A DNA stretch of 44,335 nt. It comes from Desulfobacterales bacterium (GTDB taxonomy: Bacteria > Desulfobacterota > Desulfobacteria > Desulfobacterales > UBA5852). The notes under the pieces were generated by a model that saw nothing but the letters and a program-made list of their open reading frames with translations, did no database searches and had not been told where the DNA came from. The stretch spans positions 1 to 44,335 of the forward strand of contig JASJCD010000002.1 of the NCBI GenBank assembly GCA_030066135.1, written 5' to 3'. Made by a program: the position numbers and the translations under genes. This document shows, one piece after another, positions 1 to 44,335 of this stretch; within the stretch, counting starts at the first letter, position 1, and the number at the start of each line of letters is the position of its first letter.

Positions 1-90
1 GGTCATAACCGGCGAGTACACTAAACATGCAGTCAGTTCATTTAAATGGTTTATGTTTCCAGCAGTAAATTCTTTCCCAAAAAATTAATC

Positions 91-1044
91 TCAGCTCTCC
101 AAGCTGTCCAATTGCCGCCTGAAAAGATCCAGGTCATCAATAACGACAGCTTTTATATTTTCATCTGTTTGCATTATTTTATCAGCGCCAGAACCACCTA
201 TAAAAATTGGAACCTGCCCTTTGACCATACGGCGAATTTTCCGCAGCTCAATCAGCAGTTTGTGCTGGTTGAGACGATGGCAGAGACTTAGCGTGAGTGC
301 GCCCGCATCGATTTTCTGTACGGCGTAGACAATTTCCTCTGAAGGTAGATTGGGACCAAAATAAAACGGTTGCCAACCCGATTCGGTGGCCACGAGCGCG
401 CAAGCCAGAGCGCCAAACTCGTGCCAATGGCCGCTGGGTGTAGCGATAACGATGCGGGGGGCGGCGGCGGACAATTCGACAGTACGCAGCATGTCCCACA
501 GAATCGAACGCACGATCACCGACGCCATGTGCTCGTTGATAATTTTCATCCGACCGGACCGCCAAAGCAGACCGATCTCCCTGAAGAGCGGCATGATCAC
601 TTCCTGTAGGAATGCCTGCCGTGGCATATCGACGGCCGCCTCGTTCAGAACTTTCTCCAGCGCGAGTGAATCCAGGTGTACGACATGCGAGAGGGCCTTT
701 TCTACGATTGCATGGTAGTTACCCTCCGGAACGGCAGCGGGCAGGGATTGATCGTCATTGGGCCCATCACCGGCGCCGGGGGTTCTGGTCTGGTCTCGCC
801 TGACGACGTTCATCAGTTCATCGGTGCTGAGCCGGGCCACGGCAGAGATGTTGTGGCCGCTGTCCACGGCCTGTTTCAGGAGCGCTAAGCGCTGAATATC
901 GCCTTCGGAGTAAAGTCGGCGGTTGGTATGGGAGCGCTCCGGCTTGACAGCGCCATAGCGCTCCTCCCAACTCCGTATATTGTGCGCTTTGACGCCTGAT
1001 TGGGCCGCTACGAATTTGATGGGATATAGTTTTTTCATTTTCAT
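91..1044 (-). CDS. MerR-family transcriptional regulator with C-terminal cobalamin (B12)-binding domain, CarH/LitR-like
   Basis: N-terminal MerR HTH (YPIKFVAAQSGVKAHNIRSWEERYGAVKPERSHTNRRLYSEGDIQRL); LLWRSGRMKIINEH fits the W-x9-EH motif of the CarH cobalamin-binding helical bundle; GHWHEFG fits the xHxxG lower-ligand motif followed by GWQPFYFGPNLP of the B12 fold. Confidence 0.88.
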   Translation of the reverse strand: MKMKKLYPIKFVAAQSGVKAHNIRSWEERYGAVKPERSHTNRRLYSEGDIQRLALLKQAVDSGHNISAVARLSTDELMNVVRRDQTRTPGAGDGPNDDQSLPAAVPEGNYHAIVEKALSHVVHLDSLALEKVLNEAAVDMPRQAFLQEVIMPLFREIGLLWRSGRMKIINEHMASVIVRSILWDMLRTVELSAAAPRIVIATPSGHWHEFGALACALVATESGWQPFYFGPNLPSEEIVYAVQKIDAGALTLSLCHRLNQHKLLIELRKIRRMVKGQVPIFIGGSGADKIMQTDENIKAVVIDDLDLFRRQLDSLES

Positions 1045-1050
1045 GAGGTT

Positions 1051-1079
1051 AATTTATTAAAAAATGTTGCAAATGTCAA
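1051..1079 (-). promoter_or_regulatory. Predicted sigma-70 promoter for the MerR/B12 regulator: TTGACA (1074-1079) - 17 bp - TAAATT (1051-1056)
   Basis: Perfect -35, 17-bp spacer, 4/6 -10 read on the minus strand. Predicted +1 falls at about the ATG (1044) and no Shine-Dalgarno is visible. Confidence 0.5.
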
Positions 1080-1128
1080 TAAGGTGTTTAAAGTTTGTTT
1101 AAATAAATCTTGTAAAACTTTTGTTCAC
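1065..1128. promoter_or_regulatory. Direct-repeat array of TGTnnA elements; candidate CarA/CarH-type operator between the regulator and lon
   Basis: TGT elements at 1065 (TGTTGCAA), 1074 (TGTCAAT), 1085 (TGTTTAAA), 1096 (TGTTTAAA), 1111 (TGTAAAA), 1122 (TGTTCACT); spacings 9, 11, 11, 15, 11. Five of six fit nTGTnnAn, the reverse complement of the nTnnACAn CarA/CarH half-site as I recall it. Confidence 0.55.
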
Positions 1129-1158
1129 TTTAATCATAACAGTATGCGAGGTGACGGA

Positions 1159-3690
1159 ATGAGCGATAACAATGATGATATGCCGATAGTGAGCAACACG
1201 AGCAACACGCCAACCCCATCGCTGCTGGACACGGATACCATTCCCATACTGCCCGTTCGTGAGCTGGTGGCCTTTCCTCAGATGACACTGCCTTTCATGG
1301 TATCGCTGGAGTCGGCGCAATTAATCGAGGATGCAGTTAATGCCGACGGCCATATCGGTCTCGTAACGGTCAAGGACGAAGACGCCGAAGATCCTGTTCC
1401 CGGAGAGTTGTTCGAGGTCGGCACCCTGGCCAAAATCATGCATGCCAAAAAAAACAGCGACGGCATCTGGGTGGTACTGCTCAACGCACTTCACCGATTT
1501 CGTATATCGGCCTGGGAGGCAGGCGGTCCTTATCTGCGCGCCCACGTCACGCAGGCTCCCGAGATCGTTGAGTCCGATCTCGAGACCGAAGCCCTGCAGC
1601 GCCAGCTGTTGGTCACTTTTCAGGCGGTCCTGGCGATGACGCCGGACGCTCCCGATGAGATGGGCAAGACGATTGCACAGATCGAGGATCCTCTGCAACT
1701 GGCCTACGTCACAGCCTTCAATATGAAGCTTTCCACCAAGAGGCGCCAGGCCCTGTTGGAACTGGACAGCGTCAATGCCAAACTGAGAGAATTGCTGGCG
1801 CGCCTTGCGCGCGAGAAAGAAATGTTGAGCATCGGCCAGAAGATCCAGACTGAAGTCCGGGAGAAGATGACCAAATCCCAGCGTGAGTACGTTCTGCGCC
1901 AGCAGTTGGACGCTATTAAAAAGGAACTGGGGGAAAACGAGGAGGAATCGACCGAATCCGATGATTATGCGCGGCGGCTCGAAGAAGCGGATCTGCCGAA
2001 AGAGGCCCGCAAAGAGGCGCAGCGTGAGCTCGAACGGATGCAGAACATGTCACCCCAGTCCGCCGAGTACCCCATGATCAAGAATTACCTGGACTGGTTG
2101 ATCGATTTGCCCTGGAACAAGACGAGCGAAGACAACACCGATATAACCGCCGCCCGCGACATCTTGGAGGCCGATCACTTCGGTCTGGACGAAGTCAAGG
2201 AGCGGCTGATCGAGTACCTGGCCGTGCGCCGCCTGATGCAGACGCGCGAAGAGGCATCCTCGTCAGAAGATGACAACCAGGCCCCAGGGGTCATTCTCTG
2301 CCTGGCTGGACCGCCGGGGGTCGGTAAAACCAGCCTGGGACGCAGTGTGGCCCGCGCGCTGGGCCGTTCGTTCACGCGGATGAGCCTGGGCGGCGTACGC
2401 GACGAGGCGGAAATCCGGGGACACCGGCGCACTTACATCGGCGCCTTGCCCGGGCGGATTATCCAGGCCATCAAGCGGGCGGGAACGCGCAACCCGGTTT
2501 TCATGCTGGATGAAATCGATAAGGTCGGCCAGGACTGGCGCGGCGATCCCAGCAGCGCCCTCCTGGAGGTGCTCGATCCGGCCCAGAACGGCGCCTTCCG
2601 CGATCATTATCTGGACGTGGATTTCGATCTGAGCGAGGTGATTTTCATTGCCACGGCCAATCAACTCGATACCATACCAGGGCCTTTGCGTGACCGCATG
2701 GAAATCATCACGCTGGACGGCTACACCGAACTCGAGAAGCTGCAGATCGCCAAACGGCACCTGATCCCGCGTCAGCTTGCGGCCCACCGCCTGCGCGACG
2801 ACGAGGTGACCTTCATTGATGATGCCATCCAAAAGATCATTCAGGACTACACCCGCGAAGCAGGCGTGCGCAATCTGGAGCGCCACATCGCGGCCGTATG
2901 CCGCAAGGGCATCGTCCAGCTGAGCGAAAAGGGCTGGCCGCATGTGGTCATCACTTCCAAAATGGTACGGGCCTACCTCAAGAAGGAACGCTTCGAATCC
3001 GAGTACGCGGAACATATCGCCGTACCCGGCATCGCCACCGGTCTGGCCGTAACCGCTGTCGGCGGCGACATTCTTTACATCGAAGCCTCGCGCATGCCCG
3101 GGACGGGGCGCTTGAATCTCACCGGTCAGTTGGGCGACGTCATGCGGGAGAGCGCCGAGATCGCTCATTCCTATGTACGCTCCCAGGCCGAAGCACTGCA
3201 GATCGATCCAACCCTGTTCGAGAAATCGGATGTCCATCTGCATGTGCCGGCCGGCGCGCTGCCCAAGGACGGCCCCTCGGCGGGAGTGGCCATGACGATG
3301 GCGCTGACCAGTCTTTTCAGCGAACGGCCGGTACGCAGCGAAGTCGGGATCACGGGCGAGGTTACGCTGCGCGGCCGTGTGCTACCGGTGGGAGGCATCA
3401 AAATGAAAGTGCTGGCCGCCCATCGGGCCGGGCTGAAAACCGTCGTCCTGCCCGCGCGCAATCGGCCGGACCTCGATGAACTGCCGGATGAGGTTCGCCG
3501 CGGCATGGAATTCGTGACCGTCGACCACGTTGACGACGCTGTGGCCGTTGCCTTCGCGTCACCACCGGCGCCTGCAGACGACGCCGGCGGCAAAAACGAA
3601 AAACCGGCGGCAGAGGGTTGCAACCGCAATGCCCACCTGGTTCCGCTGGCCTGCCGCGACTGCCATCATGACCCGTCGCTGGCGGGCTAG
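1159..3690 (+). CDS. lon: ATP-dependent Lon protease
   Basis: Lon N-terminal domain (IPILPVRELVAFPQMTLPF), Walker A GPPGVGKTSLGRSVARAL, catalytic PKDGPSAGVAMTMAL. Start set at MSDNNDD (RBS-like gaggtgacgg) rather than the ORF start at 1084. Confidence 0.96.
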   Translation: MSDNNDDMPIVSNTSNTPTPSLLDTDTIPILPVRELVAFPQMTLPFMVSLESAQLIEDAVNADGHIGLVTVKDEDAEDPVPGELFEVGTLAKIMHAKKNSDGIWVVLLNALHRFRISAWEAGGPYLRAHVTQAPEIVESDLETEALQRQLLVTFQAVLAMTPDAPDEMGKTIAQIEDPLQLAYVTAFNMKLSTKRRQALLELDSVNAKLRELLARLAREKEMLSIGQKIQTEVREKMTKSQREYVLRQQLDAIKKELGENEEESTESDDYARRLEEADLPKEARKEAQRELERMQNMSPQSAEYPMIKNYLDWLIDLPWNKTSEDNTDITAARDILEADHFGLDEVKERLIEYLAVRRLMQTREEASSSEDDNQAPGVILCLAGPPGVGKTSLGRSVARALGRSFTRMSLGGVRDEAEIRGHRRTYIGALPGRIIQAIKRAGTRNPVFMLDEIDKVGQDWRGDPSSALLEVLDPAQNGAFRDHYLDVDFDLSEVIFIATANQLDTIPGPLRDRMEIITLDGYTELEKLQIAKRHLIPRQLAAHRLRDDEVTFIDDAIQKIIQDYTREAGVRNLERHIAAVCRKGIVQLSEKGWPHVVITSKMVRAYLKKERFESEYAEHIAVPGIATGLAVTAVGGDILYIEASRMPGTGRLNLTGQLGDVMRESAEIAHSYVRSQAEALQIDPTLFEKSDVHLHVPAGALPKDGPSAGVAMTMALTSLFSERPVRSEVGITGEVTLRGRVLPVGGIKMKVLAAHRAGLKTVVLPARNRPDLDELPDEVRRGMEFVTVDHVDDAVAVAFASPPAPADDAGGKNEKPAAEGCNRNAHLVPLACRDCHHDPSLAG

Positions 3691-3802
3691 AGACGCGCAG
3701 GGCAAGCTGTTGGCTGTCGGGCGGTGGATGCCGGCCGGCAGCTTTCATATTTTAATAGATAACTGAGTAGCAATCCGCGGGTCGCACCGCAAAAATAGGA
3801 GT

Positions 3803-5671
3803 ATGGGTACCATGAAAAAACAACATCGCTTTTCAATCTGGTATGCGATCCTGGGGGTGTGGCTCGTGTTGCTGCTGCACAATATGATCGCCTCTGCATT
3901 CCTGGTTAAAAACATCCCCTACAGCGAATTCGTCAAGCTGGTGGAAGAGGGTAAAGTCGCCGAGATTGCCATTTCCGAAAACGATATACAGGGCAAGATG
4001 GTGGCTTCGGAGGATGGTCTTGACAAGGAAACCCTATTTCGCACCGTCAGGGTCGACGCCGAAATCGCACAACTCCTGGACGCCAACGGTATCAAGTATT
4101 CCGGCCGTATCCAGTCCAATTTTCTGGGGACCCTCATGTCCTGGCTGATTCCGATCGCCCTGTTTCTGGGCATATGGATATTCATGATGCGGCGTTTCCA
4201 ACAGCAGTCCGGTTTCATGCAGATCGGCAAGAACAAGGCCAAGATTTATATGGAAGATGACGTGGGCGTGCACTTTGCGGACGCGGCCGGCGTGGACGAA
4301 TCCAAGCAGGAGCTCGAGGAGGTGACCGCGTTTCTTAAGGAGCCGGAGCGCTACACGCGGGTCGGCGGTCAGATTCCACGCGGTATCCTACTGGTGGGCC
4401 CACCCGGTACTGGCAAGACACTGTTGGCCAAAGCTGTGGCCGGCGAGAGCGGTGTGCCGTTTTTCAGCCTCAGCGGTTCCGAATTCGTGGAGATGTTCGT
4501 TGGGCTGGGTGCCGCCCGGGTGCGCGACCTGTTCAAGCAGGCCAAGGAAAAAGCGCCCTGCATTATCTTTATCGACGAGCTGGATGCTTTGGGCAAAGCG
4601 CGGGGGGTCGCCATGACCGGCGGTCATGACGAACGCGAGCAGACCCTCAACCAGCTGTTGGTGGAACTCGACGGCTTCGATCCCAACGTGGGGGTCATTC
4701 TCATGGCGGCCACCAACCGACCGGAGATTCTGGACCCGGCCCTGCTGCGGCCTGGACGCTTCGACCGTCAGGTGCTCGTCGATCGCCCGGACAAGATCGG
4801 TCGCGCCGACATTCTCAAGATTTATCTCGACAAGGTGGAGACCGAAGCCAACATCGATCCGGAAAAGATCGCCGGCATGACCGCCGGCATGGTGGGGGCG
4901 GATCTGGCCAACTTGGTCAACGAGGCGGCCTTGCTGGCGGTGCGCCGCGACAAACGGACTATCGGCATGGCCGAAATCGAAGAGGCGGTCGAGCGCCTGG
5001 TGGCAGGCCTCGAAAAGAAAAATCGCCTCATCAATGCGGACGAAAAAGAGATTGTGGCCTACCATGAACTTGGGCATGCCCTCGTGGCCATGGCGCTGCC
5101 GGCAACCGATCCTGTTCAAAAGATATCGATCATTCCCCGCGGCATCGCCGCCCTGGGCTATACCATGCAGGTGCCCACCGAAGATCGCTTTCTGCTGCGC
5201 AAGACCGAACTCCAGAATCGTATTGCCACCCTTCTAGGCGGCCGGGCAGCGGAAGAGTTGGTCTTCAACGATATCTCCACCGGGGCGCACAACGACCTCT
5301 CGCGGGCCACCGACATCGCCCGCAGCATGGTCCGGGAGTACGGCATGAGTTCGCGCCTGGGGCAGGTTTACTTCGCCCCCCCGCGGCAGGCCCAGTTTCT
5401 GGGAACGGCAGCGGAAGCCGGACGTGAATACAGCGATGAGACCGCGCAGATCATCGACGAGGAAGTGCGCCGCATCATCGACGATCAATACGCCGTGGCC
5501 CTGCGCATCCTCAGGACCAATCGCGATCTGCTGAATAAAACCGCGAAAACACTGCTGGTCGACGAGGTGATCGCGGGGGATGCGCTTCAGGACCTGGCGG
5601 GCGCCGTTCAGGCGCCTGACCCGGAAGAGACTGTGGTGCCTGACGCCGCCCGGCGCATTGCCGCGGCCTGA
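3803..5671 (+). CDS. ftsH: ATP-dependent zinc metalloprotease FtsH
   Basis: Two N-terminal TM segments, AAA domain [20 protein letters not shown] region [22 protein letters not shown], zinc motif HELGH; AGGAG upstream of the start. Confidence 0.95.
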
Positions 5672-5729
5672 AGCGCCCGCCGTAAAAGAAGGGTGGTGCT
5701 CCGACTGAAATCGGCGTCCCGCTAAAAAG

Positions 5730-5770
5730 GCCCTTGCCGGTATTCTTCCGACGGCAAGGGCTTATTTTTT
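5730..5770 (+). terminator. Rho-independent terminator downstream of ftsH
   Basis: gcccttgccg ... cggcaagggc 10-bp stem followed by ttatttttt. Confidence 0.85.
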
Positions 5771-6007
5771 CCCAAATCCTCAACTTGTATATAAATGAGA
5801 AGCGTTTCGTCTGTTCACGTGTAAGAAAACGAACCAAAAGAAGACGCCCGTGTCCCGCTCAATCCCTCGATGCCTACAAAGAAGAACAACCAAAGTCATG
5901 CCGGATAGACCAGGCTCTTCGCTTGTGGGGCTTGCCCACGACCTTCGGGTTTGCAGGGGGAACACCAATGTGGCGGCTGGCCATTGGACTCGGGTGTTGG
6001 TCGGGTT

Positions 6008-7306
6008 TTAAAATAGGTTTTGGCCCGCGGCCAGGAAGTCCTGGAAGCCCGCCGCGTCGCGGCCGGCCCGATCGAGCCGCCGCACGCCCTCCTCCAGCGT
6101 CTCCAGATCGGCGGCGATCGAAAGCCGCAGAAAATGCAGGCCTTCCGCGCCAATGGCGCCGAAGGAACGACGGTCCATCACGGCCAGGTGGTGCCGGTAG
6201 AGCGCGAACATCTGGAAAAGGGTGGCCGGCGAGGTCTGCCGGCGGGTATCCGACGGAAGCCCGGCAAAGGCCTCCAACGCCCCCAGGCGCTCGCAAAGCC
6301 CCGTGATGTTGGGAAAGAGATAGAAGGCCCCCCCCGGCTTCTGGCAGGTCACGCCGTCGATGGCGTTGAGCCGCGCCAGGATCACGTTCCGCCGTTCTTC
6401 GAAGGTGCGGGCCATTTCAGCCATCCAGGGGCCGGACCGGGGGTTATCCAGCGCCTCGCGACCGCCTTCCTGGTTGTAGGGGGGAATGCAGGAGAAATAG
6501 TTGATGTTCAAGTTTTTGAAGGCGGCGGCCTCCTCGGCAGTGGGCAGTACGGCGTAGCCGATCCGCCCCCCGGTCCAGGCAAACGACTTGGAAAGGCCGC
6601 TGCTGATGATGGTGCGGGCCGCCATGCCGGGAACCGAGGCGATCGAGAAATGGGCCTGCCCGTCAAAGACGATATTTTCGTAAATTTCGTCCGAATAGAC
6701 CCGCACGTCTGCGGGGCATTTCTCCAGAATCACCCGGGCGACAGCCTCGAGTTGCTCCGGCGTGGCCACCCCTCCCGTGGGGTTGGAGGGGAAGTTTAGA
6801 ATGATCAGTTTGGTGCGGGGCGTGACCAGGGCGGCCAGTTCTTCGGCCGTGAAGGTGAAGCCGTTCGCCTCGCGCAGGTGCAGGGGCACGGGTACGGCCC
6901 CCACGTAGCCGATGAAGGACTCGTAGATCGGAAAGCCCGGGCTGGGGTAGATGACCTCGTCTCCGGGATCGCAGTAGATCTGCTGGGCAAACCCGATGGA
7001 GGGCTTGCCGCCCGGAAATACGCAGACCCGGTCGGCGCTGACATCCAACCCGCGGGAGGCGGAAACCTGGCGGGCGATGGCCTGTCGAAAGGACAGGAGA
7101 CCCTGGGGGTCGCAGTAGTGCGAATTGTCTGCTTCGATTTGGCGGATGACTTCATCTTTGACCCAGCTGGGCGCGCTGAAGTCCGGCTCCCCCAGGTTGA
7201 GTTTGATGACGCGGTGGCCCCGGGTTTCGAGCCCGGCGATATGCGGTCCGATCTTAAAGGCGTTTTCCGTTCCGATCGTGGCGGTGCGCTCTGCGTAGAG
7301 GGTCAT
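6008..7306 (-). CDS. Pyridoxal phosphate-dependent aminotransferase (class I/II)
   Basis: MTLYAERTATIGTENAFKIGPHIAGLETRGHRVIKLNLGEPDF..., PSNPTGG, SSGLSKSFAWTGGRIGY Schiff-base region. Start trimmed from ORF 7744 to MTLY with GGAAAGGA upstream. Confidence 0.9.
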   Translation of the reverse strand: MTLYAERTATIGTENAFKIGPHIAGLETRGHRVIKLNLGEPDFSAPSWVKDEVIRQIEADNSHYCDPQGLLSFRQAIARQVSASRGLDVSADRVCVFPGGKPSIGFAQQIYCDPGDEVIYPSPGFPIYESFIGYVGAVPVPLHLREANGFTFTAEELAALVTPRTKLIILNFPSNPTGGVATPEQLEAVARVILEKCPADVRVYSDEIYENIVFDGQAHFSIASVPGMAARTIISSGLSKSFAWTGGRIGYAVLPTAEEAAAFKNLNINYFSCIPPYNQEGGREALDNPRSGPWMAEMARTFEERRNVILARLNAIDGVTCQKPGGAFYLFPNITGLCERLGALEAFAGLPSDTRRQTSPATLFQMFALYRHHLAVMDRRSFGAIGAEGLHFLRLSIAADLETLEEGVRRLDRAGRDAAGFQDFLAAGQNLF

Positions 7307-7498
7307 CAGGGGTCCTTTCCATGGCGCGCGTATGGGCGGGTTAAAGGGCGCGATTATGGCACGCGGGCGTTCAAAGATCAATCGATGCGGTTTCAACCGC
7401 GGACGGGAGGGGAGTTGATGTTTTGCATACCTTGGGATACGGTTACGGCCGGCGATCGCAAATGCTTCCCAACCACCCATCTTGCGAGAGGTCTGACC

Positions 7499-8797
7499 AT
7501 GGAAATGGAACAAATCGCCCGGCAGGCCAAGGCGGCAGCCATTCAGCTGGCGGCCGCCGACAGCGATGCCAAGAATAGCGCCCTGGCCAACATTGCCCGG
7601 GCGCTCAAAGACCGGTCCCACGCTATTCTGGCCGCCAATCAGGCCGACCTGGAGCGTTCGGAACGCGAGGCGCTGGCCGCTCCGCTGTTGAAGCGCCTGC
7701 GCTTCGACGCCGCCAAAATCGACGAAGCCTGCGAGGGGCTCCAAAGCCTGATACGTCTGGACGACCCGGTGGGGGCCACCCTGGAGGCCACCGAACTGGA
7801 CGACGACCTGACCCTCTACCGGGTCAGCCGCCCCATCGGCGTGATCGGCGTGATCTTCGAATCGCGACCGGATGCCCTGGTGCAGATTTCTTCCCTGTGT
7901 CTGAAAAGCGGCAATGCCGTGCTGCTCAAGGGCGGCAGCGAAGCCGCCGAAACCAACCGCGTGCTGGCCGATACCATCACACAGGCCGGGCAGGAAGCCG
8001 GCATGCCCGCCGGCTGGCTCAACCTAATGGAGACCCGCGCGGATGTGGCCGCCATGCTGGGGATGGACGCCTTCATCGATCTGATCATTCCCCGGGGCAG
8101 CAACGAATTCGTTCGCCATATCATGGACAATACCCGCATTCCGGTCCTGGGCCATGCGGACGGGATCTGCCATGTCTATATCGACCGTGCGGCCGACCCC
8201 GACATGGCCCGCCGGATTGCGGTGGACAGCAAGACCCAGTATGTGGCCGTCTGCAATGCCGCCGAAACCCTTCTGGTGCATGCCGACATGGCCGAAAGCC
8301 TGTTGCCGGCGCTGAAGGCCGATCTGGAGGCCAAAGGCGTCGAGATCCGCGGCTGCGAACGGACGGCCGCCATCATTGCGGTCAATCCAGCCACCGCCGA
8401 AGACTGGCAAACCGAGTATCTCGACCTGGTGGTGTCGATCCGGGTGGTGGACGGGCTGGATGCGGCCATCGACCACATCAACCGCTACGGCTCGGGCCAC
8501 ACCGATGTGATCGTGACCGCCGACCGCGCGCTGGCCCGGCGTTTCATGGACCTGGTGGACACCGCCGATGTCTTCGTAAACTGCAGCAGCCGCTTCAGCG
8601 ACGGCTTCCGTTTCGGTTTGGGGGCCGAGGTGGGGATCAGCACCAACAAGATTCACGCCCGGGGGCCGGTGGGGCTGGAAGGGTTGCTGATTTACCAGTG
8701 GCGCCTGGTGGGCGACGGTCAGATCGTGGCCGACTACAGCGGGGCCGAGGGGCGGGCTTTCAAGCATATCAAACTGGACAAAGATTTCGAGATCTGA
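7499..8797 (+). CDS. proA: Glutamate-5-semialdehyde dehydrogenase (gamma-glutamyl phosphate reductase)
   Basis: MEMEQIARQAKAAAIQLAAADSDAKNSALANIARAL..., PIGVIGVIFESRPDALVQISSLCLKSGNAVLLKGG, LGAEVGISTNKIHARGPVGLEGLL. Start trimmed to MEMEQ. Confidence 0.96.
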   Translation: MEMEQIARQAKAAAIQLAAADSDAKNSALANIARALKDRSHAILAANQADLERSEREALAAPLLKRLRFDAAKIDEACEGLQSLIRLDDPVGATLEATELDDDLTLYRVSRPIGVIGVIFESRPDALVQISSLCLKSGNAVLLKGGSEAAETNRVLADTITQAGQEAGMPAGWLNLMETRADVAAMLGMDAFIDLIIPRGSNEFVRHIMDNTRIPVLGHADGICHVYIDRAADPDMARRIAVDSKTQYVAVCNAAETLLVHADMAESLLPALKADLEAKGVEIRGCERTAAIIAVNPATAEDWQTEYLDLVVSIRVVDGLDAAIDHINRYGSGHTDVIVTADRALARRFMDLVDTADVFVNCSSRFSDGFRFGLGAEVGISTNKIHARGPVGLEGLLIYQWRLVGDGQIVADYSGAEGRAFKHIKLDKDFEI

Positions 8798-8852
8798 TGG
8801 TGAGAACGGTGACGGCTTATCTCAGATCGGGGGATGAAGTCCAGCCACCGGG

Positions 8853-8893
8853 TTCGGAATCGGAATCGGAATCGGGATCGCAATCGGAATCGG
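8853..8893. repeat. Imperfect hexamer tandem repeat (tcggaa)n downstream of proA
   Basis: ttcggaatcggaatcggaatcgggatcgcaatcggaatcgg. Confidence 0.85.
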
Positions 8894-8989
8894 CTTTCGG
8901 CATGGGGTAATTTCGACCCCGATTCCGAGTAACGCGCGTCTGGTAATGCGGATCGCATCTCCCGCGCAAGTGCTCCTATACCGGAGGTC

Positions 8990-9253
8990 TTAAAGACTGC
9001 CGGTGTTTTTTTGGGCTTGTTCGATCAGGTCGATCAGGCTGGTGAGTTTTTCGGGCGGGCGGCGGTGGCCCAGGGCCTCGAACTCTTCGCGGGTCAGGCA
9101 GGCGGCCAGATGGCCGGCCACATCGAAACGCTGCCACCAGCAGTCCAGGATTTTGAAGCAGGGCTTGGCATCCTTTTCCGGCTGACGGCAGTAGCCGAAG
9201 TTGACCGGGCCACCCAAACGGGGGCAGCGCATTTCGAGTTCGTCGAAGAACAA
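8990..9253 (-). CDS. Conserved hypothetical protein, small, four cysteines in the N-terminal half
   Basis: MRCPRLGGPVNFGYCRQPEKDAKPCFKILDCWWQRFDV...; compact ORF. Start may be 9253 or the internal MRCPRL (9232). Confidence 0.6.
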   Translation of the reverse strand: MFFDELEMRCPRLGGPVNFGYCRQPEKDAKPCFKILDCWWQRFDVAGHLAACLTREEFEALGHRRPPEKLTSLIDLIEQAQKNTGSL

Positions 9254-9265
9254 AGTAACGTCCAG

Positions 9266-9403
9266 TCGTCAGAAGTCAGAAGGCAGAAGTTAGTAGTCAG
9301 AAGACAGGAGTCAGGAGTTAGAAGTCAGTAGTCAGAAGCATCAGGGTATCTACCCTATCATTCTGTCTCCTGACTTCTATCCCTATTCTGTCTCCTGACT
9401 TCT
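9266..9403. repeat. Imperfect short-unit repeat (gtcagaa/gtcaggag) with an inverted copy on the right arm
   Basis: Left arm gtcgtcagaagtcagaaggcagaagttagtagtcagaagacaggagtcaggagttagaagtcagtagtcagaag; right arm ctgtctcctgacttctatccctattctgtctcctgacttct is its imperfect inverse complement; inner hairpin agggta-tc-taccct. Confidence 0.85.
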
Positions 9404-9410
9404 CTCTTTT

Positions 9411-10790
9411 TTATTTCCCGCTTTTGAGGCTTTCGGGTTTGGGGAATTCGGAAAACACCTCCTGGGAAGCCTGCATTTCCTCATCCAGCATGCAGACATC
9501 CGTCAGCTCCCCTTCGAAATACTTGTCATAGGCGGCCAGGTCCAGCAGGCCATGTCCGCTGAAGCTCACCGCGATGGTTTTTTCCTGGCCCTCCTCCTTG
9601 GCCTGTCGAGCCTCCTTCACCACCTGGGCCAGGGCGTTGGTGGTCTCGGGGGCGGGGATAAAACCCTCGCTGCGGGCCCACAAGACCCCGGCCTCGTAGG
9701 CCTCGGTCTGTCTGACCGAACGCGGTTCGATCAGCCCTTCGTGGACCAGTTGGCTGACCGTCGGGGCCATGCCGTGGTAGCGCAGGCCGCCGGCGTGGAT
9801 CGGCGGCGGCACGAAGGCGTGCCCCAGGCTGTGCATGGGCAGCAGCGGCGTATAACCGGCCGTATCCCCGTGATCGTAGACGAACGGGGCCTGGGTGAGG
9901 GTGGGGCAGGCGGCCGGTTCGACCGGGTAGATGGCAATGTCCTGGCCGTTGATCTTGTCGCGCACGTACGGAAACGCCAGCCCCGCGAAATTGCTGCCGC
10001 CGCCGGCGCAGCCGATGATCACATCCGGCGTCTCGCCGATCATGGCAAACTGTTTCTGGGCCTCCAGGCCGATGATGGTCTGGTGCAGCATGACGTGGTT
10101 CAGCACGCTGCCCAGGGAGTAGCGGGTTTTGCCGCTGGTATCGGATACGGCGGCCTCGATGGCTTCGCTGATGGCAATGCCGAGGCTGCCCGGGGTCTGC
10201 GGGTCTTTCTCAAGGGCATTGCGCCCGGCCTGGGTTTCCTCGCTCGGGCTGGGGACGCACTGGCCGCCCCAGGCCTGCATCATGGCCTTGCGGTAGGGTT
10301 TCTGGTCGAAACTGATGCGGACCATGTAGACCTTGCACTCCAGGCCGAACTGCGAACAGGCGAAGGACAGGGCGCTGCCCCACTGGCCGGCGCCGGTTTC
10401 GGTGGTCATGCGTTCGATCCCGAAAACCTTGTTGTAGTAGGCCTGGGGAACGGCCGTATTGGGCTTGTGGCTGCCGGGGGGGCTGCCGCCCTCGTATTTG
10501 TAGTAGATTTTGGCGGGGGTCCCCAGTGCCTTTTCCAATCCCCGGGCGCGCAACAGGGGGGCGGGGCGCCAGAGGCTCAGCACGTCCATTACCGGCTCAG
10601 GAATATCGATCCAGCGTTCGGGGCTCATTTCCTGCTCGATCAGATTCATGGGAAAGACCGGTGCCAGATCCTCAGGCCCGACGGGGGAGCCATCCGGCTT
10701 GAGCGGGGGGTTGAGCGGAATGTCCGCCAGAATGTTGTACCATTGCCGGGGCATCTCCCGGGTGGGCAGGTCGATCTTGCGATCATGCAT
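9411..10790 (-). CDS. TrpB2-type tryptophan synthase beta-like PLP-dependent enzyme
   Basis: [13 protein letters not shown]...[78 protein letters not shown]. Long N-terminus typical of the TrpB-related/TrpB2 clade. Confidence 0.9.
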
Positions 10791-10815
10791 GAACTTGTCT
10801 CCTTGCTTGGGTCTA

Positions 10816-10854
10816 AAACGTAACGTTTCTAAATGGTTGCCCTTTATTTGTCAA
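10816..10854 (-). promoter_or_regulatory. Predicted sigma-70 promoter (TTGACA - 17 bp - TAGAAA) with palindrome AAACGT-A-ACGTTT overlapping the -10
   Basis: Forward tgtcaa at 10849-10854, tttcta at 10826-10831, 13-bp palindrome 10816-10828. Confidence 0.55.
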
Positions 10855-10981
10855 GACATCGGCCGGGGCGGGCCTTAACCTTTTGAAACGTCATCGAATG
10901 TGTTACGTAAACATCATCTCCGGCCGCAATGGTCCACTGAGCCTTATCCGAAACTTTTTCGACCGCGCACGAAGGTAAGCC

Positions 10982-13900
10982 ATGAAACCGATTCGCTGCT
11001 TTTTGCGGGTGGCCGTGGTTTTAGCCCTGATGGCCATCGCCCCGTATATTCACGCGCAGGAACCCCTCCAAATTGTCTACAACACCGGGGTCGCCCCGCT
11101 GAAATTCGAAGACGCCGATGGACAGCCCCAGGGCCTGTTTCCCGATCTGTGGCGCGAATGGGCCCGCAAGTCCCGGCGTGAAATCGCCTTTATTCGGGTG
11201 GAAACCTTCGCGGAATCCCTCGAGATGGTGCGCCGCGGTGACGCGGACCTGCATGCCGGGTTGTTCAAGACACCCGAGCGGGAAGCCCACCTGGCTTATT
11301 CCCAGCCGATTCTGACGCTCGACTACCATATTTTCACCCATCCGAGCATCCAGCCTCTGGAGAATCTGGATCAAGCTGCAGGATTTCTTGTCGGCCTGGT
11401 TCGCGGCGGCTATACCGAAGATTTCGTGCGGGCCCGCATACCATCGCGCCTGCTTGTATTTTACAGCAGCAACGAGGCGATGTTCCGGGCCGCGCTGCGC
11501 GGCGAAATCAAGGTGTTCGTGAGCAGCAAGATCAGCCTGCTCTATTTTTTGAGTGAGCAGCGCCTGGCCAACATCTTCGGATACACCAAGGGCCGACCAC
11601 TTTACACCCAGACCTATTTCGCTGCCACAGCCAGGCCCAACAACGATTTGATCGCGGCCGTGAACGACGGGCTGCAGTCCATCCTTCCCGATGACCGTCG
11701 CCGAATGGAAGACAAGTGGATCCTCCGCAAGGCCAAGACCATTCCCATGGATTTCGCCGTGAATCTTTCGGTGGACGAGGCCGCCTACCTGGCCCGCACC
11801 GAGACGATCAAAGTCCACAACGAAACCGACTGGCCCCCGTTCAACTTCAACCAGAACGGTACCCCCCGGGGTTACTCGGTCGACTACATCGAGCTGCTGG
11901 CGGCCAAGACCGGGCTGGAGATCGAGTTCGTCAGCGGCCCCACCTGGGACGAATTCCTGAAGCGGATGAAAACGGGCGAGCTGGACGTCATGCTCAACAT
12001 TGCCATGACGCCCGAACGGAAAGGCTTTCTGACCTTTACACCGCCCTATCTCCAGATGATCCAGGCCCTCTACACCCGGGAGGACTTCCCCGCTGTGGAC
12101 GGGATCGAGGATCTCTTCGGACGGCGTCTGGCCGTGCCACGGGGCTATTTCCTGCAGGAGATGGTGGCCGAGCGTTATCCCCGGATCGAGGTGCTGGAAG
12201 TCGAGAATACCACCGAAGCCGTCCTGGCGGTATCCACCGGCAAGGCTGACGCCCTGTACGATCTGATGCCGGTGGTCAACCATATCAAGGACCAGCTGCA
12301 GGTCACCAATCTCAGGGTCGGCGGCGATCTGGGCATCGCCGCGGGCAAACCCATCCCCCTGCACATCGCCACCCGCAGCGACGATGTGCTCCTGGCCCGC
12401 ATTCTGGCCAAAGGCATGAATTTGATCACCGATGCCGAGCAGCGTGAACTGCATTGGCGCTGGATCGAGCCCCGCGCCAGTTCCCGAGAAACGGCCGATC
12501 TGACGACCGAGGAGCGGCGGTGGCTCGAAGACCATCCGCAAATCCGCCTGGGTGTCGATCCCACCTGGCCGCCTTTCGAGCAAAAGAACGCCGACGGTGA
12601 CTATGCCGGGATCACCGCGGACTATGTGCGCCTGCTGAACCAGCGGCTGGGCACCCGCATGCAGCCCATGATGGGGCTTTCATGGACCGAGGTGCTGGCA
12701 AAGGTCCAAAATGGCGAGTTGGATGTGGTGCCCTGCATTTCGCCGACACCCGAGCGGGCGCGATTCCTGCGCTTCACCAAACCCTACCTTGTTTTTCAGA
12801 TGGTGATCGCGACCCATAAGGACGCCCCTTTTATAAGCGGCCTGGCGGATTTGAACGCGGAGACGGTGGGTGTCGTCGAAGGCTATGTCAGCCACGCGTC
12901 GATTGCGCGCGACTACCCCCAGATCGAAATCCGCACCTTCGGCAATGTCGAAGAAGGCCTCCAGGCCGTCGCCAACGGACAGATAAAGGCCTTTGTGGAC
13001 AATCTGGCCTCGATTACCTTCATTATGAATCGCATGGATCTGGACAGCCTGAAAGTGGCCTCCACAACGGAATACACCTTCGATCTGGCCATGGGGGTGC
13101 GGCCCGACTGGCCCGAGCTTCTCACCATCCTCGAGAAGGGGCTGCAAACCATCGGCAAAAGCGAGCGGGCCCAGATCCACGACCGCTGGATCAACGTGAT
13201 CATCGAGCGCGCGGTGGACTGGCCTTTTGTGTGGCGGATCATTTCCATCGTCGCCGCCGCGGCAGGCGCCCTCGTGCTGATGGTTCTCTTGTGGAATCGC
13301 CGCCTGGCCCAGGAAGTCGAGGAACGACGCCAGGTTCAGCGCCAGCTGACCAAGGTCTCCCAGGCGGTCGAGCAGAGTCCGATTTCGGTTGTGATCACGG
13401 ACAACAATGGCCGCATCGAATACGTCAACCCGAAATTCGTCGAGTTCACGGGCTACACCATGGAAGAGGCGCGGGGACAGACGCCGCGCATTCTGAAAGC
13501 CAGCGATGTCTCCGCGTCGGTTTACGACGAAATCCGGCGAACGATCGACGGCGGCCGGATCTGGTCAGGCGAGTTGCGCAACCGCCACAAGAACGGTGAG
13601 TTGTTCTGGGAACGGGCGGCCATCGCCCCGATTTTCGACGACCACGGGAGTATCAGTCATTTCGTGGCCATGGAGGAGGACATCACCGAGCGCAAGGAGC
13701 AGGAGGAACGTTTCCGGGCCCTGCTCGAAGCGGCCCCGGATGCCATGGTGATCGTCGACCGCGGCGGTTCCATCGTGCTGGTCAATTCCCAGACCGAGCG
13801 TCTTTTCGGCTATCGGCGCGAAGATCTGCTGGGGCAGCCCATTGAAATCCTCGTGCCCGAGGAAAAACGTGCCGGGCACCCGGTGCTGCGCGACCAGTAC

Positions 13901-16900
13901 CTCGCCAGGGCCCAGGTGCGGGCCATCGGCGAAGCCCTCGATCTGATGGCCCAGGCCAAGGACGGCACCCTTATCCCCGTCGACATCAGCCTGAGCCCCA
14001 TCGACACCCGGGAAGGAACGCTGGTGGTGGCTTCCGTGCGCGACATCACCGAACGCAAGAAAGCCGAGGAAGCCATCCGGGCCCAGAGGGATTTCGTGGA
14101 AACGGTGGTCAACAGCATACCGGACGCGATCTCCATCCTCGATGTCGAAACCGGCGCCATCGTTGACGCCAACGAGGCCTTTCTGGCGGAGATGAACAAA
14201 CCCCGGGAAGAGGTCATCGGCAAGCCATGTTACGAGATGACCCATGGCCTGCAGGAAATCTGCGCGCCGCCGCACCACGAGTGCCCCATGCTCGAAACCA
14301 TGCACACCGGGCGCAAGTGCATGACCGAGCATATTCATACCGGCCCCCGGGGTGAGAAGCTGATCATGGAGGTTTCCACTTTTCCCATCCGGGCTGAAGA
14401 CGGGGCGGTGCGCCAGGTGGTGCATGTGGCCCGGGACATTACGGAGCGCAAGCAGGCCGATGAAAAAATCCGGGATTCCCAGCGGCAGCTCTCCCAGATC
14501 GTCAATTTTCTGCCCGATCCAACCTGGGTGGTGGATTGCGACGGCAAGGTGGTTTCCTGGAACCAGGCCATCGAAAAACTGACCGGTGTGCCTTCCGATC
14601 AGATGGTGGGCCGGAGCAACTTCGAGTACGCGCTGCCTTTCTACGATGAGCGGCGCCCCGTGCTGATCGACCTCGTGCGGGAATGGCAGGAGTCTTACCG
14701 GGAAAAATACCTGACGGTGAAAAAGGACGGTGAGAACCTCAAGGCCGAATCCTATCACCCGCACCTCGGGGACGGGGGGGTCTATCTAAACGCCACCGCC
14801 AGCCTGCTATACGATACGGCCGGCAACGTCACCGGGGCCATCGAGTCGCTGCGGGACATCACGGAGAGCAAGCACCTGCAGGAGGAACTGCTGCAGGCCA
14901 AGCAGGCGGCGGACGAGGCCAGCCAGGCCAAGAGCGATTTTCTGGCGAACATGAGCCACGAGATACGCACGCCCATGAACGCCGTGATCGGCATGGCGCA
15001 TCTGGCACTGAAGACGGAGCTCACCCCCAAGCAGCGCGACTACGTGAGCAAGATCCAGTCCTCGGCCAATTCGCTCCTGGGGATCATCAACGACATCCTG
15101 GACTTCTCCAAGATCGAGGCCGGCAAACTGGACATGGAGGCCGTCGACTTCAGCCTGGAGGACGTCCTGGAGAATCTGGGCAACCTCGTGACGGTGAAGG
15201 CGGCCGAGAAGAAGGATCTGGAAGTTCTTTTTTCCACGGGGGTGGATGTGCCGCGTTTCCTGGTGGGCGATCCGCTCCGGCTCGGTCAGGTGCTGCTCAA
15301 CCTGGTCAACAACGCCATCAAGTTTACCGAAACGGGTGAGATCGTGGTGTCCACGATCCTGGAATCACGCCAGCCGGATCATGTGATGCTGCGCTTTACG
15401 GTGAGCGACACGGGCATCGGGATCACCGAGGCGCAGCAGGCGCAGCTGTTTCAGTCCTTTTCCCAGGCGGACACCTCGACCACCCGCAAGTACGGGGGCA
15501 CCGGACTGGGCCTGGCCATCAGCCAGCGCCTGGTGAAGATGATGGGCGGCGATATCCGTGTGGAGAGCGAACCGGGCCGCGGCAGTCGCTTTGTCTTTAC
15601 GGCCCGCTTCGAATTGGGCGCGGAGAAGGCCAAGAAGCAGTTTGTGCCGCACGCTGATTTGCGGGGCATAAAGGTGCTGGTGGTGGATGACAACGCCACC
15701 AGTCGCAATATCTTCCGGGAGATGCTGGAGTCGTTTTCCTTCGAGGTGGCCCAGGCGGCCTCGGGGCAGGAGGGGCTGAGCGAGTTGGAGAACGCACCCG
15801 CGGATGCGCCCTACGAGCTGGTGATCATGGACTGGAAGATGCCACAGATGGACGGTATCGAAACGGCACAGCGGATCAAGACCCACCGGGCGCTGGCCAA
15901 GATTCCGGCGGTGGTCATGGCCACGGCCTACGGCCGCGAGGAGGTCATGCGCCAGGCGGAGAAAGCGGGGCTGGAGGGGTTTCTGATCAAACCGGTCAAC
16001 GCCTCGGTGCTCTTCGACACGATTATTCAGGCCTTGAACCCGGAGCACGACGATAGCGGTGAAGCCGACGCCGGCCCGGCCGAGGCTGGCCGGGACGTTG
16101 CCCATCTGTCCGGTTGTCGCGTGCTCCTGGTGGAAGACAATGAGATTAACCAACAGGTGGCCAAAGAGATCCTGGAAGGGGCCGGCATCGTGGTCAGTCT
16201 GGCCGACGACGGACGCGCCGGTGTCGAGGCAATCCAGCGTGGGGATTTCGATGCCGTACTGATGGATATTCAGATGCCGGTGATGGACGGCCATGAGGCC
16301 ACGCGCGTGATCCGTGCGAACCCTGAATTCAAGGATTTACCGATCATCGCCATGACCGCTCACGCCATGACCGGGGATGCGGACAAAAGCCTGGAAGCCG
16401 GGATGAATGGGCATGTGACCAAACCCATCGACCCGGATCAGCTGTTTGAAACCCTGCTGCAATGGGTGGCATCGAAAAAACCGTCAGGCGATCCGCCGGA
16501 GACGCCCGCTTCCGTGGTCCCGGAACCGGCTGCGGCGGATCATCTACCCGCCCACCTGCCGGGATTTGAACTCGACGCCGGCCTCAGGCGGCTGCAGGGC
16601 AACCGGTCCCTGTACCGCCGCTTGATCATTGATTTCGCCGCCAAATGCCAGGGGGCGAACGAAGAAATCCGGCAGGCCCTCGACGATGGCGATCTGGCGC
16701 ACTGCCACCAGCTGGTGCACGGCATCAAGGGGGCGGCCGGCAACCTGGCGGCCGCGCGTCTCCAGGCGGCGGCAACGGACATGGAGGCCCTGGTCAAGGA
16801 TGCGACCGTTATGCCGGCGGCCGAACGCCTCGATCCGGCGCTGAAGGGTCTGGCGGCGTGTCTGGATGAGATCGTTGCCGCCGCCGGGTTTCTGGGCGCG

Positions 16901-17152
16901 GTCCCTGAAACAGGTGATGACGCCCCGCCTGAAGATGTTATCTCCGTCGTACCGCAGGCGTTGCGCCGGGAAATCGCCGGGCGTATTCGCGCGGCCGCCG
17001 ACATTGGCGATGTGGGCGCGCTGAGCACCATTGCCGCCGATCTTGAAAGCCGTTCAACGGACTACCGGCCTTTGAGCCGGCGTCTGGCCTCCCTGGCCGA
17101 CGATTTCGATCTGGATGGGGTCGGGGGGTTGGCGGACGAATTAGATGAATAG
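10982..17152 (+). CDS. Hybrid sensor histidine kinase: signal peptide, 3x SBP_bac_3-like periplasmic domains, TM, 4x PAS, HisKA, HATPase_c, 2x REC, HPt
   Basis: Three solute-binding repeats ([73 protein letters not shown]); PAS repeats; His[38 protein letters not shown] and [11 protein letters not shown]; HPt [17 protein letters not shown]. Confidence 0.95.
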
Positions 17153-17365
17153 CGCCCCGCTGGGGGTGTCTATCGGCCCAGGCGGCGTTATCGATCCCTG
17201 CAGGTTCTTGATCTAGCAGAGCTGCGCCTGTGGCCGCTTGCCCCCTTCCAAAGCAGTTCACCCGCCGACTGCTGGGGATCGCCATTAAAAAGGCTTCCGT
17301 ATCGTACGCTGCAATGACGAGGGGTGAAGCGTAACGCTGCTATCGGGCTATTTGCGAAACCCTCC

Positions 17366-18043
17366 TTAGAAAAAGGCTTCGGTGTAGACCCGCGCAGATG
17401 GAAAACAGCTGTCGATCATCGGCATGGCATCCTGAATCATCGCCATGCGTCCGGCCAGATAGAAGTCGCAGGTAATCGGGGCGAGGCGGGTTTGCAGATA
17501 GCGGGTGACATAGCCGTGGAAGGCGCCGGTCGGCATTTCGTCATCCGTACTGAGGCAGGGGACGTAATTTTTTACCGCGGCCTGGATTTCATCCCGGTAG
17601 TAGAGCTCGTCAACCCGGCGCACGCCGTGCAGCAGCATAAAGGGCCGAGCGCCCGCCCGCAGCATGGCCATAAATGGGGCGATGCCGGTGCCGGTGGCCA
17701 CCATGACGGCCGGTCGCTGGCCGGGGTGGAAGACAAAACGGCCATCGGGACCGTTGAAAGACAGCGGCGTGCCCACAGGGACCTGGTCGAGAAAGGGTGT
17801 CAGCCGGCCGCCGGGGATCCGGCGCACGAGAACGGCCAGTGCATTTTCCGTCGGGGAGGTCACGAGGGAATATTCCCGTTCGGTCCCCTCGGCCTGCAGC
17901 GCGATGTGCTGTCCCGGGTTGAAATCGAATCCCGTCGGCCGGCTCAGGCGAAGCTCGAACGTGTTCGCGGTCAGCCGCCGCCGCTCCTCGAGCCGCGCCG
18001 ACCAGGCTTTGACCGGCATCGTTTGATCGCTGGCCGCCATCAA
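17366..18043 (-). CDS. Ferredoxin-NADP+ reductase-like FAD/NAD(P)-binding oxidoreductase
   Basis: FNPGQHIALQAEGTEREYSLVTSP (FAD), ATGTGIAPFMAMLRAG (NAD(P)), CDFYLAGRMAMIQDA...VYTEAFF C-terminus. Confidence 0.88.
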   Translation of the reverse strand: MMAASDQTMPVKAWSARLEERRRLTANTFELRLSRPTGFDFNPGQHIALQAEGTEREYSLVTSPTENALAVLVRRIPGGRLTPFLDQVPVGTPLSFNGPDGRFVFHPGQRPAVMVATGTGIAPFMAMLRAGARPFMLLHGVRRVDELYYRDEIQAAVKNYVPCLSTDDEMPTGAFHGYVTRYLQTRLAPITCDFYLAGRMAMIQDAMPMIDSCFPSARVYTEAFF

Positions 18044-18609
18044 CCCTTCCAGGTTTTTTCGGTGGTGCCCGAGACGTGGTTGCAGTAGCGCGCCAGCACG
18101 AAGAGATAATCGGACAGGCGGTTGAGGTAAGACTGCAGACCGCTGTATTCCTGGTTTTCATCCTGCGCGGCGTTCTCGCGGCAGAGCCGCACGATATGGC
18201 GCTCGGCCCGCCGGCAGACGCAGCGCGCCACATGGCAGGCGCAGGCGGCCGGATGGCCGACCGGGAGGATGAAACGTTTTAGCCGGGGCAGTTCGTCGTC
18301 CAGCCGGTCGATGGCCTGCTCCAGCCAGGCAACCCGCTCGGCGGGCAGATCCTGAAAGGCTGCGGCACCCTGGCTGCCGGGTGTCGAGGCCAGACAGGCG
18401 CCGGCATGGAAGAGATCGGTCAGGATGGCTTCGAGTTGGGCCGCTTCGGGGTCACAGTCAGGGGGCAGGGCATTGGGAATCGATCCGATCAGGGCACTGA
18501 GTTCATCCACGTCGCCGTAAGCTTCCACGCGGATATCGGATTTTTCAATGCGCTCCCCGCTGAACAGGCTGGTTTTTCCACGATCTCCCGTACCCGTGTA
18601 AATTTTCAT
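18040..18609 (-). CDS. Cob(I)alamin/cob(I)yrinic acid a,c-diamide adenosyltransferase, PduO-type
   Basis: MKIYTGTGDRGKTSLFSGERIEKSDIRVEAYGDVDELSALIGSIPN; FILPVGHPAACACHVARCVCRRAER; YLNRLSDYLFVLARYCN. Overlaps the next gene by ATGA. Confidence 0.93.
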   Translation of the reverse strand: MKIYTGTGDRGKTSLFSGERIEKSDIRVEAYGDVDELSALIGSIPNALPPDCDPEAAQLEAILTDLFHAGACLASTPGSQGAAAFQDLPAERVAWLEQAIDRLDDELPRLKRFILPVGHPAACACHVARCVCRRAERHIVRLCRENAAQDENQEYSGLQSYLNRLSDYLFVLARYCNHVSGTTEKTWKG

Positions 18610-18675
18610 GGTGACACCTTTTCTCCGGTCCTGCCGAGGCAGGCACCAAATCCGTTGGATTTCGACCGCTGGCAT

Positions 18676-18993
18676 TCACATGCCATTCACCCTTACCCAG
18701 TACCATACGCTGCTGATCAGGAAATAGAGCGCCACTCCCTCCCAGCACAGGTAGAAGGCATAGTACCAGAGTTTGTGGGCCAGGCCAACCGGAACCAGCA
18801 GGCCGAATTCCACCACAAGCAGCGCCGCCAGGGAGAAATAGGTGTAAAAATAGCCGTGGCGCGTGACCAGCTCGGTCAAAAAGAAAAGACTGATGTTGAG
18901 GATGATCAGCAGTGTGGTGAAACGGGAAAGGTTCATCCAATACAGGTTCATGTGGTCTTCAAAGCGTCTGCTGATGTTAACCGGGCGTTTCAT
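18676..18993 (-). CDS. Small multi-TM membrane protein, unknown function
   Basis: MKRPVNISRRFEDHMNLYWMNLSRFTTLLIILNISLFFLTELVTRHGYFYTYFSLAALLVVEFGLLVPVGLAHKLWYYAFYLCWEGVALYFLISSVWYWVRVNGM; hydrophobic segments; same strand, 66 nt upstream of the adenosyltransferase. Confidence 0.65.
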   Translation of the reverse strand: MKRPVNISRRFEDHMNLYWMNLSRFTTLLIILNISLFFLTELVTRHGYFYTYFSLAALLVVEFGLLVPVGLAHKLWYYAFYLCWEGVALYFLISSVWYWVRVNGM

Positions 18994-19254
18994 GGCACCC
19001 CCATTGCTCGGGCGGCGCTCCATCTGACGTGCCGCCGGTATTAGCGTTCTAGTGTCAGTCGTGCCGATCCTGCAAACCTTTCATTATCCATTCCGTCATT
19101 CATTCGTGTCCGAGGGCATTGCGGATGGTGACAGGTGGGTACCGCTGCTGGCGAGCCGGTTCGGCCGTCCGGACCTGGACGTATCCGGCATGGCCGGCGG
19201 CCGCGCCACGGTGCGGTGCAAACCTGTCCGGCCGGGGGGAAAGGGGCTTAAAGG

Positions 19255-19288
19255 CCGGCGGCATCGCCGCTAGGGACGATGCCGCCGG
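19255..19288. terminator. Strong intergenic hairpin, possible terminator after the chemoreceptor gene
   Basis: ccggcggcatcg - ccgctaggga - cgatgccgccgg, 12-bp perfect stem; flanking U-tract weak. Confidence 0.4.
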
Positions 19289-19323
19289 AATATGGGGGGC
19301 TCAATTATGAGGGCGTTTTAGCC

Positions 19324-20793
19324 CTAAACCTTGAAGCTGCCGGTCGAAGCCGAAAGCTGTTCGGCCGTGGCGGCGTTCTGCTGGGTGCTGCGGTCCATTT
19401 CGGTCACCGCGGCATTGATCTGGCGGATGCCGTTGGTCTGCTCCTGGGAAGCCGAAGCGATTTCATTCATGAAAGTGGCCACCTTGTTGGCGTTATCCAC
19501 CATTTCGCCAAACGCCTTGGACGTATCGCCCACCAGGGCGCTGCCATCCTTGATCGTCTTGACCGTGCCATCGATAAGCCCGGCGGTCTCGTGGGCGGCC
19601 TCCGCCGCCCGCATGGCCAGATTGCGGACCTCGTCGGCCACCACCGAGAACCCGGCCCCGGCTTCCCCGGCCCGGGCAGCTTCCACGGCGGCATTCAAGG
19701 CCAGCAGGTTGGTCTGAAAGGCGATTTCATCGATGGTTTCCACGATATGGGCAATCTTGGTGCTCGAGGTGGTGATGTCCTGCATGGCGCTCGAAAGCCG
19801 GCCCATGGATTCACCTGCGCTCTGGGCCTGGTCGATGGCCGCGGTCATCAACTGGTCGGCCTGGGTGGCGTTGTCGCTGTTCTGGCTGGCCATGGCGGTC
19901 AGCTCTTCCAGAGAGGCGCTCGTTTCCTGGATGGCCGCAGCCTGCTGGGAAGCGGATGCCGCCACACTCTGTGAAGCGGCGGCGATTTCGCCGATCATCT
20001 CGCACAGGTTTTCGTTGACCATGTTCATGCGCGCACTCATATGGCTAATCTCGTCGCGTCCCCGGACCTCGATGTTATGGGTCAGATCCCCCTGGCGCAT
20101 GCTGCCGGCAACGGCCAGTACCTCGCGGATGGGACGGTTGACCAGTTTATGGAACAGAAAATAGATCAAGACCGAGAGCATGACGGCGCCGGCGGTCCCG
20201 ATCAGGATACTCTGGTTGCGCAGGCCGCGGGCGGCCAGCTGAGTGGCCTCGGTGGCGGTGCGCACATGGATGCCGCCCAGGGTTTTGCGTGACTGGCCGT
20301 GGCAGTGAAAACAACGCGATTCGTTGCGGATGGGGCGATAGATACTCAGGTAGGGTTTGTCCGCAACGGTTTCGGCGAAGGCCCTTTGGGGTTCCGATCC
20401 TTTGGCCAGCAGGGTATTGATAGCTTCGTGGGAGGCTTCCGAATGGGTGTAGGCCTTGATATTTTTCCCGACCCGTTCGGCTTCGGTGGCAAAGGCGATG
20501 TCACCGTTGAAATCGAAAATATGGACCTCCAGGCCGTCCGCCTTGGCGTTCAGACGCCTGAACTGGGCGCGGACCTCGTCGTTGTTGCCGATGGCCAGGG
20601 CATCGAACATGCCGCCCTCGATGGCCGTGGCCGTAAGGTTGGCATTCTGTTCGGTCTGCTGGGCCAGAATCCGGGACTGGGAATGAACATTGCTGAAAAT
20701 GATCAGACCGAAAATCAACAGAACGATCGGCAGCAGGGCCAGCATGACCTTGGCCCAGAGATGATGGGTGATGGCAGAAAATAGCGTTTTCAT
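19324..20793 (-). CDS. Methyl-accepting chemotaxis protein with c-type heme (CXXCH) periplasmic sensor domain and HAMP
   Basis: Two TMs, sensor with [26 protein letters not shown] ([35 protein letters not shown]), MCP signalling tip [40 protein letters not shown]. Confidence 0.93.
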
Positions 20794-20811
20794 TTCGTCC
20801 TCCGGTCCCGT

Positions 20812-21300
20812 CTAGTGCGCCCCGCCAAAGAGCAGGGGTTTGAACTTGAAATTGGCGACCCGTTCAGGGTTATGGCAGCGCTCGCAATCCGCGGGTGACA
20901 GCTCACCCACGATGTCTTCCGGATCGCCGGATTCGACGTGGTCGCTTCCGGGGCCGTGGCAGGACTCGCAACCCAGATTTTGCAGATGGGGCGTTTCGGC
21001 GGGGGAGGTGAACCCGCCGGGCTTGCCGAATCCGGTGGCGTGGCATTGGAGGCATTCCAGGTATTCGGCTTCGGTGAGGCCCTTGCGCATCACCTTTACG
21101 CTTTCGTAAGAATGGGCCTTCTTGGAGTGGGCGTTGTAGCTTTCATACTGATCCTCGTGGCATTCCTGGCACGATTCGGAACCCACATAAGTTAGGTCTT
21201 CGGCGGTCGCCGCCGGCAGTTTGACACCCGTAACGGCAAGGGCCGGCAGGATGAACACCATCGCCAGGATCCAGGCCCGGCAATTGCGCTGTGCAATCAT
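20812..21300 (-). CDS. Tetraheme c-type cytochrome (cytochrome c554-like), exported
   Basis: Signal peptide; CXXCH motifs CQECH, CLQCH, CESCH, CERCH; RBS ggaggg; ends 18 nt before the chemoreceptor gene. Confidence 0.9.
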   Translation of the reverse strand: MIAQRNCRAWILAMVFILPALAVTGVKLPAATAEDLTYVGSESCQECHEDQYESYNAHSKKAHSYESVKVMRKGLTEAEYLECLQCHATGFGKPGGFTSPAETPHLQNLGCESCHGPGSDHVESGDPEDIVGELSPADCERCHNPERVANFKFKPLLFGGAH

Positions 21301-21466
21301 CTTTTCCCTCCAGAATGTTGGTGCAGTCGTTTTGAGGTTCGAACGATTCCGGATCCAGCGGGGCCTGCAGGCGTCCGGCCCTCCCCAGCCATTGGCCTCC
21401 CGTCACCCGGGCGCGTGCATGGGACGAACAAGGTGTCGATCCGTGCACGGTCTTACTTATAGGGCC

Positions 21467-21493
21467 TTATCGGCGATTTTAAGCTATACTTTA
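21467..21493 (-). promoter_or_regulatory. Candidate sigma-28 (FliA) promoter TAAAGTAT-N11-GCCGATAA upstream of the cytochrome/chemoreceptor operon
   Basis: Minus strand: TAAAGTAT (21493-21486), 11 nt, GCCGATAA (21474-21467); 15/16 match to TAAAGTTT-N11-GCCGATAA. Confidence 0.72.
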
Positions 21494-21670
21494 ATTTTAA
21501 GGCAAAAATTAAAAATTCCGGTGGGTCGGGTACATCCGGGGTGGGGATCCATGAATGGGGTTTCAGGTGCCGGCTTCGGGCCTGCGGGGAGGGCCATCCT
21601 GCGCATGCCCGCAAGATAGGGGCCGCCGGCTTCACACGCGGGGCATCGCCGGGCAGGAGGCGATTGCGTT

Positions 21671-22057
21671 TCAGTCGAGGACGTGCCGGTCGAGGACGAA
21701 GCAGGTAAAGTCGCCCTTGAAAACAGCCTCGCCCCCTTCCCGGGAAACGGTCACGGTTACACGGTGTTTTTTGCCCTCGGCGGCATCGACCTGGGCTTCG
21801 GCCACGATTTTTTCGCCGGTGCGCACCGGTTTGAGAAACCGTGCTTCGGCGGCCCCGAGAACGACATGGGGATCGTTGACGGCCAGCATGGCGGCATAAT
21901 CGGCCATGCCGAAGATAAAGCCGCCGTGAACGAGGCCTCTGTCGTCGGCGGCCATCCGCGTGGTTGCGGTCATGTGCACCCGGCAGTAATGCGGGCGCAG
22001 TTCGGCCGGCTGTCCGCAGAGTTCGGCATCGATGGCCAGATGGGTCTGTGCGTCCAT
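21671..22057 (-). CDS. Hotdog-fold thioesterase (PaaI-like)
   Basis: MAADDRGLVHGGFIFGMADYAAMLAVNDPHVVLGAAEARFLKPVRTGEKIVAEAQV; start trimmed to MDAQTH. Confidence 0.8.
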   Translation of the reverse strand: MDAQTHLAIDAELCGQPAELRPHYCRVHMTATTRMAADDRGLVHGGFIFGMADYAAMLAVNDPHVVLGAAEARFLKPVRTGEKIVAEAQVDAAEGKKHRVTVTVSREGGEAVFKGDFTCFVLDRHVLD

Positions 22058-22088
22058 TTTCTCCTCCCGTCCAATTCGCAGCGCGCTG

Positions 22089-22583
22089 TCAGATGGACTC
22101 TTCTTTGAAGCGTTCGGGAACCGCCCCGCAAACCGGGCATCTGTCGGGAATTTCCTCGGCCGCGACATAGCCGCAAACCTGGCAGACAAAATAGGGGCCC
22201 CCGGTTTCATCGGCTGCCAGTGCGGTCAGTTGCGCCACGTGGTTGGCGTTGACCTGTTCAAACTGATCCAGGGCCGCCTCGGCGGACTTGTCGCCGGTCT
22301 GCCGGGCAAGCGCGCGCGCCTGCGGATAAACCTCCCCGGCCAGGATCTCTTTTTCTTTTCGCAGGGCGCTCAGATGGTCTTCCAGGGCGCTGATTTTGCC
22401 GCGCAGGTAGGTCAGGGCGCGCCGCGCGCTGATCTCCTCGCCCCGCGCCAGGGCAGCCAGCAGCCGAGCCTGTTGGTTGCGGCCCTCGCGCTTGACCTTG
22501 GTGACATAGAGACGGTTGCGGGCGGCCGAGGCCGATTCCGTAGCAAAGGAAAGCCGCATGCTGGTTTCCAGATCGGATGCCAT
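22089..22583 (-). CDS. Rubrerythrin-like protein: ferritin-like helical domain plus C-terminal rubredoxin-like zinc/iron site
   Basis: TSMRLSFATESASAARNRLYVTKVKREGRNQQARLLAALARGEE...; C-terminal YFVCQVCGYVAAEEIPDRCPVCGAVPERFKE. Confidence 0.85.
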   Translation of the reverse strand: MASDLETSMRLSFATESASAARNRLYVTKVKREGRNQQARLLAALARGEEISARRALTYLRGKISALEDHLSALRKEKEILAGEVYPQARALARQTGDKSAEAALDQFEQVNANHVAQLTALAADETGGPYFVCQVCGYVAAEEIPDRCPVCGAVPERFKEESI

Positions 22584-22706
22584 GGCATCTCCTCCTGATG
22601 GGGCTGCTGCCGGTGTATGGGTTTCCGGGGACGTGGAAGACGGTCGGGTTGGATATTCGTAACCCGATTGGCAGAGGATGTAAATGCCTTTCGGGATTCT
22701 CTCGGA

Positions 22707-23792
22707 TCAGGGGGTCGGCCGACGCAGGGCGCTGAGGGCGCGCTTGTCCATTACCCGGCGCCACAGCGGCGGCACCATGGCCAGAACGATCATGCCGGCG
22801 TAGCCTGTGGGCAACTGGGGGCTTTCGCTATGGTGGCGCAGCACTTGATAACGATTGGCGGGACGGTAGTGATGATCGGAATGGCGCTGAAGGTTGAACA
22901 GAAAACGGTTGGTCAGCCAGTGGCTTGAATTCCAGGAGTGCCAGACGCGAACCGGTTCATGCTGATCGCCCCTGCGGCGCCGCAGCAGGCCGTAGTGTTC
23001 GACATAATTGACCACTTCCAGCAGCACGACGGCCACGAGGCTCTGCAGCAGCCAGTAGGGCAGGGCCCGCCAGCCGAATAGGAACACGAGACCCAGCACC
23101 CCGGCCGTTTCCAGCAGCAGGTATTGCAGCAAGCGGTTGCGGATGGAAAGGGAGGGCTGTCCCTTGCGTTTCAGGCGTGCGGCTTCGATGGCCCAGGCGC
23201 TGCGGAAGCCGCCCCCGATGCTTCGCGGCAGAAAACGATAGACCGATTCGCCCAGGCGGGCGGTAGCCGGATCCCGGGGCGTGGCCACATGGCGGTGGTG
23301 GCCGGCAACGTGCTCCACGGCCCAGTGCATATAGCCGACAGTCAGCAGCATGACCCGGGACAGGAAGATTTCCAGACCGGAATCGATGCGGTGCTGAAGC
23401 TCGTGGGAGACATTGATACCCATGATACCGGAACTCACGCCTACCGCCACCGTAAGCCCCAGGGCTTCGATGAACCCGTTCCCCGACCCGCCCACTACCC
23501 AGGCACCCCAGAGCACCAGCGCCAGTTGGCAGGGCACGCACAGCCAGGTGAGCACACGGTAGATCGGTATCGTGGCGCGCGTTTGGGCCTCTTCGGGGGA
23601 AAGGTTGGTCGTGTCAGTACCCACAAGCGCGTCCAGGAGCGGGACCAGACCGAAGACCAGGAAAGGGGTCAGCAGGTTGCCCCAGCCACCCAGCCGATAG
23701 CCGATCAGGACGCTCAGCGGGATGGTGAAGACGAGGGCAAAGGCGAGGGCATCCCGGCGTTGATTGTGGGGCGCGGGTTGATGGGCTTCCAT
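22707..23792 (-). CDS. AlkB-like membrane alkane 1-monooxygenase / fatty-acid desaturase superfamily
   Basis: Histidine boxes SHELQHR, EHVAGHHRHVATPRDPATA, LQRHSDHHYRPA and NYVEHYGL typical of integral-membrane alkane hydroxylases; RBS caggagg upstream of MEAHQ. Confidence 0.9.
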   Translation of the reverse strand: MEAHQPAPHNQRRDALAFALVFTIPLSVLIGYRLGGWGNLLTPFLVFGLVPLLDALVGTDTTNLSPEEAQTRATIPIYRVLTWLCVPCQLALVLWGAWVVGGSGNGFIEALGLTVAVGVSSGIMGINVSHELQHRIDSGLEIFLSRVMLLTVGYMHWAVEHVAGHHRHVATPRDPATARLGESVYRFLPRSIGGGFRSAWAIEAARLKRKGQPSLSIRNRLLQYLLLETAGVLGLVFLFGWRALPYWLLQSLVAVVLLEVVNYVEHYGLLRRRRGDQHEPVRVWHSWNSSHWLTNRFLFNLQRHSDHHYRPANRYQVLRHHSESPQLPTGYAGMIVLAMVPPLWRRVMDKRALSALRRPTP

Positions 23793-24406
23793 GGGTGGCC
23801 TCCTGTCGCCGATAGGGTGGTTGCCGTCGCCGCGGCGGGGAGGGCCGCCAGGGCGAATGAGAGCGCCCTGACCAGACGGCGCATACAATTTGATCGACCA
23901 AGCGTTTCACGGAGGTCACGGTCGATCTCCAGCTGAACCCCCTTACCGCGGCGGCCGCGGTTGCAAAGGTTGGCTGGATGGCGGCCGGCGAGCGCCCTGC
24001 CGCCGTAGCGGCGGGCCCTGAATCCCGCCTGCTGCAGACAGCGCTTAAAGATGCGGCCCCCCTCTCGATCGCGGCCCCCGATGCGAATGGTGCCCTTCGT
24101 CTGCGCGCAGCCGTGAATGGTAAGAACCCATACGGCCCGGCGTGTCATGCGCCGGGCCAACGGCTCGTCGAACCGGTGGCTGGTAATATGCAAGTCCCTG
24201 TTGCCGCGGGGCTTCAGGCCGAGAAAACTGTATAAAGCGTGCCGCCTGCCGGCCAGGATCGCGGCCAGAATGTCCGTTCCCGGCTCGATGCCGCCCCCGT
24301 GCGGGGCCATGACGAGCAGGCCGGTGCGCCCCAGGCGGGACCGTACCCGGTAGTCGCGCATCGGTTGTTCGTGGCGCGCAAGTTCACGAAAAGAGCGATA
24401 GGGCAT
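23714..24406 (-). CDS. Poly-gamma-glutamate hydrolase family protein (PghP/DUF867-like); 3' end overlaps the AlkB-like gene
   Basis: YRSFRELARHEQPMRDYRVR...LLVMAPHGGGIEPGTDILAAILAG..ALYSFLGLKPRGNRDLHITSHRFDEPLA..VLTIHGC; C-terminal tail looks non-homologous. Confidence 0.78.
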   Translation of the reverse strand: MPYRSFRELARHEQPMRDYRVRSRLGRTGLLVMAPHGGGIEPGTDILAAILAGRRHALYSFLGLKPRGNRDLHITSHRFDEPLARRMTRRAVWVLTIHGCAQTKGTIRIGGRDREGGRIFKRCLQQAGFRARRYGGRALAGRHPANLCNRGRRGKGVQLEIDRDLRETLGRSNCMRRLVRALSFALAALPAAATATTLSATGGHPWKPINPRPTINAGMPSPLPSSSPSR

Positions 24407-24451
24407 AAGTCATGACGGGGTGCAACGCCACCGGTGTCTGACGGTTCAGGT

Positions 24452-25159
24452 TTACCCGCGCAAGTGGGCCGTCAGCTGCGTCAGGATCCTGTCGAGCACG
24501 TCGTAATTGGGACCATACCATTTGTCCGTGCTTTGCATGGCATCGGGCGTCTGGACATAGGGCCCCGGAGACAGGTCGTCCTGGCCGTTTTCGATCAGCG
24601 CCTGCAGGCTTTGCGGTGTTGTTTCGAGGTGGAATTGCAGCCCCACGACCCGGTCGCCGATGGCATAGCCCTGTTGCCGGCAGGCGGCGCTGCGGGCCAG
24701 CGGCAAGGCCCCCGCCGGAAGGTTAAACGTATCCCCGTGCCAGTGAAAGACCTTGATTCGGGGAGGTAGACATTTGCCAATGGGATGATCGGCGGCGATC
24801 CGGGTTCGCTGGATGTCGAACCATCCGATTTCACGTTGATCATTGGGATAAACCTTGGCCCCCAGCGCATCGGCAATAAGTTGGGCCCCCAGGCATATGC
24901 CCAGAATTGCCTTCTGGGCCGCAACGGCATCGCGGATGAAACGCTTTTCGCGTAACAGCCAGGGATAGCGGTCGGTCTCATGGGTGCTCATGGGCCCGCC
25001 CATGATCACCAGAACATCGAAGGCCTCCAATGCGGGCAGCGGCTGGTTTTCATAAAACCGCGTGGCCGTCACGGCGGCGCCGGCCGCTTCGGACCATGGG
25101 CCGATCCGGCCCAGACCTTCGAATGCGACGTGCTGCAGATAATGGAGCCGTAAAGTCAT
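24452..25159 (-). CDS. Type 1 glutamine amidotransferase (GATase1, GMP synthase-like)
   Basis: VLVIMGGPMSTHETDRYPWL, nucleophile region KAILGICLGAQLIADALGAKV, FHWHGDTF, VVGLQFHLETTP. Confidence 0.88.
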   Translation of the reverse strand: MTLRLHYLQHVAFEGLGRIGPWSEAAGAAVTATRFYENQPLPALEAFDVLVIMGGPMSTHETDRYPWLLREKRFIRDAVAAQKAILGICLGAQLIADALGAKVYPNDQREIGWFDIQRTRIAADHPIGKCLPPRIKVFHWHGDTFNLPAGALPLARSAACRQQGYAIGDRVVGLQFHLETTPQSLQALIENGQDDLSPGPYVQTPDAMQSTDKWYGPNYDVLDRILTQLTAHLRG

Positions 25160-25250
25160 AGGCGTGATGCTCCTAGAGTGTGTTCTTGAAGGGGTTGAAT
25201 CTTCCCTTCCGAAGAAGACTAAAAGCGTATTCGCTTTGACCTAAACCTTC

Positions 25251-25301
25251 CCCCTCCGGGTGTTTACCTGAGGCCTCCCGCTCTGCGGGCGGCGCTTCGC
25301 T
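25251..25301. repeat. Copy of an intergenic dispersed repeat with hairpin (cf. 29971-30028)
   Basis: ccttccccctccgggtgtttacctgaggcctcccgctctgcgggcggcgcttcgc resembles tgcccttacgggaggctacctgatgcctccccctgcgcgggaggcgattcac. Confidence 0.55.
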
Positions 25302-25347
25302 TTGGTGGGGCCAATGCAATACAATGATCGCACCCGCGGCCGGGAGG

Positions 25348-26439
25348 TCAGGCGGTTTCGGTCGCCGCCCTGATCCCGAAGAGCAGAAAGACCAGGGCCA
25401 CGACAAAGCTGCCGGTATCCCAAAAAGGCAGATCAAGTTTAAGGAGCATCAGCAGGGTATCCACCAGGATGACCGGTGTCATGGCCATTACGGCCACAGC
25501 CACAGTTGCGCCGAAGGGCAAGGGCCGCCTGAGAAGCATGGCCACCGCCATGCCGATGCCGCCGTAGATCAGCACCTGGACGGTGCGCAGACAATAGCTG
25601 AAAACGAGCATCAGCGGGTAGAGGACGACCGGTGCCCAGCGCAGCGAGGTTTGCAGCCACTGGTCGATATCATCCCGGGTCAGGTCCAGTTTTTCGATTG
25701 GGCGCAGGTCGATGACCCGACTGCTGCCGGAACCGATGCGCGCCGTCAGGCGGGACTGGGTCAACAGCAGCATGGCCTCGGTCTGGCGCAAAGATGTGAT
25801 CTGGCCGGTGGTGTCGATAACGGCAAAAATGCGCCGGCTGTCGCCCCCGTAAATCTGATAGGGCTGCTCAACCGTCACCGTGACCTTGCCGTCCTCGATG
25901 GTGATCGGTGGTATTTGTGCCAGGATGGCCGGCGCCTGATCGTTCACAAAGGTGGCGGCCAGGGCCTGGAAATGGAGCATGAAGGCCACGCCTGTCAGGG
26001 CGAGCAGAATTAGCAGGTGGCCAAAGGCCAGTCCGCGCCAGTGGCGGGCCACGTCGCGGTAGAAGGGCTTGTGGAAAAAGGCCAACACATAGGGATGCTG
26101 CAAACCGTAGCGGCGCTTTGCCATTGGCGCGTCGGCGGCGGCATCATCCTCTGACGCGCCGGTCTTGCGGTGGGTGGGGTCTTCTTCGGGCTCAGGCGCC
26201 CGAGCGGGTTCGGGCTGAAGTTCGATTCGGCAGAGCGCACCGGTGTTTTGAAAAGCAGCCTGGTCCTGACGGGCCGTTTCGATGTCGAGGCCATCTTTCA
26301 GCACAACGGGCGCGCGCTCGAAAAGGGATTCGACCTCAGAAACCGGGACACCGAAAAGGGATGCCAGGTTCAGCCTTACCGTTGCCGGGTCCTGTCCCTC
26401 CTGGATTTCGCCCTCGAAAATAAGCTCGTATGCGCGCAT
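25348..26439 (-). CDS. Multi-TM membrane protein, DUF1189-like, with soluble N-terminal domain
   Basis: N-terminal MRAYELIFEGEIQEGQDPATVRLNLASLFGV..., then TMs and YGGDSRRIFAVIDTTGQITSLRQTEAMLLLTQSRL typical of DUF1189-type proteins. Confidence 0.65.
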   Translation of the reverse strand: MRAYELIFEGEIQEGQDPATVRLNLASLFGVPVSEVESLFERAPVVLKDGLDIETARQDQAAFQNTGALCRIELQPEPARAPEPEEDPTHRKTGASEDDAAADAPMAKRRYGLQHPYVLAFFHKPFYRDVARHWRGLAFGHLLILLALTGVAFMLHFQALAATFVNDQAPAILAQIPPITIEDGKVTVTVEQPYQIYGGDSRRIFAVIDTTGQITSLRQTEAMLLLTQSRLTARIGSGSSRVIDLRPIEKLDLTRDDIDQWLQTSLRWAPVVLYPLMLVFSYCLRTVQVLIYGGIGMAVAMLLRRPLPFGATVAVAVMAMTPVILVDTLLMLLKLDLPFWDTGSFVVALVFLLFGIRAATETA

Positions 26440-26524
26440 GCCGATCTCGTTATGGAATCAAGCGACCGTCCCTGCCGCCGGCGGTTGCCGGCGGGTTCGC
26501 AGGTCAAAGCAGAAGGGACCTATA

Positions 26525-27145
26525 TCAGTAAGGTGCGAGGTGTGCAAGCACACGCCCGGGGACGGGCGAAAATTCAGACGCCCCGGGCGGTTGCCAGTAA
26601 AACTGAAAGGCGGCGGTGCCTTTGCGCTGGAAATAGCGGATGCGCAGCGAATACCAGGCCGGCGTCTGGACCACGAATTCGGCCGGCGGGGTCAATTGAT
26701 CGCCGGAGGGATGCCAGGCCGGATCTTCCAGCAGCACGCGGCCGTCGAGCGAGAGCCGAAAGCCATCGTTGCTGTTGACCTGGAATTGATAGCGGCCGGG
26801 CTTGTCCAGAAGGATGAAGCCGCTCATTTCCATACCGATACCGCGGTTGGTGCCGCTTTTGAATACCTCTCCACGGCCGAAACGCCGGTTCAGATTGGTG
26901 ACCGGGGGGCCGGCCACGCCTTTGGCAAGGGCCTCTTCACCCTGGGGCAGCATGTCGACGTGCCGGACGAAGCGTTTGGGAAAATAGAGCACCGCCAGAC
27001 CGGGCTTCATCTCATCGGCCATTTCGGGCATGGGCGCTGCCGCCGGCCGGGCAAAACCGCCATCGCGCACACTGGCGCAGCCCGCCAGCAGCGTTGCCGA
27101 AAGGAGAAGAATAATTGCCGCCGTCTGCAGCCGCTTCGTGCTCAT
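26525..27145 (-). CDS. Lipoprotein with PA14-like domain
   Basis: Lipobox LLAGCAS; PA14-like GRYQFQVNSNDGFRLSLDGRVLLEDPAWH...WYSLRIRYFQRKGTAAFQFYWQPPG. Start set at MSTKRL. Confidence 0.72.
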   Translation of the reverse strand: MSTKRLQTAAIILLLSATLLAGCASVRDGGFARPAAAPMPEMADEMKPGLAVLYFPKRFVRHVDMLPQGEEALAKGVAGPPVTNLNRRFGRGEVFKSGTNRGIGMEMSGFILLDKPGRYQFQVNSNDGFRLSLDGRVLLEDPAWHPSGDQLTPPAEFVVQTPAWYSLRIRYFQRKGTAAFQFYWQPPGASEFSPVPGRVLAHLAPY

Positions 27146-27237
27146 GTGTCCATCCTTGTAAATTTTCATGGGAGGTCGGTCGCCGGCGTCATCCGCACCC
27201 TGTGGTTGACGTCGGCGGGGCGCAGGGTGGATGCCGA

Positions 27238-27660
27238 TCAATGCGGGAACTTGATAGATACCTTCTCGTAGCCTTTTTTTGATTTGAGCTTGACCTCCAA
27301 ATCGATACTGCTGTCCCGCATGCCGAGCGCCAGGCGCGTTTTGCCCTTTTCCGTATCGATGTGGGTGATTTCCCGGATGGCGGCCAGAATTTTATCGCCG
27401 ACGTTCGGACCGGGTGAAGGCAAATCGGCGGTGCGGTATTCGGCGGTCACCCGAATGTTGCCGTCGTCGGCCTTGCTCAGCGTTATTTTGCTGGCATTGC
27501 TGTTCACACCGTGAAGCGCCGCCAGGGCCAGCCACTTGAGACCGATTTCTTCTTCATCGGCTGCGGCCGGTATCTGTGACATCTCCCTGAGCGGGTCCGT
27601 CGTGGCAAAGCAGTCACACAGTTCCTGTACTTTCAAGTGTAGATTACGTTCGTCTTTCAT
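27238..27660 (-). CDS. Conserved hypothetical protein
   Basis: Intact ORF MKDERNLHLKVQELCDCFATTDPLREMSQIPAAADEEEIGLKWLALAALHGVNSNASKITL...; same-strand context. Confidence 0.6.
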   Translation of the reverse strand: MKDERNLHLKVQELCDCFATTDPLREMSQIPAAADEEEIGLKWLALAALHGVNSNASKITLSKADDGNIRVTAEYRTADLPSPGPNVGDKILAAIREITHIDTEKGKTRLALGMRDSSIDLEVKLKSKKGYEKVSIKFPH

Positions 27661-27789
27661 GATCAAGGCTCTCCCTCGTCGATGGTTGTAATTGTTTAAA
27701 ACCCTGTCATGCTAGGATGCTGGAACATTAAGGATCGTTTGTTAAAAAGCAAGAACGTCTCCGCCCTCGTTGCCCCTGCGGTGACGCGG

Positions 27790-28257
27790 TTATTCTCCGC
27801 AGGATTCGGCGGCGGGATCAAAGACCGGGCGGCGATCCTGGACGAAACGCTGCATGAAGCGGCGATAGCGGCGGCGCAGAAAGTCGCGCCGGTTCCACAG
27901 GACGGGGGCCAGGCGCCTCTGCCGGGCCGGGCGGACCACATAGGTCCAGACGCCCCGGCGGCGGCCGTCGCCGAGGCGTACCGTCAGTCGCCGCCGCTGG
28001 TAGAGGGCGCCTTCGAATCGGTCGAGGATTTCCAGTTCGGTGGGGCTCAGGTCGAAGTACACCTGACCGCGGGTGACGCGTAAAGGGTCTGGCCGCAGTC
28101 CGGGATATTCCGCCCGGCGAACCTGAAAGGCGCCGTATCCGGCAAGTTCGGCCCGGCGGCCTTTGAAACGCCGTCCGACCACCGCATGCATCACAGCGGG
28201 AATTTGCAGGGTGCCGTAGCAGAAAAGATCGTGACGCAAACGATGCCGGCCTTTCAA
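27790..28257 (-). CDS. Gamma-glutamylcyclotransferase (AIG2/GGCT)-like family protein; start uncertain (no ATG at the homologous N-terminus)
   Basis: HDLFCYGTLQIPAVMHAVVGRRFKGRRAELAGYGAFQVRRAEYPGLRPDP...GQVYFDLSPTELEILDRFEGALYQRRRLTV. TTG at 28257 or 28239 proposed. Confidence 0.7.
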   Translation of the reverse strand: MKGRHRLRHDLFCYGTLQIPAVMHAVVGRRFKGRRAELAGYGAFQVRRAEYPGLRPDPLRVTRGQVYFDLSPTELEILDRFEGALYQRRRLTVRLGDGRRRGVWTYVVRPARQRRLAPVLWNRRDFLRRRYRRFMQRFVQDRRPVFDPAAESCGE

Positions 28258-28261
28258 GGCG

Positions 28262-29143
28262 TCAGGATTGAAGGTTGGCTTGCAGCAAACGCAGCTTGTC
28301 GTCGAGATACAACTCCGCCTGCCGGACGATCTCGGTGCTGTCCGTGCGGGTTTCAAGCTCCTTGAGGATCGCATGGTAGCGCTCGATGGCCTGCCCCTCG
28401 GCGGCAGTGGGAATGTCCGGGCGGGGATGGCGGTGGTCGTTGAAAAAGTAATTGACGAGTCGCAGCGGTCCCGGTCGACGGAACGGCCAGGAGACGCGCA
28501 GCAGAAAGAGGTTGTAGAGCGCCTCCCGGGCGCCGGCGTTGTGGATGAAATCGTCCATGAAAACCTGGCGGTTGAGGCGATGTTCGATTTCTTCGAAAAC
28601 GGCCAGCAGCAGGCGATGTTCGGTTACCAGAAGCCCGTAGAGGTACCAATCGGTGATCACGGTCCGGACGATCTGTTTGCACCGTGTGGGCAGCAGCCGT
28701 GTGGCCGGGCAGAAGTAAATGTGGCAGGCCATGCCGCCATAGTGGCTCAGGCTGCGAAAATCCATGCCCCGGTTCAGGGGCTCCAGGGGATGCAGCATGC
28801 AGCCCACAGTTTCTTTGGACGGACCGACAAACCCCAGAAAGGGACAGTGGTGGAAATCCGGCATGGGACGGTTCTGGTTCTCGAGCGTTTCGATTTCGCG
28901 CCGAAACGCCATGATACCGTCGATGGTGCGTGTCACACGGCCGAAGCGGCGGGTGCGATCGCCCAGCAGGCGCTCGAGCGTTCGCCGGGAAACATCGGCC
29001 ACATTGTAAAGTCCGCAGCAGGCACCGCATGAGAGCGACGCGCCGACCTGACAGAGGTAATCATCGCCCAGATGCGGTTCGCGCCGTGGCGAAATCGGTC
29101 GGCCGTTGAGGATGTTTCTGTCTGTGGTGTCGATGTGTTCCAT
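28262..29143 (-). CDS. YkgJ-family cysteine cluster protein
   Basis: CQVGASLSCGACCGLYNVAD plus downstream cysteines (HHCPFLGF, VGCMLHP, ACHIYFCPATRLLPTRCKQ). Start trimmed to MEHIDTT. Confidence 0.75.
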   Translation of the reverse strand: MEHIDTTDRNILNGRPISPRREPHLGDDYLCQVGASLSCGACCGLYNVADVSRRTLERLLGDRTRRFGRVTRTIDGIMAFRREIETLENQNRPMPDFHHCPFLGFVGPSKETVGCMLHPLEPLNRGMDFRSLSHYGGMACHIYFCPATRLLPTRCKQIVRTVITDWYLYGLLVTEHRLLLAVFEEIEHRLNRQVFMDDFIHNAGAREALYNLFLLRVSWPFRRPGPLRLVNYFFNDHRHPRPDIPTAAEGQAIERYHAILKELETRTDSTEIVRQAELYLDDKLRLLQANLQS

Positions 29144-29374
29144 GGTTGCGGTGCGCTCGGGCACTGGAATTCCCTCTGTTCTGTTCACCCCTGGCACGCA
29201 TCCAGCGGTGCGGACCGGTCCTGCCTGCAAATCGTTGTGCCGGCCAGGTGGCCCCGTCGTTGACAAGGCTACACCTCCCCCCGGACCGAAAACGTCTTGT
29301 GCCCTTTCATCCGGTTTGCGCTCGTCCAGGATGGATACCAGCTTTACCTTTTAAAAAACGAAAACACCCGGAAG

Positions 29375-29758
29375 TCAACTCACCAGGGCCACGGCTTCGA
29401 TTTCGATCTGGACGTCTTTGGGCAGCCGGGCCACTTCCACGCAGGCGCGGGCGGGCGGATCTGTCTGGAAATACTCGGCGTAGATTGCGTTGATCGTGCC
29501 GAATTGATTCATATCGGCAATGAACAGCGTTGCCTTGACCACCTTTTCCAGTGAACTGCCGGCCGCTTCCAAAATGGCCTTGAGATTGTTCAGAACCTGG
29601 CGTGTTTCCGCCTCGACGCCGCCCTGAACGAGTTCTCCGCTGACCGGGTCGATGGGAATCTGGCCGGATACGAACAACATTCCGCCGACCTGGACGGCCT
29701 GCGAATAGGGGCCAATAGCGGAAGGTGCCTCGGTGGTGCTGATGATCTGGCGTTCCAT
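29375..29758 (-). CDS. ridA: RidA family reactive intermediate/imine deaminase
   Basis: [44 protein letters not shown]...[26 protein letters not shown]. Confidence 0.94.
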
Positions 29759-29861
29759 GCAACACTCCTTTCCTGAACGGCGGTTCGATTTTAGTTCGGG
29801 TCTAAGCCCCCCACCTCCGGTGGAGGATTCGAAGCGGTTCTACCGATCCGGTGTTCGTTAC

Positions 29862-29895
29862 GGTTACTTTTCTCGGACGCCTATGAAAAGTAACC
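29862..29895. repeat. Perfect 11-bp inverted repeat ggttacttttc/gaaaagtaacc, start of an intergenic repeat element
   Basis: ggttacttttc tcggacgcctat gaaaagtaacc, followed by aaaagaaggcgcctctgtccccg; a related sequence is at 5821-5857. Confidence 0.75.
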
Positions 29896-29970
29896 AAAAG
29901 AAGGCGCCTCTGTCCCCGATGCTTGGCGCGGTTCAAAGGGGGGGCTCGAGCAGAGCGCCTGAAAGCGTTT

Positions 29971-30028
29971 CCAAGTGCCCTTACGGGAGGCTACCTGATG
30001 CCTCCCCCTGCGCGGGAGGCGATTCACG
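29971..30028. repeat. Second module of the intergenic repeat with hairpin gcctccc/gggaggc
   Basis: tacctgatgcctccccctgcgcgggaggcgattcac; related to 25251-25301. Confidence 0.55.
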
Positions 30029-30174
30029 TTGCGGCCGACCGCATCCTGCCACCGGGTCTGGTATACGGCGGCGGGGCGGCGCCCCCGCGAAGCCTCGCTG
30101 TCGTGCTCGATTCAAAGCCGGCCTTACCATACCACAGATTGGATTGAAGGGAATCGTTGTCGTCAACGCGGTGC

Positions 30175-30606
30175 TTAGGTCAGGATAGGGGTTATCTTTT
30201 CATTGTCGAGAAGATCCTGTATGGTGGTCTCGTCGTAGACGCTGAAGATGGCTTGGCAAACGCGATCCCACATGGGTTTGAAGGCACAATTGTCATACAA
30301 CGGGCATCCGTCCCGGGCGATGCATATATCGCAGCGATCCTGACTCTGGCGATCGTCGATGAACCGGAAGATGGTGCCCACGGTGACGCGCTCTGGCGGT
30401 ATGAGGAGCGCATAGCCTCCGTGGCAGCCGCGCTTGGAAGCCACCAGCCCCGAGCCTTTGAGCTGGGCCATGATGACCTCCAAAAAGCGCAGCGGGATGG
30501 CCTGGTTTTCGGCAATATCCGCAAGCTTGGTCTGGCCTCCGTCGCGGTGCTTGGCCAGTTCGAAAACTGCCCGCAGGGCGTATTTGTGCCTCTGTGTGAT
30601 CAGCAT
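30175..30606 (-). CDS. Rrf2-family transcriptional regulator, IscR-like
   Basis: MLITQRHKYALRAVFELAKH...LADIAENQAIPLRFLEVIMAQLKGSGLVASKRGCHGGYALL; CDICIARDGCPLYDNC includes C-x5-C-x5-C. Confidence 0.92.
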   Translation of the reverse strand: MLITQRHKYALRAVFELAKHRDGGQTKLADIAENQAIPLRFLEVIMAQLKGSGLVASKRGCHGGYALLIPPERVTVGTIFRFIDDRQSQDRCDICIARDGCPLYDNCAFKPMWDRVCQAIFSVYDETTIQDLLDNEKITPILT

Positions 30607-30674
30607 GCGTATACGGCTCCCCGTGATTATTACGGCCGGATACCTGCCGGGGGAATCCACTGCTACTGCGGGTT

Positions 30675-30703
30675 AGTTTAGAATAGCTGAATACCGAAGT
30701 CAA
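30675..30703 (-). promoter_or_regulatory. Predicted sigma-70 promoter of the Rrf2 regulator, TTGACT-N17-TAAACT
   Basis: Forward agtcaa 30698-30703 and agttta 30675-30680. Confidence 0.55.
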
Positions 30704-30842
30704 GTTATAGATATCGTTGCGTTTTTTAAATCGCATGATCGGCCGGTACCCACTGGATGCGAGGTCATGCGGTGTAAGCCTTCATTCGGCCGTCTTGGCA
30801 CCCGATGCCGGCCGAAGGGCCAAGGCAAGGAAACGGATACCC

Positions 30843-32216
30843 ATGAAACCGATGGTCGCCGTCGTGGGGCGCCCCAATGTGGGCAAATCCACCCTGTTCA
30901 ACCAGGTTACCCGCAGCCGTGATGCGCTGGTGGACGACTTTCCCGGGGTCACCCGCGACCGGATCTGCGGTGACGCCCTCTGGAACGACATCCCCTTCAC
31001 CCTGGTCGACACCGGCGGCTTCTCCGGCCAGCTCGACGACACCTTTGCCGATTCGATCCGCCACCAGGTTTTCGAAGCCCTGAGCGCCGCCGATGCCATC
31101 ATTATGCTGATGGACGGCCGGCAGGGGCTCTCGCCCTATGACCGCGACATCGTCGACACATTGCGCGATCAGGCCAAACCGGTATTCTTTGCGGTCAACA
31201 AGATCGACGGCCCCGAACAGGAAGACCGCATGGCGGACTTCTTCACACTGGGTATCGATAAACTTTATCCCCTCTCGGCCGAACACCGCTTCGGGTTGAA
31301 CGACCTGCTCGACGATGTCGTGGCAACCTTCAGGCGCCATACGGAGCCCGAACGGGACGAAATCAAACTGGCCGTGGTGGGCCGCCCGAACGTGGGCAAG
31401 TCTTCGCTGCTCAACCGCCTGGTTGGCGCCGAACGTCACCTGGTGAGTGCTATACCGGGAACCACCCGCGATGCGGTCGACTCGCTGATCAAACGCGACG
31501 GGCGCCACTACCGCCTGATCGACACCGCCGGCATCCGCCGCAAGGGCAGGGTCACACACAAACTGGAGAAATTCTCCGTTTTAAAGGCCCTGCGGAGCCT
31601 GGACCGCTGCGACGTGGCCCTGATCGTCATCGACGCGGCCGAAGGGATAACGGATCAGGACGTGAGTGTGGCCGGCTACGCCCACGAGCGCGGCTGCGGC
31701 TGTATTTTTCTTATAAACAAATGGGATCTGGTGGCCAAGGATCAGCACAGCGCACGGCGTTTCACGGACGCGCTTCGCACGGCGGCCAAATTTCTCAATT
31801 TCGCTCCGGTCCTGACCCTGTCGGCCCTCACCGGACAGCGTGTCCAGCGGATTTTCAAGTTGGTGGATAACGTGTATGCCCAATATGTCACCCGGGTGAA
31901 CACCGGCCGCATCAACCGCATCCTGGAGCAGGCCCTGGCCGACAACGAGCCTTCCCTGCACCGCGGTCGACGCATCAAGTTCTTCTATGCCACCCAGGCT
32001 GCGAAGCGACCGCCGACCTTCATCATGTTCGTCAACTATCCGGAAGCGGTCCATTTCTCCTACCAACGTTTTCTGATCAACCGGCTGCGTGAGGGGACCG
32101 GTCTGCACGATACGCCGATTCGGCTGGTGCTGCGGCCGCGCAGCGGCCGCAAGGAGATCAGCCCACGCGCCAAACGTCGGGCGCGTAAAGGCCGTAAACG
32201 CAAACGATCGCGCTGA
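30843..32216 (+). CDS. der: Ribosome biogenesis GTPase Der (EngA)
   Basis: Two tandem G domains (GRPNVGKSTLFNQVT and GRPNVGKSSLLNRLVG), KH-like C-terminus, basic tail. Start trimmed to MKPMVAVVG. Confidence 0.96.
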   Translation: MKPMVAVVGRPNVGKSTLFNQVTRSRDALVDDFPGVTRDRICGDALWNDIPFTLVDTGGFSGQLDDTFADSIRHQVFEALSAADAIIMLMDGRQGLSPYDRDIVDTLRDQAKPVFFAVNKIDGPEQEDRMADFFTLGIDKLYPLSAEHRFGLNDLLDDVVATFRRHTEPERDEIKLAVVGRPNVGKSSLLNRLVGAERHLVSAIPGTTRDAVDSLIKRDGRHYRLIDTAGIRRKGRVTHKLEKFSVLKALRSLDRCDVALIVIDAAEGITDQDVSVAGYAHERGCGCIFLINKWDLVAKDQHSARRFTDALRTAAKFLNFAPVLTLSALTGQRVQRIFKLVDNVYAQYVTRVNTGRINRILEQALADNEPSLHRGRRIKFFYATQAAKRPPTFIMFVNYPEAVHFSYQRFLINRLREGTGLHDTPIRLVLRPRSGRKEISPRAKRRARKGRKRKRSR

Positions 32217-32242
32217 AGACTTGGCGCCAACCCCTTCGCGAG

Positions 32243-33604
32243 GTGTCAGCGGTGGATCTGTTCGAGCACAGCGCACGCCAGAAATTGGACAAACCCCTGG
32301 CCGACCGCATGCGACCGCAGCGGCTGGAAGACTTCGTGGGCCAGTCCCAGGCGGTGGGGGAGGGCTCTCTGATCCGGCAGGTGCTGGGAACCGACCGTCT
32401 CTTCTCGCTTATCCTGTGGGGGCCGCCGGGAACCGGCAAGACCACCCTGGCCCGACTGGTGGCGGGCGCCAAGCAGGCCCACTTTATCGAGTTTTCGGCG
32501 GTCTTGAGCGGCGTCAAGGATATTCGGCGGGTAATTGAAGAGGCACGCCAACAGCGTGATTTCCACCACCGCCGCACGATTTTGTTCGTGGACGAGATCC
32601 ATCGCTTCAACAAGGCCCAGCAGGACGCTTTTCTACATCACGTCGAAAACGGACTGATTACCCTCATCGGGGCCACCACCGAGAATCCCTCCTTCGAAGT
32701 CATCCCGGCCCTGATGTCCCGCTGCCGGGTGGTGCTCCTCAAATCTCATACGGACGAGGATTTAAAAAACATTCTGTCCCAGGCCCTGACGGATCGCGAA
32801 CGCGGACTGGGACGCCAGGGGCAGACGATAACGCCCGAGGCGCTTGATTTTCTGGTCCGGTCGGCCGACGGCGATGCCCGCCGGGCCCTGAACAGCCTGG
32901 AAGTGGCTGCCAGCCTGTGTGCCGCCGCCGGTCGTGAATCCAGCGGCCCCTGCGCGCCTATTGACCTCCCCATGCTCGAAGCCGCATTTCAGAAGAAGGC
33001 GCTGCGCTACGACAAATCCGGCGAGGAGCATTTCAACCTCATCTCGGCGCTGCACAAAAGCCTGCGCGGCAGCGACGCGGACGCCGCCCTCTACTGGCTG
33101 GCCCGCATGCTGGCGGCCGGGGAGGATCCGCTCTACATTGCGCGCCGCATGGTGCGTTTTGCCTGCGAGGATATCGGCCTGGCCGATCCGCAGGCCCTGA
33201 CGACCGCCTTGAACGCCATGGAAGCTTTCCGTTTTCTCGGTCGCCCCGAAGGTGAACTGGCCCTGGCCCAGGCCGCACTCTATCTGGCCACGGCGCCCAA
33301 GAGCAACAGCATCTACCGGGCTTGGCGGACGGCGGCGCGATCGGCGGAAGACCACGGCAGCCTGCCCGTGCCCCTGCATATCCGCAACGCCCCCACCAGT
33401 TTGATGAAAAACCTGGGCTACGGACGCGGCTACCGCTACGCTCACGACTACAAGGATGCCTTTATCCCGCAGGATTATTTTCCGGATCAGCTCAAGGGGA
33501 CGATCTTCTTCGAACCCAGCGATCGCGGCTATGAAAAGGAGATTAAGCGCCGCCTGGACCGCTGGCGGCCTTTGACGGGCAAGAAAGCCCCTCGCGAGCC
33601 TTGA
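32243..33604 (+). CDS. rarA: Replication-associated recombination protein A (RarA/MgsA AAA ATPase)
   Basis: [91 protein letters not shown] start. Confidence 0.95.
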   Translation: MSAVDLFEHSARQKLDKPLADRMRPQRLEDFVGQSQAVGEGSLIRQVLGTDRLFSLILWGPPGTGKTTLARLVAGAKQAHFIEFSAVLSGVKDIRRVIEEARQQRDFHHRRTILFVDEIHRFNKAQQDAFLHHVENGLITLIGATTENPSFEVIPALMSRCRVVLLKSHTDEDLKNILSQALTDRERGLGRQGQTITPEALDFLVRSADGDARRALNSLEVAASLCAAAGRESSGPCAPIDLPMLEAAFQKKALRYDKSGEEHFNLISALHKSLRGSDADAALYWLARMLAAGEDPLYIARRMVRFACEDIGLADPQALTTALNAMEAFRFLGRPEGELALAQAALYLATAPKSNSIYRAWRTAARSAEDHGSLPVPLHIRNAPTSLMKNLGYGRGYRYAHDYKDAFIPQDYFPDQLKGTIFFEPSDRGYEKEIKRRLDRWRPLTGKKAPREP

Positions 33605-33747
33605 GCCTGCGGGGTCGGCGCACACATGTCGCGGCTTGACAGCGAGCTTCCGGGACTCTTATTATTTAAATATATCTACAATCTTCCTCCCGCAGCGTGC
33701 ACGCACACCCCAGCGCCCCCGTATAACCGTCAACGAAAGGGGTTACC

Positions 33748-34203
33748 ATGCAAACGGCCGCCGACATCATGACCACCAATGTCATTTCGGTGAATCCGGA
33801 GACGGAAATCCTTCGGGCGGTGCAGCTTCTGCTCGAAAACAGGATCAACGGCTTGCCGGTGATCGATGATCAGGGCCGTCTGGTTGGCATTGTCTGTCAG
33901 AGCGACCTTATTGTTCAGCAGAAGCGGGTCCGCGTGCCTTCGTTGTTCACTCTTCTCGATGGCTATATAAGCCTCTCCTCGGCCCGGCATTTTGAACGTG
34001 AAGTCGAAAAGATCGCGGCCTCCCAGGTACGGCAGGCCATGACACCCAACCCGGCCAGCATTGCGCCCGAAACACCCGTCGAGGAGGTGGCGACCCTCAT
34101 GGTGGAAAAAAATTATCATACCCTGCCGGTGGTCTCCGACGGCCGCCTGGTGGGCATCGTCGGCAAGGAAGACATGCTGCGGACCATCATGCAGGAGAAA
34201 TGA
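33748..34203 (+). CDS. CBS-domain pair protein
   Basis: AADIMTTNVISVNPETEILRAVQLLLENRINGLPVIDDQGRLVGIV ... QAMTPNPASIAPETPVEEVATLMVEKNYHTLPVVSDGRLVGIVGKEDML. Confidence 0.93.
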   Translation: MQTAADIMTTNVISVNPETEILRAVQLLLENRINGLPVIDDQGRLVGIVCQSDLIVQQKRVRVPSLFTLLDGYISLSSARHFEREVEKIAASQVRQAMTPNPASIAPETPVEEVATLMVEKNYHTLPVVSDGRLVGIVGKEDMLRTIMQEK

Positions 34204-34401
34204 GGGCAACCTGCAGAGCATCGAGGCGGACCACAGAGATACAGGCCGGGCCCGGAAAACCCCGATAGGGGCCGCCTGCGGTTGACCGCGCATCGGGGAT
34301 CTTGGGATTATTTGCCATCACATCATCGGAGGCCGACTGTCTCCGCTTAAAAAAATGCGGCCTACGACATGCGGCCCTCTGCAGTCTATCAAGGAGGCCA
34401 T

Positions 34402-34854
34402 ATGGCGATAAGGACGATTGCCTGCTGCACCGATTTTTCGGACAATGCCCATCGGGCCGTAACCCAGGCCATCGACATGGCGGCCCGCTGCAACGCCAAA
34501 CTCTTCCTCCTGCATGTGCTGCCCCCGCTGATCAATCCGGTGTTGCTGGACAGCGGCTGGATTCCCCCGGAGATGCCGCGGGATGCCGTGATTCTCAAAA
34601 TCGAGGAGCAGATGCAGGAGCGCTATGGCGGCCAGGTGCCCCATGAGGTCGACTACGAGCTGGTGGTCCGGGACGGCCACGTTTCCTCCGAGATCCTTGA
34701 ATTCATCCAGACGGAGTCGATTGACCTGGTGGTCACCGGGGCCTATGGCCTTTCGGGGATGGGCTTGGTGCTCTTCGGCAGTGTGGCCAAGCGCGTGGCC
34801 CAGAAAGCCGCTTGCTCGGTCATGATTGTCAGGGATAACGCGCCAACACATTAG
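34402..34854 (+). CDS. Universal stress protein (UspA family)
   Basis: MAIRTIACCTDFSDNAHRAVTQAIDMAARCNAKLFLLHV...DLVVTGAYGLSGMGLVLFGSVAKRVAQKAACSVMIV; RBS aaggagg. Confidence 0.93.
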   Translation: MAIRTIACCTDFSDNAHRAVTQAIDMAARCNAKLFLLHVLPPLINPVLLDSGWIPPEMPRDAVILKIEEQMQERYGGQVPHEVDYELVVRDGHVSSEILEFIQTESIDLVVTGAYGLSGMGLVLFGSVAKRVAQKAACSVMIVRDNAPTH

Positions 34855-34873
34855 TCGTGCTCCGGCGGCGGGG

Positions 34874-35641
34874 TCAGACTGGCACCTGTAACTCGAAGGT
34901 GCGGGTCTGCGCGCTAGCATCGGGTCCGAAAGTGCGTTCGATGAAGCGGGTGCGGCCGTCAGCGGCCATCAGCAGAACAGTTGACGAGCGTGTTCCGTAG
35001 GTGGGGCTTTGAATAAAGGCCGGGGCCAGCATGCGTTCCCAGGCGAGACCGATTCCGGTTGTGGGCAGATCTTCATCCGGCGGTTGGTACCGGTCCTGAA
35101 GAAACGCCATCAATTCTTCAGGCTCCGGGGGGTGTTCCCGGCCCACAAGGGCGGCCATGGCCTGCCGGGCCCTTTCGACCTTGGGCCAGGGGGTGCCCAG
35201 CAGGTGGTTGCTGAGACCATGGATGCCTGCCTGGACCGGACAGGGGGCGTTGCCGCGGTTGCCGTAATAGTAGAGGGCACCCAACCGGCCGGCGATGAGG
35301 TTGAAACCGTTGTAGCGCTGACCGTCGCGCTGCAACGCGGCAAGATAGCGATCGGCTTTCACATGGCCGCCGATGAAGTCACTCACCAGATGCCCGCGGG
35401 TGGGCGCCTCCGAACGGAAGCGGTCGGGTTCTCTGAAATTCGTGATCGCGGCCAGACGCCCGTTGCGGTGCAGCCCCATCCAGGTACCGCCGCCGCGCAG
35501 GTCGCGGCCGGCTAAAATGTCTTTCTGCTCCAGCCAGAAGTCCAGCGGGAGTGTCGGCCGTTCATAAAATTCATCGCGATTGGCCGCTATGATCAATGGA
35601 TAGTCAGCCCGGCACTGGTGGGCCAGAATCAGAAGACACAT
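34874..35641 (-). CDS. NRDE-family (TANGO2-like) protein
   Basis: MCLLILAHQCRADYPLIIAANRDEFYERPTLPLDFW...GRDLRGGGTWMGLHRNGRLAAITNFREP. Confidence 0.9.
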   Translation of the reverse strand: MCLLILAHQCRADYPLIIAANRDEFYERPTLPLDFWLEQKDILAGRDLRGGGTWMGLHRNGRLAAITNFREPDRFRSEAPTRGHLVSDFIGGHVKADRYLAALQRDGQRYNGFNLIAGRLGALYYYGNRGNAPCPVQAGIHGLSNHLLGTPWPKVERARQAMAALVGREHPPEPEELMAFLQDRYQPPDEDLPTTGIGLAWERMLAPAFIQSPTYGTRSSTVLLMAADGRTRFIERTFGPDASAQTRTFELQVPV

Positions 35642-35907
35642 CGGCGTTTACCTCGGTTCGGGTGGCCCGGTGGCCTCAAGACCGACCGATTGCGGTGACA
35701 GGGCACGTGGTCCATCGCACCGCGCGTTTGGCACCATTTGCCGATGGACACCGCATCGGAAGGGTGTTACTTTGACGTTCCGGTAAGAAGTTCGATGCCG
35801 GCCCTACGCGCCTCGATTATCGTGGCGGCGTATATCATTTGCACCTCATCCCTCGGGTTCGTAAGTCGTATCTCGAGCTATATACATTCATCTCGCTTGA
35901 ACGCCAT

Positions 35908-35922
35908 TTAGAAAATTTCTAA
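35908..35922. promoter_or_regulatory. 15-bp perfect palindrome TTAGAAA-A-TTTCTAA upstream of the thiolase gene
   Basis: Directly read; 38 bp before the thiolase ATG. Confidence 0.5.
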
Positions 35923-35960
35923 TGCATGCCGGTTGAAGTTGCAACCAGGGAGGAAACAAC

Positions 35961-37250
35961 ATGAACGAAGTCGTGATTGTCAGCGGGGCCAGGACGGCCG
36001 TAGGGGCTTTTGGGGGAACACTCAAAGATGTGCCGGTCGTCGATCTGGGCGCCGCGGTCATCAAGGATATTTTCAAACGCCGCAAGCTCAAGCCGGTGGC
36101 CAGTGAAATGATGCAGGCCGTGGCCCCCGAGACCTTGAAGGACCAGGGCGCCATCGATCTGGAGAAAGAATTTCAGGATTGGGATGGCGATGCCGCCCCG
36201 ATCAGCGTGGACGAAGTCATCATGGGCAATGTGCTCCAGACGGCCCAGGGTCAGAATCCGGCCCGGCAGGCCATGATCCGGGCGGGTGTGCCCAAGGAGA
36301 CACCGGCCTTCACGATCAACAAAGTCTGCGGCTCGGGTCTCAAGGCCATCGCCCTGGGGGCCGCCAGCATCGCCGCCGGTCAGGCCGAGGTGATTGTGGC
36401 CGGGGGCATGGAAAACATGAGCCAGGTGCCCATGGCCCTGCCCAAGGCGCGCTGGGGGTATCGCATGGAAGTGACGGGCACGGGCGCGATCCATGACCTC
36501 ATGGTGCTCGACGGCCTTTTCGAGATATTTTACGGTTATCATATGGGGCAGACGGCCGAGAATATTGCCGCCCTTTACGGGATCGGCCGGACGGAGCAGG
36601 ACGAACTGGGTGTGCTCAGCCATTCCCGGGCATTCGGGGCCGTCCGGGAGGGGCTTTTCAAAGAGGAGATCGTGCCGATCGTGCGCCAGACCCGCAAGGG
36701 CGAGGTTATCGTCGATACGGATGAGCGCCCCATGGAAACGGATGTAGAAAAGATGGGCCGTTTGCGGCCGGTTTTCAAAAAGGACGGCACCGTTACGGCC
36801 GGCAATGCCTCGGGCCTCAATGATGCCGCGGCCGCCGTCCTGCTGATGACCCCTGAAAAAGCAAACGCCCTTGGGCTTGAGGTCATGGCCCGCATCAAGA
36901 CCTACGCTGCGGCCGGCCTGGATCCGGCCTATATGGGACTCGGACCGGTGCCGGCCGTGCGCAAGGCGCTCAAGACCGCTGGCATGGCGATCGGGGATGT
37001 CGACACGATTGAACTCAACGAAGCCTTCGCTGTTCAGGCCATTGCCTGCTGCCGTGAATTGGGCCTCGCCGCCGACCGGCCCAATGAACTCGGCAGCGGC
37101 ATATCGATCGGCCATCCCATCGGCTGCACCGGTGCCCGCCAGATGGTGACGGCGATTCACCAGATGCGCCGTAAAGATTATGCCACCGGGCTGATTTCCA
37201 TGTGCATCGGCGGCGGCATGGGTATGGCCATGCTCGTCGAGCAGGTCTAA
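35961..37250 (+). CDS. Thiolase / acetyl-CoA C-acetyltransferase
   Basis: VIVSGARTAVGAFGG, nucleophile region NKVCGSGLKAIALGA, NEAFAVQA, GHPIGCTGARQMVT, CIGGGMGMAM. Confidence 0.94.
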   Translation: MNEVVIVSGARTAVGAFGGTLKDVPVVDLGAAVIKDIFKRRKLKPVASEMMQAVAPETLKDQGAIDLEKEFQDWDGDAAPISVDEVIMGNVLQTAQGQNPARQAMIRAGVPKETPAFTINKVCGSGLKAIALGAASIAAGQAEVIVAGGMENMSQVPMALPKARWGYRMEVTGTGAIHDLMVLDGLFEIFYGYHMGQTAENIAALYGIGRTEQDELGVLSHSRAFGAVREGLFKEEIVPIVRQTRKGEVIVDTDERPMETDVEKMGRLRPVFKKDGTVTAGNASGLNDAAAAVLLMTPEKANALGLEVMARIKTYAAAGLDPAYMGLGPVPAVRKALKTAGMAIGDVDTIELNEAFAVQAIACCRELGLAADRPNELGSGISIGHPIGCTGARQMVTAIHQMRRKDYATGLISMCIGGGMGMAMLVEQV

Positions 37251-37488
37251 ACGACCCGTTGGCGACATTATGGTCTTGGTGGATCGGCGTGCGCACCGCG
37301 CTGACCTAGCCCGGGCAGTGACGGCTCTTCCGATGGGTTGGGCCGTTAAGCCCGGGAGCGTTTGATGAACCCATGGCCACGATCCGTCATTGGCGACAGG
37401 CGCCTACGACGACGAGCTACGCCGTTCGCACAGAAACACAGTCTGATGCGGCCATCCGCCCCGCAATTCTAATGATCGACGCCTGAAT

Positions 37489-39225
37489 ATGCTTATATCC
37501 TTGATGGCTGACATTGGTCGACATGAGCAAAGCGCCATTCACAGAGGGCGCGTTCTATCCGCCCTCTGGCGGTTTGCGGGTCCCGAACGGATCGATCATT
37601 TCCTGATCCTGACCCTTTTGGTATTCGGTCTGAGTACCATACCGGCGCGCGCACTGGTGGAAACACACCCGCTGGCGCCACCCGATCTCGGCAGCCCGCG
37701 CAGCACGCTGGCTTATTTCACGCAACATATGAATCAGGCCTACCAGATCCAGCTCAGCGCTGGATTCGAGAGCCCGGAGGCCAGGGCACATATACAAAAG
37801 GCCGTCCGGGCCCTGGATCTAAGCGACGTGGCCCCGGCCGATCGCCAGGATGTCGGTTTCGAAACGGCCCTGCTCCTGAAGGAGATCCTGGACCGCCTCG
37901 ATCTGCCCTCCGAAAACGAAATTCCCGACGCGGCCTTGATGAATCTGGGGAAAATGACGCAATGGACCATCCCGCACACCGAGATCACCATGGCCGGCGC
38001 AACCGAAGGCCCCCGTATGGGCCAATTTCTCTTCAATCGCCAGACCGTTGATCGCATTCGTGTTTTTTTCGACCGTATCCGTGAGTTGCCCTACAAGGAG
38101 GGCGCGGCCGTCGGCATCTACGAAGACTATATTTTCAGCCCCGGTCCACTGATCCCCAATCGCCTGATCCAGGCTCTGCCCCAATGGGCCCATGTGGGCT
38201 ATTTAGAGCAAGCCGTCTGGCAGTGGTTTGGCGCCTTTCTGCTTCTGGTTATCGGTTCCGCGACCGTCATCATGGTCTTTCAATGGTCGCGCGGCGGTGC
38301 GGACGGCGCTGCGCAGCCTGCCCAAACAGTCCATTGGCGACGATTCGCTCCTCCTGTAACGCTTCTGATCGTCTCCGGCATTCTGCGCTATCTGGTGGAC
38401 GAACAGATCAATTTCACCGGCGCGGTCTTGGAATATCATACGCGGACCTTACGCCTCGTGCTCTTTCTCAGCGGCGCCTGGTTCATCCTGGTGGCCGGAC
38501 GGGTCGTCACCGAACTGATCGTGAACTCCCCCCGGCTCAGGCCTAAACACATCGATCCCAACCTGACGCGCCTCATTTGCAAGCTGTTGACCTGGGTGCT
38601 GCTGATTTTCCTGATCTGGAATGTGTCGGAATACCTGGGGCTCTCCTTTACGGCTGTCTTCGCCTCGGCCGGTATCGCCGGTATCGCCCTGGCACTGGCC
38701 GCCCGCGAAACCCTGGCCAATTTTTTCGGCGGAATCAGCATCCTCATGGACCGGCCTTTCAAGACCGGCGATTTCATCCTGCTCGAATCCGGCGAGCGCG
38801 GCATGGTGGTGAACGTGGGCATGCGCAGCACGCGCCTGCTGACCCGCGACGATATCCAGATCGCCATTCCCAACTCCATTATCACCAATACCAAGGTCAT
38901 CAACGAAAGTGCGCCCCAGCCGCGGTTTCGCATACGGATACAAGTGGGTGTGGCGTACGATTCTGATATTGACCACGTGGAGAAGGTCTTGCTGGCCATA
39001 GCGGGGGCCAACAAGCTGGTCTCCCCCACCCCGACGCCGCGGGTACGATTCCGGTCCTTCGGTGATTCGGCCCTGGACTTCGAGCTGCTCTGCTGGGCCC
39101 GCAGGCCCCACGACAAAGGCCGGCTGATCCACGAGCTCAACCAGGCGATCTTTAAGTCTTTCAAGGCCGAAGGCATCGAAATCCCCTTTCCCCAGCGTGA
39201 TGTGCACCTGATCAAAGGCGACTGA
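37489..39225 (+). CDS. MscS-family mechanosensitive ion channel with N-terminal extension
   Basis: Several TMs; FASAGIAGIALALAARETLANFFGGISILMDRPFKTGDFILLESGERGMVVNVGMRSTRLLTRDDIQIAIPNSIITNTKVIN. Confidence 0.93.
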   Translation: MLISLMADIGRHEQSAIHRGRVLSALWRFAGPERIDHFLILTLLVFGLSTIPARALVETHPLAPPDLGSPRSTLAYFTQHMNQAYQIQLSAGFESPEARAHIQKAVRALDLSDVAPADRQDVGFETALLLKEILDRLDLPSENEIPDAALMNLGKMTQWTIPHTEITMAGATEGPRMGQFLFNRQTVDRIRVFFDRIRELPYKEGAAVGIYEDYIFSPGPLIPNRLIQALPQWAHVGYLEQAVWQWFGAFLLLVIGSATVIMVFQWSRGGADGAAQPAQTVHWRRFAPPVTLLIVSGILRYLVDEQINFTGAVLEYHTRTLRLVLFLSGAWFILVAGRVVTELIVNSPRLRPKHIDPNLTRLICKLLTWVLLIFLIWNVSEYLGLSFTAVFASAGIAGIALALAARETLANFFGGISILMDRPFKTGDFILLESGERGMVVNVGMRSTRLLTRDDIQIAIPNSIITNTKVINESAPQPRFRIRIQVGVAYDSDIDHVEKVLLAIAGANKLVSPTPTPRVRFRSFGDSALDFELLCWARRPHDKGRLIHELNQAIFKSFKAEGIEIPFPQRDVHLIKGD

Positions 39226-39481
39226 TCCCGGACAGAATCTTCCGGTCTGGCACGGTCTGCAAGGTGGCGCCCGACAAAGCCCTTGCAAAGGCGGATCGGT
39301 GTGTATACATTTTTAGTCGTTCCAGTGTCCTCCCTTCCCAATAACCTTACTAGCTGAACGATGCGCACCCATGTCATCACGGTACGGTGGCGGCTCAGCC
39401 GATGCCGGGCCACCGCCGGCCGGGTGATAAAGAACGGCAGCCCTGCGTTGGCAGCCACTCGATCGCTAAAAGGAGCGGACC

Positions 39482-40969
39482 GTGTTTAAAAATCCTCTGT
39501 TGCTCATCGCTTTGGCCCTGACCGGAATGGTCGCCGGCTGGGGCATCATCGACAATGCCGGGCTGGCTGCCTTTGCCAAAACCATGACCGGCGCCATGTT
39601 CACCAGCCGCGGCTGGTTCGTGATGCTTTCGGCAAGCCTGCTTTTGCTCCTGTGCATCTGGCTGGCATTTTCCCGCTACGGCCAAATCAAGCTCGGCCGC
39701 GACGACGACGAACCCGAGTTTTCCACGATAAGCTGGCTGACCATGCTATTTGCCGCCGGTATGGGGGTGGGGCTGCTTTTCTTTGGCACGGCCGAGCCCC
39801 TTTCCCACTTTAAAATCGTGCGCGATTATACCGATGTGTTCGATGCCGCCGAACACTCCCTGTTTGTCACTCATTTCCACTGGGGTCTGCATGCCTGGGC
39901 CATCTATGCCGTCACCGGCCTGGTGATCGCCTATTTCAGTTTTCGCAAGGGCCAGCCCACCCTGGTGAGCGCTCCGATGCAGACCGTTTTCGGCCGGCGT
40001 ACCTGGACGAAGGGACTCGGCTGGTTCAGCGACCTTTTGGCCATCTATGCCATTGCCATCGGCATCGGCGGCTCCATCGCCATGGGCGTCTTCCAGATCC
40101 AGAGCGGGGTCGAGTCCCTTTTGGGCCTTGAGAACCCCGGTCTGTGGTTGGCACTGGTCATATTGGCGGTGCTGTGTATCGCTTACATCCTGCCGCTGAC
40201 GGTGGATCTGAGTAAGGGCATGGCAACCCTCTCCAACACGGCCATGGCCATTGCCGCCGGCCTGATGGTCTTCGTGCTGCTGACCGGCCCGACCTTCTAT
40301 CTCATGAACGGCATCACGGCATCCATCGGCACCTATTTCTCCCGGGTGGTGCCGCAGGGATTTCAGACCTACACCTTTTTCGACGAAAACGTGACCGCCT
40401 GGTTTCAGTCCTGGACCCTTACTTTCATGGTATGGTGGTTTGCCTGGTCGCCCTTTGTGGGGGTGTTCATCGCCCGCATCTCCAAAGGCCGCACCATCCG
40501 GGAATATCTTTTAGGGGTCGTGCTGGTGCCGACCTTTTTTTCGATATTCTGGTTCGGCGTCTTCGGCAGTGCCGGATTCTTCGGCGTGCTCGAGTTCGAC
40601 AGCGGCATTCTGGACGTGGTCGAGACCAATATCAACGACACCACTTTTTTTGTGTTGCGGCATCTGCCCATGACGACCATCACTGTTTTCGCCACCGTGG
40701 TGGCCGCTTTCCTCTTTGTTGTCACGAGCGTGGTCAGCGCCGCCTTCGTGCTCTCCATGTTCTCGATCGGCGGCGACCTGAATCCCCCGACGAAGATGAA
40801 ACTTGTCTGGGGCGTCATCCTGGGCGCCCTGGGATTGGTGATGATTCTGTCCAACAGCATCGACGCGGTCAAGAGCATCATCGGCCTGGCCGCCCTGCCC
40901 TTTATTTTCATCGTCCTTCTAATTACGGTTTGCCTGCTAAAGGCCCTTAAATCCGAGGAGACCCCATGA
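39482..40969 (+). CDS. BCCT-family (betaine/carnitine/choline) transporter
   Basis: MLFAAGMGVGLLFFGTAEPLSHF; WGLHAWAIYAVTGLVIAYFSFRKGQP; MVWWFAWSPFVGVFIARISKGRTIREY. GTG start with aaaaggagcgg RBS. Confidence 0.95.
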   Translation: MFKNPLLLIALALTGMVAGWGIIDNAGLAAFAKTMTGAMFTSRGWFVMLSASLLLLLCIWLAFSRYGQIKLGRDDDEPEFSTISWLTMLFAAGMGVGLLFFGTAEPLSHFKIVRDYTDVFDAAEHSLFVTHFHWGLHAWAIYAVTGLVIAYFSFRKGQPTLVSAPMQTVFGRRTWTKGLGWFSDLLAIYAIAIGIGGSIAMGVFQIQSGVESLLGLENPGLWLALVILAVLCIAYILPLTVDLSKGMATLSNTAMAIAAGLMVFVLLTGPTFYLMNGITASIGTYFSRVVPQGFQTYTFFDENVTAWFQSWTLTFMVWWFAWSPFVGVFIARISKGRTIREYLLGVVLVPTFFSIFWFGVFGSAGFFGVLEFDSGILDVVETNINDTTFFVLRHLPMTTITVFATVVAAFLFVVTSVVSAAFVLSMFSIGGDLNPPTKMKLVWGVILGALGLVMILSNSIDAVKSIIGLAALPFIFIVLLITVCLLKALKSEETP

Positions 40970-41070
40970 CCATCGCAGATTTGGTCGATACCTATCTCAA
41001 CGTCGGCGTGTTTGTCTTTATCGGCCTTCTGGTCTGGCTCTACTTCAAAAGTGACCCCGATGGCCGTTAG
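40966..41070 (+). CDS. 34-aa single-TM microprotein overlapping the BCCT stop codon (ATGA)
   Basis: MTIADLVDTYLNVGVFVFIGLLVWLYFKSDPDGR*; ATG inside ATGA of the BCCT stop; gaggag Shine-Dalgarno at 40955-40960; not in the supplied ORF track because it is short. Confidence 0.68.
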   Translation: MTIADLVDTYLNVGVFVFIGLLVWLYFKSDPDGR

Positions 41071-41322
41071 CAGCTACGGCCGCGGTCCCCAATGCCGGAT
41101 GCGACTGCGGAACGCAATCACCTGATCACTCAGGCGCCTGTCCGATGTACACGCTGCCGATAAGGCCCAAGACAACGTGGTGTTATCCCATGCCACTTTT
41201 CCGAAACAGTGTCGCTGATTACGGCCTTCCCGAGGCTGGCCGATGCTGCGTTCCCCCCCATCCCTGCTTGAACACCTCGAATCAGTGCATACCCATTACA
41301 AATTAAAAAATATAGGTCGAAC

Positions 41323-43029
41323 ATGGATGAGTTAACGCAGCTAGAAGAAACCCAACGCGAGATGGCCAGACTCCGTCAGGAATTGCGCGCCTGTCGGGAG
41401 ACCAGCGAGGCGCTGCGACAAAACGAAACCAAATACCGTCACCTGGTGGAGAAAGCCAACGAGGCCATCCTGGTGGCGCAGGACGGTTTTTTTCAATATG
41501 CCAACCCCAAGGCCGTAGAACTGTTCGGTCATCCACGGCAGGTGCTGACCACCCGGCCGCTGGCCTCCTTTGTTCACCCCGATGACCGCGAGATGGTGCA
41601 ACAAAGACATGCCGGGCGCACCCGGGGTGAAAATCTGCCGGAGACCTACGCCTTCCGCATCGTCCTTCCCAACAGCGCAACCCGGTGGGTCGAATTGAGG
41701 GTCAAACGCTTCACCTGGCATGGCCAGCCGGCCGCGCTTTGTTTCATCGCTGACATCACCCCGCGGATCCAAGCCGAAAAAAAATACCAGCGCGCCCTGG
41801 CCAGTCGCTTTGAAGGGTTCCTGATGCTCAGTAAGGAAAGGATTATCACGGAGGTCAACCAAGCCCTGCTGAAGATTTCCGGGTTCCGTACGAAAGACTT
41901 CATCGGACATCCGATCGACCAGTTCTACGCACGCGGCTCGGTTGATTTCTATTCGGCCAGCCCCGACCACTTCAGCTTCGAAGCCCTGTTTCGCGCCCGG
42001 GATGGCCGGCAGATTCCCATGCTCTTCAGCCGCAGCACGTTAAAGGATGAAAATGATCAAGCGACAGGCTTCATGTATTTTCTGACCGATCTGACCGACC
42101 TGAAAACCGCCCAGGAAGCCCTGCAGCGGGCGGAGCAGCGCTACCGCAGCATGTATCAAAACGCGCTGCAGGGCATGTTCCAGAGCCACCTGGCGGGCCA
42201 ACTGATCCGGGTCAATCCAGCCTTCGCCCGCATCCTCGGCTATGACTCCGTCGATGAGGTGCTTTCACTGCCCAGGGGAGCCAAAAGCTTTTACCGGCAT
42301 GCCGAAGACCGATCCCGGATGATTCGGGCCGTTCTCAAAAAAGGGGCGGTCACCAATCACGAATTGGAGCTCAAACGCAAGGACGGGCGACCGGTATGGG
42401 TGCTGGCCAATATCCGCCATATACGCGATGACAACGGGAAGATCATTCTCGAAGGCATGCTGGTAGACAACACCCATAAAAAATCGATGGAAACGGCCCT
42501 CAAGCGTGACCGCCGCAAATTCCGCGAGCTGGCGATCCACAACAACCTGACCGGGCTCTACAATACGCGCTACCTCTACCGGAAGCTCGATCAGATTATC
42601 GCCGAAAGCCATAGGATCCGGAGGCCGTTTTCTCTGGTTTTTATGGATATGGACAATTTCAAACAGGTGGTCGACACCTATGGCCACCTGAATGGCAGCC
42701 AGGCCCTCAAAGAAGTGGCCGCCACCATCAAAAGCTGCCTTCAAAAACCCTGTTTCGGCGTGGCCTACGGGGGGGACGAATTTGTCATCGTTCTGCCCGG
42801 ATACGATAAGTCACGGGCCCTGCGCAAGCTGGAGCAGATCCGCACCCGCATGGGCCAAACCCTTTATTTGACCCGGGCCGGTCTGCGGGTTCACCTGGGG
42901 GCCAGTTTCGGCGTGGCGACCTTTCCCGACGAGACGGATACCCGCGAGGGGCTTTTGGCGCTGGCCGACCAGGCCATGTTTCGGATCAAACAAACCGGCA
43001 AGGGGGCCATTGGCCAAGCCCCGCCCTGA
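41323..43029 (+). CDS. PAS-domain diguanylate cyclase (GGDEF)
   Basis: Three PAS-like segments; GGDEF domain with FGVAYGGDEFVIVLPGY; no EAL domain. Confidence 0.93.
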   Translation: MDELTQLEETQREMARLRQELRACRETSEALRQNETKYRHLVEKANEAILVAQDGFFQYANPKAVELFGHPRQVLTTRPLASFVHPDDREMVQQRHAGRTRGENLPETYAFRIVLPNSATRWVELRVKRFTWHGQPAALCFIADITPRIQAEKKYQRALASRFEGFLMLSKERIITEVNQALLKISGFRTKDFIGHPIDQFYARGSVDFYSASPDHFSFEALFRARDGRQIPMLFSRSTLKDENDQATGFMYFLTDLTDLKTAQEALQRAEQRYRSMYQNALQGMFQSHLAGQLIRVNPAFARILGYDSVDEVLSLPRGAKSFYRHAEDRSRMIRAVLKKGAVTNHELELKRKDGRPVWVLANIRHIRDDNGKIILEGMLVDNTHKKSMETALKRDRRKFRELAIHNNLTGLYNTRYLYRKLDQIIAESHRIRRPFSLVFMDMDNFKQVVDTYGHLNGSQALKEVAATIKSCLQKPCFGVAYGGDEFVIVLPGYDKSRALRKLEQIRTRMGQTLYLTRAGLRVHLGASFGVATFPDETDTREGLLALADQAMFRIKQTGKGAIGQAPP

Positions 43030-43148
43030 TTGGAAAGGAACCAGGGCCGGCCCGGCGGCAGTTGTTTTGCATTTTCGGCAGGCGTGGGCTATGATCCATG
43101 GCATTCGTCGATCGTTATGGCCCAACTAACGTCGATTGCCATTCGCCC

Positions 43149-44335
43149 ATGCACCTGTTTTCAATCCTTCACGTCTTCGGCACCCTGTTTCTGGTTACGG
43201 GCATCTCTATGGTGCTGCCGATCGTCTGTGCGCTGATTTTCCCTGAAGGCGATTTTTTCGCTCTTTTCGTATCCGCCGTCCTGACCCTGATGTTGGGCGC
43301 TCCGCTGTGGTGGTTTTTCCGGCAGCACCACGAACTCGCCATCCGCGACGGCATCTTTATCGCCGTTTTCGGATGGGTGGCGGTTTCCGCCCTGAGCGCC
43401 CTGCCGTTCATGATTCATGGGGCCATCCCGTCGTTCACCGACGCCTTTTTCGAGATGATGTCCGGCTACACCACCAGCGGGGCCACCATCCTGACCGATA
43501 TTGAAGTCGTGCCCCACGGTCTTCTGTTCTGGCGCAGCCAGACCCACCTGCTGGGGGGCATGGGCTTTTTGACCCTGACCGTCATTTTCCTGCCCCACGG
43601 CGTGGGCGGACAGCGCATCTTCCGGGCCGAATCTTCCCCCGGCCAGGTGATCACCAAGGAAAAATTCCACTCCCGCAACCGCGACACCATGGTCCGGCTG
43701 TGGATCATCTACATGGTCTTAAACGCCGCTGAGACGCTGCTTCTGTGCCTGGGGGGCATGCCCCTGTTCGACTCCCTCTGCCACTCCTTCGGCACCGTTT
43801 CCACCTCCGGCTATTCCCCCTGGAACGCCAGCATCGGGCACTATGACAACGCCTATTTCGACTGGGTCATCATTATATTCATGTTCCTGGGCGGCATGAC
43901 CTTCGTTCTTTTCTACCAGATGATCAAAGGCGACTGGCGGGGGCTGCGGATTAACACCGAGTTTCGCTGGTACGTTAGTTTCCTGCTTTTCTTCTGCGGG
44001 ATGGTGTCGTGGATATTGTGGCGGGAGAACACCTACAGCCTGATGGATGCCATCCGTTTCGGGACGTTTCAGGTCGTGAGCCTGCTGACCACCACCGGCT
44101 TCACCACGGCCGACTACGAGCAGTGGCCTCAGGCGGCCCAGATGTTCCTCTTTGCCGTATGCTTCATCGGGGCCTGTGCGGGCTCCACCACCAGCGGCAT
44201 CAAGATCGTCCATTACGTGGTGCTGTGCAAGTTCATGGCGGCCGCCGTCAAGAAAATCTTTCTGCAGCCCATGAGCGTCATCTCGGTGCGCCTGAACCAG
44301 CGCCCGGTAGACGATTCCATCATCCAGCTTTCGGT
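43149..44335 (+). CDS. TrkH-family potassium uptake protein, truncated by window end
   Basis: Open frame to the window edge: MHLFSILHVFGTLFLVTGISMVLPIVCALIF...MMSGYTTSGATILTDIE...HLLGGMGFLTLTVIFLP...FGTVSTSGYSPWN...VSLLTTTGFTTADYEQWP...GACAGSTTSGIKI. Absent from the ORF track because it has no stop. Confidence 0.93.
   Translation, partial: MHLFSILHVFGTLFLVTGISMVLPIVCALIFPEGDFFALFVSAVLTLMLGAPLWWFFRQHHELAIRDGIFIAVFGWVAVSALSALPFMIHGAIPSFTDAFFEMMSGYTTSGATILTDIEVVPHGLLFWRSQTHLLGGMGFLTLTVIFLPHGVGGQRIFRAESSPGQVITKEKFHSRNRDTMVRLWIIYMVLNAAETLLLCLGGMPLFDSLCHSFGTVSTSGYSPWNASIGHYDNAYFDWVIIIFMFLGGMTFVLFYQMIKGDWRGLRINTEFRWYVSFLLFFCGMVSWILWRENTYSLMDAIRFGTFQVVSLLTTTGFTTADYEQWPQAAQMFLFAVCFIGACAGSTTSGIKIVHYVVLCKFMAAAVKKIFLQPMSVISVRLNQRPVDDSIIQLS

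Follow-up and report, generated by a model that had tools for sequence, protein, structure and literature searches.

CarH-type regulators are known mainly for carotenoid genes. The regulator described here faces instead an accessory protease unit, and regulators of a sister clade face cytochrome bd. Published CarH operators consist of tandem 11-bp repeats of the form nnnnTnnACAn; three such repeats are reported for CarH of Thermus thermophilus, one of them containing the -35 element (PMC9304148). In the T. thermophilus protein His132 is needed for light-driven monomer formation, and the light response requires oxygen for its completion (PMC10442372). A second cobalamin photoreceptor, CtMerR of Chloracidobacterium thermophilum, has been reported for its structure and photochemistry, and the same paper proposes GxxW/EH/GxxH/GxxxP as a cobalamin-photoreceptor (SignatureFinder) signature (PMC11796333).

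The window, by which we mean the whole 44,335-nucleotide stretch of DNA that was analysed, is contig 31 of a 3.98-Mb draft genome from the Desulfobacterales. Three of its genes concern us here:

91 to 1044, minus strand: CarH-like MerR regulator of 317 amino acids (Pfam, PDB sequence and fold matches, motifs).
1159 to 3690, plus strand: lon, an accessory paralogue in a clade of its own (Pfam, NCBIfam TIGR00763, tree).
3803 to 5671, plus strand: ftsH, which follows lon and is one of two copies in the genome (Pfam; the other is on G000:C20).

The regulator gene and lon are divergent, with a 114-bp intergenic region between them. The lon start was placed at ATG 1159, which has a ribosome-binding site (GAGGTGA) at 1148-1154 and agrees with the starts of the orthologues. 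The longest open reading frame begins at GTG 1084, but this start was dropped because the operator would fall within the gene and ATG 1159 is better supported. With lon beginning at ATG 1159 the repeat array is intergenic and lies upstream of lon, as the preliminary description of this DNA had it. At the other side of the regulator gene, the last 69 bases of another contig (G000:C195; L145, right end) are identical to window positions 91-159 and window 1-90 is unlike that contig; the mismatch is an assembly fork at the regulator stop codon. The same contig codes for a small secreted EF-hand protein, and a two-repeat site near 7280 lies just upstream of the EF-hand gene. Elsewhere in the window, positions 10982-17152 encode a hybrid sensor kinase of 2056 aa, which combines several periplasmic solute-binding and several PAS domains, two receivers and one Hpt.

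The regulator joins a MerR DNA-binding domain to a four-helix B12-binding_2 domain and a Rossmann B12-binding domain, and so has the CarH architecture of a MerR-type domain fused to a helical and a Rossmann cobalamin-binding domain (PMC9304148, PMC8156234). Pfam returned MerR_1 and B12-binding_2, with B12-binding below the cut-off (28.8 vs 32.1). The top PDB sequence matches were to T. thermophilus CarH. An AlphaFold model (mean pLDDT 83.7) likewise had T. thermophilus CarH, free and DNA-bound, as its top fold matches, with TM-scores of ~0.54-0.63 for the full chain and, by target length, ~0.73-0.83 for the cobalamin domain. The Wx9EH motif is present as W161 RSGRMKIIN E171 H172. All four elements of the light signature occur in the window protein as GLLW, EH, GHWH and GPNLP. 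The classic B12 motif D/ExHx2G/Px41SxT/Vx22-27GG is altered: the regulator reads HWHEFG x41 SLC x27 GG, in which the spacing and the cobalt-ligand His are present, D/E is replaced by His and T/V by Cys. Among NCBIfam models the CarH equivalog NF052513 was the top match, with 112 bits where its cut-off is 400. The position of CarH His132 is occupied by Arg, and it is not His in any relative found. Given the Arg in place of His132, the altered classic motif and the NCBIfam score, we call the protein CarH-like rather than CarH. CarH in the strict sense is also an AdoCbl-dependent oligomer that dissociates in light (PMC9304148, PMC8156234); lacking His132, any light response of the regulator would have to differ from that of T. 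thermophilus CarH.

The preliminary description had listed TGT elements at 1065, 1074, 1085, 1096, 1111 and 1122, with spacings of 9, 11, 11, 15 and 11. These positions are exact, five of the six elements do read TGTnnA, and those at 1085 and 1096 are both TGTTTAAA. It had further proposed that the whole series is a CarA/CarH half-site array. The half-site and its 11-bp phase stand, but the extent does not, since there are three repeats and not five or six. The repeats are conserved in orthologous regulator-lon regions, whereas a lack of conservation had been named at the time as a refutation, and the comparison gave the same division: 1074, 1085 and 1096 are kept, and 1065, 1111 and 1122 are not. 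The elements are as follows:

1073 to 1083, minus strand: direct repeat 1, TGTCAA on the plus strand and TTGACA on the minus strand; invariant in 15/15 aligned operators.
1084 to 1094, minus strand: direct repeat 2, TGTTTA on the plus strand; 12/12 core lon/ftsH loci.
1095 to 1105, minus strand: direct repeat 3, TGTTTA on the plus strand; T22, G23, T24, T26, A27 and A28 in 11-12 of 12 loci.
1065 to 1067, plus strand: TGT of the preliminary description, outside the conserved array; shared by G004 and absent from other orthologues.
1111 to 1127, plus strand: TGTnnA pair (1111, 1122) of the preliminary description; not conserved, absent at that position in orthologues and probably due to chance.

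Since the orthologues keep just three elements (1074, 1085 and 1096), the six-element array was dropped, as was an in-phase fourth repeat at 1107, which is not conserved. From the aligned sequences we take the real element to be about 1073-1105, with the TGTs at 1074, 1085 and 1096 only. There, three perfect tandem 11-bp direct repeats of the nnnnTnnACAn type lie over a promoter element, as in CarH operators.

An intergenic region rich in A and T might come to resemble such a motif by chance. This one has a G+C content of 27%, TGT is frequent in it, and three of the six elements first listed are probably chance occurrences. In dinucleotide shuffles of the 114-bp region, however, three TGTnnA at 11 bp appeared in only 0.023% (a frequency of 0.00023 for this locus alone), so that the shuffled control, which had been suggested as a means of exposing a phasing that arises at high frequency, found it rare. 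When every spacing from 7 to 15 bp was allowed, 0.21% of the shuffles contained a TGTnnA triple. An 11-bp triple with at most one mismatch was found a single time in the whole 44-kb window, where chance would give 0.01. The triple is moreover found at 12 further protease-linked loci. We put the probability of chance resemblance close to nil, since conservation already refutes it.

The conservation was established by searches with the regulator or its profile at three levels, covering 390 genomes from the order, 291 from the class and 395 from the phylum; at 36 regulator loci the divergent neighbour gene was inspected. At 14 of these lon faces the regulator, and at one (G002) ftsH does. Perfect TGTnnA-N5-TGTnnA-N5-TGTnnA arrays were found at 13 of these 15 protease-facing loci, all in Desulfobacterales, and the remaining two have near-perfect triples (11 and 10 of 12 positions). 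No triple at a spacing of 6-17 bp other than 11 was found at the 15 loci. The spacing scan, which had a 200-bp limit, counted 12 triples; the G147 array lies farther away and is included in the 13/15. The first TGT is 29-31 bp from the regulator start codon at 9/15 loci. The conserved core, TTGnnn-nTGTCAAnAnnnTGTTTAnnnTnTGTnTAA, carries a mean information of 1.24 bits/column, compared with 0.37 in the flanks. Because the regulators at these loci are only ~38-64% identical to the window protein and sit on long branches, the conservation of the operator does not reflect recent common descent of the DNA. An operator model found few sites per genome, and the strong ones were all at regulator loci; matches at training loci arise by construction and were not used as evidence.

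Other loci were recovered by these searches. A contig scan with the single regulator protein returned one locus, L046, from a Desulfobacterales metagenome bin and on the same contig as G004. Outside the order, the phylum-wide search identified one further sampled genome (G730) with a close relative of the regulator; there a fasciclin-domain gene adjoins it and the array has two repeats. No array accompanies the second-type paralogues (e.g. G000:C282), most of which no longer have the ligand His, and so they have no bearing on this operator. Relatives of the regulator in G168 and G199 (L078 and L081) are divergent to succinate dehydrogenase/fumarate reductase-like genes and have degenerate arrays with two full repeats each. 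A perfect three-repeat site on G000:C220 (L143, about 2911-2938) is an orphan, intergenic and before a secretin-like ORF. A perfect triple on G000:C41, GC-richer and beside a kinase gene, was taken as chance and not as an operator.

Two predicted promoters overlap the array:

1051 to 1079, minus strand: regulator promoter, TTGACA (1079-1074), 17 bp, TAAATT (1056-1051); from a scan, with a -10 of the form TAnnnT at most orthologues.
1067 to 1094, plus strand: lon promoter, TTGCAA (1067-1072), 16 bp, TAAAGT (1089-1094); from the alignment of relatives.

The TTGACA-17-TAAATT combination was the sole promoter-like pair in a scan of 900-1300, in which 0.9 were expected by chance. The preliminary description had put this predicted -35 at 1074-1079, overlapped by the array; the minus strand does read TTGACA there. 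The predicted transcription start is approximately at the regulator ATG at 1044, and the mRNA would thus be near-leaderless. The lon promoter of the window is weak when taken alone (8/12), and it aligns with promoters of the TTGACA-16-TAAATT type in relatives. The lon-side TTG at -7 to -5 and the T, A and T of the -10 are found at 12/12 loci, and several relatives have TTGACA. The spacers are fixed, at 16 and 17 bp, in the two promoter architectures that overlap the operator. Repeat 1 holds the regulator -35 and sits in the lon promoter spacer, repeat 2 overlaps the lon -10, and repeat 3 is outside the hexamers of both promoters, near the predicted lon transcription start. That repeat 3 is conserved nonetheless speaks for a protein-binding array in addition to promoters. 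Window 1073-1105 is therefore described here as, very probably, a conserved three-repeat CarH-type operator common to two divergent promoters.

At MerR-activated promoters the spacer is typically 19-20 bp. Since the DNA-binding domain of the regulator is of the MerR family, it might act as a classical MerR activator (MerR, CueR, ZntR), twisting a lon promoter with an over-long spacer that contains a dyad. The spacers of 16 and 17 bp do not have this length, and the sites are direct repeats, with no palindrome in the spacer. We consider activation of this kind very improbable.

The genome has three full-length lon genes, including that of the window, and two ftsH genes; the lon/ftsH pair of the window is an accessory copy. 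In a tree with nine module Lons, the regulator-linked Lons formed one fully supported clade apart from other Lons, and this clade co-occurs with the regulator across deep branches. One ftsH was counted in G005 and in G006, which have no close regulator, and at least two in each of the six sampled genomes with the regulator. The related sister clade of regulators faces cydA (cytochrome bd; Pfam-confirmed for one), and there the operator recurs together with a TTGACA-16 promoter; two of these loci have perfect triples and one has a double. Furthermore, a perfect triple in G147 (G147:C227:3080-3117; L122 1501-1538) lies ~190 bp before a gene for an M50 site-2-type protease with CBS domains. This site has a TTGACT-16-TAGCTT promoter and no adjacent regulator gene, and it was not in the training of the operator model. 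A target promoter can thus carry the operator without autoregulation. A literature search, with subscription journals mostly outside its coverage, found no paper that links CarH to lon or to cydA.

These findings bear on whether the operator might serve the regulator's own promoter only, with lon controlled otherwise and its proximity coincidental. The regulator -35 is within every aligned operator and the lon promoter hexamers of the window are weak, both of which would suit such an arrangement. The TTG (-7 to -5) and the last T of the -10 (+20), however, lie outside the half-sites, face lon and are invariant (12/12), which argues for a real lon promoter. The M50 protease gene with its perfect operator and no adjacent regulator, and the co-occurrence of the lon clade with the regulator, also speak against it. 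Overall we regard exclusive autoregulation as quite unlikely. As the operator overlaps both conserved divergent promoters, joint repression of the regulator and lon would be the natural reading of the half-site, the phase, the conservation and the promoter overlap. The preliminary description had inferred that an AdoCbl-dependent oligomer represses both itself and lon here; the comparison supports this in part, and we take most of it to be sound, with joint repression probable and the AdoCbl dependence plausible.

We consider it likely that the neighbouring regulator represses both promoters jointly, with AdoCbl as cofactor. The AdoCbl-loaded protein, as an oligomer lined up along the three 11-bp repeats, would cover the regulator's own -35 as well as the spacer and -10 of lon, and both the regulator and the accessory lon(-ftsH) unit would be kept off. 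Cleavage of the Co-C bond by light or by light plus oxygen, or a shortage of AdoCbl, may then deplete the loaded form and release both promoters. In an anaerobe, the oxygen need of T. thermophilus CarH would lend appeal to a light-plus-oxygen trigger.

The same operator and the same joint repression could also respond to a signal other than AdoCbl photolysis. The regulator might be CarA-like, B12-independent and released by a partner protein, or it might sense another ligand or a redox state. The absence of His132, the two altered positions of the classic B12 motif and the Pfam B12-binding score under its cut-off are all compatible with this. The cobalt-ligand His is lost, moreover, in three lon-linked relatives (G007a, G147 and G319), two of which have a perfect or near-perfect operator. 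G147 has lost nearly all B12 residues, and since G147 and G007a retain the operator without the ligand His, dependence on AdoCbl does not extend to the whole group. On the other hand, the close orthologues and nearly all of the lon-linked group retain both the cobalt-ligand His and the Trp...Glu-His cap, the four published light-signature elements are complete in the regulator, and the genome has a cobalamin adenosyltransferase gene and so makes the adenosyl form. We think a different signal unlikely. AdoCbl and light dependence of the regulator are plausible from its sequence; for light as the trigger itself our estimate falls a little short of even.

A microbial rhodopsin gene is present in a carotenoid/retinal cluster in G000, G004, G092, G128 and G007 (cluster sites L142 (G000:C174) 3288-9018, L152, L153, L154 and L156). 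The cluster includes polyprenyl synthase, crtI and crtB, to which relatives add lycopene cyclase and beta-carotene dioxygenase, and in G000 mevalonate genes adjoin it. The closest solved relatives of the rhodopsin are xanthorhodopsin-named and sodium-pumping rhodopsins, and its sequence NWLIDVPMLLIQ fits the N-D-Q sodium-pump motif. Between genes of their carotenoid/rhodopsin clusters, G000, G004 and G147 have two-repeat TGTnnA sites (11 bp) (L142 4271-4298 and 4355-4377; L152 13923; L155 12300), and one of those in G147 overlaps TTGACA-17-TACCAT ahead of the rhodopsin gene. It is possible that these sites are further CarH-type operators.

The oxygen need of CarH (PMC10442372), the operators before lon, ftsH, cydA and the M50 gene, and the two-repeat versions before rhodopsin and carotenoid genes lead us to a tentative and rather doubtful wider proposal: the Desulfobacterales cobalamin sensor may be a light-and-oxygen coincidence detector that acts through one operator type on Lon/FtsH/M50, cytochrome bd and some rhodopsin/retinal clusters. 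The tie between regulator and protease spans deep divergence, within an order whose members are mostly anaerobes. If the proposed repression is true, B12 chemistry would serve anaerobes as a light or oxygen stress sensor for protein turnover, and a B12-based switch would be extended from the control of carotenoid pigments to protein quality control. The operator is small and well defined, so the hypothesis is directly testable, and the missing His132 offers a natural variant for the question of DNA release without the bis-His state.

Of the known systems, CtMerR shares with the window regulator a MerR-type domain with a cobalamin-binding domain and the GxxW/EH/GxxH/GxxxP elements (PMC11796333). 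CtMerR was also among the fold matches, and neither protein has a bis-His light state. T. thermophilus CarH has the same domain order, predicted fold, Wx9EH, cobalt-ligand His and GxxxP, and its operator likewise consists of three tandem 11-bp TnnACA repeats with a -35 in one of them. The window regulator differs from it in having ~24% identity in the fold alignment, no His132 and HxHxxG in place of ExHxxG, and in facing a protease gene rather than carotenoid genes. CarH and CarA of Myxococcus xanthus and other myxobacteria also have 11-bp repeat operators at their own or divergent promoters, with the -35 within a repeat (PMC9304148), but their targets are carotenoid genes, unlike that of the window regulator. 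In contrast to the myxobacterial operators, those of the Desulfobacterales combine a perfect triple with a second conserved promoter on the opposite strand.
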